This document shows, piece after piece, positions 1 to 64,000 of a DNA stretch of 64,000 nucleotides. Position 1 is the stretch's first letter. Each line of letters starts with the position of its first letter. A program made the translations under genes and the position numbers. The stretch is from Pseudofulvimonas gallinarii (GTDB lineage: Bacteria; Pseudomonadota; Gammaproteobacteria; Xanthomonadales; UBA2363), in contig NZ_SMAF01000003.1 in assembly GCF_004343305.1 (NCBI RefSeq), forward strand, positions 124,001 through 188,000, given 5' to 3'. A model generated the notes under the pieces. It made no database searches, was not told the origin of the DNA, and saw nothing but the letters and a program-made list of their open reading frames with translations.

Positions 1-147
1 CGTGCCCATCCGCAGCGCTATGAACTGCGCGAGCTGGTCCAGGACGGCGCCGGCAGCCGGATGATCCATGTTCGCCTGGCGCGGCCGGTGAAGAAGGCGG
101 CGCCGGCGCGTCGCGGTCGCGCCGCCAAGAAAGCGACGGCACCCTGA
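1..147 (+). CDS. 3' end of an unidentified gene (partial)
   Basis: An open frame enters from the left edge and stops at TGA 145-147, giving 48 residues. The visible part begins RAHPQRYELRELV and ends in a Lys/Ala/Arg-rich tail (PVKKAAPARRGRAAKKATAP). Such basic, low-complexity tails are common at the C-terminus of nucleic-acid-binding proteins in GC-rich proteobacteria, but nothing visible identifies the family. It lies 11 nt upstream of the next gene on the same strand. The 5' end lies outside the window, so no function is assigned. Confidence 0.55.
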   Translation, partial: RAHPQRYELRELVQDGAGSRMIHVRLARPVKKAAPARRGRAAKKATAP

Positions 148-158
148 CGGATGCGTTC

Positions 159-1751
159 ATGAGCGATGTCATCGTCATCGGCGCCGGGCACAACGGCCTG
201 GTCTGCGCCGCGTACCTGGCTGCCGCCGGCCTGAAGGTGACCGTGCTGGAGCGCCGCGATGTCGTCGGTGGCGCCGCGGTCACCGAGGAATTCCATCCCG
301 GTTTCCGCAATTCGGTGGCGTCGTACACGGTGTCGCTGCTGCAGCCGAAGGTGATCGCCGACCTGCAGCTGCACCAGCACGGGCTGCGCATCGTCGAGCG
401 GCCGCTGGCGAATTTCCTGCCGCTGCCGGACGACCGCTACCTGAAGGTCGGCGGTGGGCGCACCGCCTCGGAATTCGCCAGGTTCTCACGCCGGGATGGC
501 GAGCGCCTGGCGGCCTACGGGGAACGCCTCGACGCCATCGCCGACGTCCTGCGCGCGCTGGTGATGGAGACCCCACCCAACGTCGTCGAAGGTGGCTGGC
601 TGCAGGCGCTGCCGCAGCTGTTGAAGTCGGCGAAGCTGGCCAGGCGGCTGCGGCCGCTGGGGTTGGATGGGCAACGCGAGCTGCTCGACCTGTTCACGCT
701 GTCGGCGGCCGAGTACCTGGAACGCTGGTTCGAGAGCGATCCGGTGAAGGCGGTATTCGGTTTCGACGGCATCGTCGGCCACTACGCCAGTCCTTATACA
801 CCCGGCTCCGCCTATGTGCTGCTGCACCACGTCTTCGGCGAGGTCAACGGACGCAAGGGCGCCTGGGGCCACGCCATCGGCGGCATGGGCGCCATCACCC
901 GGGCGATGGCGCGCTGCTGCGTCGCGCGCGGCGTCGACATCCGCACCGGCACCGGCGTGCGCGAGGTCATCGTCGAGCGCGGCCGCGCCACCGGCGTCGT
1001 CACCGCCGGGGGCGAAACGCTGCGTGCGTCGCGCGTCGTCTCGAACCTCAATCCGCGCCTGCTGTTCGAACAGCTGGTCGATCCGGCAGTCCTGCCGGCC
1101 GATTTCCGCGTGCGCATCGGGCAATGGAAATGCGGTTCCGGCACCTTCCGAATGAATGTCGCGCTCAGCGAGCTGCCCGATTTCCGCGCGCTGCCCGGCA
1201 AGGTCGCCGCCGAACACCATGGCTCGGGGATCATCATGGCGCCCAGCCTCGACTACATGGATCGCGCGTACCTGGATGCGCGCGCGCATGGCTGGTCGCG
1301 CCAGCCGATCGTCGAGATGCTGATACCTTCGACGCTGGACGATTCGCTGGCGCCGCCCGGCGCGCATGTTGCCAGCCTGTTCTGCCAGCAGTTCGCGCCG
1401 CAGCTGCCGGACGGGTCGAGCTGGGACGACCACCGCGAGGCGGTCGCCGACCTCATCATCGACACCGTCAACGACTACGCGCCGAACTTCAGGGCGTCGG
1501 TGATCGGCCGGCAGATCAACAGCCCGCTGGACCTGGAACGCACCTTCGGCCTGGTCGGCGGTGACATCTTCCACGGCGCGTTGTCGCTCAACCAGCTGTT
1601 TTCAGCGCGGCCGATGCTGGGCCATGCCGACTACCGCACGCCGATCGCCGGCCTCTACCAGTGCGGTGCCGGCACCCATCCCGGGGGCGGCGTCACCGGC
1701 GCGCCCGGACACAACGCGGCGCGCGAAATCCTCCGCGACCGCCGCCGTTGA
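159..1751 (+). CDS. FAD-dependent oxidoreductase, phytoene-desaturase-like (COG1233 / PYROXD2-like)
   Basis: This 530-residue protein has an N-terminal Rossmann dinucleotide fold. The loop GAGHNG (residues 8-13) follows a beta strand, and Glu31 (VTVLERR) is placed to bind the FAD ribose. The C-terminus carries the flavin-closing segment YQCGAGTHPGGGVTGAPG. The layout fits the NAD(P)/FAD amine-oxidase/phytoene-desaturase superfamily, and the glycine-rich ends most resemble the PYROXD2-like branch of COG1233. That branch is widespread and not tied to carotenoid synthesis, and there is no crtB, crtE or crtY nearby, so a carotenoid role should not be assumed. No signal peptide is seen; it is likely cytoplasmic. 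The substrate is unknown. ATG 159 is the only sensible start and has a weak ribosome-binding site. Confidence 0.85.
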   Translation: MSDVIVIGAGHNGLVCAAYLAAAGLKVTVLERRDVVGGAAVTEEFHPGFRNSVASYTVSLLQPKVIADLQLHQHGLRIVERPLANFLPLPDDRYLKVGGGRTASEFARFSRRDGERLAAYGERLDAIADVLRALVMETPPNVVEGGWLQALPQLLKSAKLARRLRPLGLDGQRELLDLFTLSAAEYLERWFESDPVKAVFGFDGIVGHYASPYTPGSAYVLLHHVFGEVNGRKGAWGHAIGGMGAITRAMARCCVARGVDIRTGTGVREVIVERGRATGVVTAGGETLRASRVVSNLNPRLLFEQLVDPAVLPADFRVRIGQWKCGSGTFRMNVALSELPDFRALPGKVAAEHHGSGIIMAPSLDYMDRAYLDARAHGWSRQPIVEMLIPSTLDDSLAPPGAHVASLFCQQFAPQLPDGSSWDDHREAVADLIIDTVNDYAPNFRASVIGRQINSPLDLERTFGLVGGDIFHGALSLNQLFSARPMLGHADYRTPIAGLYQCGAGTHPGGGVTGAPGHNAAREILRDRRR

Positions 1752-1874
1752 CGTTGCCTGCGCAGGCCGTCGTCCACCGGACCGTCCATGGGCACCTTGC
1801 GTTCCTTCGGCGGGCGCCAGCCGGTGCCGTAGGCGCGCGCTCGACGGCGAGGTCTGTGGGCTTGCGCGGTGGCG

Positions 1875-2447
1875 TCAGGCGCCGAGCGCGAGCTGCTGGT
1901 GCAGGAACGCCTTGGCCGCGCGCGTGTCGCGCTTGATGGTCGGCTCGGACACGCCCAGCAGCTCGGCGATGTCCTTCACTTCGAGGCCGGCGAAGAAACG
2001 CAGTTCGACGACCTTGACCAGGCGTTCGTCCAGCGCCGCCAGTTTCTCCAGCGCCTTGTCGATGGCGAGCAGCTGCTCGGCCTGCGCATCGACCGGCAGC
2101 GGCTGGCCTTCCAGCGCATCCAGCGCGACGTGTTCGGCGCCGCCGCCCCGACGTTCGGCCAGTCGTGCGCGGGCATGGTCGATCACCACCTGGCGCATGG
2201 CGCGCGCGGCGGTGGCATAGAAGTGCCGACGGTTCTCATAATCCAGACCGGCGCCTTCGAACAGCTTGAGGTAGGCCTCGTTGACCAGCGCGCAGGTGTC
2301 CAGCGTGGCGCCGCGGCGATGCCGGTTGAGTTCAGCGCGCGCGATGCGCACCAGGTCGTTGTAGACCAGTCCGAGGAAACGTTCGCGGCCGGCCGGCTGG
2401 TCGGCTTCGGCCAGGGCGAGGGTGATCGCGGGCGACGGATCGATCAT
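1875..2447 (-). CDS. ECF-type RNA polymerase sigma factor
   Basis: This 190-residue protein starts at ATG 2447 (MIDPSPAITLALAEAD). Region 2 is recognisable in ALVNEAYLKLF and in the arginine-rich stretch after HFYATAARAMRQVVIDHARA. Region 4 is a clear helix-turn-helix (VKDIAELLGVSEPTIKRDTR). The pattern matches the TIGR02999 group of ECF factors, in which the HFYATAARAMR segment is typical. Many members of that group are encoded beside a Ser/Thr kinase, but none is seen here, and there is no anti-sigma gene next door. It is followed convergently by the oxidoreductase gene and lies 46 nt downstream of ubiB on the same strand. Target genes cannot be told from the sequence. The frame is open further upstream, but those residues are Arg/Trp-rich and non-coding in character. 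Confidence 0.85.
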   Translation of the reverse strand: MIDPSPAITLALAEADQPAGRERFLGLVYNDLVRIARAELNRHRRGATLDTCALVNEAYLKLFEGAGLDYENRRHFYATAARAMRQVVIDHARARLAERRGGGAEHVALDALEGQPLPVDAQAEQLLAIDKALEKLAALDERLVKVVELRFFAGLEVKDIAELLGVSEPTIKRDTRAAKAFLHQQLALGA

Positions 2448-2493
2448 GGGTCGATCATAGCTCGGTCGGCGCGCAGTGGGTGTGCGCGCGGCC

Positions 2494-4155
2494 TCAGTCG
2501 CCGCGGCGGCGGAGGGCCAGTGCGAAAGCGGCCAGTCCCGCGCCCAGTGCCGACAACGGCAGCAGCGGCAGCCCGTTCCAGGACGGTCCGCCGGCATCGC
2601 CGGCCAGGAGAACGGCCGCCGCCACCAGCAGCCCGGCGCCGCAGATCGCCAGCACCTGGCGGCGCAGCAGCGACTGACGTTGCTGCTGCGCCTGGGCCTG
2701 CGCCACGGCGACCAGCGCCAGTTGCTCGCGCTGGCGCTCCAGAGATTCGCGTGCCAGCCGCGGCAGCGATACCGCCTGTTCCATCCAGTCCGGCATGCGG
2801 ATCTTCGCCGCGCGCAGGAGCGAACCGACGCGGCCGTACTGCTGGCGCATGATGTCGTCGAGTACCGGTTGCGCGACCGACCAGATATCGATCTGCGGAT
2901 CCAGCCAGCGGCTCAGGCCTTCGACATTGAGCAGCGTCTTCTGCAGCAGGATCAGCTGCGGCTGCAGCGTGAGCTGGTAGCGCTGCGCCATGCGGAACAG
3001 CTTGAACAGCACTTCGCCGAGATTGATCTGCGACAGCGGCCGCGTGAAGTACGGTTCGCAGACCGCGCGCACGCCGGCTTCCAGCGCCTCGACGCGGATG
3101 TGCCGCGGCATCCAGCCGGCTTCCAGGTGCAGCTCCGCCACGCGCCGGTAGTTCATGGTGAACATCGCCATGAAGTTCTCGGCCAGGTAGCGCTGGTCGG
3201 CCGGCGACAGCGTGCCGACCATGCCGAAGTCGAGCAGCACGATGCGTGGCGGCGCACCCTCGCGAGGCTGCACCAGCAGGTTGCCCGGATGCAGGTCGGC
3301 ATGGAACAGGTTGTCGCGGAACACCTGCGTATAGAACAGCTCGATCAGCCGCCGTGCCAGGGCCGGTTTGTCGATCCCGGCGGCATCCAGCGCGGCGCCA
3401 TCGGCGATCGGAATGCCGTGCATGCGTTCCTGGGTCAGCACCGTTTCGGCGGTCAGGTCCCAGTTCACCCGCGGCACGGCCACGGCGCCGCCGGCGTTCC
3501 AGATGCGCCCGATGGCGCTGGCGTTGGCGCCTTCATGCTGCAGGTCCAGTTCGTTCGCGAGCGTCGCCTCGACTTCCGCCACGACTTCGCGCGGCCGTAT
3601 CCGGTCGGCGCGCGGATGGCGTCTTTCGGCCACGCGTGCGATGGCGTGCAGCAGTTCCATGTCGCGCTGGACCAGCCCGTGCACGCCGGGTCGCAGCACC
3701 TTGACGACGACATCGCTGCCGTCATGCAGGCGGGCTGGATGGACCTGGGCGATCGAGGCCGCCGCCAGCGCGGTTTCGTCGAAGGCCGCGAACAGTTGCG
3801 ACACCGGCCTGCCCAGTGCGCGCTCGACCTCGGCGCGCGCCTGGTCGCCCGGGAACGGCGCGACGCGATCCTGCAGCGCGGCCAGCTCGTCGGCCACCGC
3901 CGGCGGCAGCAGGTCGCGGCGCGTGGACAGGATCTGCCCGAACTTCACGAAGATCGGACCCAGGTGTTCCAGTGCCAGGCGGGCACGCTGCCCGGCCGGC
4001 AACGCGTCGATATCGGGTCGCGCCTTGCCGACCAGCGGTTTGAGCAGGCGCAGCGGCCAGGGCAGCTGGCGATCGCCAAGCAGGCCGTCGAGCCGGTAGC
4101 GCAGTGCCACCACCAGCAGGCGCATGACGCCGGTTGCCGCGCGGCGACTGCTCAT
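2494..4155 (-). CDS. ubiB: UbiB, ABC1/AarF-type atypical kinase of ubiquinone synthesis
   Basis: This 553-residue UbiB/Coq8 family protein is needed for ubiquinone synthesis at the inner membrane. Family hallmarks are visible: the KxGQ motif (KFGQ, residues 71-74), the alanine-rich nucleotide loop AAASIAQVH (131-139) that replaces the usual kinase P-loop, Lys152 in VVVKVLRPG, and an HADLHPGNLL catalytic segment followed by LLDFGMVG (the DFG equivalent). Two hydrophobic helices near residues 505-545 form the usual membrane anchor. Its ATG overlaps the ubiJ stop by four bases (positions 4152-4155), so the two genes are translationally coupled. ubiE, often the third member of this operon, is not in the window. 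Confidence 0.95.
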   Translation of the reverse strand: MSSRRAATGVMRLLVVALRYRLDGLLGDRQLPWPLRLLKPLVGKARPDIDALPAGQRARLALEHLGPIFVKFGQILSTRRDLLPPAVADELAALQDRVAPFPGDQARAEVERALGRPVSQLFAAFDETALAAASIAQVHPARLHDGSDVVVKVLRPGVHGLVQRDMELLHAIARVAERRHPRADRIRPREVVAEVEATLANELDLQHEGANASAIGRIWNAGGAVAVPRVNWDLTAETVLTQERMHGIPIADGAALDAAGIDKPALARRLIELFYTQVFRDNLFHADLHPGNLLVQPREGAPPRIVLLDFGMVGTLSPADQRYLAENFMAMFTMNYRRVAELHLEAGWMPRHIRVEALEAGVRAVCEPYFTRPLSQINLGEVLFKLFRMAQRYQLTLQPQLILLQKTLLNVEGLSRWLDPQIDIWSVAQPVLDDIMRQQYGRVGSLLRAAKIRMPDWMEQAVSLPRLARESLERQREQLALVAVAQAQAQQQRQSLLRRQVLAICGAGLLVAAAVLLAGDAGGPSWNGLPLLPLSALGAGLAAFALALRRRGD

Positions 4156-4799
4156 GCGCGCGGCAGCCCGCGTTCTATGCGGCCGACGCGCGCCGCCAGG
4201 CGCTCGACATCGTCACGCAGGCGGTCCACCGCATCGACGAAGGCATCGATCTCGCTGCGCGGGGTGATCACGCCGGCTTCCTCGGTCAGGAACTCGGCGC
4301 CGCTGGCCGCCAGTTCGCCGGCCTGGCGCCGCGCCCAAGCGAGCGCGCCAGCGAATCCGCGCGCGATCTGCGGACCCAAGGTGCCGCCGAACACCTCGAC
4401 GAACGGCAGTTCCCAGTCCGGATCGAAGTCGCGCAGCGCGCTTTCAAGCAGGCGCGCCAGTTCGAGGTCGCCATCGATACGGACGCCACTGGGCAGGCCA
4501 CGATCCGCGCCCGGCGTCGCCAGCCAGGTCACCAGGCCGGCCGGCTCCAGCGCCAGGCCCAGGTCGGCGTCACCGTCATGGTCGGGAACCGGCCGCACGC
4601 GTCCGCTGGCGATGCGCAGGCGCAGGCCGCGACGGGCGCCACGCAGACGCAGGCGCAGTTCCCGCCCGTCCAGGCGCTGCAGGGTGCCGGTCGAGCCCGG
4701 ATCCAGGCGCAGGAAGCGGTCCAGCGCGGCCTCCACCACGCCGGCCAGCGCATCCAGCGCGCGTTGCGGCACGTCGCGATTCAGGGCGTCCTCGTTCAT
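4152..4799 (-). CDS. ubiJ: UbiJ, SCP2-domain accessory protein of ubiquinone synthesis
   Basis: This 215-residue protein matches UbiJ (formerly YigP) in length, layout and position. An N-terminal SCP2-like lipid-binding domain (roughly residues 15-115, including the LRLRLRGARRGLRLRIASG strands) is followed by a C-terminal helical part ending in the coiled-coil-like VDAVDRLRDDVERLAARVGRIE. UbiJ is known to act as a scaffold and lipid carrier in the soluble Ubi complex together with UbiK. The gene is first in a two-gene unit with ubiB. The divergent gene on the plus strand begins about 110 bp away, so the promoter should lie in 4800-4908. Confidence 0.85.
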   Translation of the reverse strand: MNEDALNRDVPQRALDALAGVVEAALDRFLRLDPGSTGTLQRLDGRELRLRLRGARRGLRLRIASGRVRPVPDHDGDADLGLALEPAGLVTWLATPGADRGLPSGVRIDGDLELARLLESALRDFDPDWELPFVEVFGGTLGPQIARGFAGALAWARRQAGELAASGAEFLTEEAGVITPRSEIDAFVDAVDRLRDDVERLAARVGRIERGLPRA

Positions 4800-4908
4800 G
4801 TCCGCGATTGTACCTGCGCGCCGCCAGCCTTAACCGCGACGCGCCCGCGGCTGGCGCGCGGCGGTGAACTGCGGTAAACCGTCGCTTCACTTTGAGCGGA
4901 AGTACACC

Positions 4909-6984
4909 GTGCACCTTCGTCACGTTTCCGGTCTCCTCCTGCTGGCAGCGCTCGCGCTGGCGGCCGGGGTGGCGCGAGCGGCTTGGGAGCGGCAGGGACA
5001 GACGCCGTCCGGCGCGGTCTACCGGATGGCCGTGCCGGAAGGCTGGCGGTCCGGAGATGGCCTCGTGGTCTTCCAGCGCGATCTGAGTTTCGAACTGGAC
5101 CTGGCGCCCGACCTCGGGCCGCTGGCGCAGTTGCAGCTGGAGCAGGGCTACGCGGTGGTGGCGTCCGGCTACAGCCAGGCCGGCTGGGCCGTTTTCGCCA
5201 GCGGCCGGGACAATGCCGAGCTGGTCGAGCGCTTTGCGGCCGATGTCGGCGAACCGGGGCGGGTACTCACCTACGGCACGGCGATGGGTGGGTACATCGC
5301 CCTGCAGATGGCCCAGGATCCGCGCATCGCCGTGGACGGCGTGCTGGCGCTGTGTCCGCTGGCAGCCGGCCACCGTCGCTGGGATGAGGCGCTGGACCTG
5401 CGCGTCGTCTATGACGCGGTCTGCAATGGCGTGCCTGGTGGCGGACTGCCGGCCGCCGCCGACCAGTCCTGGCTGCTGGAGGCCGGCCAGATCTCCGCCG
5501 CCGGACTGGCCGACATCGTCGGCCGCGCCGGGGTCTGCCTCGGCATCGACGTGCGCCCGGAACAGCGCGAGCCGGCGCAGCAGGCGCGGCTGGACGTTCT
5601 CAAGGCGCGCAGCGGGCTTGCGGACGATGCCGCCGTGCTGCCGCGGCTTGCCTGGGCCACCGTCGGGCTGAGCGACCTGCTGCGCGATCGCGGCAAGCTG
5701 GCGGGCGCGGCGGCGGTCGGCAATAGTGGCGTCGACTATGGCGATGCCGCCATCAATGCGCGCGTGCACCGGGTCGCCGCCGACGCCTTCGCGGCCCTGG
5801 AATTCCGCCTGCAGTCCGGGTTGCGGCCGGGCGGGCAGGCGCGCGTGGTCAGCCTGCATGGCCAGGCCGACGAAGTGGTCGGTGCCGCGCACCAGGCCTC
5901 GCTGCGTGCGCTGTGGCCGGATGCCCGGCTGCTGTTGGCGCATGCCGCCACCACCGAGCCGGCGGGCTGCGGCCTCTCGGCCGCCGAGATCGAGTCGGCC
6001 TGGGACACCTTGCTGGCCTGGGTGGACGCGCCACAGGCACCGGCGCCCGATGCCGTCGAGCTGCAGGCGCGTTGCCTGGAACGCATCGCCAATGGCGACT
6101 CGTCCGGCGAGTGCCGCATCGATCCCGCTTTCGAGGGCGACGTGGACGGTGCCGCTTTCCGCTCGCGCGGACTGGCCGTCGACCGTCTTGATGCACGTTT
6201 CAGCGGCGACTGGATCGATACGGACCATCCCGGGGAGCAGTGGTCGCTGGAACTGCTCGAGGGTGGCGGCGCCCTGATCTATGGACTGACCTTCCCGGCT
6301 GCCGGCGAAGGGGGCGAGCAGTTCTGGCTGATCGGCAGCGGTCGCGCCGATGGCAACGGCATCGCCTTCGACGAGGTGCACAGCCTGCAGGGCGGTGGTT
6401 TCGGTGAGGATTTCGATCCCTCGCACGCGCGCTTCCGGCCGTGGGGAATGCTGCGCATGGTGTTCGACGATTGCGGTGTGGCACGCCTGCGCTACAGCGC
6501 CGGCGCAAGCTTCGGTCGCGGCGAGCGGCGCCTGCTGCAGGCACGCGGACTGGCTGGCGGCGACTGCGACAACGATGGGGCGAAGGCCGCGGAGGGCCTG
6601 GCCGCGCTCAGCGGCAGCTGGTACGACCCGCAGCGTCCGGGCCAGGGCGCGACGCTGAACATCGACGTCAATGGCAGCGCCCGCCTCGTGCTGATGGGCT
6701 ACGACCCGCGCCAGGGCCAGCCGGCATGGCTGCAGGCGGGCGGGCACATCGATTTCCTCGGCCGCGCCCGCTTCGAACGCGTGCAGCGCGCGCTGGGTCC
6801 GCGCTTCGATCGCGAACAGGGCGGCACGCTGCAGCTGCGGGACTGGGGCCGCATCGAGATCGACTTCCCGGACTGCGACCACGCCGTCCTGCGCTATCGC
6901 GGCCCGGACGCGGAGTGGGGCAGCGGCCGCCTGCAACTGCAGCGGCTGACCCGGCCGCTGGGCGTCGGCGACTGCGGCCTGTAA
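4909..6984 (+). CDS. Exported degenerate alpha/beta-hydrolase with two C-terminal repeat domains
   Basis: I prefer GTG 4909, which gives a 691-residue protein beginning VHLRHVSGLLLLAALALAAG, a good signal peptide ending near ARAA. A purine-rich GAGCGGA lies 7 nt upstream; ATG 4864 would add 15 non-hydrophobic residues. Residues about 25-380 look like an alpha/beta-hydrolase fold. However, the nucleophile elbow reads YGTAMGGY, with Ala where the catalytic Ser (GxSMGG) is expected, and the usual late AGHC-type histidine region reads PAGCGLS. An Asp in HGQADEVV remains. The last 270 residues hold two copies of a domain (starts GDWIDTDHPGEQW and GSWYDPQRPGQG) also found twice in each of the proteins at 27955 and 30262. 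It is probably an exported, non-catalytic binding protein; its function is unknown. Confidence 0.75.
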   Translation: MHLRHVSGLLLLAALALAAGVARAAWERQGQTPSGAVYRMAVPEGWRSGDGLVVFQRDLSFELDLAPDLGPLAQLQLEQGYAVVASGYSQAGWAVFASGRDNAELVERFAADVGEPGRVLTYGTAMGGYIALQMAQDPRIAVDGVLALCPLAAGHRRWDEALDLRVVYDAVCNGVPGGGLPAAADQSWLLEAGQISAAGLADIVGRAGVCLGIDVRPEQREPAQQARLDVLKARSGLADDAAVLPRLAWATVGLSDLLRDRGKLAGAAAVGNSGVDYGDAAINARVHRVAADAFAALEFRLQSGLRPGGQARVVSLHGQADEVVGAAHQASLRALWPDARLLLAHAATTEPAGCGLSAAEIESAWDTLLAWVDAPQAPAPDAVELQARCLERIANGDSSGECRIDPAFEGDVDGAAFRSRGLAVDRLDARFSGDWIDTDHPGEQWSLELLEGGGALIYGLTFPAAGEGGEQFWLIGSGRADGNGIAFDEVHSLQGGGFGEDFDPSHARFRPWGMLRMVFDDCGVARLRYSAGASFGRGERRLLQARGLAGGDCDNDGAKAAEGLAALSGSWYDPQRPGQGATLNIDVNGSARLVLMGYDPRQGQPAWLQAGGHIDFLGRARFERVQRALGPRFDREQGGTLQLRDWGRIEIDFPDCDHAVLRYRGPDAEWGSGRLQLQRLTRPLGVGDCGL

Positions 6985-7007
6985 CCGCGCGTCGCCGCCG
7001 CCCGGAA

Positions 7008-8435
7008 TCAGGGCATCGGCACCTGGTAGAGGCGATTGCCGCGCAGGATGGTCAGGTTGACCAGCGGCGGCTTGCCGGCGAGCACATCGCGCAGGGCTTC
7101 CAGGTCGGCGATCTCGGTGTCGTTGACGCGCACGACGATGTCGCCGCGGCGGAGGCCGGCACGCGCCGCGCGCCCACTCGCCGCGCTGACAGCGGCGCCG
7201 GTGATGCCGTTGGCCACGTACTGCTGGGGCACCGGTACGAAGTGCGCACCCCCCAGGCGGGCATCGAGGTTGTCGCCCAGCAGCTCGCTGAGCGTCGCCA
7301 CAAGGCGCACGCGCAGCTGCCGCGTCCGCGTGTCGCGCAGCACTGAGACCGGCAGGTCCTGCTGCACCGGCAGCAGGCCTTCGATGTTGCGCAGGTCGCG
7401 CACGGTGTTCACCGCCTGCCCGTCCACCCCGGTGATCACGTCGCCGACCTGCATGCCGGCGCGTGCGGCGGCACTGTCGGCGCCGACGCGGGTGACCACC
7501 ACGCCGCGGCCGGCGCGCACGCCCAGCGTGCTGGCCAGCGACTCGTCGATGTCCTGCACCTCGATGCCCAGGCTGCCCCGCTGCACGACGCCATGCTCGA
7601 CCAGCTGCCGCATCACCTCGCGTGCCAGTGTCGCGGGAATGGCGAAGCCGATGCCGGCGCTGTCGCCGCTGCGCGAGTAGATCGCCGTGTTGATGCCGAT
7701 CAGCTCGCCGCGCAGGTTGACCAGGGCGCCGCCGGAATTGCCGGGATTGATCGAGGCGTCCGTCTGGATGAAGTTCTGGTAGCCGGCGCCGCGCAGGCCG
7801 CTGCGACCCAGCGCCGAGACGATGCCGGAGGTGACGGTCTGGCCGAGGCCGAAAGGATTGCCGACGGCGACGACGAAATCGCCGACGCGCAGTTCGTCCG
7901 ACACCGCCAGCGGCAGCGCCGTGAGGTTCTCGGCCGGCACCTTGACGACGGCGATGTCGGTGCCGGGATCGGCGCCGACGCGCTCGGCGGTCAGCGTGCG
8001 GCCGTCGGCGAGCGTGATCGAAATGTCATCGGCGCCCTCGATCACATGGTGGTTGGTGACGATCAGGCCTCGCGCCGCATCGACGATCACGCCCGATCCC
8101 AGCGAGCGCTCGATGCGTTCGCGCGGCATGTCGGGAATGCCGAAGAAGTGCCGGAAGAAGGGGTCGTCGAACATCGGCGACTGCCGTACCTGCACGCGGC
8201 TGGCGGTATAGACGTTGACCACCGCCGGCATCACCCGTTCGAGCATCGGCGCCAGCGACGGCAGCGGCTGGCCATCGATGCTGGCCGGCAGTCCGGCGGC
8301 GTGGGCGGGCGCCGCGACCAGCGACTGCAGCGGCGCCGGCGCGCGCCCGTCGTGCAGCGCCGCGCCCAGCCAGCCGAAGCCGGCGGCAACGAGCGCGAAG
8401 ACCAGAGTGGGGAGACGTGGGCGGTTGGCGGTCAT
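7008..8435 (-). CDS. Periplasmic serine endoprotease of the Do (DegP/DegQ/MucD) family
   Basis: This 475-residue protein starts at ATG 8435. The N-terminal hydrophobic segment (LPTLVFALVAAGFGWLGAAL) is a signal peptide or membrane anchor. The trypsin-like domain holds the catalytic triad His130 (VTNHHVIEG), Asp160 (PGTDIAVVK) and Ser234 (NPGNSGGALV). Two PDZ domains follow (about 265-355 and 375-475; MQVGDVITGVDGQAV and LRRGDIVVRVNDTEI mark their carboxylate-side strands). It would degrade or chaperone misfolded envelope proteins. The two PDZ domains argue for DegP/DegQ/MucD rather than DegS. It is divergent from nrdJa with 288 bp between starts. No sigma-E-type promoter was identified with confidence. 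Confidence 0.9.
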   Translation of the reverse strand: MTANRPRLPTLVFALVAAGFGWLGAALHDGRAPAPLQSLVAAPAHAAGLPASIDGQPLPSLAPMLERVMPAVVNVYTASRVQVRQSPMFDDPFFRHFFGIPDMPRERIERSLGSGVIVDAARGLIVTNHHVIEGADDISITLADGRTLTAERVGADPGTDIAVVKVPAENLTALPLAVSDELRVGDFVVAVGNPFGLGQTVTSGIVSALGRSGLRGAGYQNFIQTDASINPGNSGGALVNLRGELIGINTAIYSRSGDSAGIGFAIPATLAREVMRQLVEHGVVQRGSLGIEVQDIDESLASTLGVRAGRGVVVTRVGADSAAARAGMQVGDVITGVDGQAVNTVRDLRNIEGLLPVQQDLPVSVLRDTRTRQLRVRLVATLSELLGDNLDARLGGAHFVPVPQQYVANGITGAAVSAASGRAARAGLRRGDIVVRVNDTEIADLEALRDVLAGKPPLVNLTILRGNRLYQVPMP

Positions 8436-8630
8436 GGCGGATCCTGGCGGGCAATGGAAAGCAGGCTGCACGGACAGGCGGGCCGGTTGCAAGGTTCCGG
8501 ACGCCGGGCTTCCGGGTCAGTGTGCGTTGCCGACGGTGGGGCCGGCGTCGCGCATTGCAAGTCGCCGCGGAGCGGCACTTTCGTCCAGATCGTTGACGCG
8601 GTCCCCGGAGCAGCGTAATGTCCCGTTCCG

Positions 8631-8678
8631 CCCCAACATCTAGTGGCGCTCCCGTCGGGCCGACACTAGAAGTTGTGA
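8631..8678 (+). promoter_or_regulatory. Pair of NrdR-like boxes upstream of nrdJa
   Basis: Two 16-bp sites resemble the NrdR consensus ACACTATATATAGTGT. Site 1 is CCCCAACATCTAGTGG (8631-8646) and site 2 is ACACTAGAAGTTGTGA (8663-8678). I count about 11/16 and 12/16 agreement, counting W positions as matches. Their starts are 32 bp apart with a 16-bp gap, the spacing typical of paired NrdR boxes (about three helical turns). They lie 46 bp before the nrdJa start codon. NrdR is the ATP/dATP-sensing repressor of ribonucleotide reductase genes. The match is by eye, so the call is moderate. Confidence 0.55.
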
Positions 8679-8723
8679 GAACAAGTTAAAGCATTGTCTT
8701 GAATACAGGGAGCCCGCCCAGAC

Positions 8724-10868
8724 ATGAGCACCGTCCGCCTGGAAGCCGTTGCCTCGTCGCGTACCGTCCCCATGCAGCCCGCTTCCTGGGACATCTGGGA
8801 CAAGAAGTACCGGCTGAAGAGCAAGCAGGGCGAACCGATCGACGGCAGCATCGACGAGACCTACCAGCGCGTCGCCAAGGCCCTGGCCGAAGCCGAGGAA
8901 GGCAGCGAGAAGCAGGCCTACTGGGCCGAGCGTTTCCTGTGGGCGCTGCGCCGCGGCGCGATTCCCGCCGGCCGCATCACCTCGAACGCCGGTGCGCAGG
9001 CGCACAAGCCGGCGACCAGCACGATCAACTGCACGGTGTCCGGCACCATCGAGGATTCGATGGACGGCATCCTCGAGAAGGTCCACGAGGCCGGCCTGAC
9101 CCTGAAGGCCGGCTGCGGCATCGGCTACGAGTTCAGCACGCTGCGCCCGCGCGGCGCGTTCGTGGCCGGCGCCGGCGCCTACACCTCCGGCCCGATGTCC
9201 TTCATGGATATCTACGACAAGATGTGCTTCACCGTGTCCTCGGCCGGCGGTCGCCGTGGCGCCCAGATGGGCACCTTCGACGTCTCGCACCCGGACGTGA
9301 AGGACTTCATCCGCGCCAAGCGCGAGGACGGCCGCCTGCGCCAGTTCAACCTGTCGCTGCTGATCACCGACGACTTCATGAAGGCGGTGGAAAGCGACGG
9401 CGACTGGCCGCTGGTGTTCCCGGTGCACGTCAAGGAGCGCGACGAGCTGGACCTGGAAGACGCCAGCCAGGTGGTGTGGCGCGACTGGCCGACGACGCGC
9501 AACTACGTCACCCGTGACGACGGTCGCGTCGCCTGCAAGGTGTACGGACATATCCGCGCCCGGCACCTGTGGGACATGATCATGGTGTCCACCTACGACT
9601 ACGCCGAGCCGGGGTTCATCCTGATCGACCGCGTCAACGAGATGAACAACAACTGGTGGTGCGAGACCATCCGCGCCACCAATCCCTGCGGCGAGCAGCC
9701 GCTGCCGCCGTATGGCGCCTGCCTGCTCGGCTCGGTGAACCTGACCACGTTCGTGCGTGATCCGTTCACCGACAAGGCCTCGTTCGACTGGGACGAGTAC
9801 CGCGAGGTCGTGCGCGTGTTCACGCGCATGCTCGACAACGTCGTCGAGGTCAACGGCCTGCCGCTGCCGCAGCAGCAGGCGGAGATCCGTCGCAAGCGCC
9901 GTCACGGCATGGGCTTCCTCGGCCTGGGCAGCACGCTGACGCTGCTGAGGATGAAGTACGGCTCGCCCGAGTCGCTGGCCTTCACCGAGCAGGTCGCCCG
10001 CGAAATGGCCGTCGCCGGCTGGGAAATGGGCCTGGAGCTGGCGCGCGAGAAGGGTCCGGCGCCGATCATGGACGAGGACTTCGAAGTCACCGCGCAGATG
10101 CTGCGCCAGCGGCCGGAGATGGCCGCCGACGGTTATCGCGTCGGTGACCTCGTCAAGGGCCGCGTCCTGCATGCCAGGTATTCGCGCTACATGCAGCGCA
10201 TCGCCGGCGTCGCGCCGGAGCTGGTGCACGAGCTGGCGGAAACCGGTGCCCGCTTTACCCACCATTCCTCGATCGCGCCGACCGGCACCATCTCGCTGAG
10301 CCTGGCCAACAATGCCAGCAACGGCATCGAGCCCAGCTTCGCGCACCACTATTCGCGCAACATCATCCGCGAAGGCAAGAAGTCCAAGGAAAAGGTCGAC
10401 GTCTACAGCTACGAGCTGCTCGCCTACCGCGAGCTGGTCAATCCGCGCGCCATGCCGCAGGGTGAAGACCCGCAGTCGCGGCTGCCGGACTATTTCATCG
10501 CCGCCGACGACATCAGCCCGAAGGAGCATGTCGACGTGCAGGCCGCGGCGCAGAAGTGGGTGGACAGCTCGATTTCCAAGACCGCCAACGTCCCGACCGA
10601 CTATCCCTACGAGGATTTCAAGGACATCTACACCTACGCCCACCGGCAGGGCCTGAAGGGCTGCACCACCTTCCGCTTCAATCCCGCCGCGTTCCAGGGC
10701 GTGCTGGTCAAGGAAACCGACCTGGAGAACACGGTGTACCGCTTCGAGCTGGAAGACGGTTCGGTCATCGAGGCGCGCGGCAACGAGGAAATCGAGTACG
10801 ACGGCGAGATGCACACCGCTGCCAATCTCTTCGATGCGCTCAAGGAAGGCTATTACGGTAAATTCTGA
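8724..10868 (+). CDS. nrdJ: Adenosylcobalamin-dependent (class II) ribonucleotide reductase, large part (NrdJa)
   Basis: This 714-residue class II ribonucleotide reductase catalytic chain makes deoxyribonucleotides with coenzyme B12 radical chemistry and no oxygen requirement. The active-site segment ATNPCGEQPL supplies the N-x-C-x-E triad (thiyl-radical Cys, Asn, Glu). STINCTVSG holds the first redox Cys, and GCTTFRFN lies near the C-terminus. The protein ends without the Cys-rich tail of single-chain NrdJ enzymes; that tail is found in the protein encoded at 11970. This matches the split NrdJa/NrdJb arrangement known in Pseudomonas aeruginosa, but here another gene separates the halves. An AGGGAG precedes ATG 8724, and paired NrdR-like boxes lie upstream. 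Confidence 0.95.
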   Translation: MSTVRLEAVASSRTVPMQPASWDIWDKKYRLKSKQGEPIDGSIDETYQRVAKALAEAEEGSEKQAYWAERFLWALRRGAIPAGRITSNAGAQAHKPATSTINCTVSGTIEDSMDGILEKVHEAGLTLKAGCGIGYEFSTLRPRGAFVAGAGAYTSGPMSFMDIYDKMCFTVSSAGGRRGAQMGTFDVSHPDVKDFIRAKREDGRLRQFNLSLLITDDFMKAVESDGDWPLVFPVHVKERDELDLEDASQVVWRDWPTTRNYVTRDDGRVACKVYGHIRARHLWDMIMVSTYDYAEPGFILIDRVNEMNNNWWCETIRATNPCGEQPLPPYGACLLGSVNLTTFVRDPFTDKASFDWDEYREVVRVFTRMLDNVVEVNGLPLPQQQAEIRRKRRHGMGFLGLGSTLTLLRMKYGSPESLAFTEQVAREMAVAGWEMGLELAREKGPAPIMDEDFEVTAQMLRQRPEMAADGYRVGDLVKGRVLHARYSRYMQRIAGVAPELVHELAETGARFTHHSSIAPTGTISLSLANNASNGIEPSFAHHYSRNIIREGKKSKEKVDVYSYELLAYRELVNPRAMPQGEDPQSRLPDYFIAADDISPKEHVDVQAAAQKWVDSSISKTANVPTDYPYEDFKDIYTYAHRQGLKGCTTFRFNPAAFQGVLVKETDLENTVYRFELEDGSVIEARGNEEIEYDGEMHTAANLFDALKEGYYGKF

Positions 10869-10937
10869 TCGCCCGACCGATCAGGGCGCGGCCGGCAGCT
10901 TCGCCGGTCGCCCACGCCACTGCCAGGAGTCGCCGAC

Positions 10938-11897
10938 ATGGCTGCACGCAAGTCAAAGGACAAGGTTGAACCCGCTGTTGCTGCAGAGGAAGAGGTTGCA
11001 CACGGAACCGACGCGATCAAGGAAGCCCTGGATCACGCCAAGGCTTCGCTGGGCCTGATCGCTGGCAGCGTGCGCGACGTGGCCGTCACCGCGGCGACAG
11101 CCGTCAAGGCCCAGGTGAAGTTGCGCAAGGCACAGGTCGAGGACAAGGCCGATGACGTGCGCGAAGCGGTCGAGCCCACCGTGCGCGCGGTCGCCGGCAA
11201 GGCGCGCGAGGTCGGCGAAGCCGCCGCCGGCGCCGTCGCCAACGTGGTCCGCAAGGTGCGCGCCCGGGTCACCGGCGATGCCGCAGCGGCGGCCGAAGAC
11301 GCCGCCGGCGCCGTCGGCAAGGTCGCCAGCAAGGTGCGCAAGGTGATCACCACCAAGGTCGCCGCCAGGAAGGCGGTCGCCAAGGGCGTCAAACAAGCGG
11401 CGGCGACCAGGGTCGCGGCGGCGAAGAAGGCCGGCAAGGCGGTGAAGAAGGCGGCGGCGAAAAAGGTCGCCAAGGCCGGCAAGGCGGTCAGCAAGGCCGG
11501 CGCCACCGTCGTGGCAAAGGCGACAAAGGCCGCCAAGGCAACCAGGGCGACGCGGGCGGCGAAGCCGGTGAAGAAGGCCGCGAAGAAGGCGATCGCCAAA
11601 TCCACCGCCACGGCGCGAAAGGCGACGGCGGCGGCGAAGAAAGGCGCCGTCCGCAAGGCGGCGACCTCAAGGTCGCCGGTGAAGAAGGGCGCCGCGAAGA
11701 AGCCAGCCGCCAGGAAGGCGGCGGTGAAAAAGGCGGCACCGAAAAAGGCGGCACCGAAAAAGGCGGCGGTCGCCAGGACGCCGGCGCGCAAGGCCGGCGG
11801 TGGCCGGCCCGCGGCGAAGAAGGCGCCCGCGCGCAAGAACTCCGCGACACGTGCCGCCAGCCGGCCGGCGAAAAAAGCCGGCAGCCGGCGGCGCTGA
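10938..11897 (+). CDS. Histone-H1-like Lys/Ala-rich DNA-binding protein
   Basis: This 319-residue protein has no signal peptide. Residues 1 to about 125 form an amphipathic alpha-helical region rich in Ala, Val and charged residues. The rest is a long basic tail of AAKKA/KKAAP/ARKA repeats, like eukaryotic H1 tails and the bacterial AlgP/Hc1-like proteins. The codons for the KKAAP repeats form in-frame 15-bp tandem repeats near 11730-11765, which could expand or contract without breaking the frame. Such proteins coat DNA and are involved in nucleoid packing or transcription control. It sits between nrdJa (69 bp upstream) and nrdJb (72 bp downstream), so it is probably co-transcribed with ribonucleotide reductase. 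Confidence 0.8.
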   Translation: MAARKSKDKVEPAVAAEEEVAHGTDAIKEALDHAKASLGLIAGSVRDVAVTAATAVKAQVKLRKAQVEDKADDVREAVEPTVRAVAGKAREVGEAAAGAVANVVRKVRARVTGDAAAAAEDAAGAVGKVASKVRKVITTKVAARKAVAKGVKQAAATRVAAAKKAGKAVKKAAAKKVAKAGKAVSKAGATVVAKATKAAKATRATRAAKPVKKAAKKAIAKSTATARKATAAAKKGAVRKAATSRSPVKKGAAKKPAARKAAVKKAAPKKAAPKKAAVARTPARKAGGGRPAAKKAPARKNSATRAASRPAKKAGSRRR

Positions 11898-11969
11898 TTC
11901 CACATCGACCGGGACAGTCCCGGCCAACGCGCGGCCGCCCGCCAAGGGCGGCCGGGCAGGAAAGAGACC

Positions 11970-12734
11970 ATGAGCATCAGGATCGACAAGAAGATCAAGG
12001 CATACACCGTCGTCAAGCCGGACGACGCCAAGGCCGCCGTGCCGCCCACCGTGCAGCCGGATCCCGCCGACAGCATCGACGTGCCCTGCGCCGAGGTCAT
12101 CCAGATGCACGAGCGCGTCGAGCGCCCGGAGCGGCTGGAAGGCCACACCTACAAGATCAAGTCGCCGCTGTTCGAACACGCGCTGTACGTCACCATCAAT
12201 GACATCGTGCTCAACGAGGGGACCGAGCACGAGCTGCGCCGGCCCTACGAGATCTTCATCAACTCCAAGAACATGGAGCACTTCCAGTGGACCGTGGCGC
12301 TGACACGGATCATCTCGGCCGTGTTCCGCAAGGGCGGTGACGTCACCTTCCTGGCCGAGGAGCTGAAGGCCGTGTTCGATCCCCGCGGGGGCTATTTCCG
12401 CGCCGGCGGCGTGTACATGCCGTCGATCATCGCCGAGCTCGGCGTGGTCATCGAGGACCACCTCAAGAAGATCGGCATGATCGTCGGCGACGAGCTGACG
12501 CCCGAGCAGCGCAAGCTGATCGCCGAGAAGCGTGCCGCCTACGAGGCGCGTTCAAAAAAAAACAGTAACGCCGCCAGCGCGCCCGCTGCCGCCGTGAGCG
12601 AAGAAGCGGAAGGCGGCTCGGGCGAGGTCTTCCCGCCGTCCGCCACCGTCTGCAACAAGTGCAGCGCCAAGGCCGTCGTGATGATGGACGGTTGCGCCAC
12701 CTGCCTGTCCTGCGGCAATTCCAAGTGTGGCTGA
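11970..12734 (+). CDS. nrdJb: NrdJb, small chain of split B12-dependent ribonucleotide reductase (TSCPD and Cys tail)
   Basis: This 254-residue protein corresponds to the C-terminal portion of class II ribonucleotide reductases. Residues 35-180 match the TSCPD-type domain (IFINSKNMEHFQWTVALTR). The tail CNKCSAKAVVMMDGC...CLSCGNSKCG holds the paired cysteines that would re-reduce the active site. Between them is a Ser/Ala/Asn-rich linker encoded across a run of nine A (12554-12562), unusual in this GC-rich DNA. It should act with the protein at 8724. RBS GGAAAGAGACC precedes ATG 11970. A stem-loop begins directly after the stop codon. Confidence 0.88.
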   Translation: MSIRIDKKIKAYTVVKPDDAKAAVPPTVQPDPADSIDVPCAEVIQMHERVERPERLEGHTYKIKSPLFEHALYVTINDIVLNEGTEHELRRPYEIFINSKNMEHFQWTVALTRIISAVFRKGGDVTFLAEELKAVFDPRGGYFRAGGVYMPSIIAELGVVIEDHLKKIGMIVGDELTPEQRKLIAEKRAAYEARSKKNSNAASAPAAAVSEEAEGGSGEVFPPSATVCNKCSAKAVVMMDGCATCLSCGNSKCG

Positions 12735-12762
12735 GCGCCTCGTGCCGTGATGGCACGGGCGC
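12735..12762 (+). terminator. Stem-loop directly after nrdJb
   Basis: GCGCC (12735-12739) and CGTGCC (12741-12746) pair with GGCACG (12752-12757) and GGCGC (12758-12762), leaving a single bulged T and a GTGAT loop. There is no T-tract, so this is either a weak intrinsic terminator or an mRNA 3'-end stabiliser. Confidence 0.35.
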
Positions 12763-12888
12763 ATCCTCGAGCGGACGCTGCGGCGGCTGAGCTGGATGCA
12801 CGCGAGGGCCGCCGGCTTTCGCGCGTTCTGGCCCGCCGTTCCTCCCCCGGAACGCATCGTCCCGCATGGCGCCCCGTCCGCAGGGGCC

Positions 12889-12908
12889 CATTCCGGTGCA
12901 CCGGAATG
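12889..12908. promoter_or_regulatory. Perfect 20-bp palindrome in a convergent intergenic region
   Basis: CATTCCGGTGCACCGGAATG reads identically on both strands. It lies in the 268-bp gap between nrdJb (+) and the carrier gene (-), both of which end here. It has no loop and no T-tract. It could be a protein operator, or part of a bidirectional transcription end. The rest of the gap (12763-12888 and 12909-13002) shows no gene. Confidence 0.4.
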
Positions 12909-13002
12909 CGCGGCGGATCCTCGCCGGTACGCCGTCACTATGGCGGTCGGGAACCCGCCTCCACCGTTGTTGCCGCGATGCCGGCACCCCCGCTGCGGCG
13001 CT

Positions 13003-14373
13003 TCAGGTCGCTGCTGCCGTCGCCGTGCCGGTTTCGGGATTCCGACCCTCCGGCAGCGCTGCCTGCGTACGACCGAGCCGCCAGGCGCCGTAGCCCATGC
13101 CCAGCGCGGTGACGATGCCGGCGCCGAATACGACGGTGGAACCGCCCATCGCCAGCAGCTTGTGCAGCCAGACGAAGCTGAGGTCGCCACCGCGATAGAC
13201 CACGGTGTCGATCATCGCCTTGCTCTTGTAGCGCAGCTCCGGTGACACCCGCGTGTAGATGGTTTCGCGCGCCGGCTTGCCGATCGAGAACTCGCCGGCG
13301 CGGGTGACGATCTGCACCAGGGCGACCATGGCCGGCACCGGCGATGCCGTCAGCAGGGCGAAGCCGGCAAGGATGGCCAGCGGCGGAAGCAGCAGCACGC
13401 GCGCCACGCCCAGGTGGTTGAGCAGGCTGCGCGTCAGCAGCAGCTGGATGCTGAGGCTGACGATGTTGATGGCCAGGTCGATGCCGGCATAGAACGCCGT
13501 CCGGGCGTCGCTGTCGGGATAGAAACGCTGTGCGATCGCCGCCTGCTCGTTGTACAGCAGCGTGCCGACGCCGACGCCGAAGAACATCAGGATGGCGAAG
13601 GCGCGCATCACCGGTTCGCGGAACGCCAGGCGGATGCCGGCGAGGACGCCGCCGCCCATGGCGAAGTCCTGGCCGCCACGCTCGCCACGCTCGCGTTCGC
13701 GCTGCCTGGCCCACCAGCGCAGGCGGATGATGCAGAACAGGCACAGGCCGAGCAGGGCGGCCGAGATCAGCAGCAGGTTGGCCGTGCCGATGCGCTCCGC
13801 GAGCAGGCGCGTGATGCTCGGGCCGGTCACCGCGCCGATGGTGCCGGCGGCGCCGATGTAGCCGTAGATGCGTTTGGCCTGGACGTTGTCGAACACATCC
13901 GACATGAAGCTCCAGAACACGGTTACGGCGAACAGGTTGAAGACGGCGACCCAGACGAAGAACAGCACGCCGCGGCCGGACATGCCGCTGTCGAATATGA
14001 AGTAGAAGCCGACCAGGCAGGCGATGAAGAACAGGTAGATCACCGGCAGGAACACGCGCCGCGCGTAGCGGCTGACCAGCGCGCCGTAGGCCGGCTGGAT
14101 CACCAGCATGACCAGGAAGGTCAGCGTGAACAGCACCTGCAGGGTGAATTCGCCCAGGGCGATGCCGCGTTCGGCGAACCACTCGACCACGCCGGCGGGA
14201 AACACGGCGGCGACCTCGCTGGTCGCGCCCATGGCGTCGCGCACCGGACGCAGTACGTAGTAGCCGGTCAGCAGGCAGAAGAAATACAGGGCCGACCACC
14301 ACAGCGGCGGCATGGACAGCAGCTCGCGCAGCTCGGCCACCAGGCGGCGGGTGGCGATTCGGATCGACAGCAT
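13003..14373 (-). CDS. Multi-pass carrier, MFS / NTP-NDP-exchange (TLC)-like
   Basis: This 456-residue inner-membrane protein has about twelve hydrophobic segments and a charged central loop (RWWARQRERERGERG, near residue 220) splitting two six-helix halves, the usual MFS layout. The first helix ends in YYVLRPVRDAMG, a motif I associate with the TLC-type nucleotide-exchange carriers and their free-living bacterial relatives, which are often annotated only as MFS transporters. The substrate is unknown; obligate-parasite ATP/ADP exchange should not be assumed for a free-living organism. It stands alone, divergent from the histidine kinase gene (147 bp) and convergent with nrdJb. ATG 14373 is the chosen start. 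Confidence 0.75.
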   Translation of the reverse strand: MLSIRIATRRLVAELRELLSMPPLWWSALYFFCLLTGYYVLRPVRDAMGATSEVAAVFPAGVVEWFAERGIALGEFTLQVLFTLTFLVMLVIQPAYGALVSRYARRVFLPVIYLFFIACLVGFYFIFDSGMSGRGVLFFVWVAVFNLFAVTVFWSFMSDVFDNVQAKRIYGYIGAAGTIGAVTGPSITRLLAERIGTANLLLISAALLGLCLFCIIRLRWWARQRERERGERGGQDFAMGGGVLAGIRLAFREPVMRAFAILMFFGVGVGTLLYNEQAAIAQRFYPDSDARTAFYAGIDLAINIVSLSIQLLLTRSLLNHLGVARVLLLPPLAILAGFALLTASPVPAMVALVQIVTRAGEFSIGKPARETIYTRVSPELRYKSKAMIDTVVYRGGDLSFVWLHKLLAMGGSTVVFGAGIVTALGMGYGAWRLGRTQAALPEGRNPETGTATAAAT

Positions 14374-14520
14374 GTGTCGGGCGGTCTCCGGACGGGTTCA
14401 GGTCGGGCAGGCGGCGAATGTAGACCCGGCAAGGGCCGGCAGACCGGTGGCAGCGTCAGGTGGACGGGCGATCACGCCGGGGCGAACGGGCCACGGCGAA
14501 GTGGACGGTATCATGCACGA

Positions 14521-15630
14521 ATGGCAGTCTCCCCGAAAATCCATCCGACCACCCCGGCGGGGTTGCGGCGTCAGTTCTGGCTGCTGCATACGCTTGGATG
14601 GCTGGGCTACGGTGCCCTGCATTATCTGTCGGCGTTGAGCTACGGCAAGCACTGGAGCTATTTCGTCGTCAGCCTGGCCTCGGCGGCGATGGGCTTCGTG
14701 CTGACCCTGGGCCTGCGGGCGGCCTGGAAGCGCTTCTGGGGAGCGCCACCCGGCTGGCTGGCGACCGCGGTCGCGGTCGGCGTGCTGGTGGTCTCGACGA
14801 TCTGGGCCGTCGCCTATGTGGAGGTGGCCACGCCGTACTGCCTCTGGCTGCACCCGGCCAACGAATGCGTGATGAAGGCGCCGTGGGGCTACGTCGGTTA
14901 CATCGGCTCGCTGCTGTATGTCTGCCTGAGCTGGACCGGCCTGTACCTGGGCATCAAGTACTACCGGCAGATGCGCCAGCAGACAGAGCAGACGCTGCGC
15001 GCCAACGCCACCGCGCACCAGGCGCAGCTGAAGATGCTGCGCTACCAGCTCAACCCGCACTTCCTGTTCAACACGCTGAACGCGATCTCGACGCTGGTGA
15101 TGGAGCGGGACACCGATACCGCCAACCAGATGGTCACCAGCCTGAGCGCCTTCCTGCGCCATTCGCTGGACAGCGATCCCATGCAGCGGGTGACGCTGAA
15201 GCAGGAACTGGACGCGCTGAACCTGTACCTGGGCATCGAGAAGATCCGCTTCGCCGAACGCCTCAGCCTGCGTTCGTCCATCGACGAGCCGGCCTACCGC
15301 GCGCTGGTGCCCAGCCTGATCCTGCAGCCGCTGATCGAGAACACGATCAAGCATGCCGTCGCCCATCGCATCGAGGGTGGCTGCATCGACGTCAGCGCCC
15401 GCGTTGAAGGCGACCGCCTGGAGATCACCGTCGCCGACGACGGACCGGGCGTCGTCAACCTGCCCGCCGACGGCGGCCTGCCGCCGGGCAACGGCGTCGG
15501 CCTCGCCAACATCAGCGAGCGCCTGCGCGTGCTCTATGGCGAACGCAGCAGCTTCACCATCCGGAATCGTGAACAAGGTGGCTGCGAAGCGACCATCGTG
15601 CTGCCCTACGAGACCGGCTTGGTGGCATGA
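14521..15630 (+). CDS. LytS/YehU-family (AlgZ-like) sensor histidine kinase
   Basis: This 369-residue membrane kinase starts at ATG 14521. About four hydrophobic helices lie between residues 18 and 148, followed by a short coiled-coil (YRQMRQQTEQTLRANATAHQ). The phospho-acceptor His180 lies in YQLNPHFLFNTLNAIS, the His_kinase Pfam signature of this family. The ATPase domain has LILQPLIENTIKHA (N box) and VADDGPGV (G box). The gene overlaps the next one by four bases (ATGA at 15627), so the two are a coupled two-component system. No periplasmic sensor domain is visible between helices, so the signal is probably sensed within the membrane. The pair resembles AlgZ/AlgR and LytS/LytTR systems. 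Confidence 0.9.
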   Translation: MAVSPKIHPTTPAGLRRQFWLLHTLGWLGYGALHYLSALSYGKHWSYFVVSLASAAMGFVLTLGLRAAWKRFWGAPPGWLATAVAVGVLVVSTIWAVAYVEVATPYCLWLHPANECVMKAPWGYVGYIGSLLYVCLSWTGLYLGIKYYRQMRQQTEQTLRANATAHQAQLKMLRYQLNPHFLFNTLNAISTLVMERDTDTANQMVTSLSAFLRHSLDSDPMQRVTLKQELDALNLYLGIEKIRFAERLSLRSSIDEPAYRALVPSLILQPLIENTIKHAVAHRIEGGCIDVSARVEGDRLEITVADDGPGVVNLPADGGLPPGNGVGLANISERLRVLYGERSSFTIRNREQGGCEATIVLPYETGLVA

Positions 15631-16457
15631 TGGCTGTCATGAGCGACCAGACCCTTAGAACCCTGATCGTCGACGACGAGCCGCTGGCCCGTCGTGGACT
15701 GCGCCTGCGCCTGGCGGGCGAAACCGACATCGACATCATCGGCGAGTGCACCAACGGCGAGGAAGCCGTGCGCGTGATTGCCGCCGAGAAGCCCGACCTG
15801 GTGTTCCTGGACGTGCAGATGCCCGGCCTGGACGGATTCGGCGTGCTTCGTCGCCTGCCACTGTCGAACCTGCCGATGGTTGTCTTCGTGACCGCCTTCG
15901 ACCATTACGCCATCGGTGCCTTCGAGGCCAGTGCCGTCGATTACCTGCTCAAGCCGGTCGAGGAGGCGCGCCTGAGCCAGGCGCTGTTCCGCGTCCGCGA
16001 ACAGGCGCAGGCGAGGGCCGCCAGCGAGCAGCGCGACCAGCTCCTGGAGCTGCTCGGCAGCGTGACCGGTCGTCCGGAACTGAGCCTGGAAGACGCGCTC
16101 GCCGCCGGCGCCGCGCTGCCGGATTCGCGCCGGCCGGTGCGCCTGGCGATCCGCGACGGCGGCAAGACCGTCCTCGTCGAGGAGACCGACATCGACTGGA
16201 TCGATGCCGCCGGCGACTACATGTGCATCCACGCCAAGGGTGACACGCACATCCTGCGCGGCACCCTGCGCGAGCTGGAAGCCAAGCTTGATGCCGACCG
16301 TTTCGCGCGCATCCACCGTTCCACCATCGTCAACATCGCCCGCGTGCGCGAGCTGCGCCCGCACATCAATGGCGAATACTTCCTGACGCTGGATGGTGGC
16401 CACGAGGTCAAGCTGAGCCGCAGTTACCGCGACCAGCTGCGCCGCTTCCGCGACTGA
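15627..16457 (+). CDS. LytTR-family response regulator
   Basis: This 276-residue regulator has an N-terminal receiver domain (LIVDDEPLARRGLRLRLAG) with phospho-acceptor Asp62 in VFLDVQMPG and the conserved switch and Lys region (VTAFDHY, DYLLKPVEE). After a linker there is a LytTR DNA-binding domain (about 170-276; GDYMCIHAKGDTHILRGTLRELE, FARIHRSTIVNIARVREL and KLSRSYRDQLRRF are shown only as markers). It is translationally coupled to the upstream kinase. Internal ATG 15639 (MSDQTLRTL) is also possible as the start. AlgR-type regulators of this class control exopolysaccharide and pili in relatives; the targets here are unknown. Confidence 0.92.
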   Translation: MMAVMSDQTLRTLIVDDEPLARRGLRLRLAGETDIDIIGECTNGEEAVRVIAAEKPDLVFLDVQMPGLDGFGVLRRLPLSNLPMVVFVTAFDHYAIGAFEASAVDYLLKPVEEARLSQALFRVREQAQARAASEQRDQLLELLGSVTGRPELSLEDALAAGAALPDSRRPVRLAIRDGGKTVLVEETDIDWIDAAGDYMCIHAKGDTHILRGTLRELEAKLDADRFARIHRSTIVNIARVRELRPHINGEYFLTLDGGHEVKLSRSYRDQLRRFRD

Positions 16458-16496
16458 GTTGCAGCCGCGCCGGCCACCTTCGCCGATCCCTGCCGG

Positions 16497-17944
<1,448 letters not shown>

Positions 17945-17948
<4 letters not shown>

Positions 17949-19720
17949 AGCACATCTTCCCAGCGCCGGCTCAGGCGGATGGCGGCGTGGATGAGGCCAA
18001 CCATCGAATACGCCTGCGGGAAGTTGCCCCACAGTTCGCCCGACGCCACGTCCATGTCCTCCGAGAGCAGGCCGAGGCGGTTGCGACGCGCCAGCATCGA
18101 TTCGAACAGTTCGCGCGCCTCGTCGCGGCGGCCAATGGTGGCCAGCGCTTCGATGTACCAGAACGTGCAGAGGATGAACGAGGTTTCCGGCAGGCCGAAG
18201 TCGTCGGCCTCGACGTAACGGAACAGGCTGTTGCCACGGCGCAGCGCGCTGCCGATCGCTTCGACGGTCGCGATGTAGCGTGGATCGTCGGCGCTCACCA
18301 GGCCGACGTCGGCCATCAGCAGCAGGCTGGCGTCGAGGCGCTGGCCGTCAAAGTCATCGGTGAAATGGCCCCGCTCCGCGTTCCAGGCGCGCGCCAGGAT
18401 GGTCTGCCGCATGCCGTTGGCGACGCCTGCCCAGGCCTCGGCCTCGTCCTCGAGCCCGAGATGGCGGGCGATGCGACCGAGGCGGTCGCAGGCGACCCAG
18501 CACATCGTTGCCGAATAGGTATGGGTCTGCGCGCGCTCGCGGTATTCCCAGATGCCGGCGTCCGGCTGGTCGAACAGCGCCGCCGCGGCATGGCCCAGCG
18601 GCACCAGTCGCCGGTATTCCGGTTCGCCACCGCGCTGGATCAGGCGGTGGTCGAAGAAGCGCTGCGTCGATGCCAGGATCACGCTGCCATACACGTCATG
18701 CTGGCGCTGCGAATAGGCTGCGTTGCCGACGCGAACCGGACCCATGCCGCGATAGCCGGCCAGGTGCGGCACGCTGGTTTCCGTCAGGCGGCTGTCGCCG
18801 TTGAGCGCATACATCGGCTGCAGCGTGTCGGCATCGACAGCGATGTTGAATACGTAGCGAAGGTAGTGCTCCATGCTGTGTGTCGCGCCCAGCCGGTTGA
18901 GCGCGCGCACCACGAATGCGGCGTCGCGCAGCCAGCAGTAGCGGTAGTCCCAGTTGCGCCCGCTGCCGGCGGCTTCAGGGATCGAGGTCGTCGGCGCGGC
19001 GATGATGCCGCCGCTGTCCTCGTCCTGGCACAGCTTCAGCGTGATGGCGGCGCGGATCACCGCGTCCTGCCAGTCCACCGGCAAGGCCAGGTAGCGCACC
19101 CAGTCCTGCCAGTAGGCGATCGTGCGTTCCAGTTCGTGGCGGCCATGTTCGGCGACGCTTTCGCGCAGGGTTTCGTCCGGTCCCAGCACCATCCAGCATT
19201 CGCGGTCGAGGACGAACGGAGATTCATCGACGATGTACGACACCGGGATGTCGGTGCTCAATCGCATGCACACGCTGTCGAGCAGGAAGCGCACATGGTT
19301 GCTGCCCCAGGTCCGCTCCGGGACGCGCGCGCCCCAGCCGGTCAGTGGCCGCAGCTGCACGCGGATGCGCGGCGTGCCGGCGCGCACGCGCAGCCGCCGC
19401 AGCAGCGCCAGCGGGTGGTAGAGACGTCCGTACTGCCAGTGGCGAGGAGCGAAGTCGAGCACTTCGACAATGCCGCCGTCGCGGTCTTCCAGCTCGCTCA
19501 CGAGGACGGCGGTGTTGTCGATGTAGTACTGCCGGCTGGCGACCAGGTTTTCCAGGACGACGGCATGGACGCCATGGCCATCGTGAGCCGGTTGCATCAG
19601 TTCGCAGAAGGCCGGGTCTCCATCCATGCGCGGCAGGCAGGACCAGACGATGCGGGCACGGCCATCGACCAGCGCGGTCAGCGTGCCATTGCCGACGATG
19701 CCCAGTTCCAGCGAACTCAT
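17945..19720 (-). CDS. Glycoside hydrolase family 15 protein (glucoamylase/trehalase-like)
   Basis: This 591-residue cytoplasmic protein has an N-terminal beta-sandwich (about 1-210) and an (alpha/alpha)6 barrel. The barrel shows NWDYRYCWLRDAAF (sugar-contacting), GIWEYR (likely general acid Glu) and LLSEDMDVASGELWGNFPQ (likely general base Glu). Both predicted catalytic glutamates are present, so it should be active. GH15 members include glucoamylases and bacterial trehalases, and the position between otsB and otsA points to a role in trehalose or linked glucan turnover. It overlaps otsB by four bases (ATGA at 19717-19720) and otsA by four (GTGA). No signal peptide is seen. Confidence 0.9.
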
Positions 19721-20490
19721 CGGCGACTCTCCTGAAGCGGTTGCGCCATGTCGGCCAGCCAGGCACGGACAGCGGCTGGATCGGGCAGGCGGAAGCGTGC
19801 CGCGCTGGGTTGCCGATGGCCAACCAGCACGCCGTGTCCACCCAGCGTCGCCGCCATGTCGAAGGCGTGTTCATCGGTCAGGTCGTCGCCGACCATCAGC
19901 GGAACGCGGCCGTCGAAGGGCGCCTGCCTCATCAGTGTTGCCAGTGCCGTGCCCTTGTCACGGCCGACGGGCCGGATCTCGACCACCGCCTTGCCGCGCT
20001 GGATCTCCCAGCCCGCGCCGAGCGTGGCCAGCCAGCCTCGCGCCAGCGCATCGACGGCACCTTCCGCATCCGGCGCCAGCCGGAAATGCACCGCCAGCGT
20101 GTGCCGCTTGTCCTCGACGATCACGCCCGGTCTGCCCGCCGCGAAGGCGAGGGCTTCCGCGCGCACCGGACCGGCCAAGGCTTCGCCGGCTGGCGACGAC
20201 CGCGTGCCATCGGGCAGGCGGATCTCCAGGCCGTGCAGGCCGGCAGTGGGCAGTTGCAGCGGCGCGAAAAGGCTGTCCAGTTCATCGATGGCGCGGCCGC
20301 TGACCAGCGCCAGCGCGCCATCCAGGCGGTCCGACAACCGGGCCAGCACGGTGACGAGTCCGGCCGGAACCCGTATCGCGTCCGGCCGCGCCGCGATGTC
20401 CAGCAGCGTGCCGTCGACGTCCAGGAACAAGGCGCGGCCATGCAGGTCGGCCACAGGCGCCGGCGCCGCCGACGGGGCGGCCCGGCGCAT
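19717..20490 (-). CDS. otsB: Trehalose-6-phosphate phosphatase
   Basis: This 257-residue HAD-superfamily phosphatase removes phosphate from trehalose-6-phosphate. The nucleophile motif is LFLDVDGTLLD (DxDGT), the second motif is VSGRAIDEL, and the metal-binding motif is VGDDLTDEHAF. ATG 20490 gives a compact N-terminus, although the ribosome-binding site is poor and an in-frame GTG lies about 36 nt upstream. It is first in the otsB-GH15-otsA operon. The lptG gene ends about 100 bp upstream on the same strand, so the operon promoter probably lies in 20491-20594. Confidence 0.92.
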   Translation of the reverse strand: MRRAAPSAAPAPVADLHGRALFLDVDGTLLDIAARPDAIRVPAGLVTVLARLSDRLDGALALVSGRAIDELDSLFAPLQLPTAGLHGLEIRLPDGTRSSPAGEALAGPVRAEALAFAAGRPGVIVEDKRHTLAVHFRLAPDAEGAVDALARGWLATLGAGWEIQRGKAVVEIRPVGRDKGTALATLMRQAPFDGRVPLMVGDDLTDEHAFDMAATLGGHGVLVGHRQPSAARFRLPDPAAVRAWLADMAQPLQESRR

Positions 20491-20594
20491 GATGGCTGGC
20501 GTGACAGTGGAAATGCGGTTCACCTCGTCGCACGGGGTCGTTTCCACCTTATCGCAACAATGCTGCGTCCCGGAAACGCGGCGCCGGAAACTGT

Positions 20595-21680
20595 TCAGGC
20601 GTGGCGGTGGTAGTACCAGCTGCCTATCGCCAGCAGCAGCACCGCCGGCAGCGCGTTGATCAGTGGCAGGCTGTAGCCATAGACGTCGGCGACATTGATC
20701 AGCGATCGCTGCAGGAAGAAGAAGCTCACGGCGATCACGATGCCGAGGAACAGGCGCTTGCCGAAGCCGCCGGAACGCAGCGCGCCGAAGGCGAAGGGCG
20801 TGATCGCGAATACCAGCGCCAGCGTGGTCACCGGGGTGAAGCCGCGCGCCCAGAACGCCGAGCGCACGGCCTGGGTGTTGAGCTGGTTCGCCGACAGGTA
20901 GCGGTACTGTTCCCACAGCGCCCACATGCCCTGGTAATGCGGGCGGATGGCGCCCTGGCTCACCACTTCCGGGTCCAGCGTCGAACTCCAGCTTTCCTCG
21001 TCGGCCAGGCCGGCGGCGATGCGCGTGGATTCCAGGCCGAAGCTGCGGACCTTCTCCAACCGCCATGCGCCCTGGTCGTACATGGCGCGCTCGGCGCGCG
21101 TGATACCGGCGAGGCGGCCGTCGGGTTCGAAGCGGAACAGGCGCACGTCGCGCATCTGCAGCTTGCCTTCGATGACCAGTACGCTCTTGGCATTGACGAC
21201 GGTCTCGCCGTCGCGGGCCCACAGGCCGATGCCGGACACCGCGTAGTCGCGGTTCTTCGCCTGCACCGCCATGGTCTGGGCCCAGCGTTCGCCTTCCGGT
21301 GCCACCGTTTCGCCCATCACGAACACGACCAGCGCCAGCGCCGCGACGGTGCCGGTCGCCGACAGAGCGATGCGCCGCTTGGAGAGGCCGGCGGCGCGCA
21401 GCGCCGTCAGTTCGCCCTGGCCGGCGAGCATGCCCAGGCCGAGCAGCGTGCCGACCACGGCGGCAATGCCGAACAGCGTATGGATGCGTCGCGGCACCGT
21501 GTAGGCGACATGGACGATCGCACTCAGCGCGGTGTAGTCGCCATCACCGATGTCCTGGAATTCCTCGTACAGCGCCTGCAGCACGTCGAAGCCGACAAGG
21601 ACCGCCAGCACCGCGCCGATGCTGCCGGCGATGCTGCCGGCGATCAGCCAGTCGACGCGCTTGACCGCGAACACCGACAT
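20595..21680 (-). CDS. lptG: LPS export ABC transporter permease LptG
   Basis: This 361-residue LptF/LptG (YjgP/YjgQ) family permease has three N-terminal and three C-terminal membrane helices around a large periplasmic beta-jellyroll (roughly 130-265). With LptF and the ATPase LptB it extracts LPS from the inner membrane and passes it to LptC/LptA. ATG 21680 overlaps the lptF stop by one base (TGATG), giving translational coupling. The conserved coupling-helix region reads LTALRAAGLSKRRIALSA. The frame is open upstream of ATG 21680, but those codons are already lptF. Confidence 0.93.
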   Translation of the reverse strand: MSVFAVKRVDWLIAGSIAGSIGAVLAVLVGFDVLQALYEEFQDIGDGDYTALSAIVHVAYTVPRRIHTLFGIAAVVGTLLGLGMLAGQGELTALRAAGLSKRRIALSATGTVAALALVVFVMGETVAPEGERWAQTMAVQAKNRDYAVSGIGLWARDGETVVNAKSVLVIEGKLQMRDVRLFRFEPDGRLAGITRAERAMYDQGAWRLEKVRSFGLESTRIAAGLADEESWSSTLDPEVVSQGAIRPHYQGMWALWEQYRYLSANQLNTQAVRSAFWARGFTPVTTLALVFAITPFAFGALRSGGFGKRLFLGIVIAVSFFFLQRSLINVADVYGYSLPLINALPAVLLLAIGSWYYHRHA

Positions 21681-22759
21681 CAGCCTACGCCTCCGCCGGG
21701 AATGCGCGCATCGCGCCGGTACAGCCAGGCGATCAGCGGGATGGCCAGGGCATAGATCCACCACAGGCCCAGGCCGGTCGGCAGCAGTCCCTGTTGCAGC
21801 CAGGCGCGGCCGAGGCTCAGCAGATTGGTCAGCAGCAGGTAGACCAGCAGCGCGAACAGGATCTTCCCGTAGCGGGCGCGACGTGGCGCCGCCCGCGACA
21901 GCGGCAGCGCCAGCCAGGCCAGCAGCAGCGGTGCGATCAGCGCGCTGAGTCGCCAGTGCAGCTCGGCGCGCGCGGCCGGCGTGGGATCACCGAGCAGCGT
22001 CAGCGTGTCCTGCTCGGAGGTCGGGTTCTTCAGCGGCGTTTCCGGTGCATCGGGAATGCGCAGCGTGTTGCGCTCGAAACGCATCGTGCGGAAGGCGGCG
22101 TTGTCCAGCGTGCCCTCGACGCGGAAGCCGTTGTCCAGCTGCAGGTAGCGCTCGTCGATGGCATCGCGGAAATAGTGGCCGGATTCGGCGGTGATGATGT
22201 CGACGCCTTCCTCGTTCTCGGCATACACGAACAGCTGCCCGAACTGGTTGCCCTCGGAATTCATCGAGCCCATGTAGATCACCGCCTCGCGGCCGGGGAT
22301 TTCGACGAACCGCCCCGGCTCCAGTCCGGCAACCAGCATCGAGCGGCTGGCCTCCTGGATCATCCGGTTGCCGGTCTTGGCGGCGCTGGGCGCCAGCCAG
22401 AACGCCAGCGCGCCCAGGACCAGTGCGACCGGAATGGCGACCAGCGCGATCGGCCGCAGCAGCTGCCGTGGTCCGTAACCCGCAGCCGCCAGCACGGCCA
22501 TTTCGCCGTCGCGATACAGGCGGCCCAGTCCCAGCAGCACGCCGAGGAACAGCGCCAGCGGCAGGATCAGCACCAGCGCCTCAAGCGAACGCAGGCCGAT
22601 CTGCGACAGCAGCAGTGTCGCAGCCACCTTGCCGCGCGCGATCTTGCTCAGGGTGTCGGCCATCACGCCGCCGAGCACGACGACCAGCATCACCAGCGTG
22701 ACCGCCAGCAAGGCCTGGAACAGCTCGACGAGTACGTAACGATCAAGGCGACGCAACAT
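21680..22759 (-). CDS. lptF: LPS export ABC transporter permease LptF
   Basis: This 359-residue partner of LptG starts MLRRLDRYVLVELFQALLAV. It shows the same two groups of three helices around a periplasmic jellyroll (about 130-250). The coupling-helix region is YRDGEMAVLAAAGYGPRQLLRP, which contacts LptB in known structures. The gene is divergent from pepA across 169 bp, an arrangement also known in E. coli (lptFG facing pepA-holC). It is the first gene of the lptF-lptG pair. Confidence 0.93.
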   Translation of the reverse strand: MLRRLDRYVLVELFQALLAVTLVMLVVVLGGVMADTLSKIARGKVAATLLLSQIGLRSLEALVLILPLALFLGVLLGLGRLYRDGEMAVLAAAGYGPRQLLRPIALVAIPVALVLGALAFWLAPSAAKTGNRMIQEASRSMLVAGLEPGRFVEIPGREAVIYMGSMNSEGNQFGQLFVYAENEEGVDIITAESGHYFRDAIDERYLQLDNGFRVEGTLDNAAFRTMRFERNTLRIPDAPETPLKNPTSEQDTLTLLGDPTPAARAELHWRLSALIAPLLLAWLALPLSRAAPRRARYGKILFALLVYLLLTNLLSLGRAWLQQGLLPTGLGLWWIYALAIPLIAWLYRRDARIPGGGVG

Positions 22760-22928
22760 GAAAACGACCTGTGCAGCGGGCGGAATCCGGCCCGGTGGGC
22801 GGCGGCGTGGCTGTTAGACTGTGGCGAAGCCGATCTGTCCGGCTCGACTGGCAGCCCGCGCCGCCAGCTTCCACCGTCTTCCGTTCACCGTAGCGCCGAC
22901 CCGGTGTCGACGCCAAGTCAGGTACGCC

Positions 22929-24407
22929 ATGTCCATTGAATTTGCATTGAGCCAGGCCCGTCCTTCCACTGCCGCCGTCGGCGCCGTGATCGTGGGCCTG
23001 TACGAAGACCGCAGCCTTTGCCCCGCCGCCCAGGAACTGGATCAGGCCGCTGGCGGACGCATCAAGGCGCTGGTCGACGCCGAGGATATCAGCGGCAAGG
23101 CCGGCAAGGTGAGCCTGCTGCATCGCCTGGACGGCATCGCTTCACCTCGCGTGCTCGTCGTCGGCCTCGGTGACCGCGGAAAGTTCGACGGCTTCGCCTT
23201 CCAGAAGGCGCTGCGCGCCGCGGTCGCGGCCGTGCGCGAAACACCGGCCGCCGATGCCTTTCTGGCCCTGGTCGATCTGGACGTGAAGAGTCGTGACCGG
23301 GCCTGGGCCGTGGCCCAGGCCGTGCAGCTCGGTGCCGCCGGCATGTACCAGTACAGCGCCACCAAGAAGCCGCGCAACTTCGCGCTGAAGCGCATCGACC
23401 TGCCCGGCCGCGAAGGGGACGATGCCGCCATCGCCCACGCGCGCTCGATCAGCGCCGGTATCGATTTCGCCAAGGAACTGGCCAACCTGCCGCCGAACCT
23501 CTGCACGCCGGCACACATGGCGGCGCAGGCGCAGGCCCTGGCGAACGAACTGGACGGCGTCACCTGCGACATCCTCGACGAGACGCAGATGGATGCGCTG
23601 GGCATGGGTTCGCTGCTGGCGGTCGCCCGCGGCAGCGCCAACCGGCCGCGCCTGATCGTGCTCAACTGGCGCGGCGGCAACGACGGCGACGCGCCCTACG
23701 TACTGGTCGGCAAGGGCATCACCTTCGATACCGGCGGCATCTCGCTGAAGCCCGGCGCCGGCATGGAGGAAATGAAGTACGACATGTGTGGCGCCGCCAC
23801 CGTGCTCGGCGCTTTCAACGCCGTCGCCCGCGCGCGCCTGCCGGTCAACCTGACAGTGGTCGCGGCGGCGGTGGAGAACATGCCCGACGGCGCCAGTTAT
23901 CGACCCAGCGATGTCCTCACTTCGATGTCCGGCAAGACCATCGAGGTGCTCAACACCGATGCCGAGGGCCGGCTGATCCTCTGCGACGCGCTCACTTACG
24001 CGCAACAGACCTTCAAGCCCAAGGTGCTGATCGACTGCGCGACCCTGACCGGCGCCTGCGTGGTCGCCCTCGGCAAGTATCCGCACGGCCTGTTCACCGC
24101 AGACGACGAACTGGCGCGCGATCTGCTCGACGCCGGGGACCATGCACTGGACCGCGCCTGGCGCATGCCGCTGTGGAGCGACTACCAGGACCAGCTGGAT
24201 TCCGTGGTCGCCGACATGGCCAACCTCGGCGGCAAGTGGGGTGGGGCGATCACCGCCGCCTGCTTCCTGTGGCGCTTCACCGAAGGCCAGCGCTGGGCGC
24301 ACCTGGACATCGCCGGTACCGCCTGGGACGAAGGCCGCAAGGGCCTGGCGACCGGACGCCCGGTGCCGCTTCTGGTGGAATACCTGAGCCGCCAGGCGCA
24401 GGCCTGA
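22929..24407 (+). CDS. pepA: Leucyl aminopeptidase (M17)
   Basis: This 492-residue cytosolic di-metal aminopeptidase starts at ATG 22929 (MSIEFALSQARPS). The M17 signature NTDAEGRL lies near residue 341. The metal ligands are in VGKGITFDTGGISLKPG and in KYDMCGAA, and the catalytic region is typical in length. The N-terminal macro-like domain is present. In E. coli PepA also binds DNA at Xer recombination sites; whether that holds here is unknown, though xerD is encoded about 3 kb downstream. It is followed by holC after 19 bp, so the two are likely one operon. Confidence 0.95.
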   Translation: MSIEFALSQARPSTAAVGAVIVGLYEDRSLCPAAQELDQAAGGRIKALVDAEDISGKAGKVSLLHRLDGIASPRVLVVGLGDRGKFDGFAFQKALRAAVAAVRETPAADAFLALVDLDVKSRDRAWAVAQAVQLGAAGMYQYSATKKPRNFALKRIDLPGREGDDAAIAHARSISAGIDFAKELANLPPNLCTPAHMAAQAQALANELDGVTCDILDETQMDALGMGSLLAVARGSANRPRLIVLNWRGGNDGDAPYVLVGKGITFDTGGISLKPGAGMEEMKYDMCGAATVLGAFNAVARARLPVNLTVVAAAVENMPDGASYRPSDVLTSMSGKTIEVLNTDAEGRLILCDALTYAQQTFKPKVLIDCATLTGACVVALGKYPHGLFTADDELARDLLDAGDHALDRAWRMPLWSDYQDQLDSVVADMANLGGKWGGAITAACFLWRFTEGQRWAHLDIAGTAWDEGRKGLATGRPVPLLVEYLSRQAQA

Positions 24408-24426
24408 GCCGGTCCGGGTTGCAGCC

Positions 24427-24831
24427 ATGGCGCAGACGCGCGTCGAGTTCCATGAGGGCGCCGATGCCGTGACCACGGCGGTGGACCTTGTCGCCGCCGT
24501 CGCCGCCGAAGGGGGCGACGCGCTGGTGCTGGCGGCCGATCCGGCGCAGGCACAGGCGCTGGATGGTCGTCTGTGGGACGTCGGCGCCGACGTCTTCGTT
24601 CCCCATGCTCTGGCCGATGATCCCGACGTCGCGGCGGCGCGTGTCGTCGTCGCCGCACCCGGCCATCCGGTCGCTCCGTGCACCGTGGTGCTCAACCTTC
24701 GCCAGGACGCCGTCGAGGTTCCGTGCTCGCGGATCATCGAGCTGATTCCGGCCGACGAGGCCGGCAAGGCGGCGGCGCGTGCGCGCTGGCGCAGCTACCA
24801 GGCGCGGGGCCTGAAGCCCGAAAAGCGCTGA
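24427..24831 (+). CDS. holC: DNA polymerase III chi subunit
   Basis: This 134-residue protein matches HolC in size and position after pepA. It begins TRVEFHEGADAVTTAVDLVAA and contains RLWDVGADVFVPHALADD and VLNLRQDAVE, and ends in a basic helix (RARWRSYQARGLKPEKR). Chi links the clamp-loader complex to single-strand DNA-binding protein through the SSB tail. In E. coli valS follows holC; here the next gene is convergent and unrelated, so that synteny has been lost. Confidence 0.88.
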   Translation: MAQTRVEFHEGADAVTTAVDLVAAVAAEGGDALVLAADPAQAQALDGRLWDVGADVFVPHALADDPDVAAARVVVAAPGHPVAPCTVVLNLRQDAVEVPCSRIIELIPADEAGKAAARARWRSYQARGLKPEKR

Positions 24832-24834
24832 GCG

Positions 24835-24875
24835 GCCGCCCTGCCCATGCCCGGCGGGCATGACGGCAGCGGCCG
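24835..24875. terminator. Stem-loop between convergent holC and the deaminase gene
   Basis: CATGCCC (24846-24852) pairs with GGGCATG (24856-24862) around a GGC loop. Outer GC-rich flanks (GCCGCCCTGCC / GGCAGCGGC) can extend the stem with mismatches. It sits in the 45-bp gap where two genes end head-on, the usual place for a bidirectional transcription end. It lacks a clear T-tract. Confidence 0.4.
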
Positions 24876-24876
24876 G

Positions 24877-25338
24877 TCAGTCCTCGCCGATGTCCTCGTT
24901 CCAGATCTCCGGATGCCGGGCGATGAAATCGCCGAGCAGGTCGATGCAGGCCTGGCTGTGCAGGTCGACCACCTTTACGCCCAGCGACTGCAGCCAGTCC
25001 ATGCCACCCTGGAAGGTCTGCGATTCGCCGACGACCACAGTGCCGATGCCGAACTGCCGCACCAGGCCACTGCAGTACCAGCAGGGCGCCAGCGTGGTGA
25101 CCATGATGGTGTCGCGGTAGCTGCGCTGGCGCCCGGCCTTGCGGAAGGCATCGGTTTCGCCATGGATGGAAGGATCGCCTTCCTGGACGCGGCGGTTGCG
25201 GCCGCGGCCGAGCAGGCGGCCATCGCGGCGGAACAGGGCGGCACCAATGGGAACACCGCCTTCGGACAGCCCGGTGCGGGCTTCCTCGATGGCGGTTTCC
25301 AGCAGGGCGGCGTAATCGACGGTGACGGGAGTGTTCAT
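24877..25338 (-). CDS. Cytosine/nucleoside deaminase, yeast FCY1-like
   Basis: This 153-residue zinc deaminase of the CDA superfamily starts at ATG 25338. The zinc and catalytic residues are in HGETDAF (His and Glu) and TLAPCWYCSG (two Cys). The C-terminal half, with VVGESQTFQGG and an ending FIARHPEIWNEDIGED, closely resembles the end of fungal cytosine deaminase Fcy1 (ending in ...W-x-EDIGE) more than TadA or guanine deaminase. Cytosine to uracil salvage is therefore the best guess, but bacterial members of this group may act on other bases or nucleosides. It is convergent with holC. The RDD gene lies just upstream on the same strand, 37 bp away. Confidence 0.8.
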   Translation of the reverse strand: MNTPVTVDYAALLETAIEEARTGLSEGGVPIGAALFRRDGRLLGRGRNRRVQEGDPSIHGETDAFRKAGRQRSYRDTIMVTTLAPCWYCSGLVRQFGIGTVVVGESQTFQGGMDWLQSLGVKVVDLHSQACIDLLGDFIARHPEIWNEDIGED

Positions 25339-25375
25339 GCCCCGAGCATACGCGATCGCGCCCTCGCCGCGACGG

Positions 25376-25843
25376 TCACGAAGACCGTTTCGGCAACACC
25401 GCCATGCGCGTGTCGACCAGCGTGTCGTGCAGCGCGCGCCGGTCACGGTCGACCAGGCAATACAGCATGCCGGTGCCGGCCAACAGCAGGCCGAGGGTGG
25501 CGTAGAGGTAGCGCAGCCAGGCCAGGCCGAAACCGATCGTGCCGGCGCCGGCGCGTTCCAGTTGCAGCCGCCAGGGCCGCATGCCGAGCGTCTGCCCGCC
25601 GTAGCGCCAGGACAGGGCGTAGTAGAAACCCGTCGCCACCCACAGGCCGGCGTAGAGCGCAGCCTGCGCCCACCAGTTCTGCACGCGGACTTCGCCGTCG
25701 ACGATCGCCGCGCCCACCGGACCGTGGTTCAGCGCCACCGCGATAATGGTGATGAACACCCAGATGCCGATCAGCGCCAGCAGGTCGTATCCGAAGGCGC
25801 ACAGGCGGCGCCAGAGCGGGGCAGCAGGGAGACGTTCGTCCAC
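25376..25843 (-). CDS. RDD-family inner-membrane protein
   Basis: This protein has about 155 residues and three hydrophobic segments (FGYDLLALIGIWVFITIIAV, AALYAGLWVATGFYYALSW and LGLLLAGTGMLYCLV). The RDD-type signature is recognisable: the first helix is preceded by RRLCAFGYD, and GQTLGMRPWRL and DTLVDTRM follow. No ATG is available; GTG 25843 (PVDERLPAAPLWRRL context) is the best start, with TTG codons a little further upstream as alternatives. The role of RDD proteins is mostly unknown, although some act in ion transport. It is divergent from xerD, about 100 bp apart. Confidence 0.75.
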   Translation of the reverse strand: MDERLPAAPLWRRLCAFGYDLLALIGIWVFITIIAVALNHGPVGAAIVDGEVRVQNWWAQAALYAGLWVATGFYYALSWRYGGQTLGMRPWRLQLERAGAGTIGFGLAWLRYLYATLGLLLAGTGMLYCLVDRDRRALHDTLVDTRMAVLPKRSS

Positions 25844-25946
25844 GGGACTTGGCAAGGGCAATGCGGGGCGGGGACCATACTGCAGAAGTATCCCGCCTGC
25901 ACGCGCGGCCGCGCCGCGCGAACGACACATCCTCCGGACATCGCGC

Positions 25947-26885
25947 ATGGTCCAGCTCCACGACAAACCGGCGTTGCCGCTGCCCCCGCTGCCGGATGAC
26001 CAGGCGGCGCTGGTCGAGCGCTTCCTTGACCAGTACTGGGCCGAAACCGGCGCCAGCGCCAATACGCTGGCCGCCTACCGCCAGGACCTGGGTGGTTTCG
26101 CGCGCTGGCTCAGTGGCCGTGGCCGTTCGCTCTCGGGCTTCGAACGCGCCGATCTCTACGATTTCCTCGCCGCCCGCCTCGAGGCCGGCTACCAGGCGCG
26201 CAGCAACGCCCGCCTGCTGTCCGGCCTGCGCCGGTTCTGCCAGTGGCAGTTGCGGACCGGCGCGATCAGCGTCGATCCCACGGCGCTGGTGGACGGGCCG
26301 CGCCTGCGCCGCGGGCTGCCCAAGGCGCCCGGCGAGGGCGAGGTCGAGGCGCTGCTGGCGGCGCCGGACCTCGACCAGCCCGAAGGCCTGCGCGACCGCT
26401 CGATGCTGGAGCTGATGTACGCGACCGGATTGCGCGTCTCGGAGCTGGTCGGACTGGAACTGGCGCAGATCAACCTTCGCCAGGGCGTGCTGCGGGTCAC
26501 CGGCAAGGGCGACAAGGAGCGACTGGTGCCGGTCGGAGACGAGGCGGCGCACTGGTTGCAGCGCTATCTCGCGGAGGCGCGCCCGAGCCTGGCCGGGCGG
26601 GCGGCCAGCCAGCAGCTGTTCCTGGCCGCCGGGGGCAAGGCGCTGACCCGCCAGGCTTTCTGGGCGGTGGTGAAACGCAACGCCGCCGTGGCCGGCATCC
26701 GGGGCGACCTGTCGCCGCACGGACTGAGGCACGCTTTCGCCACCCACCTGCTCAATCGCGGCGCCGACCTGCGTGCACTGCAGCTGCTGCTGGGCCACGC
26801 CAGCCTGTCGACCACGCAGATCTACACCCTGGTGGCGCGGGAAGGCCTGAAGCGCCTGCATGCCCGCCACCATCCGCGTGGCTGA
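25947..26885 (+). CDS. xerD: Tyrosine site-specific recombinase XerD
   Basis: This 312-residue tyrosine recombinase has an N-terminal SAM-like core-binding domain (about 20-110) and a catalytic domain. The catalytic residues are visible: Arg in YATGLRVSELVGL, Lys in TGKGDKERLVP, His-x-x-Arg in SPHGLRHAFATHLL, His in LLGHASLSTTQIY, and the nucleophile Tyr in TQIYTLVARE. It would resolve chromosome dimers at dif with XerC and FtsK. The XerD assignment over XerC rests on the GLRHAFATHLL segment and on dsbC being the next gene, an xerD-dsbC neighbourhood known in E. coli. No phage or integron context is present. Confidence 0.88.
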   Translation: MVQLHDKPALPLPPLPDDQAALVERFLDQYWAETGASANTLAAYRQDLGGFARWLSGRGRSLSGFERADLYDFLAARLEAGYQARSNARLLSGLRRFCQWQLRTGAISVDPTALVDGPRLRRGLPKAPGEGEVEALLAAPDLDQPEGLRDRSMLELMYATGLRVSELVGLELAQINLRQGVLRVTGKGDKERLVPVGDEAAHWLQRYLAEARPSLAGRAASQQLFLAAGGKALTRQAFWAVVKRNAAVAGIRGDLSPHGLRHAFATHLLNRGADLRALQLLLGHASLSTTQIYTLVAREGLKRLHARHHPRG

Positions 26886-27024
26886 CGAAGGCGCGACACC
26901 CGTCGGCCGGCGCCGGACGGGACCGCCGGGGCCGAGCCGGACTAGAATCCCCTTGTTCGCCGCTGCGGAACCATTCCGGCCCGCCGCTGTCCGACGATTT
27001 TCACGACCCTCCGGAATCCTGCAC

Positions 27025-27747
27025 ATGATGAAGCCCCTTGTCCTGGCCAGCCTGTTCGCGGCCGCCTCTTTCTCCGCCCAGGCCGATGACAAGGTCGTGC
27101 GTGAAGCCATCCAGACCCTGGTGCCCAACGCCAGCATCGACAGCATCGCCGAGTCGGCGCTGCCGGGCTTCTATGAAGTCAGTCTCGGCGGCCAGCTGAT
27201 CTACGTCACCACCGACGGCCGCTACCTGGTCCAGGGCAACGTCTACGACATCGCCAACAAGGTCGACCTGACCGAACAGAAGCGCAACGGTGCCCGCGTC
27301 GCGGCCCTGGCCGAGGTGCCGCGCGACCGCCGCATCGTCTTCGAACCGAAGGAAGTGAAGCACCGCATCACGGTGTTCACCGACATCGACTGCGGTTACT
27401 GCCGTCGCCTGCACCAGGAAATGGCCGAGTACAACGCCCGCGGCATCGCCGTCGAATACCTGTTCTATCCCCGCGCCGGGCTGGGCAGTGAATCCTTCCA
27501 GAAGGCCGTCAACGTCTGGTGCGCACCGGACCGCAACGCCGCGATGACGCGCGCCAAGGCCGGCGAGACGCTGGAAAAGCGCGAGTGCGACAATCCGGTG
27601 TCCGTCGACTTCCAGCTCGGCCAGCAGATCGGCCTGACCGGCACGCCGGCGCTGATCACCGAAGACGGCACGCTGCTGCCGGGCTACATGCCGGCCGACG
27701 CGTTGCTGCAGCGCCTGGACGGCCTGAAGCAGGCCGCCACACAGTAA
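27025..27747 (+). CDS. dsbC: Periplasmic disulfide isomerase DsbC
   Basis: This 240-residue protein has a clean signal peptide (MMKPLVLASLFAAASFSAQA). A small dimerisation domain (about 20-85) precedes a thioredoxin fold with the active site CGYC (residues 123-126), as in E. coli DsbC. The cis-proline loop is visible as LTGTPALI. A second Cys pair (WCAPD / ECDNP) is also conserved. It would reshuffle wrong disulfides in exported proteins. A TAGAAT at 26943-26948 could be a -10 element, and the gene is closed by a strong terminator at 27779. Confidence 0.94.
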   Translation: MMKPLVLASLFAAASFSAQADDKVVREAIQTLVPNASIDSIAESALPGFYEVSLGGQLIYVTTDGRYLVQGNVYDIANKVDLTEQKRNGARVAALAEVPRDRRIVFEPKEVKHRITVFTDIDCGYCRRLHQEMAEYNARGIAVEYLFYPRAGLGSESFQKAVNVWCAPDRNAAMTRAKAGETLEKRECDNPVSVDFQLGQQIGLTGTPALITEDGTLLPGYMPADALLQRLDGLKQAATQ

Positions 27748-27778
27748 CCCTGGCGCGTCGGGCAACCGCCCGATGCAT

Positions 27779-27815
27779 GAAGAAGGCCCGCTTCGGCGGG
27801 CCTTCTTCTTTTCTG
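27779..27815 (+). terminator. Strong Rho-independent terminator after dsbC
   Basis: A perfect 13-bp stem (GAAGAAGGCCCGC, 27779-27791, with its complement at 27796-27808) closes a TTCG tetraloop and runs into a T-rich tail. This is the clearest intrinsic terminator in the window. Confidence 0.92.
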
Positions 27816-27954
27816 TTGGCGTGGACAGCATTTACCTGGCATGTCCCTGACAGCATCCGGGCGCGCCTGACGTATCCATGGAAGTGCGTCGAAGCCAGGA
27901 ATCCGCCTGGGTTCCGCCGGCCCGTGGCCGCGGCCGCGAAGGACAGGAGACTGT

Positions 27955-29226
27955 ATGGTCACGCCATTTCAACGCCGCCCGACCCCGCTGTCGCTAGCGG
28001 CAGTCCTCGTGCTCGCAGGGCTTGCATCCGTTGCCCAGGCCGGGGTGACCGTCCGCTCCGGCCATGCCGGCCACTGGTTCGTCCCCGAGCGCAGCGGCGA
28101 GGGCTGGGTGCTGGAAATGCTCGATGCCCGGACCGCTTGGCTGTACTGGTTCACCTATGACGAGCAAGGTGGCCAGCGCTGGATGACTGCGACCGGCCAG
28201 GTGGTCGACGGACCGGACGGACAGGCCATCGAATTCCCGCAGCTGGTGGCGACGCGTGGTGCCCGTTTCGGTGCCGGCTTCGATCCTGCAGACGTAATCC
28301 GCGAGGACGTCGGTTCGGCACGGCTGGTCTTCGTTGACTGCGAGCATGGCCGTTTCAGCTATGACGCATTCGGGCAGCAGCAGACCTTCCCGGTTTTGCG
28401 GCTCGCCCGCGTCCTCGGCACGCGCTGCGAGGCGCCGCATGGCTACACCGGGCGCGACGAGGGTGTTTTCAGCGGTACGTCCGGCTCGTTCTACGATCCG
28501 GCACACAACGGCGAAGGTTTCGCCGTGCACTGGACTTCGGCCGACCTGGCCATTCTCACCTGGTACAGCTACGACAGCGAGGGCAACCCGTACTGGATGC
28601 TGGGCACCGGGCAGCGCGATAGTGAAGGAATCATCCGCTTCGATGACCTGCATGCCACCCGCGGCGCTCGATTCGGCGCCGCCTTCGAGGACGACGATGT
28701 CGAGCGCTTCGCCTGGGGTCACGTCGAATTCAACGCCGATTGCCTCGGCGGCAGTGCGGCGTACGAATCGGTCCTGCCCGACTTCGGCAGCGGCGGTTTC
28801 AGTCTCGCCCGCCTCACGGGCCTGTTCGAAACCGCCTGCATGTGGCATCCCACCGTTCGCGCCCTCACCGATCTCCACGACCTGTCCCTGCAGGTCCTGC
28901 CCGCCGCCATCGAGGCTCTTCCGGCGAACTCGTTCCAGGTGCAACGGGTGACGGTCGATGCCGAGGGTGGGCTGTGGGCCTCAACGCCCGTCGACGGCGC
29001 GCAACGCGTCATACATTTGGCCCCGGGCGCCGGATCATGGATGCTGGTCGGAGAGCTCCGGCAGCTACTGAGCCATCGGGTCTGGGTCGCGGATGCCGAC
29101 ATCTTCGCAACGGGCTCGCTGGACGGCACCCATCTACCGTTGCCAATGCGCAGGCGCGCAGGCGCGCAGGCGCGTGGACGCCAGCCGCCGCCGGTATTCC
29201 GCCGAATTCAGTCCTTACCGGCGTAG
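27955..29226 (+). CDS. Exported two-repeat-domain protein, N-terminal part (frameshifted gene)
   Basis: This 423-residue open frame starts at ATG 27955 after a GGAGACTGT ribosome-binding site. A signal peptide (ending near LASVAQAG) is followed by two copies of a domain of about 130 residues (starts GHWFVPERSGEGWVLE and GSFYDPAHNGEGFAVHW). Each has Trp/Tyr-rich strands (WLYWFTYDEQGGQRW), a RGARFGA segment and a closing Cys. Thereafter it tracks the paralogue at 30262 until about residue 400, then ends in an unrelated tail GRQPPPVFRRIQSLPA. The matching C-terminal part continues in another frame from 29175. The switch falls at the tandem repeat GCGCAGGC x3 (29148-29171). Function is unknown; it is exported and a possible T2SS substrate. 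Confidence 0.75.
   Translation: MVTPFQRRPTPLSLAAVLVLAGLASVAQAGVTVRSGHAGHWFVPERSGEGWVLEMLDARTAWLYWFTYDEQGGQRWMTATGQVVDGPDGQAIEFPQLVATRGARFGAGFDPADVIREDVGSARLVFVDCEHGRFSYDAFGQQQTFPVLRLARVLGTRCEAPHGYTGRDEGVFSGTSGSFYDPAHNGEGFAVHWTSADLAILTWYSYDSEGNPYWMLGTGQRDSEGIIRFDDLHATRGARFGAAFEDDDVERFAWGHVEFNADCLGGSAAYESVLPDFGSGGFSLARLTGLFETACMWHPTVRALTDLHDLSLQVLPAAIEALPANSFQVQRVTVDAEGGLWASTPVDGAQRVIHLAPGAGSWMLVGELRQLLSHRVWVADADIFATGSLDGTHLPLPMRRRAGAQARGRQPPPVFRRIQSLPA
29148..29174. repeat. 8-bp tandem repeat GCGCAGGC, three copies
   Basis: Three perfect copies lie at 29148-29155, 29156-29163 and 29164-29171, plus a partial GCG. Because 8 is not a multiple of 3, gain or loss of one unit changes the reading frame. 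Loss of one copy (or gain of two) joins the upstream and downstream coding segments into one frame. Confidence 0.9.
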
Positions 29227-29924
29227 GTCCCGATGGGCGGTTGCTCGGCGCAACCGCGGGCGCGACCGGCGTGGCAGCCTGGCAATACAAAGGGGCGCGC
29301 GGCTTGCTGAAGCTGCCGGCTCCCGATGACAGCGCGGGAACAGGCGAGCTGTTGCCGCGCTTCGCCAGCACGGATGGTGGCCTGGTGATCGGCAGCCATG
29401 CCGACATCGGTGTCCTCGAACCACGGGAAACCCGCGTATGGCGCGGGCCTTCGGCGCCTCACCTCGTCGCCGGCGGCGCGGGCCACGCGCTGGAGGGAGC
29501 GGCTGCCGCAGGCCGCGACGGACGCGTCGTGTTCGGGGCCGGCACCAGTGCGGGCCGGCGGCCGTGGTACTGGCTTGCTGATCACGACCACGCCGCCTTC
29601 ATCGATGGCGCGCCGGCGGGCACGCGCTTCCGGATCGGCGGAGCCAGTGCTGACGGCAACCTGCTCGCCGGCTCGCTGCAGAAACCCGCGGCAGGATCGG
29701 GCGCGGAATCGTGGGAAACCTTCGTGTGGACTCCGTTCACCGGGCTGGTCGAGCTGCGAGCGCCCATCAACGGGTTGGAACCGGAGGTGGCGGCGTGGCA
29801 GGACCTCGCCGTACTCGGAGTCAGCGCCGACGGTCGGCGCGTGGTCATCGGCGATCATCCGGATTCGGTGAACGGCGGGGCCGGCCGTCTGGCGCTGCTG
29901 CGGTTGACGCCACGGAACTGGTGA
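29175..29924 (+). pseudogene. C-terminal part of the exported repeat-domain protein, out of frame
   Basis: From TGG 29175 the frame reads WTPAAAGIPPNSVLTGVGPD and runs for about 250 residues to a stop at 29924. It aligns with the C-terminal half of the protein at 30262: WTPAAAG... with WRPLDMS..., FVWTPFTGLVELRAP with YVWTPLTGLVSIGDI, and RLALLRLTPRNW with RLALLVLSPRHW. It has no start codon of its own with a ribosome-binding site. Either the gene is inactivated, or this is one phase of a switchable gene. Removing one 8-bp unit would give a continuous 653-residue protein, close to the 687 residues of its paralogue. Confidence 0.75.
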
Positions 29925-30261
29925 ACGGGGCAAAGGTATCGGCCACCCGATCCACGTTGGCCGCTGCGATGGGCGCGCGGGAGTGTCTTTTGGTGCCGAA
30001 CATGCCTCCGGTTTCCTGGATCGACCGGCTGTCGATCAGACCGTCGCCATCGCTTTGAGTTTTCCTGCGGTCGTGCCCGGCAAGTGCATGCGCCGGGAAG
30101 CTTCGGTCGCGGCCATGCCTCCGGATTCAGCGATTGGGCAATCCTGGCAATTCTGCTCTTCGCGCCGATGCGAGATGGATCGGCGCGGAACATCCGCCAC
30201 TGCACTGATGTACACTCATTGCAAATGCATGGTGTGCATGCCGCAACGGCAAGGAGGAAAC
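29925..30261. other. Intergenic region upstream of the second repeat-domain gene
   Basis: No gene was recognised in these 337 bp. Near the right end lie TACACT (30211-30216), which could be a -10 element, and a short GCATG-rich stretch with imperfect dyads (about 30225-30240). A textbook ribosome-binding site AAGGAGG is at 30251-30257. The rest shows nothing I can name. Confidence 0.4.
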
Positions 30262-32325
30262 ATGTCTGCCAGTCACGTTCCGATGCCACGACGCCTGCGC
30301 AATGCCTTGGTGTCGGGCCTGCTGCTCTGCGCCGCGCTGGCGCGGGCCGATGCCGGCATGTCGATCCGCTCGGGCCATGCCGGGCACTGGTTCGCGGCGG
30401 ATCGCAGCGGTGAAGGCTGGGTGCTGGAACTGCGCGATGCGGGCAATGCCTGGATGTACTGGTTCACCTATGACGAGACCGGCGGGCAGCGTTGGCTGAC
30501 GGCGGCAGGGCAGGTGGTGGACGACGGTGAAGGCGGCCAGCGCATCGAGTTTCCGCAGCTGGTCGTGACGCATGGCGCCCGCTTCGGTGCCGCGTTCGAT
30601 CCGGAGGATGTGGTCCGCGAGGCGGTCGGTTCGGCCAGCCTGCGCTTCGATGGCTGCGACAGCGGCGAGTTCAGCTACAACGCCTTCAACCAGAGCCAGA
30701 CCTTCGCCGTCCAGCGCCTGGCGCGGGTCATGGGCACGCGCTGCGAGACGCCGCACGGCGTTGCCGGTCGCGAGGCCGCGGCCTTCGCCGGCGAAAGCGG
30801 CTCCTGGTTCGATCCGGCGCACAACGGCGAAGGCTACGCGCTGCACTGGTCGACGCCGGAGCAGGCGATCGTCACCTGGTACAGCTACGACGACCAGGGC
30901 CGGCAGTACTGGATGCTCGGCACCGGCCATCGCGATGGCGACGGGCGGATTCTTTTCAGCGATGTGCATGCGACACGAGGCGCGCGATTCGGCACGGCCT
31001 TCGATCCGGCCCATGTCGAGCGCTTCGCCTGGGGTGAACTGACCTTCCAGCTTCAGTGCGGCAGCGGTGCGGTGCGTTACGAATCGGTGCTGCCGGCGTT
31101 CGGCGAAGGTATCCTGGACCTGCAGCGCCTGACCTCGCTGCACGAAGTCGGCTGCCCCTGGCAGCGGCCCACCCTGGCCGATCTCTACGACATTGATGTC
31201 CAGGCGCTGCCAACGACCATTGACGGGGCGTCAGGCGAGCGGGTTTACGCTTTCGATGCGCTGGTCGATGGCCATGGCACCCTGTGGACGGATTCCTCCA
31301 GTATCGGTTTCGGGCTGCCGCTCAGGCTCGAAGCGGGCGAGCCGCACTGGCGGACGGCGGGCGAGCTGCAAATGGAAAGCCTGCATTTCAACCGGTTGAT
31401 GCTGGCCGAGGATGACACCGTCTATGGCAGCGGCAGGCTGCCGGGCGATGCTGACAGCCTGCTGCCGGTGCACTTCGTGGACAACGCGTGGCGGCCGCTG
31501 GACATGTCCCTGCCTGACGGGGCGTACATGACGGGAATCAGCGCTTCGGGTGCGCACCGCGTGGGGATGGTGTCCACGGCGGGCGCGCTTCGACAGCCCT
31601 GGCAATGGGCTGCCGACACCGGTCTGGACTGGCTGCGTGGGTCCGACGCCGGCGACCCGTCCACGCCACCGCTGCTGGTGCCGTTGTGGACCAATGAAGT
31701 CGGGTCTCTTGTCGTGGGAACAGTCGGCGGCCTGCCTCCAACCGCTCCAATTGATGCTTACCGGACATTTTTCTGGCGCGATGACGATACGCCGCGAATG
31801 CTGACCGACGACGACTGGTGGCTGTTGGCGCCACGAGCCTGTGCGCGGGACTGCGGGCTCGTGTTCGGTTCAGCGGCGGGGCGGGGGGATCCGGAGTCGC
31901 CTGCGGGGGGCGAGCTGCGCAGGGAACCCTGGGTGTGGGATTCGGCGTCGGGGGAAACGCGGTATCTGGGCCGGCTGGGCCCGGTCGAACATCCGCCTGC
32001 GTTCCGCATTGCGGCCGTCGCCACTGACGGCAGCGTTGTCGCCGGCAGCTATGGCAGTTTTGCGACCTTCTCCGGCGACGGAGGCGGCCCCGCCTCAGAC
32101 AGACGTACGCTGGACGGCTATGTCTGGACACCGTTGACGGGACTCGTGTCGATCGGGGACATCCTCGATCCTGCCGGTGCCGCGCCGTCGCAATGGGAAG
32201 TGCTGGATGTGGCAGGCATGTCGCGGGACGGGCTGCGCCTGGTGTTGACGAACGGCCGCGGCGCCGGACCCGATTTTCCGCGTCGGCTGGCGCTTCTGGT
32301 GCTGTCCCCGCGCCATTGGCTCTGA
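30262..32325 (+). CDS. Exported two-repeat-domain protein (intact paralogue)
   Basis: This 687-residue protein starts at ATG 30262 behind AAGGAGGAAAC. A signal peptide (NALVSGLLLCAALARADAG) is followed by two repeat domains (starts GHWFAADRSGEGWVLEL and GSWFDPAHNGEGYALHW). Each ends in a WG...F.....C element and a RLxR/RLTS motif with a conserved Cys. The C-terminal 370 residues contain weak repeats that look like beta-rich blades, with pairs such as GISASGAHRVGMVST and AVATDGSVVAGSYG. This suggests a propeller-like fold, but I did not establish it. It lies 337 bp after the frameshifted paralogue, so the pair looks like a tandem duplication. No enzymatic motif was recognised. It could be a surface or secreted binding protein. 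Confidence 0.8.
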   Translation: MSASHVPMPRRLRNALVSGLLLCAALARADAGMSIRSGHAGHWFAADRSGEGWVLELRDAGNAWMYWFTYDETGGQRWLTAAGQVVDDGEGGQRIEFPQLVVTHGARFGAAFDPEDVVREAVGSASLRFDGCDSGEFSYNAFNQSQTFAVQRLARVMGTRCETPHGVAGREAAAFAGESGSWFDPAHNGEGYALHWSTPEQAIVTWYSYDDQGRQYWMLGTGHRDGDGRILFSDVHATRGARFGTAFDPAHVERFAWGELTFQLQCGSGAVRYESVLPAFGEGILDLQRLTSLHEVGCPWQRPTLADLYDIDVQALPTTIDGASGERVYAFDALVDGHGTLWTDSSSIGFGLPLRLEAGEPHWRTAGELQMESLHFNRLMLAEDDTVYGSGRLPGDADSLLPVHFVDNAWRPLDMSLPDGAYMTGISASGAHRVGMVSTAGALRQPWQWAADTGLDWLRGSDAGDPSTPPLLVPLWTNEVGSLVVGTVGGLPPTAPIDAYRTFFWRDDDTPRMLTDDDWWLLAPRACARDCGLVFGSAAGRGDPESPAGGELRREPWVWDSASGETRYLGRLGPVEHPPAFRIAAVATDGSVVAGSYGSFATFSGDGGGPASDRRTLDGYVWTPLTGLVSIGDILDPAGAAPSQWEVLDVAGMSRDGLRLVLTNGRGAGPDFPRRLALLVLSPRHWL

Positions 32326-32424
32326 CCACCCGGGATCCGGGTATCCCCGGGGAACGCAGGTTTGAGGCCGGCGGGAGCCGGCCTCGGCTATCCTATTGCG
32401 CCTTCCCGGCCCGACCCTGCCTGA

Positions 32425-35400
32425 ATGATCGTCCTGCACGGCGCCGAAGCGCTTTCCCCGTTCCGCCTCGAGCGCCTGAACCTGGCGCTCGAACAGGCCG
32501 GCCTCCTCGTGCGTGTCGCCGGGACGTACTGGCGCTACTACGTCGATCTTGAAACCCAGGAGGATGCCGGGCCGCTGGCGCGCATCGGGCGGATCGTCGA
32601 AGGCCGCCCGGTGCAGGCCGATGACGACCAGGCCGGCGATGTCCATGTGGTGCCGCGGCTGGGCACCATTTCGCCCTGGTCATCGAAGGCGACGGACATC
32701 CTGCGTGGCTGCGGCCTGCCGGTGCGGCGCATCGAGCGCGGCCTGTGCCTGCGCCTGCGCGGCGTCGTCGGAACGCTGCCCGCGGCGGCGCCGCCGATCC
32801 TGCACGACCCGATGACGCAGACGCTGCTGGTGCAGGCGCCCACCGCGGCGGAGCTGTTCGCCAGCGAGGTGCCGCGGCCACTGGTCTCGATCGCGCTGGC
32901 CGACCTGGCGACCGCGAACCGGACACTGGGCCTGGCCTTGAGCGCGGACGAGATCGACTACCTGCGCGACCGCTACGCCGAACTGGGGCGCGATCCGTCG
33001 GATGCCGAACTGATGATGTTCGCGCAGGCCAACTCCGAACACTGCCGCCACAAGGTTTTCAACGCGACATGGACGCTGGACGGCGAACCGCAGTCGCAGT
33101 CGCTGTTCGGCATGATCCGCAACACGCACGCGGTGACGCCGGATGGCACGCTGTCGGCGTACAGCGACAACGCCGCCGTCATCGAAGGCCATGTCGCCGC
33201 GCGCCTGCGCGTTGATCCGGACTCCGGCGAGTTCGTGCGCCAGCGCGAGGCGGCGCCCTACGCGATCAAGGTCGAGACGCACAACCATCCCACCGCGATC
33301 GCCCCACATCCGGGTGCCGCCACCGGCGCCGGCGGCGAGATCCGCGATGAGGGCGCGGTCGGTCGTGGCGGCAAGCCGAAGGCCGGGCTGGTCGGTTTCT
33401 CGGTGTCACACCTGCGCATTCCCGGGCAGCCGGAACCCTGGGAGCAGGCGCGTCCGACGCCGCCGGGTTACGCCAGCGCCTTCGAGATCATGCGCGACGG
33501 CCCGATCGGCGCCGCCGCCTACAACAACGAATTCGGCCGGCCCTGCCTGGCCGGCTATTTCCGCAGTTTCGAGCAGGCGGACAGCGGCACGCTGGTGCGC
33601 GGCTACGACAAGCCGATCATGATCGCCGGCGGGCTCGGTGCCGTGCGTCCCGGCCATGTCGCCAAGCGGCGCGTGCGACCCGGCGACGCCGTGATCGTGC
33701 TGGGTGGCCCGGCCATGCTGATCGGCCTGGGCGGTGGCGCCGCCTCGTCGAAGGCGGCCGGCGAAAGCGCCGAACTCGATTTCGCGTCGGTGCAGCGCGA
33801 CAACCCGGAAATGCAGCGCCGCTGCCAGGAAGTCATCGACGCCTGCATGGCACTGGGTGATGACAATCCCATCGTCGCCATCCACGACGTCGGTGCCGGC
33901 GGTCTCAGCAACGCCGTGCCGGAGCTGCTGCACGACGCCGGCGTCGGTGGCCGCCTGGACCTGGCGGCCGTGCCCTGCGCCGATCCCGCGCTCAGCCCCA
34001 TGGAGCGCTGGTGCAATGAGTCGCAGGAACGCTACGTACTGGCCGTGGCACCCGCCGACCTCGAACGCTTCCAGGCACTGTGCCGTCGCGAGCGCGCGCC
34101 CTTTGCGGTGCTCGGCGAGGCCACCGCCGAGGAACACCTGCTGCTGCGGGATGACGTCGCCGGTGTGGTGATCGACCTGCCGATGCAGGTGCTGTTCGGC
34201 AAGCCGCCGAAGATGCATCGCGACAGCCGGCACGGGGCGGCGGCCAGGGGATCGGCCGATCTGGCCGGCATCGACCTTGCCGAGGCGCTGCCGCGCGTGC
34301 TGTCGCTGCCGACCGTCGGCCACAAGGGTTTCCTCGTCACCATCGGCGACCGTACTGTCGGCGGGCTGTGCGCCCGTGACCAGATGGTCGGTCCCTGGCA
34401 GGTCCCGGTGGCCGACTGTGCCGCCACGCTGGCCGATTTCGACGGCCATGCCGGCGAAGCCATGGCGATGGGCGAGCGCACGCCGCTGGCGCTGATCGAC
34501 GCCGCAGCGAGCGCGCGCATGGCGGTCGGCGAAGCACTGACCAACCTGATGGCGGCACCGGTGGTCCGCCTGCAGGACGTCAAGCTGTCGGCCAACTGGA
34601 TGGCGGCGGTGTCGCATCCGGGCGAGGACGCCGCGCTGTACGACGCCGTGCGCGCGGTCGGCATGGAACTGTGCCCGGCGCTGGGCCTGTCCATTCCCGT
34701 CGGCAAGGATTCGATGTCGATGCAGGTGCGGCACGGCGATGCCGCGACGGTGTCGCCGGTGTCACTGGTCGTGTCCGCATTCGCCCGCATCGGCGACGTC
34801 CGCGAGGTGTGGACGCCGCTGCTGTCGGTCGATGCGCCCAGCGACCTGTGGCACATCGACCTGTCGGCCGGTCGCGCCCGCCTGGGCGGCTCCTGCCTGC
34901 TGCAGGCCTGGGACCGCCGTGGTGGCGAGCCGCCGGATCTGGATGAACCCGAGCGCATGCGCCGCCTGTTCGCCCTGCTCGCGCAGGCGCGCAGCCGTGG
35001 CCTGGTGCGTGCCTACCACGATGTCTCCGACGGTGGCCTGCTGGTGGCGCTGGCGGAAATGGCCTTCGCCAGCCATTGCGGACTCGACATCGACCTTTCG
35101 CATGCCGGCGCGAACAGCCTGGCGGCCGCCTTCGCCGAAGAGCTGGGCGTTGTCGTGCAGGTACGGCGCCAGGATCGTTCCGCATTCGAGCGACTGCTCG
35201 GCGAGCATTCGCTGTTCGATCTGGCGCGGCCGGTGGCGACGCCGATCGCCGAGCCGGTGCTGCGCCTGTCCGCTGGCGACCGCGTCGAGCAGTGGAGCTG
35301 GACCTCGCTGATGCAGGCCTGGACGCGCACGACGCACGCCATGCAGCGACTGCGCGACGAGCCCCGCTGCGCCGACGAGGAACAACTGGCGCGGTGTGAC

Positions 35401-36246
35401 CTCACCGAGCCCGGCATCCAGCCGCTGCTGACCTTCGATCCCGACGAGGACATCGCGGCGCCGTACATCGCCCGTGGCGTCCGGCCGATGGTCGCGATCC
35501 TGCGCGAGCAGGGCGTCAACGGCCAGGTGGAAATGGCGGCGGCGTTCGAGCGTGCCGGCTTCAGGCCGATCGACGTGCACATGAGCGACCTTGCCGAAGG
35601 ACGGCGCGATCTGTCCGCTTTCGCCGGACTGGCCGCCTGTGGCGGTTTCTCCTACGGCGACGTGCTCGGTGCCGGTCGCGGCTGGGCGACGGCGATCCTC
35701 GAGAACCCGGCGCTGCACGACATGTTCGCGGCGTTCTTCGCCAGTCGCGACCGTTTCGCGCTGGGTGTCTGCAACGGCTGCCAGATGCTGTCGCAGTTGC
35801 GCTCGATCATTCCCGGCAGCCGCCACTGGCCGGCGTTCCTGCGCAACCGCTCCGAACAGTACGAGGCACGCCTGGCGCAGGTCGAAGTCGCGGAGTCGGC
35901 TTCATGGCTGTTCCACGGCATGGCCGGCAGCCGCCTGCCGGTGGTCGTCGCCCACGGCGAAGGCCGGGCCGATTTCAAGGCCACGGGGGCCAATGCAGCG
36001 CAGGCGCAGGTCTGCCTGCGCTACGTCGATGGCCATGGCGCGGTGGCTTCGGCCTATCCGGCCAATCCGAACGGATCGCCAGCCGGCATCACCGGCCTGT
36101 GCAACGAGGACGGCCGCGTGACGATACTGATGCCGCACCCGGAGCGCGTGTTCCGCAGCGCCCAGATGAGCTGGGCGCCGGCCAGCTGGGGCGAGGCGTC
36201 GCCGTGGCTGCGCCTGTTCCGCAATGCCCGCAAGGCGGTGGGCTGA
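32425..36246 (+). CDS. purL: Phosphoribosylformylglycinamidine synthase (large, single-chain PurL)
   Basis: This 1273-residue enzyme catalyses step four of purine synthesis, converting FGAR to FGAM with ammonia from glutamine. The N-terminal domain starts [19 protein letters not shown]. The ATP-binding/AIRS-like halves follow ([52 protein letters not shown]). A C-terminal class I glutaminase has the nucleophile Cys in GVCNGCQM (about residue 1115) and the His/Glu pair in MPHPERVFR. Its length is close to E. coli PurL. A palindromic hairpin (GAGGCCGGC, 32364-32385) and TATCCT (32389-32394) lie upstream and may mark the promoter region. Its stop overlaps the next ATG by one base. Confidence 0.96.
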
Positions 36247-37001
36247 TGACGAACACCGGTACCCGTCCCTTGCGGCGACTCGTCCTGGCGGCCGCGCTCT
36301 GGCTGCCGGCGATGTTCTTCGTCTGGGTGTACTGGTCCAGCGTCTTCGCCCTGCCGGCGACCTCGATGGCGCGCACCGTCCTGGAGCGCGGCTTCGGCGA
36401 CATCTTCCACTCCACCTACCTGGGCATGCCCCGCGGCGTCGTCGCCGCCGGCGCGCATTTGCCCGTCCAGCCCGGCACGCCGATGGAGGGCGCGACCGCG
36501 CGCGATGACCACATCGTGGTGGTGCGCTTCGCCGAGGGCGCGATGCCGGCGCCCATGCTGGCGGAAAAGCGCAGGAGCGGCGAGGAGCCGCTGGCGATGG
36601 TCAATTCGATGATCTTCGGCTACGGCCTGGCGCTGATCTGGGGCCTGGTGCTGGCGACGCCGCTGCCGGCCCGGCGGCGCTGGCTGCAGATGGCGATCGG
36701 CTGGCTCGCCATTGCGCTGGTACAGGCATTCGGCGTCGTTACCGGCGCGCTGGCCAATGCCCTGCAGTTCCTCGGCGCCGACAGCCTGCGCGCCAACGGT
36801 CTGAATCCCGACCTTGTCGCCGGGCTCTACCAGTTCGGCTACCTCATCCTGCCGGCAGTGGTGCCGGTGGTACTGTGGATGCTGATGAACCGCCGGTTCA
36901 TCGAATCGATGGTCGCCAGCGCGGAACCCTTGGCGGCGCGGCCGGTCAATGTCCATCCCGATGGCGGACCCGTGCCCGCCGCCGATGTCGAGAAACCCTG
37001 A
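36246..37001 (+). CDS. Conserved inner-membrane protein between purL and gspE
   Basis: This 251-residue protein has an N-terminal membrane helix (LAAALWLPAMFFVWVYWSSV), a periplasmic-like stretch of about 100 residues, and three further helices (MIFGYGLALIWGLVLATPLP; MAIGWLAIALVQAFGVVTGAL; FGYLILPAVVPVVLWMLMN). It overlaps the purL stop (TGATG at 36244) and is followed by gspE after 1 bp, so it is co-translated with both. The N-terminal LWLPxxFFxWVYW pattern faintly recalls exosortase-H-associated membrane proteins, but no exosortase or sorting-signal protein is seen, so that is only a suggestion. A role in the T2SS is possible from position alone. Confidence 0.7.
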   Translation: MTNTGTRPLRRLVLAAALWLPAMFFVWVYWSSVFALPATSMARTVLERGFGDIFHSTYLGMPRGVVAAGAHLPVQPGTPMEGATARDDHIVVVRFAEGAMPAPMLAEKRRSGEEPLAMVNSMIFGYGLALIWGLVLATPLPARRRWLQMAIGWLAIALVQAFGVVTGALANALQFLGADSLRANGLNPDLVAGLYQFGYLILPAVVPVVLWMLMNRRFIESMVASAEPLAARPVNVHPDGGPVPAADVEKP

Positions 37002-37002
37002 T

Positions 37003-38739
37003 ATGTCGGCAGTCCTGCCTGAATCCGAGTTCCATCCGGCGCCGCCCGGCACCGGCGAGCACGAGGCGCACATCTGCGCCGTGCTGGTCGAACGCGGCCG
37101 CCTGAAGGAAACCGACCTGGCCCGCGCGCGGCGCCTGCACGAGGAATCGGGCGGCAGCCTGGTGGCGCTGCTGACGCGGCTGGGCCTGGCGTCGGAACGC
37201 GACGTCGCCGAGGCCATCGCCACGGTGCTCGACCTGCCGCTGAAGTCCTCGAAGGATGCGCCGGAATCGCCGCCGGAGAACATCCAGCTGCCGCTGCGGT
37301 TCCTCAAGCAGCACCATGTCGTGCCCATCGCCGAGGGCGAGAACACGGTCGAGCTGCTGGTCGCCGATCCGCAGGAAGACTATCCGGTGCAGGCGGTGGG
37401 CCTGGCCACCGGGCGCACGGTGCAGGTGGCGGTGGCGCTGCGTTCAGAGATCGACGACCTGATCGAACGCTACTACGGCCAGGGCCGCTCCGCGCTGGGC
37501 ACCATCGTCGAAAGCCTCAGCGAAGACGGCTCGCGTGGCGAGGATGATGTCGAGCACCTGCGCGACCTCGCGTCCGAAGCGCCCGTCATCCGCCTGGTCA
37601 ACATCATCATCCAGCGCGCGGTCGAAGGCCGTGCCAGCGACATCCACATCGAGCCGTTCGAGAACCGCCTGAAGGTGCGCTACCGCATCGACGGCGTGCT
37701 GCACGAGGTCGAGTCGCCCCCGGCATCGAGCACGGCCGCGGTGATCTCCCGCGTCAAGATCATGGCCAAGCTCAACATCGCCGAGCGCCGCCTGCCGCAG
37801 GACGGCCGCATCATGCTGCGCGTGCAGGGCAAGGAGCTGGACCTGCGCGTGTCCACGGTGCCGACCGCGCATGGTGAAAGCGTGGTCATGCGTATCCTCG
37901 ACCGCGAAAGCGTGGTCTTCGATTTCAAGAAGCTCGGTTTCACCGACCACTTCCTGCCCAGGTTCCTCAAGGTGCTGGAGCTGCCGCACGGCATCATGCT
38001 GGTGACCGGCCCGACCGGCTCCGGCAAGACCACGACGCTGTACACGGCGCTGTCGCAGCTGAACACGCCCGACGTGAAGATCATCACCGTCGAGGATCCG
38101 GTCGAATACCAGATCGAAGGCATCAACCAGATCCAGGCCAAGGCGCAGATCGGCCTCGACTTCGCGCAGGCGCTGCGCTCGATCGTGCGCCAGGACCCGG
38201 ACGTCATCATGATCGGCGAAATGCGCGACCTGGAAACGGCGAAGATCGCCATCCAGTCGGCGCTGACCGGCCACCTGGTGCTGTCGACGCTGCACACCAA
38301 CTCGGCGGCCGGCGGCGTCACCCGACTGCTCGACATGGGCGTCGACGACTACCTGCTCGCCTCGACCGTCAACGGCATCCTCGCGCAGCGCCTGGTGCGC
38401 CGCCTTGACGCCGAGCACGCACAGGCATACACACCGTCGCCGGAAGTCATCCAGCAGTACCAGCTGGAGCGCTACTGCGAGGGCCGCACGCCGCAGCTCT
38501 ACCGTCCGATGCCCTCGGCGCTGACACCGACCGGCTATTTCGGCCGGACGACGATCATGGAGTTCCTCACCATGACCGAACCGCTGCGCCGGCTGATCAT
38601 GCAGCACGCCGACGAGCTGAAGCTGCAGGCCCAGGCGCAGGCCGACGGCATGCGCACGATGTTCGAGGATGGCGTCGCCAAGTCCCTGGACGGGCTGACC
38701 ACCATCGAGGAGGTACTGCGTGTCACGCAGGAATCCTGA
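37003..38739 (+). CDS. gspE: T2SS cytoplasmic ATPase GspE (XpsE)
   Basis: This 578-residue secretion ATPase drives pseudopilus assembly. The N-terminal MshEN/T2SSE_N domain (about 20-170) docks on GspL. The ATPase core has Walker A GPTGSGKTTTLY (about residue 335), the Asp box (VEDPVEYQIEGINQIQ), Walker B (VIMIGEMRDLETA) and the His box (LSTLHTNSA). The zinc-binding tetra-cysteine segment found after the core in many GspE proteins is missing: at the expected sites one reads RRLDAEHAQAY and ALTPTGYFGRT, with only one Cys between them. ATG 37003 is preferred; 36949 would overlap the previous gene by more. Confidence 0.94.
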   Translation: MSAVLPESEFHPAPPGTGEHEAHICAVLVERGRLKETDLARARRLHEESGGSLVALLTRLGLASERDVAEAIATVLDLPLKSSKDAPESPPENIQLPLRFLKQHHVVPIAEGENTVELLVADPQEDYPVQAVGLATGRTVQVAVALRSEIDDLIERYYGQGRSALGTIVESLSEDGSRGEDDVEHLRDLASEAPVIRLVNIIIQRAVEGRASDIHIEPFENRLKVRYRIDGVLHEVESPPASSTAAVISRVKIMAKLNIAERRLPQDGRIMLRVQGKELDLRVSTVPTAHGESVVMRILDRESVVFDFKKLGFTDHFLPRFLKVLELPHGIMLVTGPTGSGKTTTLYTALSQLNTPDVKIITVEDPVEYQIEGINQIQAKAQIGLDFAQALRSIVRQDPDVIMIGEMRDLETAKIAIQSALTGHLVLSTLHTNSAAGGVTRLLDMGVDDYLLASTVNGILAQRLVRRLDAEHAQAYTPSPEVIQQYQLERYCEGRTPQLYRPMPSALTPTGYFGRTTIMEFLTMTEPLRRLIMQHADELKLQAQAQADGMRTMFEDGVAKSLDGLTTIEEVLRVTQES

Positions 38740-38763
38740 TCGCCGCCTTGACCGGAACGCGCC

Positions 38764-39981
38764 ATGACGCTGTACCGCTACACCGCCGTCACGCCAGCCG
38801 GCGACACCCTTGAAGGGCAGATGGAGGCGGCGAGCGCCGAAGAGGTGATCGCCAAGGTCCAGGACGCCGGCAACATCCCGTTGTCCGCCGTCGAGGCCGA
38901 TGCCGCCGGCGGCGCGGGCATCGGCGGGCTGCTGCGCAAGCAGGACATGTCGCCGAAACAGATCACCGCGTTCACCGACCAGCTGGCGACGCTGATGGGT
39001 GCCGGCCAGCCGCTGGACCGTGCATTGCAGATCCTGCTCGACCTGCCGGAAAGCGAAAAGGCCAAGAAGCTGATCGGTCGCGTGCGCGACCAGGTGCGCG
39101 AAGGTTCGTCGCTGTCCGATGCACTGGAAGCCCAGCACAGCTCGTTCTCGCGCCTGTACATCAACATGGTCCGTGCCGGTGAGATCGGCGGCACGCTGGA
39201 ACGCACGCTGCGCCGCCTCGCCGAGTACATGGACCGCGCGCAGAAACTGCGCAGTTCGGTGATCAGCGCGCTGATCTACCCGGCGATCCTGGTCGTTGCC
39301 GTGCTCGGCGCCATCTTCATGCTGCTGATGTTCGTGGTGCCGCAGTTCGTGCCGATGTTCGAGGACATGGGCGCCGAGCTGCCTCTGATGACGCGCATCG
39401 TGCTGGCCTTCGGCGACCTGCTCACCGGCTGGTGGTGGCTGCTGATAGGCGGTGTCGTCCTGGTCGCCGTCTGGTTCCAGCGCCAGATGGCGCAGCCGGA
39501 CAGCCGGCGGGCCTGGGACGAGCGCTTCCTGCGCATGGGCATGTTCGGCACGCTGGTGCTGCGCCTGGATACGGCGCGCCTGGCCAGGACGCTGGGAACT
39601 TTGCTGCAGAGTGGCGTTCCATTGCTGCAGGCCCTGTCGATCGCGCGCAACGTGCTCAGCAACACGGTGCTTGCCGAAGCGGTTGACGAGGCCACCGAAC
39701 TGGTCAAGACCGGTGACGGCCTGGCCTATGCACTGGGCCAGCAGAAACGGTTCCCGAAACTGGCGCTGCAGATGGTGGCGGTCGGTGAGGAGTCGGGCGA
39801 GCTGGACACCATGCTGCTGAAGGTCGCCGACACCTTCGACAGCGAGAGCCGCGCCACCATCGACCGCCTGCTGGCGGCGCTGACGCCGGTGCTCACCCTG
39901 GTCATGGCGCTGACCGTCGGCCTTATCATGATGGCTCTGCTGTTGCCGATCATGACCATCATGTCCACCGTAGGAGCTTGA
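38764..39981 (+). CDS. gspF: T2SS inner-membrane platform protein GspF (XpsF)
   Basis: This 405-residue GspF/PilC family protein has two T2SSF cytoplasmic domains (about 70-195 and 270-395; FTDQLATLMGAGQPLDRAL and LARTLGTLLQSGVPLLQAL mark their starts) and three membrane helices. The GEESGELDTML segment is typical of the family. It anchors the platform and contacts GspE and GspL. It begins 24 bp after gspE with ATG 38764 and ends just before gspG. Confidence 0.94.
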   Translation: MTLYRYTAVTPAGDTLEGQMEAASAEEVIAKVQDAGNIPLSAVEADAAGGAGIGGLLRKQDMSPKQITAFTDQLATLMGAGQPLDRALQILLDLPESEKAKKLIGRVRDQVREGSSLSDALEAQHSSFSRLYINMVRAGEIGGTLERTLRRLAEYMDRAQKLRSSVISALIYPAILVVAVLGAIFMLLMFVVPQFVPMFEDMGAELPLMTRIVLAFGDLLTGWWWLLIGGVVLVAVWFQRQMAQPDSRRAWDERFLRMGMFGTLVLRLDTARLARTLGTLLQSGVPLLQALSIARNVLSNTVLAEAVDEATELVKTGDGLAYALGQQKRFPKLALQMVAVGEESGELDTMLLKVADTFDSESRATIDRLLAALTPVLTLVMALTVGLIMMALLLPIMTIMSTVGA

Positions 39982-39983
39982 AC

Positions 39984-40376
39984 ATGCGACATCCACTGCC
40001 CCGATTCCAACGCGCCGCGGGCTTCAGCCTCATCGAAATGATCGCCGTTCTGGTGCTGATCGGCATCGTCGCCACACTGGTGGTGCGCAACGTGATGCCG
40101 GGCTTCACCGGCGGCCAGGTCAATGCCGCCAAGGCGCAGGTCAACACCGTTTCGACGGCGGTCGAGGCCTACTACATGGAGAACGGCCGCTATCCGGAAA
40201 CCCTGCGCGAGCTGGTCGGCAAGGGCCTGAAGGAAGCGCAGCTGAAGGATCCGTGGAAAACCGACATCGTCTATCGCCGTCCCGGCGAAGGTGGCCGCGA
40301 TTTCGACATCATTTCCTATGGCCAGGACGGCAAGCCTGGCGGTGACGGCAACAACGCCGACATCGGCAACTGGTAA
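39984..40376 (+). CDS. gspG: T2SS major pseudopilin GspG (XpsG)
   Basis: This 130-residue major pseudopilin starts at ATG 39984, with TAGGAG 8 nt upstream overlapping the end of gspF. The prepilin peptidase site is RAAGFSLIEMIAVLVLIG, cut after Gly with Phe+1 and Glu+5. The C-terminal calcium-site region (YGQDGKPGGDGNNADIGNW) is typical of GspG. The prepilin peptidase gene is not in this operon, so it must be encoded elsewhere. Confidence 0.95.
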   Translation: MRHPLPRFQRAAGFSLIEMIAVLVLIGIVATLVVRNVMPGFTGGQVNAAKAQVNTVSTAVEAYYMENGRYPETLRELVGKGLKEAQLKDPWKTDIVYRRPGEGGRDFDIISYGQDGKPGGDGNNADIGNW

Positions 40377-40415
40377 CCGGGTTGTCCTTCCGCCCCGTCC
40401 CGTCAGGTCATCACC

Positions 40416-41129
40416 ATGAGCGAGCCGAGGCGAGAGCAGCGGACGCCGGCCACCGCATCCGCGCGCTGGCCCGGCTTTCCGGGAAAGGGGCACGGACGCG
40501 GCCGGCACGGTCCGGCTGAGCGGGTGGCCGCCCGTTCCGGCGACCGTGCGGAAACGTCACGCTGCCCGCGCGGCACGACGCGACCGCTGCCGACCCCACG
40601 CGGTTTCACGCTGATCGAGGCGATCGCCGCCTTCGTGCTGCTGGCGTTGTTCCTCGGCGTGCTGATGTCGTCCCTGAGCGTGTCGATGCGCAACACCATC
40701 CGCGCCGAACAGGAATCGCTGGCGGCGCAGTGGGCGCAGAGCAAGCTTGACCTGGTCGGCATCGGCGAGAAGCTGGAAGAAGGCTCGACGCGGGGCGAAT
40801 TCGACGACGATTTCCGCTGGGAAATGAACGTGGAGGAGTACATCGCCGAACGCGAGGTCGAGTCGGAGATTCCCTTCGACCTGGATTCTCTGGGCATGCG
40901 CCTGTACCGCGTCGATCTGGATGTCATCTGGGGGGATCGCGACAACGCCCGCAGGGCGCGCTTCACCACCTTGCGCGCGTACTCGCCCGACCAGGCCGTG
41001 CTGTTCAATCAGCTCGACGGCGCCGCCGATGCGGCCAGTGCGTCCGGCAGGTCGGGCACGGCCGGCCAGGCGCGCAGCGGCAACAGCCGTCCGGTCCAGG
41101 GAGGCAACGACGGGACCGCCCGGAAATGA
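40416..41129 (+). CDS. gspI: T2SS minor pseudopilin GspI
   Basis: This 237-residue pseudopilin has the processing site PTPRGFTLIEAIAAFVLL. The EQESLAAQWAQSKLDLV helix and the RVDLDVIW strand match GspI rather than GspH. From ATG 40416 the leader before the cleavage site would be 62 residues, far longer than the usual 5-20. An in-frame GTG at 40524 would give a 26-residue leader, but no start has a good ribosome-binding site. The C-terminal Ser/Gly-rich tail (about 35 residues) is also extended. Its stop overlaps the next ATG (ATGA). Its position before gspH is swapped relative to the common G-H-I order. Confidence 0.8.
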   Translation: MSEPRREQRTPATASARWPGFPGKGHGRGRHGPAERVAARSGDRAETSRCPRGTTRPLPTPRGFTLIEAIAAFVLLALFLGVLMSSLSVSMRNTIRAEQESLAAQWAQSKLDLVGIGEKLEEGSTRGEFDDDFRWEMNVEEYIAEREVESEIPFDLDSLGMRLYRVDLDVIWGDRDNARRARFTTLRAYSPDQAVLFNQLDGAADAASASGRSGTAGQARSGNSRPVQGGNDGTARK

Positions 41130-41587
41130 TCGCGCCGCGCTCCCGCCGGATGGGCTTCACGCTGATCGAGATGATCGCGGTGCTGGCGCTGGTCGGCATC
41201 ATCGCGGTCGCGATGTCGGTCAGCCTGGTCCGGGGCCTTTCCAGCACCAAGGTGAAGGCCGCCAGCCGCGACCTTGCCGCCGCGATGCGCTACACCCGCG
41301 GGCAGGCGATCATCAAACGCCAGGAGCGTGCGCTGGAGGTCGATGTCGAGAACAAGACCTACACGGCGCCGGGCAAGCGACCGGTAAAGCTGCCCGACGA
41401 CATGCACCTGCGGCTGCTGACGACCCGACAGGAGCTCAGCCACGCGGGCGAGACCGCCGGCCGCATCCGCTTCTTCCCGGATGGCAGCTCCACCGGTGGC
41501 CGTGTCCGCCTCAGTTCCGGCACACGCGAATGGATCGTCAACGTCGCCTGGCTGACCGGCGAGATCTCGCTGGAGGAAGCGCAATGA
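41126..41587 (+). CDS. gspH: T2SS minor pseudopilin GspH
   Basis: This 153-residue pseudopilin has the short leader MIAPRSRRMG, cut before FTLIEMIAVLALVG. The ASRDLAAAMRYTRGQAI helix and the RIRFFPDGSSTGGRV strand pair are GspH hallmarks. It overlaps both neighbours by four bases (ATGA), which indicates strong translational coupling inside the operon. Confidence 0.88.
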   Translation: MIAPRSRRMGFTLIEMIAVLALVGIIAVAMSVSLVRGLSSTKVKAASRDLAAAMRYTRGQAIIKRQERALEVDVENKTYTAPGKRPVKLPDDMHLRLLTTRQELSHAGETAGRIRFFPDGSSTGGRVRLSSGTREWIVNVAWLTGEISLEEAQ

Positions 41588-42345
41588 CACTCGCCGGCAG
41601 CAACGGCCGTGGCAACCCGGCAGGGCGCCATCGCAGCGCGGGCTTCACGCTGATCGAGGTGATGCTGGCGATGATCCTCGTCGGCCTGATCATCGGCATC
41701 GGTGTCGGCGGCATCCGCATGAGCCGCAAGGCCGCGGAAACCGGCGAACACCGCATCGAGGCGATCAATGCCGTGCGCACCACTCAGGAATTCCTGCGCA
41801 AGCAGCTGGCGCGTGCCCTGCCGCTGGCCTTCGACGTCGACCGCACCGAAGGCAGAAACCATGTCTTCGTGGGTGAAGACCGCGAGGTGACGTTCGTGGC
41901 GCCGATGCCCGGCTACCTGAGCAAGGGCGGGCCCTACGTCCAGCGCCTGGCGCTGGAACGCGACCGCCTCAACTTCTACCACCGCATGCTGATCAGCGAG
42001 GACGACGGGGAAGAGGAGCCGGTGACGTTGCTCGACCGCATCCGTCGCGGCCGGTTCGAATACCGGGGCATCGACGAGGAAGGCAAGCTGGGCGACTGGG
42101 AAGACGACTGGGAAGATCCTTCGCGCACGCCGATGATGGTGCGCCTGAGCCTGGAGTTCCAGGACGGCACCTACATGCGCTGGCCGGTCCTCGAGGTGCC
42201 GCTGCTGATCGACGTCGGCGGCGTCAACAACGCCTACCGCTTCTTCGGCCCCGCCGAGGACAACAGCGGGCTGATGGGTGAGGGCCAGTTCGTTCCGGGC
42301 GCATCGCCCGCCACTTCCACGGGGAACCGCGGTGTCCGTCGCTGA
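41584..42345 (+). CDS. gspJ: T2SS minor pseudopilin GspJ
   Basis: This 253-residue pseudopilin starts at ATG 41584, which overlaps the gspH stop. The leader of about 19 residues ends RHRSAG before FTLIEVMLAMILVGL. The remainder is longer than many GspJ proteins and has acidic loops (EDDGEEEP and GDWEDDWEDPS) that could bind calcium. The late segment FQDGTYMRWPVLEV fits the GspJ beta-sheet. It is part of the GspI-J-K tip complex. Confidence 0.87.
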   Translation: MTLAGSNGRGNPAGRHRSAGFTLIEVMLAMILVGLIIGIGVGGIRMSRKAAETGEHRIEAINAVRTTQEFLRKQLARALPLAFDVDRTEGRNHVFVGEDREVTFVAPMPGYLSKGGPYVQRLALERDRLNFYHRMLISEDDGEEEPVTLLDRIRRGRFEYRGIDEEGKLGDWEDDWEDPSRTPMMVRLSLEFQDGTYMRWPVLEVPLLIDVGGVNNAYRFFGPAEDNSGLMGEGQFVPGASPATSTGNRGVRR

Positions 42346-42358
42346 GCGCCGAGTCGCC

Positions 42359-43252
42359 ATGACGCACCAGCGCGGCGCCGCGCTGCTGTTCGTCGTCTGG
42401 GCCACCGCGTTGCTGGCGCTGGTGATCGGCGGCTATTCGCTGATCGCGCATACCGAATACATGCAGGCGCGCAACCTGTTCGACACCACGCGTGCGCGCT
42501 ATCTCGCCGAGGCCGGCCTGCATCGCACCATCCTGGAAATGCGGCTGCCGGATCCGACCATCCGCTGGATCGCCGATGGCCGTCCGTATGTGTTCCAGCT
42601 GGACGAGGCCGAGGTCGAAGTCCAGATCACCGACGAGAGCGGCAAGCTGGACCTGAATGTCGCCGATGAGAGGACGCTGGTGAATTTCCTCAAGGGCAAG
42701 GGCCAGGAGGAAGAGCAGGCGGTGGCGCTGGCACAGGCGATCATCGACTGGCGCGACCCGGACGACCAGCCGCAGCCCTTCGGTGCCGAAGACGGCGACT
42801 ACCGCTCCGCCGGCTATCCCTACGGCGCCAAGGATGCCTATTTCGACACCGTTGCCGAGCTGCAGCAGGTGATGGGCATGGACTACGAGCTGTTCAGGAA
42901 ACTTGAGCCGGCCGTGACGGTCTACGCCGGACGCAATCAACCGAACGCCGCCTACGCCAATGCCGATGCCCTGCTGGCCCTGCCCGGAATGACCCCCGAA
43001 TCCGCCGCCGAATTCGTCGAACAGCGCCGCAGCCTGCCCCTGGGTGATCCCTCGATGGCCGGCCTGCTGACCCTGCCCGACGGTACCCCGGTGATGGCGG
43101 GCGGCGGCGGTTTCACCTACAGTGTGCGGTCCAAGGCCACGCTGCCCAATGGCGCGACCGGGCTGCTGGAGGCCACGATCCGCATCGGCGGTGCCGCGGC
43201 GAACGGCCGTCCGTTCGTCATCCTGCGCTGGCGCGACAACGAAAACGCCTGA
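42359..43252 (+). CDS. gspK: T2SS minor pseudopilin GspK
   Basis: This 297-residue tip pseudopilin begins MTHQRGAALLFVVWATALLA. The RGAALLFVVWA segment lacks the usual Glu+5, as is normal for GspK. A large globular part follows, with SGKLDLNVADE and LAQAIIDWRDPDDQPQPFGAED as markers (each shortened here). ATG 42359 is chosen; an in-frame GTG at 42332 would overlap gspJ. Its stop overlaps gspL by one base. Confidence 0.9.
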   Translation: MTHQRGAALLFVVWATALLALVIGGYSLIAHTEYMQARNLFDTTRARYLAEAGLHRTILEMRLPDPTIRWIADGRPYVFQLDEAEVEVQITDESGKLDLNVADERTLVNFLKGKGQEEEQAVALAQAIIDWRDPDDQPQPFGAEDGDYRSAGYPYGAKDAYFDTVAELQQVMGMDYELFRKLEPAVTVYAGRNQPNAAYANADALLALPGMTPESAAEFVEQRRSLPLGDPSMAGLLTLPDGTPVMAGGGGFTYSVRSKATLPNGATGLLEATIRIGGAAANGRPFVILRWRDNENA

Positions 43253-44469
43253 TGCCCCTGTTCGACTCACTCAAACCCGTCGTGGCCCAATGGACGGCCC
43301 GTTACCGACGCTCGGCGATCCCGGCCTTCCTGGCCTGGTGGAAGGCCGAACTCGTCGGTTGCCTGCCGCCGAAATGGCAGGTCTGGTTCCAGGATCGGCG
43401 CGAAACCTGGTTCGCCGTGCTCGACGACGGGCAGTTGCGCTTCCAGAAGGAAGGGCAGGCCGAACCTTTCGCACGCTTCGAGCTGGGCGGGCAGCCGGAT
43501 GACATCGTCCGCGCCGACGTCAATCGCCTGCTGGGCGCCGGGCCCAGCCCGGAACGCCGGCTGCTGCTGGCGGCGCCGTCCACCGCGGTGCTGAGGCGCA
43601 GCCTGCAGTTCCCGGTCGCGGTCGAGCCCAACCTGCGCCAGGTGCTGGCCTTCGAGATGGACCGGCAAACGCCGTTCAAGGCGGACCAGGTGCACTTCGA
43701 TTTCCAGGTCGAGCCGCTGCCGGGTGGCAAGCAGATCCGCGTGGACATGGCGCTGGCGCCGAAGCCGGCGCTTGATGCCGTAGTGGAACGCAGCCGCGCC
43801 CTGGGCCTGGCGCTCGACGGCATCGATCTGACCGGCGGCGGTGCGGCGCCCGTGCGCCAGGGCTTCAACCTGCTGCCCGAATCGCAGCGCGCGCGCCATC
43901 GTGATCCGCAGAGACGCCTCAACCTCATTCTCGCCGCCAGTGCGGTGCTGCTGCTGGTGATGGTCATGCACCAGTCGGTCGCCAACCGCGCGCAGGCGCT
44001 GGAAGGCCTGCGCGCCCAGGTGGAGGAGGCGCGAACCGAGGCGCGCGCCGTCGTCGCCCTGCGCAACCAGCTTGAAAACGCCGTCAACGGCGCCGGCTAC
44101 CTGGCGGCCCGCAAGGGCACGGTCGCCTCGGTGTTCCGCGTCCTCGGCGACCTCAGCGGCCGCCTGCCCGACGACACCTGGCTGGAACGTCTGACCTTCC
44201 GCGACGGCAACCTCGAGGTTGCCGGCCAGAGTTCCGAATCGACCAAGCTGATCGCGCTGCTGCAGGATTCCAAGGTGCTGGTCAACCCGGCCTTCATGGG
44301 CCAGATCTCTCCTGACGCGCGCACCCAGAAGGAGCGTTTCACCCTGGGCGCGCGCTACCAGCTGCGCCCCGGGGCCGATCTGCCGCCGGAACCGGCGCCG
44401 GCCGCGCCGGAGAAGCCCGCCGACGACGACAAGGAGACCGCCAATGCGGATGCTGCCGCCGCCGGGTGA
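43252..44469 (+). CDS. gspL: T2SS inner-membrane protein GspL (XpsL-like, PilN-type periplasmic part)
   Basis: This 405-residue bitopic protein has a cytoplasmic actin-like domain (about 60-210), one membrane helix (LNLILAASAVLLLVMVMHQ, about 222-240), a coiled coil, then a ferredoxin-like periplasmic domain recognisable as PilN-type (VFRVLGDLSGRLPDDTWLE). It links GspE to GspM. The Pro/Ala/Asp-rich C-terminal tail overlaps the start of gspM by 26 bp. The gene begins at TGATG, overlapping the gspK stop. Confidence 0.88.
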   Translation: MPLFDSLKPVVAQWTARYRRSAIPAFLAWWKAELVGCLPPKWQVWFQDRRETWFAVLDDGQLRFQKEGQAEPFARFELGGQPDDIVRADVNRLLGAGPSPERRLLLAAPSTAVLRRSLQFPVAVEPNLRQVLAFEMDRQTPFKADQVHFDFQVEPLPGGKQIRVDMALAPKPALDAVVERSRALGLALDGIDLTGGGAAPVRQGFNLLPESQRARHRDPQRRLNLILAASAVLLLVMVMHQSVANRAQALEGLRAQVEEARTEARAVVALRNQLENAVNGAGYLAARKGTVASVFRVLGDLSGRLPDDTWLERLTFRDGNLEVAGQSSESTKLIALLQDSKVLVNPAFMGQISPDARTQKERFTLGARYQLRPGADLPPEPAPAAPEKPADDDKETANADAAAAG

Positions 44470-45094
44470 GGGCCGCCTGCTGGCGCTGGTCCTGTTCGCG
44501 ATCGCGATGATCGCGGGCTACTTCCTGCTCGTGCACTGGTGGTTCGTCGCGCCCCACGCCGAGATGGCGGGCGAGATCAGCCAGCTCAAGGAACAGGAAG
44601 CGACCTTCCGCGCCGCGATCGCCAGCCGTCAGCAGATCGAGGAGCGACTGCGCGAAGTCTCGGCCTTCGAATCGGGCAGTCCTTCCTTCCTGCCGGAAGC
44701 CGATTTCGATTCCGCGGCGGCGGCGCTGTTCTCGCGGCTGAAGGCGCTGGTCGCCGAAAAGGCGGAAGTGGTGGAGCGTTGCCAGGTCGCCAGCCACAAT
44801 CCCAAGCGCACCAGCATCGCCGATGAACTGTACGAGCGCGTCACCATCTCGGTGCACCTGCGCTGCGACATCGACGACTTCGGCGAAGTGCTGCACGCGC
44901 TGGAAAGCAGCAAGCCGCTGCTGTTTGTCGACGAACTCAACATCCATCGCCAGCAGGAAGGCCGCCGTGCCGGACGCACCTTCCCGGCACGGCCGCAGAC
45001 CGGCGTCGAGCCAGGTGCCTACCGCCTGGACATCCGCTTCGACCTGTACGGCTATCTGCGCCGACCGGGCCCGGGCGCCGGGAGGTCGACATGA
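44444..45094 (+). CDS. gspM: T2SS inner-membrane protein GspM (XpsM-like)
   Basis: This 216-residue protein has one N-terminal membrane helix (LLALVLFAIAMIAGYFLLVH), a coiled coil (EISQLKEQEATFRAAIASRQ) and a periplasmic ferredoxin-like fold with two Cys (VERCQVAS and LRCDIDDF) that may pair. It matches the GspM-b form found in xps operons. It overlaps gspL and, by four bases (ATGA), the next gene. Confidence 0.85.
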   Translation: MRMLPPPGEGRLLALVLFAIAMIAGYFLLVHWWFVAPHAEMAGEISQLKEQEATFRAAIASRQQIEERLREVSAFESGSPSFLPEADFDSAAAALFSRLKALVAEKAEVVERCQVASHNPKRTSIADELYERVTISVHLRCDIDDFGEVLHALESSKPLLFVDELNIHRQQEGRRAGRTFPARPQTGVEPGAYRLDIRFDLYGYLRRPGPGAGRST

Positions 45095-45810
45095 CGCGGA
45101 CGCAGGCGCAACAGATGACCCGCGTGCTGATGGTCGCCGTCGCACTGCTGGGCGCGCTTTACCTGCTGCTGTTGGCGGGCTTCGGTCGCGGCGTGCCGGG
45201 CGTGGGCGCCGGCGAGATCGAGCCGATCCCGGCCCTGCAGCTGAGCGAGGCGCAGGTCGAACTGCCCGGCCTGGATGTCTTCGACGACATCGTCAATCGG
45301 CCACTGTTCGCCGATGACCGTCGTCCGCACGCCAAGGAGACGGCGCAGGAGCCCGAAGCACCCGTCGAAGCGCCGCCGGCGGTCGCGTTGAACGTCGCAC
45401 TCACCGGCATCATCCATACGCCCGGCACGCGCGTGGTGCTGGTGCGCGACAACATGACCGGACGTTCGCTCAACCTGACCGAGAACATGCCCTTGCCGGG
45501 CGAGCAGGGTGCCTGGATCGTCAAGTCGATCGAACCGCGCCGCGTCGTCTTCCAGGAAAGCGGCAGCGACAACGAAACCGTGCTGGAACTGGCCATTGGC
45601 GCCGCACCCAGCAATCCGGCGCCGGCGCCGCGGGCCGCGGCGGCGCCTGCGGCGTCGAACGCACGTGGCGCGCCGCCGCAGCCCAGCGCCGGTACACCCC
45701 AGACCGCAGATGCGGAGGATGAGGTGGCGCGTCGCGCCGCCGAGATCCGTCGCCGAATCGAAGAGCGCCGCGCGCAGTTGCGCCGCGAAGCCGAGAGCCA
45801 GAAACGATGA
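45091..45810 (+). CDS. gspN: T2SS protein XpsN / GspC-like
   Basis: This 239-residue protein has one N-terminal membrane helix (VLMVAVALLGALYLLLLAGF). A periplasmic beta domain then resembles the homology region of GspC (VALNVALTGIIHTPGTRVVL, with the NLTENMPLPGEQ turn). A long Ala/Pro linker and a highly charged helical tail (RRAAEIRRRIEERRAQLRRE) follow. In Xanthomonas XpsN takes the place of GspC, joining XpsL/M to the secretin. The charged tail is unusual for a clamp protein and might reach the secretin or the peptidoglycan. It overlaps gspM and gspD by four bases each. Confidence 0.85.
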   Translation: MTRTQAQQMTRVLMVAVALLGALYLLLLAGFGRGVPGVGAGEIEPIPALQLSEAQVELPGLDVFDDIVNRPLFADDRRPHAKETAQEPEAPVEAPPAVALNVALTGIIHTPGTRVVLVRDNMTGRSLNLTENMPLPGEQGAWIVKSIEPRRVVFQESGSDNETVLELAIGAAPSNPAPAPRAAAAPAASNARGAPPQPSAGTPQTADAEDEVARRAAEIRRRIEERRAQLRREAESQKR

Positions 45811-48152
45811 CCGCAATGAATCCCCACCGTCTCCCATCCGGCCTGGCCGCGCTGCTGGCACTGGTGACCTTCCTGGCCGGCTGCGCCACGCAGCAGGCCA
45901 AGCCGGTGCCGCCGCCGTCACAGGACTGGAACCAGCCGCGGCGTGCCCTTTCGTATGCCGGCGGCAGCGAACAGGACGCCGCCGAATCGCGCGCCGCCGA
46001 GTTCGACGACGGCGGCATCCGCCTGGACGGCGAAGAGGGCGGCGCCGGCGACGACGAGGACATGATCCGCGAGGAGGTCATCCAGATCGGCACCTCCGAC
46101 CTGTTCAACCGCCAGGCCGCCAGTCGCTCGCTGCCGGTGCCGCCTGCGGACGGTGAGGTCAGCTTCAACTTCCAGGAGCAGCCGATCCAGGCGGTGGTGC
46201 AGGCCATCATCGGCGAGATCTACAACGAGAACTACATCATCGCCCCGGGCGTCGCCGGCAACGTCACCTACGTGACCCAGAAGCCGATCCGCGCCGAACA
46301 GGCGATGGGCGTCCTCGAATACCTGCTCGCCCTCAACAACGCCAGCATCGTCTTCAAGGACGGGCGCTACGAGGTCCTGCCGGTGGCTGCGGCGGTGCCC
46401 GGCAACCTGTCGCCGCGCATGGGGCCGATCCCCACCGGCCGCGGCTACCAGGTGCAGATCGTGCCGCTGCGCTACATCTCGCCGTCGGAAATGCAGCGCC
46501 TGCTGGCGCCGTTCGCGCGCCCGACCGCCGTCGTCAGCGCCGACAACTCGCGCGGCATCCTGGTGCTGGCCGGCACGCGCGAGGAATTGCAGAACTACTT
46601 GCGCACCATCGAGATCTTCGACGTCGACTGGCTGAAGGGCATGTCGATCGCGTTCTATCCGCTGGAGAACGTCGAAGTCGGCGAAGTGATGCCGGAGCTG
46701 GAGAAGCTGTTCACCGATCCGAACAGCTCGCCTCTGGCCGGCATGTTCCGCTTCCTGCCGGTGGAGCGCCTGGGCGGCCTGTTCGTCATCACCCAGAATC
46801 CCGAATACCTGGAAGAGGCACGACGCTGGCTGAAGCGACTGGACCGCAACAATGCGTCCATCGCCGGTTCCCAGCTGTACGTGTACAACGTCAAGAACAT
46901 CAAGGCCGTCGACCTGGCCGATTACCTCGGCGCCATCTTCACCGGCGGCGGCACGCCGTCCGGACCCAGCCAGCGGCGCGCGCCTCGCGCCAATGTCGCG
47001 CCGGGCCAGGAAGCGGTCGAGATCAGCAGCACCGGCGCGCCGGCCGAGCCGCGCGCGCAGCGCCGTCGCCAGGGCGCCGAGGGCGGCATCGCCAGCACCG
47101 GGGGCGACGACATCAGCTTCACCGCCGTCGAAGAGAACAACCAGCTGCTGATCCGCGCCACGCCCCTGCAGTACCAGGCGGTGCAGGCGGCAATCCGCAA
47201 GCTCGACATCCAGCCGCTGCAGGTCCATGTGGAAATGCAGATCATCGAGGTCAACCTCACCGACGACTTCGAGTTCGGCGTGCAGTGGTTCCTGGAAGGC
47301 CTGCTGGGCCAGGGCCTGGATACGAATCCGGAAGTCGGCTGGCACCAGCCGGGCAACCGCCAGCGCTGGGGCTTCGGCGGTGGCTTGGGCGCGCCCGCGC
47401 CTTCGGCCAGCAGCAATTTCTTCTACCGCCTGACCGGCGCCGAGCTGGATGTGGCCGTCAGTGCGTTGCAGAAGGAGGCGGAGATCCGCATCCTCTCGGC
47501 GCCCTCGCTGACCGTGCTCAACAACCAGGAAGCCAACATCAATATCGGCGACCAGATCCCGGTGGTCACCACCTACCTGAGCGGCATCAGCGGCGGTGGC
47601 ATCGGCGGTGGGAATCCCTACAACACCAGCTCGGTGCAGTTCCGCGACACCGGCGTGATCCTCTCGGTGACCCCGCGCGTGAATCCGGGTGGCCTGGTCT
47701 ATCTGGAGCTGTCCCAGGAAGTCAGCAAGCGCGGCCAGCTGGACGTCAATTCGGGCAACTACGCCATCAACAAGCGCACCGTCGAGACCCAGGTGGCGGT
47801 GCAGAGCGGCGAGACGGTCCTGCTGGGTGGCTTCATTTCGGAAGACAACACGCGTGACGATTCCGGCGTGCCGGGCGTCAGCCGGATACCGATCATGGGC
47901 AAGCTGTTCGGCAAGACGGTACGGTCGGCGAAGCGGACGGAACTGGTCGTGCTGATCACCCCGCGCGTCATCCAGACGGTCATCGACGCCCGCGACCTGA
48001 CCCGCGAATACCAGGAGAACTTCCGCCAGCTGCGGCCGCTCGACCTGCGCACCGGACAGCCGACCGGGGTCGACATCGAGCGCCTGCAGCGCGAGGTGAA
48101 GACCGGAACCGTGGGCCGCGATCCCGATCCGGAGCAGGACGGTGGTTTCTGA
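45807..48152 (+). CDS. gspD: T2SS outer-membrane secretin GspD (XpsD)
   Basis: This 781-residue secretin has a lipoprotein-type signal ending LVTFLAGC (Cys26), so it is probably lipidated. An acidic linker (about 55-90) is followed by N-domains (including FNFQEQPIQAVVQAIIGEIY and the N1/N2 KH-like repeats) and a low-complexity loop (about 385-430). The secretin C domain has VPVVTTYLSG and GVPGVSRIPIMGKLF as markers. It forms the outer-membrane channel. It is the last gene of the operon. Low-complexity Arg/Ala insertions between N-domains are typical of GspD. Confidence 0.95.
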   Translation: MTAMNPHRLPSGLAALLALVTFLAGCATQQAKPVPPPSQDWNQPRRALSYAGGSEQDAAESRAAEFDDGGIRLDGEEGGAGDDEDMIREEVIQIGTSDLFNRQAASRSLPVPPADGEVSFNFQEQPIQAVVQAIIGEIYNENYIIAPGVAGNVTYVTQKPIRAEQAMGVLEYLLALNNASIVFKDGRYEVLPVAAAVPGNLSPRMGPIPTGRGYQVQIVPLRYISPSEMQRLLAPFARPTAVVSADNSRGILVLAGTREELQNYLRTIEIFDVDWLKGMSIAFYPLENVEVGEVMPELEKLFTDPNSSPLAGMFRFLPVERLGGLFVITQNPEYLEEARRWLKRLDRNNASIAGSQLYVYNVKNIKAVDLADYLGAIFTGGGTPSGPSQRRAPRANVAPGQEAVEISSTGAPAEPRAQRRRQGAEGGIASTGGDDISFTAVEENNQLLIRATPLQYQAVQAAIRKLDIQPLQVHVEMQIIEVNLTDDFEFGVQWFLEGLLGQGLDTNPEVGWHQPGNRQRWGFGGGLGAPAPSASSNFFYRLTGAELDVAVSALQKEAEIRILSAPSLTVLNNQEANINIGDQIPVVTTYLSGISGGGIGGGNPYNTSSVQFRDTGVILSVTPRVNPGGLVYLELSQEVSKRGQLDVNSGNYAINKRTVETQVAVQSGETVLLGGFISEDNTRDDSGVPGVSRIPIMGKLFGKTVRSAKRTELVVLITPRVIQTVIDARDLTREYQENFRQLRPLDLRTGQPTGVDIERLQREVKTGTVGRDPDPEQDGGF

Positions 48153-48286
48153 CGACACCGCCAGTCGGCCGCCGGGTGTCCGGGCAGTCGGGAACTCGTC
48201 GGCCGGCGGGCAGTCACAGCGCCACACATTATCCGCCGCACGGCCGCAGCGCCGGGCGGCCTGTCATGAACCAGGAGAACCCCGCA

Positions 48287-48709
48287 ATGACCGCTAATTT
48301 CCGCTGGGCCGGGCTCGGCCTCACCCTCATCCTGGCCGCCTGCGCCAGCGGCCCCGGCGCCGGCAAGGTCGATGCCAGCCCCGAGGCGACCATCGAGCGG
48401 CGCGCCGTCGAGCGCTGGAACCTGTTGATTGACAACAATTTTCATGCAGCCTACGACTACCTGAGCCCAGGCTACAGGTCGACCCGGACGGTGGCAGCTT
48501 ATGCGGCGGGCGCGAAGCCGCCGATCATGACATACACATCGGCCCAATGGCTGGGGGTGACGTGCGACACGGAAGATAGCTGCCTCGCGCGCCTGCTGCT
48601 GCAATACACCATCCAGATGCCAGGCGCCGGTGAGGCGCCCGCCATCACGGAGATGAAGGAGCGCTGGCTTCGGTTGGGGGGGCAGTGGTACTATCTGCCG
48701 GAGCGCTGA
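48287..48709 (+). CDS. Predicted lipoprotein of unknown function
   Basis: This 140-residue protein starts at ATG 48287, with AGGAG 10 nt upstream (ATG 48266 would add seven residues). The signal GLGLTLILAACAS has a good lipobox (LAAC), with Cys19 lipidated. The mature part has short helices (ATIERRAVERWNLLIDNNF) and a compact alpha+beta domain with two Cys (VTCDTEDSC). The fold pattern (a helix, then strands ending WYYLPE) is like small SnoaL/NTF2-type lipoproteins, but this is only an impression. It follows gspD by 134 bp and may be a separate transcript. Confidence 0.75.
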   Translation: MTANFRWAGLGLTLILAACASGPGAGKVDASPEATIERRAVERWNLLIDNNFHAAYDYLSPGYRSTRTVAAYAAGAKPPIMTYTSAQWLGVTCDTEDSCLARLLLQYTIQMPGAGEAPAITEMKERWLRLGGQWYYLPER

Positions 48710-48728
48710 AATCGGCCGGGCCGGGCTC

Positions 48729-48758
48729 TTGCATTGTCGCGGAGCTTTGTCCTATCCT
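48729..48758 (+). promoter_or_regulatory. Candidate sigma-70-type promoter for the exported protein gene at 48861
   Basis: TTGCAT (48729-48734) and TATCCT (48753-48758) are 18 bp apart, a plausible -35/-10 pair. About 95 nt of leader would follow. The leader contains an 8-bp stem (GGCTCTCG 48781-48788 with CGAGAGTC 48802-48809), which could stabilise the mRNA of a strongly expressed gene. Confidence 0.4.
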
Positions 48759-48860
48759 TGCGGCGCTGTTGCCTTTGTCGGGCTCTCGTAGGGGTAATCG
48801 CCGAGAGTCGGCCGGCAAGGCCAAGCAAAAAAGCCCTGTGGTTCATTAGGAGTGTCTGTG

Positions 48861-50420
48861 ATGAAAAAGAATGGTTTGACGAGCGCCGTCATTGCCGGTA
48901 TCGCCGGTGTGGCGGGCTTCGGCAGCATTGCCGATGCCGTTAACCTGAACCCGGATGGTCTGGGTCAGGTCCTGATCTATCCGTACTACACCACCCAGTC
49001 GGGCAACGACACGCTGATCTCGGTGGTCAACACCTCCGATGTGGCGAAGGCTGTCAAGGTGCGTTTCCTGGAAGGCCGGAACAGCCGCGAAGTCCTCGAC
49101 TTCCATCTGTATCTGTCCCGCTTCGATGTCTGGACTGCTGGCATCTTCTCCATTCCGGAGGGTGCGCTGGGTTACCCGGGCGCCGGTGTCTACACCCGTG
49201 ACCGTTCCTGCACCGTGCCGGATATCGTCACGGCCACGCCCGATGGCGACATGATCGGCCAGATCGGCGATGTCACCTACGCCACGTTCGTGAATTACGC
49301 CTATGCTCACCTCGACCATTCGGCCGCGGCGGCGGATCTGCTGAGCAGTGTGGAGCGTACCCGTGAAGGCTATATCGAGATGATCGAAATGGCCAACATC
49401 ATCGGTGCCGGCGCCACGTGGGTCACCCACGGCGCGACGGGTGTGCCGACGAACTGCGCCGCTGCGCGGGCCGCCTGGGACACGGGTGGTTGGCCGCCGG
49501 CTCTTCAGGAGAACCCGACGGGTCAGGGTGAGCTGTTCGGCAACGCCATGATCGTCAATGCCGCTCGCGGCACGGTGGTCGGCTATGCCGCCGATGCGAT
49601 CGAGGGTTTCAATTACTCGGCCGACCTGCACCAGGCGCCGGGTAACGTCGAGCCGAACCTCAACGACGTGAACGATCTTGGCATGGCGTTCCAGGCCACC
49701 GCCAATGTGTTCGAGTTCGGCAGGCTGATCAGCGCGACCTATGACCTCACCACCGGCGTTGGTTTCCCGAAGGTGGACGCGATTTCGGCGCTGTACGCTA
49801 CCCCGCACGTGATCAACGAGTACTATCTGGACGGTAACGAGACGATCCAGGGTACGAGTGAATGGGTCGTCACCTTCCCGACGAAGCGTTTCTATGTCGA
49901 TGACAATCCTTTCGTCGATGCGTCTGGAAACACCCAGCCCTCGTATAGCCCCAACGCTCCGATCGCGCCGTTCGCGAATACGTTCTGGAACAACGGTGCT
50001 TGCGAAAGTGTTCAGATCACTGTCTATGACCGTGAAGAGCGCACCGAGCGTCGCAACAACTTCTCGCCGCCGCGCCCGGGTGGTTCCGCTCTGTGCTGGG
50101 AAGCCCAGGTCGTGACCTTCAACCAGTCTGGCGACAGCTCCAATATTCTGGGCTCCACCTACTTCCAGAATATTGCGACCCCGTTCTCGGCTGGCTGGGC
50201 TCGCATCTCCTTCGGTAACTCGTCGGCGACGGTTCCGCGTATGCGTGCTGCCCGTGACGGTGAAGTGTTCCGTGGTCTGCCGGTCACCGGTTTCTTTGTC
50301 GCCAACTACGACAATGGTGTGAACGACAGCGGCGTTCTGGCCAACTACACCTCGTTGTTCCGTCACCGCACCATGCGTGACTGTGTGGATGAAGACACCG
50401 GCCAGGCAACCTGCTCCTGA
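48861..50420 (+). CDS. Abundant-type exported protein of unknown function
   Basis: This 519-residue protein starts at ATG 48861 (MKKNGLTSAVIAGIAGVAGF), with AGGAG 9 nt upstream. GTG 48852 is too close to that site. The signal peptide is cut near SIADA. The mature N-terminus GLGQVLIYPYYTTQSGNDTL resembles a widespread gammaproteobacterial family of exported proteins with no assigned function. It is acidic and beta-rich, with paired Cys and many Asn/Thr/Gly. The codons look less GC-rich and more like highly expressed genes than those of the flanking operon. No CTERM sorting tail is present. It has its own promoter-like element and a strong stem-loop after it. Confidence 0.8.
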   Translation: MKKNGLTSAVIAGIAGVAGFGSIADAVNLNPDGLGQVLIYPYYTTQSGNDTLISVVNTSDVAKAVKVRFLEGRNSREVLDFHLYLSRFDVWTAGIFSIPEGALGYPGAGVYTRDRSCTVPDIVTATPDGDMIGQIGDVTYATFVNYAYAHLDHSAAAADLLSSVERTREGYIEMIEMANIIGAGATWVTHGATGVPTNCAAARAAWDTGGWPPALQENPTGQGELFGNAMIVNAARGTVVGYAADAIEGFNYSADLHQAPGNVEPNLNDVNDLGMAFQATANVFEFGRLISATYDLTTGVGFPKVDAISALYATPHVINEYYLDGNETIQGTSEWVVTFPTKRFYVDDNPFVDASGNTQPSYSPNAPIAPFANTFWNNGACESVQITVYDREERTERRNNFSPPRPGGSALCWEAQVVTFNQSGDSSNILGSTYFQNIATPFSAGWARISFGNSSATVPRMRAARDGEVFRGLPVTGFFVANYDNGVNDSGVLANYTSLFRHRTMRDCVDEDTGQATCS

Positions 50421-50484
50421 TTCATCAGGGTGGTTTATGAGCCAAGGCTCTCCCTCTGGTTGTAGAGAGGGGCGCTGTGCCAAG

Positions 50485-50523
50485 AGACCAGCCGCCAGAA
50501 ATGGTGGCTGGTCTTGTCGTTCT
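50485..50523 (+). terminator. Terminator-like stem-loop after the exported protein gene
   Basis: AGACCAGCCGCCA (50485-50497) pairs with TGGTGGCTGGTCT (50502-50514) around a GAAA tetraloop, a 13-bp stem with one G-T pair. A short T/G tail follows (TGTCGTTCT). It lies 65 bp after the stop codon. Confidence 0.65.
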
Positions 50524-50608
50524 GGAAGCCGCCTGCCCGCCGGTATCGGTTTTTGCATGGGTGGCTGGAGATCTTGAAAAACCCATTGTTTGCTTGGAGT
50601 GATTTGTT

Positions 50609-51682
50609 GTGAATGACCAATCGATAGTTCGTCTTGGGGCTCTCGCCACGTGGGGGCTCGGCGCTTTCGTGGGCATGGGCTGCGTTGTTCAGGATCTGCA
50701 CGCGACGGTGCCTGTTCATTGCGCGCCCGGATCGGCCTCCGTTCCCAGTGCGGGATTCGTCATCGATGCCAATGGCGCGATTACCTTCATGGAATCAGGG
50801 ATTTCCTGTGGAACCGGGGGTGGGGGTACGCTGCCTCAGCAATTGGATATCCAGGGCTTTGCCGTTGATCCGCAGCCGGCAGTGGCCGGCGGCCCGGCCG
50901 TAGATGTGATTGGCCAGTTTCAGAATATTGCGGCCGGCGATCAGTGCGTGCTCAGGCTCTATCAGCCCGGCGCGAATACAGATCTCGATAATGCCGCACA
51001 CCAGACTATCCCACTCAATCCCCCGCCGGCATCGGGTGCGTTGTCGTCCTTGACATTTCCTTCGGGTTCGCTTGCCGGTCAATGGAATGTCAAGTTGAGC
51101 TGTTCCCGAACTGTATCGGGGCAGGGGATTGTTCTGCACAACTTCCCCAAGCTTACGTCGGTATTAGTCAATTCCTCGACAGTGCCGACGGGCTGCGACA
51201 ACCTGCCTGCCGGCTTTACATCCGCGGGCGTCTCTGAGCACTCCGCGCCATACTCAGGCGCCCAATCGGGCGGTTTCGGTATCGAGCCTGGTCAGGGGCG
51301 TCAACCTTGGTTCTCGTTGGGCAGTCAGAATTCGACGGCGAGCGGTGCTTTGGTCGTTGGTGTCCGTTCCTTCAGGTTCGAAGCGCCTCCGGGGGAACGC
51401 GCCAGCTACAAGATCGAATCGTCCAATCCCGCCGCCGTGTTTTCCATCAGCTCCCAGTGCGGCCGTTTCGATCTCCCGCTCAACTGTTTGGGTATAGCGG
51501 GCGGCCCTGTGAAGTGGACGACCGTTTCCTCGGATCCACAGGGTCTTTGCCACCTGGTGCCGGGTCAGACCTATTACGTCAATTACGCGTATCTGAATAT
51601 CGGCCCGTATCTCAATAACGGCACGGTTTCATCTAGCTGTACCGGGTTGTGTCATGGCGGCGTGCTGATCGACCCCGAGTAG
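50609..51682 (+). CDS. Exported protein of unknown function
   Basis: This 357-residue protein starts at GTG 50609, with GGAG 9 nt upstream. The N-terminal segment RLGALATWGLGAFVGMGCVV is a signal peptide; the Cys at about residue 25 could be a lipidation site, though GMGC is a weak lipobox. The mature protein is Gly/Ser/Pro-rich, with about ten cysteines (VHCAPGS, GISCGTG, KLSCSR, GLCHGG) that suggest disulfides. Beta strands are likely throughout, but no domain was recognised. It lies in a stretch of lower GC than its surroundings and is followed by the next exported protein after 13 bp. Confidence 0.65.
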   Translation: MNDQSIVRLGALATWGLGAFVGMGCVVQDLHATVPVHCAPGSASVPSAGFVIDANGAITFMESGISCGTGGGGTLPQQLDIQGFAVDPQPAVAGGPAVDVIGQFQNIAAGDQCVLRLYQPGANTDLDNAAHQTIPLNPPPASGALSSLTFPSGSLAGQWNVKLSCSRTVSGQGIVLHNFPKLTSVLVNSSTVPTGCDNLPAGFTSAGVSEHSAPYSGAQSGGFGIEPGQGRQPWFSLGSQNSTASGALVVGVRSFRFEAPPGERASYKIESSNPAAVFSISSQCGRFDLPLNCLGIAGGPVKWTTVSSDPQGLCHLVPGQTYYVNYAYLNIGPYLNNGTVSSSCTGLCHGGVLIDPE

Positions 51683-51695
51683 AATGGAGATCCTC

Positions 51696-52736
51696 ATGAA
51701 TATGAAAACCAGCCTACTGGCGGTAGTCGGCGTATGCGCGTCGATTGGTGGTGTTTGTCCTTCCTTTGCCGTTGAAGCCGATCTTTACGATCGGCTTCAT
51801 GGCGGATTCTCGGGTTTGCAGGTGGAGCTGACGTCCAGGGATCAGTTTGGTGCTGTTTCCTATCGTCGTTTCGACGACGGCTTGTTTGTTCTGTCGGCTA
51901 GATCCAGGGGCGCGGTTCTATGTGCCGCCGATTCCGGAAGTGCGATCGGTCCGCGTCTAGTCGTTGATCCCAATGGCCCCAGGGGACAGTACTCCGGGGT
52001 GCCTCTGGGTAATTTCTACTATTCTGAATGGATGGATTCGGGTCGGGCGCCCTTGTCCTACGGGGTGGAACAGCTGCTGTTTGTTGGCGCCAACTACAAT
52101 ATCGACCCGACCGACCAGACCTATCGCCTCGGCGTAAACAGTGTTCAGGGTTTCTGTGTGGCGGGATTGGAGCAGGTTCCGCCGCCTAGCGAAGAGCCAA
52201 CGTGTATCGTGCATTCGCATGATGGCGTACACGATGTGGTTCATCGCGGCAGCTTCGAGGCGGGTGAGCTCAAGGTGACAACGGCACTGGTGGCCAGTGA
52301 TCCACCTTCCGGTGTGATGCCTGGACTGTTGCGTTATCGTCATACGCTTTCCGCGCAGGGTGGCGCGGTGGACGGCATCCGGTTTCGCGAACAGTTTCCG
52401 CACTATTTCGGCTCGCCATCCGATTTTCGTGATGCTTTGGCGCTCGATTCGTACTGGACCTGTCAGCCGGGGGGGGCCGTGGATGGAGGCGTGGGGCGGG
52501 GGTATTGTAGTGTGATCAGCGGCAGGGGATACATTTCAGCAGATAATCTGGCTCTGGAAGATCAGGGATGCGTGGTTCTGGAGGTGACGCGCGAGTGGAC
52601 GCATGCTGCCGAAAAAAGTCCTGAATCGTTTTCCGGCACCATTCATTCAGCCGCATTCCATTCCGGCGAATCGTCAGGCAATGGTTTGCCGGGAGTTGAA
52701 AGGTCGCTGCTCCGGTTCGTGCCGGAATCACCCTGA
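51696..52736 (+). CDS. Exported protein of unknown function
   Basis: This 346-residue protein starts at ATG 51696, with GGAG 6 nt upstream (in-frame ATG 51684 and 51702 are alternatives). The signal peptide (LLAVVGVCASIGGVCPSFA) is clear. The mature part is rich in Tyr/Trp/Gly with several Cys. It has no recognised enzyme motif; HSHDGVHDVVHRG is a His-rich stretch that could bind a metal. It is close behind the gene at 50609 and probably co-transcribed with it. Codon use is less GC-rich than in the flanking operons. Confidence 0.6.
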   Translation: MNMKTSLLAVVGVCASIGGVCPSFAVEADLYDRLHGGFSGLQVELTSRDQFGAVSYRRFDDGLFVLSARSRGAVLCAADSGSAIGPRLVVDPNGPRGQYSGVPLGNFYYSEWMDSGRAPLSYGVEQLLFVGANYNIDPTDQTYRLGVNSVQGFCVAGLEQVPPPSEEPTCIVHSHDGVHDVVHRGSFEAGELKVTTALVASDPPSGVMPGLLRYRHTLSAQGGAVDGIRFREQFPHYFGSPSDFRDALALDSYWTCQPGGAVDGGVGRGYCSVISGRGYISADNLALEDQGCVVLEVTREWTHAAEKSPESFSGTIHSAAFHSGESSGNGLPGVERSLLRFVPESP

Positions 52737-53073
52737 TGTCAATGGCCGGCAGACCTTCTTGGTCGGCCGGATTGCCTGGTACGGTGAGTTGGGAACTTAT
52801 TCTGCCGCCATCGGTCTTTTCAGCGCCGGCCTGAATGGTGTCCTGTCGGGTTTTATTCCGACGTCGAGCGCCACTACGAACTGACCATCGCCTGCTAGGC
52901 ATTGATCGTCAGTAGGCAGGGTCGAGCTCGGTTCGAGCAACACGTGGATATATTGATGTCGCCGTATCTGATGCCTGGCGATGGCGTATATTGCCACCGA
53001 CACAAGCAGGCATGGGGGATCGTTCGGGTCGGGCGGCTCAAGTGTCGTCAACAGTCAATCTTGGAGTGTATCG
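52737..53073. other. Intergenic region upstream of the parvulin gene
   Basis: No convincing gene was found in these 337 bp. Close to the left end an imperfect hairpin (CCGGCAGACC paired with GGTCGGCCGG around TTCTT, about 52747-52770) may end the preceding transcript. A GGAG ribosome-binding site (53063-53066) serves the next gene. Nothing else was recognised. Confidence 0.4.
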
Positions 53074-53979
53074 ATGAAACGCTGGTGTACTGTCGTTCTG
53101 GCCCTTGTCAACGCGATCTCGGCGCAAGCTCTGGCGCAGCCGCTCGTCTGGCGCGGCGATACCGTCATTACGCTTGAGGAATTGGATGCGCGTCTCAATC
53201 GTTTGCCTGATGGGGAACGCGCAACCTACACGCGCGACACGTCCAATATAGCCCGCTTGCTCGATCAGCTGCTGGTCAATCGTGCTCTTGCCGAGGAGGC
53301 GCGCGAACTGGGGTTGGACAAGGATCCGGAGGTCCAAAAGGATATTCAGTTTGCTGTCGAGGAGCTGTTGGCGATTCATCGTCTCAATTTGTTGTTGAGG
53401 GACGACGCAATGCCTGATTTCGGGGCGTTGGCCGAGGAGCAGTTCCTGGCTGATTCTGGAAAATGGGACTCTCCCGAGTCACTCGCCGTACAGCACGTGT
53501 TGATTCGAGTCGGGGAGCGACTGGACGACGATGCTGCTGAAATTGCCCGGGAGGTGCTTGACAAGGCACGATCGGGAACGAATTTCGACAAGCTGGTCGA
53601 GCAGTATTCGGATGATCCGAGCAAGTTGGAGAACAAGGGTCGGTTCGTTATCGTCGATGACACCAGATTTGATCCGGCATTCGTTGCTGGCGCGCGCGCG
53701 TTGGTGAACGATGGCGATGTGGGTGAGCCGGTTCGGTCTGCTTACGGCTATCACATCATCAAGCTTATCAGGCGTTCGGAAGCGCGCAAGGCGCAGTTTT
53801 CCGACGTTCGCTCGTCCATCGAGCGTGACCTGAGGAATCAGTATCGGGAAAATGCGCGCAAGGATTATCTGCGGATGTTGCGGTCACGCATGGGCGCCGA
53901 GGAGGGTAACGAGGAGTTGCTCATGAGCTTGCCTGTCCGCTATGGGGGGCGACCCGAGATCGAGCAGGGTGTTCGTTAG
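53074..53979 (+). CDS. Periplasmic peptidyl-prolyl isomerase (parvulin, SurA/PrsA-like)
   Basis: This 301-residue protein starts at ATG 53074. The signal peptide (WCTVVLALVNAISAQALA) is followed by an N-terminal helical SurA-like chaperone part (about 20-150) and one PPIC-type parvulin domain (about 150-245). Its markers are VQHVLIRVGERL, FDKLVEQYSDDPSK, NKGRFVIVDDT and VRSAYGYHIIKLI. The C-terminal helix is charged. It would help fold exported proteins and is likely linked to the exported proteins encoded just upstream. Only one parvulin domain is present, unlike SurA, which has two. Confidence 0.85.
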   Translation: MKRWCTVVLALVNAISAQALAQPLVWRGDTVITLEELDARLNRLPDGERATYTRDTSNIARLLDQLLVNRALAEEARELGLDKDPEVQKDIQFAVEELLAIHRLNLLLRDDAMPDFGALAEEQFLADSGKWDSPESLAVQHVLIRVGERLDDDAAEIAREVLDKARSGTNFDKLVEQYSDDPSKLENKGRFVIVDDTRFDPAFVAGARALVNDGDVGEPVRSAYGYHIIKLIRRSEARKAQFSDVRSSIERDLRNQYRENARKDYLRMLRSRMGAEEGNEELLMSLPVRYGGRPEIEQGVR

Positions 53980-54488
53980 CGTTCGTTAGGTTTTCGACGC
54001 GCGTTTGGCGTTTGTTGCAGCGAAGGGTGTCATCACCATGTACAACTGGCGGAGTGATTTCGAGTCGCGATGAAACCTTGCAAGGGCCGAAGGGAGGCGG
54101 TGCTACGTGTTCAGCATCGTTGCCTGGAAACCTTGGTGTTGGCGCGGAACCTCATCTGTCAGGATGGTCGGTGTGGCGTCGCATCGCGCTCGCGCGCTAG
54201 GAGCCTGCGCGGCAGAAATGTTCGAGGCGAAAAGTCGCTGGCGCGAGGACAGATTTTCGGGGATTCGCCGCCGCATAGCACCGCTATGGGGCAAGAAGCA
54301 CCGGAAATATGGGCCGCGTCCGGCGACTTTGCAGCCCGGACGGCTTCTGCCGCGCAGGCTCCTAGGAGTTGTCTGTCGTTGACGCCGTTGTGTTGGCGAT
54401 GGTCGTTTGCAATTTCGTTGTGGCCGGGGTCGGCGGGTTTGCTTCGGGTACTGTTTGGTCTTGTCCGTGGTGGGGCGAATTGGCGAGC
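53980..54488. other. Long intergenic region with a MITE-like element
   Basis: No protein gene was recognised in these 509 bp. The 169-bp inverted-repeat element at 54197-54365 takes up a third of it. The remaining parts (53980-54196 and 54366-54488) show no clear feature. A weak CG-rich coding look in some frames is contradicted by the lack of ribosome-binding sites. Confidence 0.45.
54197..54365. repeat. MITE-like element with 21-bp perfect inverted ends
   Basis: The ends are exact 21-bp inverted repeats: 54197-54217 begins CTAGGAGCCTGCGCGGCAG, and 54345-54365 ends in its complement. The 127-bp core can also fold on itself: AAAGTCGC with GCGACTTT, and CATAGC (about 54279) with GCTATG. The whole 169 bp could thus form one long hairpin. 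There is no transposase gene. The core suggests a small non-autonomous mobile element or a REP-type unit. Confidence 0.75.
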
Positions 54489-55271
54489 ATGACAACGCCA
54501 AAAAAGCGCTTGGTAGGCGAGCTGGTCAGGCGCGAACTGCGCCAGCGCTATCTCGGCAGCCTGTCCGGCGGCGCCTGGGCGCTGCTGCAACCGTTGGCGC
54601 AACTGGCGATCTACGGCTACGTGTTCGGGCGAATCTTCTCCGCCCGTCTGCCGCAGCAGGAATTCGGTGAGCTGGCGTTTCTGGCGTTCCTGGCGATTGG
54701 CCTGTGGCCGTGGAATGCGTTCGCCGAGAGCCTTTCGCGCGCCTGCACCACCATCACCGACAACGCCGGCTTGCTGGGCAAGGTTGCCATCCCGCGTTTC
54801 CTGCTGGTGCTGGCGCCTGTCGCGGCCGCATTCATGTTGCAGGTGGCCGGTTTTGCGGCCGTACTGCTGGTCCTGTACCTGGGCGGTTGGTTCGAACCAC
54901 GCTGGCAGGCGCTGCTGACGCTGCCGTTGTTCGTGTTGCTGGCGCTGTTTACGCTGGGGTTGGCCTGGCTGTTCTCGGCGCTGACCGTGTTCGTGCGCGA
55001 TATCGCCCATGGCCTGCCGCAGGCCCTGCTGCTGATGTTCTTCCTGACGCCGGTGCTGTATCCGCGTAGCCTGGTGCCGGAAACGCTGCTGCCGCTGGCC
55101 GACGCCAATCCGCTGGCGCTCTTCGTTGGTCTGTTCCGGCAATCGGTGCTGGGCGTGGGTAGTTACGGACCCGGCGACTGGCTGCTCGCGGTGGTGCTGA
55201 CACTCGCCTCGCTGGCCGCGGGCTACTTGGTGTTCCAGCGCCTGGCGCCACATTTCGAGGATTTCCAGTGA
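54489..55271 (+). CDS. wzm: O-polysaccharide ABC exporter permease (Wzm-like)
   Basis: This 260-residue ABC-2 type permease starts at ATG 54489 (MTTPKKRLVGELVRRELRQRY). Six hydrophobic segments and the cytoplasmic N-terminal LVRRELRQRYLGSLSG element are typical of Wzm/TagG. DIAHGLPQALLLMFFLTPVLYP is the conserved near-C-terminal region. It would export lipid-linked O-antigen across the inner membrane. Its stop overlaps the wzt start (GTGA). Confidence 0.88.
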   Translation: MTTPKKRLVGELVRRELRQRYLGSLSGGAWALLQPLAQLAIYGYVFGRIFSARLPQQEFGELAFLAFLAIGLWPWNAFAESLSRACTTITDNAGLLGKVAIPRFLLVLAPVAAAFMLQVAGFAAVLLVLYLGGWFEPRWQALLTLPLFVLLALFTLGLAWLFSALTVFVRDIAHGLPQALLLMFFLTPVLYPRSLVPETLLPLADANPLALFVGLFRQSVLGVGSYGPGDWLLAVVLTLASLAAGYLVFQRLAPHFEDFQ

Positions 55272-56446
55272 GTACGGTGCTGGTCAGCGCCCAGGGTATC
55301 GGCAAACACTACCCGCTGGTCAGCCGTCGCGATGCCCGCATGCGCGCACTGGGACGCCTGCTGTTCACCCGTCGTGCGCCCGATGGTGTCGATGTGCTCA
55401 AGCCGCTGGACCTGGAAATCCGTCGCGGCGAGTCCTTCGGCATCGTCGGCGAGAACGGCGCCGGCAAGTCGACATTGCTCAAGCTGGTCACCGGCGTGCT
55501 CACGCCCAGCGTCGGCTCGATCCAGGTGAATGGCAGCATCGGCGCGCTGCTGGAGCTGGGTGCCGGCTTCCACCCGGAGTTCAGCGGTCGCGACAACCTG
55601 CGCATGGCGGCGGCGCTGGCCGGCCTGGATGCACGTGCCGTCGGCGACTGGTTGCCGCAGATCATCGAGTTCGCCGACATCGGCCAGTACATCGACGAGC
55701 CGATCAAGCACTACTCCAGCGGCATGGTGGTTCGCCTGGGTTTTGCCGTGGTCGCCGCGCTCAAGCCGGATCTGCTGATTACCGACGAGGTGCTGGCCGT
55801 CGGTGACGAGTCCTTCCAGAAAAAGTGCATCGCCTGGATCGAGGAATACCTCGCCGGTGGCGGCACCTTGATGCTGGTCTCGCACGGCATGTACCACGTG
55901 CAGAAGCTGTGCCGGCAGGCGCTGTGGCTGCGGCAGGGCGAAGTTGCGGCGCGCGGCGACGTCTTCGAGGTGACTCAGGCCTACCTGGCCTACCATGAGC
56001 GGCGGCAGCGCCAGCAGGACGACAGCACGGCGGCGCAAAGCGACAGTCCCTACCGCATCGTCCACTACAGCATTGACGGCGCCGAAGACTGCCAGCACAT
56101 CGTGCTCGACGAACGGCGGCACATCGACATCGACGTCGAGATGGAAGCGCGCGACAACAAGGCGCCGGTGCTGCTGTTCGGCATCGCCCACGGCAACGGC
56201 CTGCCGATCTACGGCGTCAGCAGCGACATGGACCAGGTGCGGCCGCTGGCGCTGTCGGCGCACCGCTACCGGTTCCGCTTCGAACTGGATCTGGGCGCCT
56301 TGCTGCCGGGTGAATACCTGCTCAAGCTGCATCCCATGGACAGCCAGGGCCTGCGTCTGTTCGCCACGCACGAAGTGGCGGTGGTGATTCGCGGTGAAAC
56401 CCGCGAGATGGGCGCGGTCAGGTTGCCGCACCAGTGGCGTGAGTGA
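55268..56446 (+). CDS. wzt: O-polysaccharide ABC exporter ATPase (Wzt) with carbohydrate-binding tail
   Basis: This 392-residue protein begins with GTG 55268 overlapping the wzm stop. The ATPase (about 1-240) has Walker A GENGAGKST. The family-specific signature region reads HYSSGMVVRLGFAV, and Walker B LLITDEVLAVGDESF is followed by the His switch (LVSHGMYHV). Residues about 255-392 form a Wzt_C-type beta-sandwich. In known Wzt proteins this domain recognises the capped end of the O-antigen chain, so a terminating modification is expected; the methyltransferase at 57301 could supply it. Confidence 0.92.
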   Translation: MSTVLVSAQGIGKHYPLVSRRDARMRALGRLLFTRRAPDGVDVLKPLDLEIRRGESFGIVGENGAGKSTLLKLVTGVLTPSVGSIQVNGSIGALLELGAGFHPEFSGRDNLRMAAALAGLDARAVGDWLPQIIEFADIGQYIDEPIKHYSSGMVVRLGFAVVAALKPDLLITDEVLAVGDESFQKKCIAWIEEYLAGGGTLMLVSHGMYHVQKLCRQALWLRQGEVAARGDVFEVTQAYLAYHERRQRQQDDSTAAQSDSPYRIVHYSIDGAEDCQHIVLDERRHIDIDVEMEARDNKAPVLLFGIAHGNGLPIYGVSSDMDQVRPLALSAHRYRFRFELDLGALLPGEYLLKLHPMDSQGLRLFATHEVAVVIRGETREMGAVRLPHQWRE

Positions 56447-56462
56447 GGGCGACCACAGCGCC

Positions 56463-57293
56463 ATGCAGCGATCCTTCGTCGATGTCATAGTGCCGGTCTA
56501 CAACGCGCCGGCGATGCTGGCCAATTGCCTGGATGCGCTGGTCGACCGCCTGCCGCTGTACGCCCGTCTGCATCTGATCGACGATGCTTCGCCCGATCCG
56601 GCAGTGCAGCAGTTGCTGTCCACACACGTGCTCGCCTCACGCCGCGCGGTCACGCTGCGGCGGAACGCGGAGAACCTCGGTTTCGTGGCGACCGTCAACG
56701 CCGCCATGGCCGCCTGCGATGGCGATGTGGTTCTGCTCAATACCGACACCGTGGTGACGCACGGCTGGCTGGACCGCATCGTCACCTGTGCCGGCAGCGA
56801 TCCGCGTATCGCCAGCATCACCCCGTTCTCCAACAACGCCGAGATCTGTTCGCTGCCCGACTTCTGTCGCGCCAATCCGGTGCCGGCCGATCCCGAAGCC
56901 CTGGCGCGTGCGGCGCTCGCCGCCGGGCCGCCGACCTATCCGGAATTGCCGACCGCTGTCGGCTTCTGCATGTTCCTGCGCCGCGCCGCCCTGGACGCGA
57001 TCGGCCTGTTCGACGCGCAGACCTTCGGCCGCGGTTATGGCGAGGAGAACGACTGGTGCCTGCGTGCCAGCGCGCATGGCTGGCGGCATGTGCTCTGCGA
57101 CGATGCCTATGTCGTGCATGTGGGCGGCGCGTCGTTTGCCGGCACCGGCCACCGTCCCGGTGGCGAACAGCTGGCCCGGCTGCTGGCGCGCTATCCGCAT
57201 TACAATGACCTGATTGCCACCTTCATCGACGCCGACCCGCTGGCCGGGCGTCGTCGCGCCGTCCTGGCGCAGCTGCACCCGCCGCCTAGCTGA
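56463..57293 (+). CDS. Family 2 glycosyltransferase
   Basis: This 276-residue GT-A enzyme starts at ATG 56463 (MQRSFVDVIVPVYNAPAML); GTG 56439 is an alternative. It has the nucleotide-sugar-binding DDASPDPAVQQLL, the NLGFVATVN loop and the metal-binding region VVLLNTDTVV. An acceptor-side motif (GRGYGEENDWCLRA) carries the likely catalytic acid. It has no membrane helix. The sugar is unknown. It follows wzt by 16 bp and belongs to the O-antigen cluster. Confidence 0.87.
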   Translation: MQRSFVDVIVPVYNAPAMLANCLDALVDRLPLYARLHLIDDASPDPAVQQLLSTHVLASRRAVTLRRNAENLGFVATVNAAMAACDGDVVLLNTDTVVTHGWLDRIVTCAGSDPRIASITPFSNNAEICSLPDFCRANPVPADPEALARAALAAGPPTYPELPTAVGFCMFLRRAALDAIGLFDAQTFGRGYGEENDWCLRASAHGWRHVLCDDAYVVHVGGASFAGTGHRPGGEQLARLLARYPHYNDLIATFIDADPLAGRRRAVLAQLHPPPS

Positions 57294-57300
57294 GCTGCCA

Positions 57301-58167
57301 ATGAGCGACCCTTCCGCCATCGCCGGGCAACCGGTCCTGCCCTTTACCGGCGAACGCTTCACCCCTGAATGCGTGCGCGAGATCTGGTACGAGCACTGGC
57401 ACCGCTATGCCTTTGCGCGCACGCTGTGCAGCGGCAAGCGCGTGCTCGATGCCGCCTGCGGCGAAGGCTACGGCAGCGCCATGCTCGCGCCGCTGGCATC
57501 GCAGGTCATCGGCGTCGATGTCGACGCGGCCACCATCGCCCACGCGCAAGCGAAGTACCGTGACCTGGCGAACCTGCGCTTCCGGCACGGCAGCGTCAGT
57601 GCCCTGGATCTGGATGACGCTTCGGTCGATGTCATCGTTTCCTTCGAGACCATCGAACACCTGGCCGAACAGGAGGCGATGCTGGCGGAGTTCCGCCGCG
57701 TGCTCGCCGCCGATGGCCTGCTGGTGATCTCCTCGCCGGACCGAGAGACCTACAACGCCGATGGCGCCGCGCCCAACCCGTACCACGTCCGCGAGCTGAG
57801 CCGCGGCGAGTTCGAGACGCTGTTGCGCAGCCGTTTCCCGGCGCTGGCGCTGTATGGCCAGAAACTGGCCTTCCACTCCACGCTCTGGCGGCTGCCGCAC
57901 GGCGATGGTTCGGCGCAGACCCTGCTGCTGGCCGAGGACGGGGCGCTGGCGACGGCGCATGAGGCGCCGGTGTATTATGTCGCCGTCTGCGCCCGCGACG
58001 GCGCACTGCTTCCCGCTCTTCCCGGCTTGTCTGTGTTTTCCGACCGCCAGGCTTCGGTCTACGGTCACTACCACAGCGAAATCCGCCGGATGATCCACGC
58101 CGACCACCGCATCATCGAACTTGAACGCGAAGTGGCGGCGCTACGTGCGGCACTCGACCGCAGCTGA
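57301..58167 (+). CDS. SAM-dependent methyltransferase of the O-antigen cluster
   Basis: This 288-residue protein has a class I methyltransferase fold. Motif I is VLDAACGEGYGSAML, the acidic end of strand 2 is VIGVDVDAATI, and strand 4 and beyond is VIVSFETIEHLAEQEAML. The N-terminal part (LPFTGERFTPECV) and a C-terminal coiled coil (ELEREVAALRAALDRS) frame it. WbdD and WsaE-type enzymes, which cap O-antigen chains for Wzt, have a related methyltransferase joined to a coiled coil; here there is no kinase part. A chain-terminating role is thus an inference from context. Confidence 0.8.
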   Translation: MSDPSAIAGQPVLPFTGERFTPECVREIWYEHWHRYAFARTLCSGKRVLDAACGEGYGSAMLAPLASQVIGVDVDAATIAHAQAKYRDLANLRFRHGSVSALDLDDASVDVIVSFETIEHLAEQEAMLAEFRRVLAADGLLVISSPDRETYNADGAAPNPYHVRELSRGEFETLLRSRFPALALYGQKLAFHSTLWRLPHGDGSAQTLLLAEDGALATAHEAPVYYVAVCARDGALLPALPGLSVFSDRQASVYGHYHSEIRRMIHADHRIIELEREVAALRAALDRS

Positions 58168-58182
58168 CCGGTTCTGATCGTC

Positions 58183-60045
58183 ATGGAATTCAACATCGAC
58201 TACGGCAGCATCGCCGTTCCGCAACCACAGGCCGCCGCGCCGGCAAAACCGGCCGGTCCGATGTTCGCATCGATGGATGGAAGGGTGGCCTCGCTGTCCA
58301 ACAGCGAGTGCATCTTCCAGGCCCGCGATGGTGGCGAGCTGCACGTGATGACGCACCAGGTGCTGCAGGCGCTGGACCAGTGCCGCGAGTTCCGCACCCT
58401 GGACGAACATGTCGCCCGCGTCGCCAGCGTCATTCCCGGTCTGGCCGGGCAGGGCGAGGCGGTGCGCCGTGTCCTGGGTGGACTGATCGAGCGCGGCGTG
58501 ATGCGCTCCGACCAGCAGTTCCTCGATGGCCTGGTCGCCAGTGGCTCGCGCGCCTCGTTGCCGCTGCGGGCGCTGGTCATCCGCGCCTGTGACCGGCCGG
58601 CGCAGGTCAGGGCCCTGCTCGACAGCCTGCAGGCGCACCAGGCGCGCTTCGATCGTCGCGACAGCGTGCTGCTGGTCGACGACTCGCGCAATGCCGACAA
58701 CCAGCGCCAACACCAGCAGTTGCTGGCACAGCATGGCGCCGCCACCGGCGCGCCGGTGCGCTGGATCGGCCCGGCGCAGGCTCGTGCGGTGTCCGAACGC
58801 CTGGCCAAAGCGCGACCCGACGCCGCCGCGGTGTTGCCCGGCCTGTTGCAGCAGGACGCGACGCACTCGGGTTTCGGTGGCGGTCGTGGCTACAACCTGG
58901 CCTTGCTGCTCACCGCTGGCGGCGCCCTCAGCCTGATCGACGATGACTACCTGCTGCCATTCCATCGCGCCAGCGTCGCCCGCGACGGCATCGAGCCGAT
59001 GCCCTGGACACCGTTCTCCGCCCGCTTCCACAACAACGGAGAAGCGGCGCTGGGCAGTGGCGAGTTGCTGGTCGAAGACGGCCTGGCGATGCAGCACGAG
59101 CTGCTGGGTTCGCCGCTGGCCGCCGTGCTCGGCGACCCCTCCGGCCGCTACCGCCTGCAGCGCGAACAGTTGCGCGGCCACAGCCTGGCGCGGCTGTCGC
59201 ACCTGCGCGCCGACGCCCGCATCATCGCCACCTTCACCGGCAGCCGCGGCGCCTCGTTCACCAGCGACAGTGCCTGGCTCTACCAGTTGCCGGCCGATTC
59301 AAGGAACGACTTCTGGGCCGATCGCGACCGTTACCTGCGCAATATCGAGGCCGATGCCGTCGAGTTCGCTCCGGCACGTCTGGTTGCGCGGGAGTTCGGC
59401 CTGTTCACGCCGTTCATGCTCGACAACAGCCAGCTGCTGCCGTGCACATCGGTGCAGGGGCGCGGCGAGGACGGCCTGTTCGGCGTGGTCGGCAACTACA
59501 TGCATCCAGCCTCGCTGAGCCTGCATCTGCCGATCACCATCGGTCATCGCCAGGAGGCCGCGCGCGGCCGTTTCGAGCGCGCCACGCAGGCCTTGACGCC
59601 CGGGTTCAACCGCTTCCTGCGCGACTGGGTGCGCAACCAGGCGGTGCCGGCACGTGCCGGCGATCCGGCGGCGCGGCTGGAGTTGCTAGCGGCGCAGATG
59701 GAAGACCTTGCGCGCGCCAGTGTCGCCCACCGCGTCGAGGTTCTCGACGAATACCTGCGCTACGTACGTGCCGACCTGATCGAACAGCTGCAACAGCAGT
59801 TGCTCGCCGAGCCGAAGGCGCCGGTGTACTGGGCGGCCGACGTGCGCCGCATCGTCGAAGCCAACGGCCGAGCGCTGCTTGCCGGCGGTGCGCCGCGCCT
59901 GGACGAATGGCCGCAGGACATCGATGCCGCCGGCTGCGCACAACGCCTGGCCGAACGCTGCCAGGCACTCGCCGATGCCTACCGGCACTGGCCGGCGCTA
60001 TGGCAGACGGCTGCGGAGATGGGTGACACGCTGCTCCCGGCCTGA
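58183..60045 (+). CDS. Large putative glycosyltransferase with PqqD-like N-terminal domain
   Basis: This 620-residue protein has a winged-helix-like N-terminal domain (about 25-115), with THQVLQALDQCREFRTLDEH and AVRRVLGGLIERGVMRSDQQ as markers. This resembles PqqD/RRE peptide-binding folds. A GT-A-like domain follows (RALVIRACDRPAQVRALLDS; VLLVDDSRNADN; RGYNLALLLTAG; SLIDDDYLLPF, a probable metal-binding DDD). The last 250 residues are helical. It has no signal peptide. It lies between the methyltransferase and a GT2 gene. The sugar and acceptor are unknown. Confidence 0.7.
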   Translation: MEFNIDYGSIAVPQPQAAAPAKPAGPMFASMDGRVASLSNSECIFQARDGGELHVMTHQVLQALDQCREFRTLDEHVARVASVIPGLAGQGEAVRRVLGGLIERGVMRSDQQFLDGLVASGSRASLPLRALVIRACDRPAQVRALLDSLQAHQARFDRRDSVLLVDDSRNADNQRQHQQLLAQHGAATGAPVRWIGPAQARAVSERLAKARPDAAAVLPGLLQQDATHSGFGGGRGYNLALLLTAGGALSLIDDDYLLPFHRASVARDGIEPMPWTPFSARFHNNGEAALGSGELLVEDGLAMQHELLGSPLAAVLGDPSGRYRLQREQLRGHSLARLSHLRADARIIATFTGSRGASFTSDSAWLYQLPADSRNDFWADRDRYLRNIEADAVEFAPARLVAREFGLFTPFMLDNSQLLPCTSVQGRGEDGLFGVVGNYMHPASLSLHLPITIGHRQEAARGRFERATQALTPGFNRFLRDWVRNQAVPARAGDPAARLELLAAQMEDLARASVAHRVEVLDEYLRYVRADLIEQLQQQLLAEPKAPVYWAADVRRIVEANGRALLAGGAPRLDEWPQDIDAAGCAQRLAERCQALADAYRHWPALWQTAAEMGDTLLPA

Positions 60046-60048
60046 GCC

Positions 60049-61038
60049 GTGCAGTCCGCGCGCGCCACAACCGCTGCAACGCCAGTGCCGCAGTCCGGCG
60101 CCGCCACCGATACGCGCAGCGACCATCCGCCGCTCACCACCGCTGTCGTTGTCAGCCACTGTTCGGCGGCGACCATAGAAGCCTGCCTGCGTGCAGCCTT
60201 GTCGAGCACCGCACCGGTCGAAGTCGTGGTGGTCGACAACGCCTCCGATGACGCCACGCGCCTGCTGCTGGCCGAGCAGCAACGCGCCGAGCCGTTCCTG
60301 ACAGTACAACTCAACGACGACAACCGCGGCTTCGCCAGCGCCTGCAACCAGGGCGCGGCGCTGGCCCGCGGTGATGCGTTGCTGTTCCTCAATCCCGATG
60401 CCTTCGTCGAGGCCGACACGGTGCGGCGTCTGCGCACGCTGCTGTCGGCGCACCCGGATGTCGGGCTGCTCGGCTGTTCGGTGCTTGATGAAGGCGGCCG
60501 GCCGCACGGCCCGCAGCGGCGTCGCGAGCCGACCTGGCGACGCAGCCTGATGAGCCTGTGTGGCCTGTCGCGGCTGGAAAACCGCTGGCGGGCACTGGCT
60601 GGTGTCGAGGTGCGCACGCCGCTGCCCGACACGGAACTGGTCGATGTCGACGCGGTGAACGGTGCGCTGATGCTGCTGCCACGCCCGGTGTTCGAGCAGA
60701 TCGGCGGCTTCGACGAGGCCTTCCGCCTGCACGCCGAAGATCTCGACCTGTGCCGGCGCATCCGCGATGCCGGCCTGCGCGTCGCCATGGCGCCCGCGAT
60801 CCCTGTCACCCACGTTGGCGGCGTCTCCAGCCGCCGCCGACGCTTCCAGGTCGAATGGTGGAAAACCCGCTCGCTGTGGCGTTACTTCCGCAAGCACGAT
60901 CCCGCCGCCGGCCGCCGCGGCATCGCCGCCGTCATCGCCCTCGGCCTCGCCCTGCGTCTCGCCCTGAAACTACCGCGGCAGCTCCTGCCAGGCCGTAGCC
61001 CGGGCAAGCGAAGCGCACCCGGGAAAAAAAACCGTTAA
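60049..61038 (+). CDS. Family 2 glycosyltransferase, rhamnosyltransferase-like
   Basis: This 329-residue enzyme starts with GTG 60049, four bases after the previous stop. The GT-A domain shows TAVVVSHCSAATIEACLRAA, VEVVVVDNASDD, NRGFASACNQGA, and the metal site LLFLNPDAFVE. The acceptor-site acid lies in AFRLHAEDLDLCRRIRDAG. This pattern is common in rhamnosyltransferases of O-antigen loci. The last 15 or so residues (RSPGKRSAPGKKNR) are encoded by a REP-like palindrome (60995-61023), so the C-terminus has been altered by a repeat. Confidence 0.85.
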   Translation: MQSARATTAATPVPQSGAATDTRSDHPPLTTAVVVSHCSAATIEACLRAALSSTAPVEVVVVDNASDDATRLLLAEQQRAEPFLTVQLNDDNRGFASACNQGAALARGDALLFLNPDAFVEADTVRRLRTLLSAHPDVGLLGCSVLDEGGRPHGPQRRREPTWRRSLMSLCGLSRLENRWRALAGVEVRTPLPDTELVDVDAVNGALMLLPRPVFEQIGGFDEAFRLHAEDLDLCRRIRDAGLRVAMAPAIPVTHVGGVSSRRRRFQVEWWKTRSLWRYFRKHDPAAGRRGIAAVIALGLALRLALKLPRQLLPGRSPGKRSAPGKKNR

Positions 61039-61208
61039 GCAAGCGTGGACCCGGGCGAGCGCAGCGCACCCGGGATGGATTCACGTGCCGCCGCAAACAC
61101 AAGCATCGCGGCACCTCTCCCCGGGTGCGGCCTGCGGCCTTACCCGGGCTACAAGAGCACCGTACCTTCACGGAAAAATGTAGCCCGGGTAAGCGAAGCG
61201 CACCCGGG
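60995..61208. repeat. Cluster of four REP-like palindromic repeats
   Basis: Four copies of a unit with consensus GTAGCCCGGGYAAGCGAAGC followed by GCACCCGGG are present. Direct copies lie at 60995-61023, 61045-61074 (GTGGACCCGGGCGAGCGC variant) and 61180-61208. An inverted variant lies at 61120-61152 (CCCGGGTGCGGCCTGCGGCC then TTACCCGGGCTAC). Each copy has CCCGGG arms and can form a hairpin. The first copy lies within the end of the glycosyltransferase gene. Confidence 0.85.
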
Positions 61209-61238
61209 GAAAAGAACCCGTAAAGCGGGACTCTCCCC

Positions 61239-61266
61239 GAGTCCCGAGTCCCGAGTCCCGGGTCCC
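61239..61266. repeat. 7-bp tandem repeat (GTCCCGA)
   Basis: About three copies of GTCCCGA plus a GTCCCGG variant lie between the REP cluster and the 3' end of ettA. It is non-coding, and too short and regular to be anything else that I recognise. Confidence 0.6.
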
Positions 61267-61271
61267 GGCCC

Positions 61272-62933
61272 TCAAGCCAGCTTCTTGAACCGGATCCGCC
61301 GCGGCTGCTCCGCGTCGGCACCGAGGCGACGCTTCTTGTCGGCCTCGTATTCCTGGTAGTTGCCCTGGAAGAACTCGACGTGCGAGTCGCCTTCGAAGGC
61401 GAGGATGTGCGTGGCGATGCGGTCCAGGAACCAGCGGTCATGCGAGATCACCAGCGCGCAGCCCGGGAACTCCAGCAGGGCGTCTTCCAGTGCGCGCAGC
61501 GTCTCGATGTCCAGGTCGTTCGACGGCTCGTCGAGCAGCAGCACGTTGCCGCCCTGCAGCAGCGTCTTCGCCAGGTGCAGGCGACCGCGCTCGCCACCGG
61601 ACAGCGTGCCGACCAGCTTCTGCTGGTCCTGGCCCTTGAAGTTGAAGCGGCCGATGTAGGCGCGCGACTGGATCTCCACGCCGTTGATGTTGAGGATGTC
61701 CGAGCCGCCCGACACTTCCTGCCAGACGTTGTTCTTGCCTTCCAGCGCGCCACGGCTCTGGTCCACGTAGGCCAGGTTAACCGTCGGGCCGATCTTCACT
61801 TCGCCCTTGTCCGGCTGTTCCTGGCCGGTGATCATCCGGAACAGCGTCGACTTGCCGGCGCCGTTCGGACCGATGATGCCGACGATCGCGCCCGGCGGAA
61901 TCTTGAAGCTCAGGTCGTCGATCAGCAGGCGGTCACCGAAGGCCTTGCTGACGTTGACGAACTCGATCACGTTGTCGCCCAGGCGCTCGCCGGGCGGAAT
62001 GTAGATCTCGTTGGTTTCGTTGCGACGCTGGTACTCGACCGAGTTCAGCTCCTCGAAGCGGGCCAGGCGGGCCTTGCCCTTGGACTGGCGGCCCTTGGCG
62101 GCCTGGCGCACCCACTCCAGTTCGCGGGCGATCGCCTTCTGCCGCGCCTTTTCCTGGTTCTCTTCCTGCTTCAGGCGCGCATCCTTCTGCGCCAGCCACT
62201 CGGAATAGTTGCCCTTCCAGGGAATGCCGCGGCCGCGGTCGAGCTCGAGGATCCACTCGGCGGCGTTGTCCAGGAAGTAGCGGTCATGGGTGACGGCCAC
62301 CACGGTGCCCGGGAAGCGGGTCAGGAACTGCTCCAGCCACTCCACCGATTCGGCGTCCAGGTGGTTGGTCGGTTCGTCCAGCAGCAGCATGTCCGGCTTG
62401 GACAGCAGCAGGCGACACAGCGCGACGCGGCGCTTCTCGCCGCCGGACAGGTTGCCGACCTTCGCGTCCCAGGGCGGCAGGCGCAGGGCGTCGGCGGCGA
62501 TTTCCAGCTGCTGCTCCATCATGTGCGCGTCGCCGCTGGCGAGGATGGCTTCCAGGCGGGCCTGCTCGGCGGCCAGCTTGTCGAAATCGGCGTCCGGCTC
62601 GGCATAGGCGGCATAGACCTGGTCCAGCGCGGCCTGCGCGTTGAGGATTTCGCCCAGGCCTTCCTCGACGGCTTCACGCACGGTCTTTTCCGGGTCCAGC
62701 TGCGGTTCCTGTTCGAGGTAGCCGATCTTGATGTCCGGTTGTGGCCGCGCCTCGCCCTGGTAGTCCTTGTCGACGCCGGCCATGATCCGCAGCACGGTGG
62801 ACTTGCCGGCGCCGTTCAGGCCCAGCAGGCCGATCTTCGCGCCGGGGTAAAAGCTCAGCGAGATGTCCTTGATGATCTCGCGCCTGGGGGGAACGGTCTT
62901 GCTCACCCCGATCATGGTGTAGATGTATTGCAT
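61272..62933 (-). CDS. ettA: Energy-dependent translational throttle protein EttA (ABC-F)
   Basis: This 553-residue ABC-F protein binds the ribosomal E site and gates the first steps of elongation according to ATP/ADP. It starts at ATG 62933 ([20 protein letters not shown]). Two ATPase domains are complete: Walker [10 protein letters not shown] and GPNGAGKST, signature [10 protein letters not shown] and [10 protein letters not shown], and Walker [12 protein letters not shown] and [11 protein letters not shown]. The linker (about 240-320) is the P-site tRNA-interaction motif. The tail ends RRIRFKKLA. The length and the MQYIY start fit EttA well. It lies alone on the minus strand, 80 bp from the upstream gene. 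Confidence 0.95.
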
Positions 62934-63013
62934 GGTGGCTCTCGGACAGGCGGAGGCGGCGCCAGGCGGGCGCCAGTCGAAACACGAAGGCCGCGTATTA
63001 TTGCAGGGAACGG

Positions 63014-64000
63014 CTACGCCGGCACGGAATGGTCTTGAGGCGGCTGGCAGTTGGCGAGGAACTGCGACAGCGCCGCGATCACCGCCTGCCTGTCGTGTCC
63101 GCCGTCGCCATGGTCGAGCAGGTGCTGGCCGATCCGTTCCCGCAATGCCGGTTGCGTGGCCAGGGCGACGGCGGTGGTGACATAGCCGTCCACGTCGTTC
63201 GCGACCAGTTCGGGCAGGCCGGCGTGGCGTAACAGGCAGGCGGTCTGCCGGGTGCGCATGGTCTGGCCGGTCAGTGTGACGGTGGGAATGCCGCGCCGGA
63301 GCAGGTCGATGGCGCTCATGCCGCCGGACCAGCCGATGGCGTCGAGATTGACCGCGCAACCGTCGGCCAGCGCCAGAAATTCGGCGAGCGGTCGGTAACC
63401 ATGCAGCACCACGCGGGTGTCCGGATCCACGCCGTGCTCCAGCAGGCGCGGCCGCATGCGTGCCAGCAGCCACTGGCGCACGCTTTCGTCCTGATGCGGG
63501 ATCAGGTGCAGGCGCGTGCCCGGCACCTGCGCCAGGATGCGGGCGAACACCTCGTCCTGTTCGGGCATCAGCTTGTAGATGCTTTGCGCGCACAGCAGGT
63601 CGGTCGCCTCGCGCCGGTCGGTCGCCACCGTTTGCGCGCCGGTGTCGATGGGGTCCAGGCCGTGGCCGAAACCGGGCAGGCGGACCAGCCTCTCCGTGTA
63701 GTGGTCCTGCGCATTTGCCGGTTCGAATGCGTCCGGGCTGAGTGCGTAGTCGATCGTCGGCAGGCCAGAGGTAACCGGGTGGCCCCACAATGAGCACTGC
63801 ACCGGTGCCAGGCGCAGTGCCGCCAGTCCCTGGGCGAAGGGGTGCATGCCCAGGTCGAGATAGACGATCACGTCGGGCGCCAGCGTCCGGATCAGCGTTC
63901 GCCAGGCGCTGGCATTGCGCGGTCCATGAAACGTCCCCGTCGCCCGGGCGCGTGCGGTCATCGCGTCGTCGTCGCTGCCGAAGTGGGCGATGTGCAGGTC
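63014..64000 (-). CDS. OGT/SPINDLY-like (GT41) glycosyltransferase, C-terminal part (partial)
   Basis: An open frame crosses the right edge; the visible 328 residues end at the stop at 63014. They match the catalytic C-terminal part of GT41 O-GlcNAc transferase-like proteins: [60 protein letters not shown] and [18 protein letters not shown]. These proteins usually carry N-terminal TPR repeats, which would lie beyond the window. Bacterial members glycosylate proteins or surface components. The upstream part is missing, so the substrate is unknown. Confidence 0.8.

Follow-up and report, generated by a model that had tools for sequence, protein, structure and literature searches.

Is a gene whose reading frame breaks at a tandem octanucleotide repeat an on/off switch of an exported protein, or is it a copy that has simply been lost? 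The question is raised by a locus in the draft genome of Pseudofulvimonas gallinarii, of which a stretch of 64,000 nucleotides (the window) was analysed. A forward-strand open frame of 423 aa (27955..29226; ATG at 27955, stop at 29224-29226) encodes a signal peptide and two beta-rich repeats of ~135 aa each. It is followed, in a different frame of the same strand, by the C-terminal part of the same ancestral gene (29172..29924), which corresponds to most of a predicted beta-propeller. At the frame break stands a forward-strand tandem array of 3.4 copies, namely three GCGCAGGC units plus GCG (29148..29174). The preliminary description had reported three perfect units at 29148-29171, and these are present, continuing as GCG to 29174. 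It had interpreted them as a slipped-strand switch and had offered an inactivating mutation as an alternative. The alternative has become the best reading: the split gene is probably (roughly 0.68) a young pseudogene, i.e., an ordinary, recent inactivation of a redundant copy by slippage duplication.

The position of the break cannot be read from the open frames alone, because the N-terminal frame and the C-terminal one (open from ~28647 to the stop at 29922-29924) share an overlap of ~580 bp in which both are stop-free. An intact paralogue of 687 aa with the same architecture lies ~340 bp downstream on the forward strand (30262..32325). The N-terminal part aligns with it at 56% identity over 367 aa (E 2e-135), as far as codon 391, which ends at ~29127. 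The C-terminal part aligns at 29% identity over 286 aa (E 6e-19), starting at the AW codons at 29172, directly after the array. Both parts do match the neighbour, as had been claimed, but for the C-terminal part the similarity is far lower than for the N-terminal part. Protein homology hence places the break at the array, which makes up 24 of the ~45 bp between the last aligned N-terminal and the first aligned C-terminal residue, and it is in the 29155 bin that the codon-position G+C passes from one frame to the other. On these two lines of evidence the earlier account of two parts in different frames, broken at the array, is borne out. Its frame arithmetic was likewise right, since 8 bp is not a multiple of three and one GCGCAGGC unit fewer, or two more, keeps the frame. 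The last ~25 residues of the 423-aa frame are an out-of-frame translation beyond the array. The C-terminal part runs for 750 bp with no other stop or indel, which is consistent with a recent event.

The length of the array before the frame was lost can be deduced from its homologues. In the two-unit form, the M-x5-AW spacing equals the V-x5-AW spacing (V-HFVDN-AW) of the adjacent paralogue, and the congener copies have the same spacing to the conserved Trp (V-RWSGD-AW and variants). Hence, judged by residue spacing, the ancestral array had two units, and the third was added later as a derived 8-bp duplication. None of the eight homologues from three genomes carries a tandem array at the homologous site, the best partial one matching at 5-8 bases, as against 19 in the split gene. 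Across the assembly the three-unit string is present a single time, and the array together with its left flank found no match among viral contigs. Chance composition is ruled out as its origin, as an equally strong array appeared in 0 of 60 windows simulated with an order-5 Markov model. The background of such repeats was taken from 464 kb of the genome, comprising the window and 20 stretches of 20 kb (400 kb). It holds 15 arrays of at least two 8-bp units, and among these only the GCGCAGGC array reaches three. A two-unit precursor is therefore an everyday sequence, from which the observed state is one slippage step away.

The consequences for the protein can be estimated from a predicted structure. 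Searches with the domains of the family gave no significant match in Pfam and NCBIfam or by sequence in the PDB, and no Pfam model matches the paired N-terminal repeat. The predicted model of the neighbour (30262-32325; mean pLDDT 70.6, pTM 0.60) comprises two N-terminal repeats rich in beta structure and, at the C-terminus, a beta-propeller (residues 304-686). The propeller was recognized by fold comparison, in which this region matched many propellers with Z of ~17-21 and rmsd of ~4 over ~280-305 aligned residues. Its length and the seven-bladed proteins among the matches suggest seven blades. Mapped onto the neighbour, the break falls near residue 403, in a predicted beta-hairpin early in the propeller, so the truncated 423-aa protein would keep about two of seven predicted blades and lose about five. 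The split gene begins with a typical signal peptide, from which the proteins of this family are presumably exported. In relatives, the paired N-terminal repeat also occurs as if it were the C-terminal module of other exported proteins, with open frames seen ending just after the pair (L010-L031).

The surroundings of the split gene point to a family in flux. Upstream, on the forward strand, lies what we take to be a DsbC-like thiol:disulfide interchange gene (27022..27747), which both congeners share as a syntenic marker; it is followed at 27779-27808 by a strong terminator-like hairpin. The promoter scan found no promoter-like site. The downstream marker, also on the forward strand, is an intact frame of 1273 aa (32425..36246), presumably phosphoribosylformylglycinamidine synthase (purL). 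Between dsbC and purL, one congener (G002) has a single intact copy beside dsbC, the other (G001) has four intact tandem copies, and the present genome has one broken and one intact copy. Judged by these copy numbers, the family grows and shrinks at this locus, and it is redundant and amplified by lineage. The disruption of the frame at this locus is confined to the host lineage, both congeners having intact copies there. A scan of contigs from further genomes yielded a single weak relative, in a MAG labelled Lysobacteraceae.

Elsewhere in the host genome the family shows further damage. Including the split gene and its neighbour, there are six close paralogues, of which three are intact (the neighbour and the copies on contigs 44 and 47) and three are broken (the split gene and the copies C2 and C13). 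The C2 paralogue has at least two frame breaks, none at repeats, and C13 has a small indel in a GC run together with a truncation beside a transposase-like gene. Broken copies thus amount to 3/6 in the host genome versus 0/8 same-architecture hits in the two congeners. From these small numbers, broken members are a feature of the host genome, and most are unlinked to repeats. The copy on contig 47 is followed by a remnant of another C-terminal half. Contigs 44 and 47 (L041, L043) are short, bear one intact family member each and share an end sequence, which suggests that a repeated element broke the assembly beside these genes.

The events leading to the young pseudogene could be pictured as follows. 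A short two-unit GCGCAGGC repeat would have arisen by chance in an exported-protein gene, one extra unit would have been gained, probably by replication slippage, and the reading frame would thereby have been lost. Slipped-strand mispairing is the likely origin because the frameshift is real and located at a tandem repeat. The copy, reduced to its 423-aa product, is most likely inactive, because only about two of the seven blades are left, and redundancy in the family, which has the intact copy next door and others further away, would make the loss tolerable. Slippage could in principle also remove the unit again at some low rate. The frame is disrupted relative to intact homologues and a large part of the protein is lost, as in pseudogenes generally; further disabling mutations, usual in old pseudogenes, are not required of a young one. 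The ordinary frameshift pseudogenes in the pseudogene and singleton classes of GeneTack (PMC3711429) are similar in having a break in one lineage with intact homologues, a redundant neighbour and further damaged members of the family within that genome. The split gene differs from them in that its break coincides with a whole-unit tandem duplication and that it has so far a single disabling change. Indeed, the undamaged 750 bp and a break of exactly one repeat unit would also be expected of a switch, and the counts of broken paralogues are small; both aspects weigh against an ordinary inactivation. As an ordinary frameshift, the locus would illustrate the turnover, by tandem gain and decay, of a lineage-expanded exported protein family.

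The alternative that survives best is the phase-variable switch itself, in which units would be gained and lost reversibly by slipped-strand mispairing, the gene being on with 2 or 5 units and off with 3 or 4. It accounts well for an 8-bp unit that lies within the frame of an exported-protein gene and sets its reading by unit number, with an otherwise intact downstream frame and a two-unit form that restores the homologue-like one. The array is also far beyond chance composition. Three units is the lowest count taken as an octanucleotide simple sequence repeat (SSR) in a survey of Haemophilus influenzae, a deliberately permissive cut-off (PMC2651432), but it falls below the minimum of five used for longer units in PhasomeIt (PMC6321876). 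The SSR genes of H. influenzae, with hepta- and octanucleotide arrays near hmw and at other loci, resemble the split gene in three respects: a tandem unit that does not divide into whole codons, expression that could depend on how many units there are, and an exported product (PMC2651432). The hmw octanucleotide arrays, however, have 12-15 units and lie upstream (PMC2651432), whereas here three units lie inside the gene, in an array absent in relatives and known from the sequence of one genome. Retention of the array at the same site, which a maintained switch should show, is lacking across the eight homologues. Moreover, the 464-kb sample contains no further 7- or 8-mer array of at least three units within coding sequence, and a frame break that falls outside any cluster of homologous frame breaks is mostly put down to indel mutation or sequencing error (PMC3711429). 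No sign of selection maintaining the array as a switch was seen.

Of the slipped-strand switch first proposed, then, a real frameshift at a tandem repeat and slippage as its likely origin have held; the working, reversible switch is left unsupported by the three units, the eight homologues with no array, the paralogues broken away from such repeats, and the decay of other copies beside a redundant intact neighbour. On balance the switch is unlikely. A more specific version, in which the GC-rich array would turn one amplified propeller-family copy on and off at a low rate, in alternation with its constant neighbour, in a xanthomonad-like bacterium, is slightly more doubtful still. Were switching true, it would be a rare case of GC-rich octanucleotide phase variation in a poorly studied group; the locus is equally a warning that a three-unit repeat at a frame break is by itself no evidence for a switch.

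A sequencing or assembly error, the true chromosome having two units and an intact gene, is improbable. The assembly is a draft of 57 contigs, the repeat is G+C-rich, and two units would be the conserved state. Yet the surplus is a whole 8-bp unit rather than the usual homopolymer error, and ordinary short reads are longer than the 27-bp array. Long genes nearby in the window are intact, e.g., the 1273-aa purL frame, and a search for a second allele of the locus elsewhere in the assembly found none.

Still more improbable is that the truncated 423-aa protein is a functional short form consisting of the two N-terminal repeats, its array fixed by selection or drift. The signal peptide and both repeats are intact, and in relatives the repeat pair does occur in other contexts with frames ending just after it. 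The truncated product, though, retains ~100 residues of incomplete propeller and the out-of-frame tail, unlike a clean domain boundary, and no relative examined with the same architecture is shortened likewise. Programmed frameshifting was rejected, as the sole X XXY YYZ heptamer in the overlap, CCCGGGC at 29022, lies far from the homology break and is of a G+C type at which slipping is not expected.

Apart from the GCGCAGGC array, all strong non-triplet arrays in the sample are intergenic. On contig 5 there is an apparently intergenic array of a 14-bp unit (L061:8462-8557), composed of GACTTCCGATCCGG and a variant and containing GGGACTT, between what are presumably a MoaB-like gene and a HAD-phosphatase-like gene. 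Within the window, positions 61236-61260 hold an intergenic 7-bp array, CCCGAGT x3.6. The complementary sequence, (GGGACTC)n, conforms to (GGGANTN)n, a heterogeneous heptamer that is overrepresented in intergenic regions of Xanthomonas and capable of quadruplex formation (PMC4692102).
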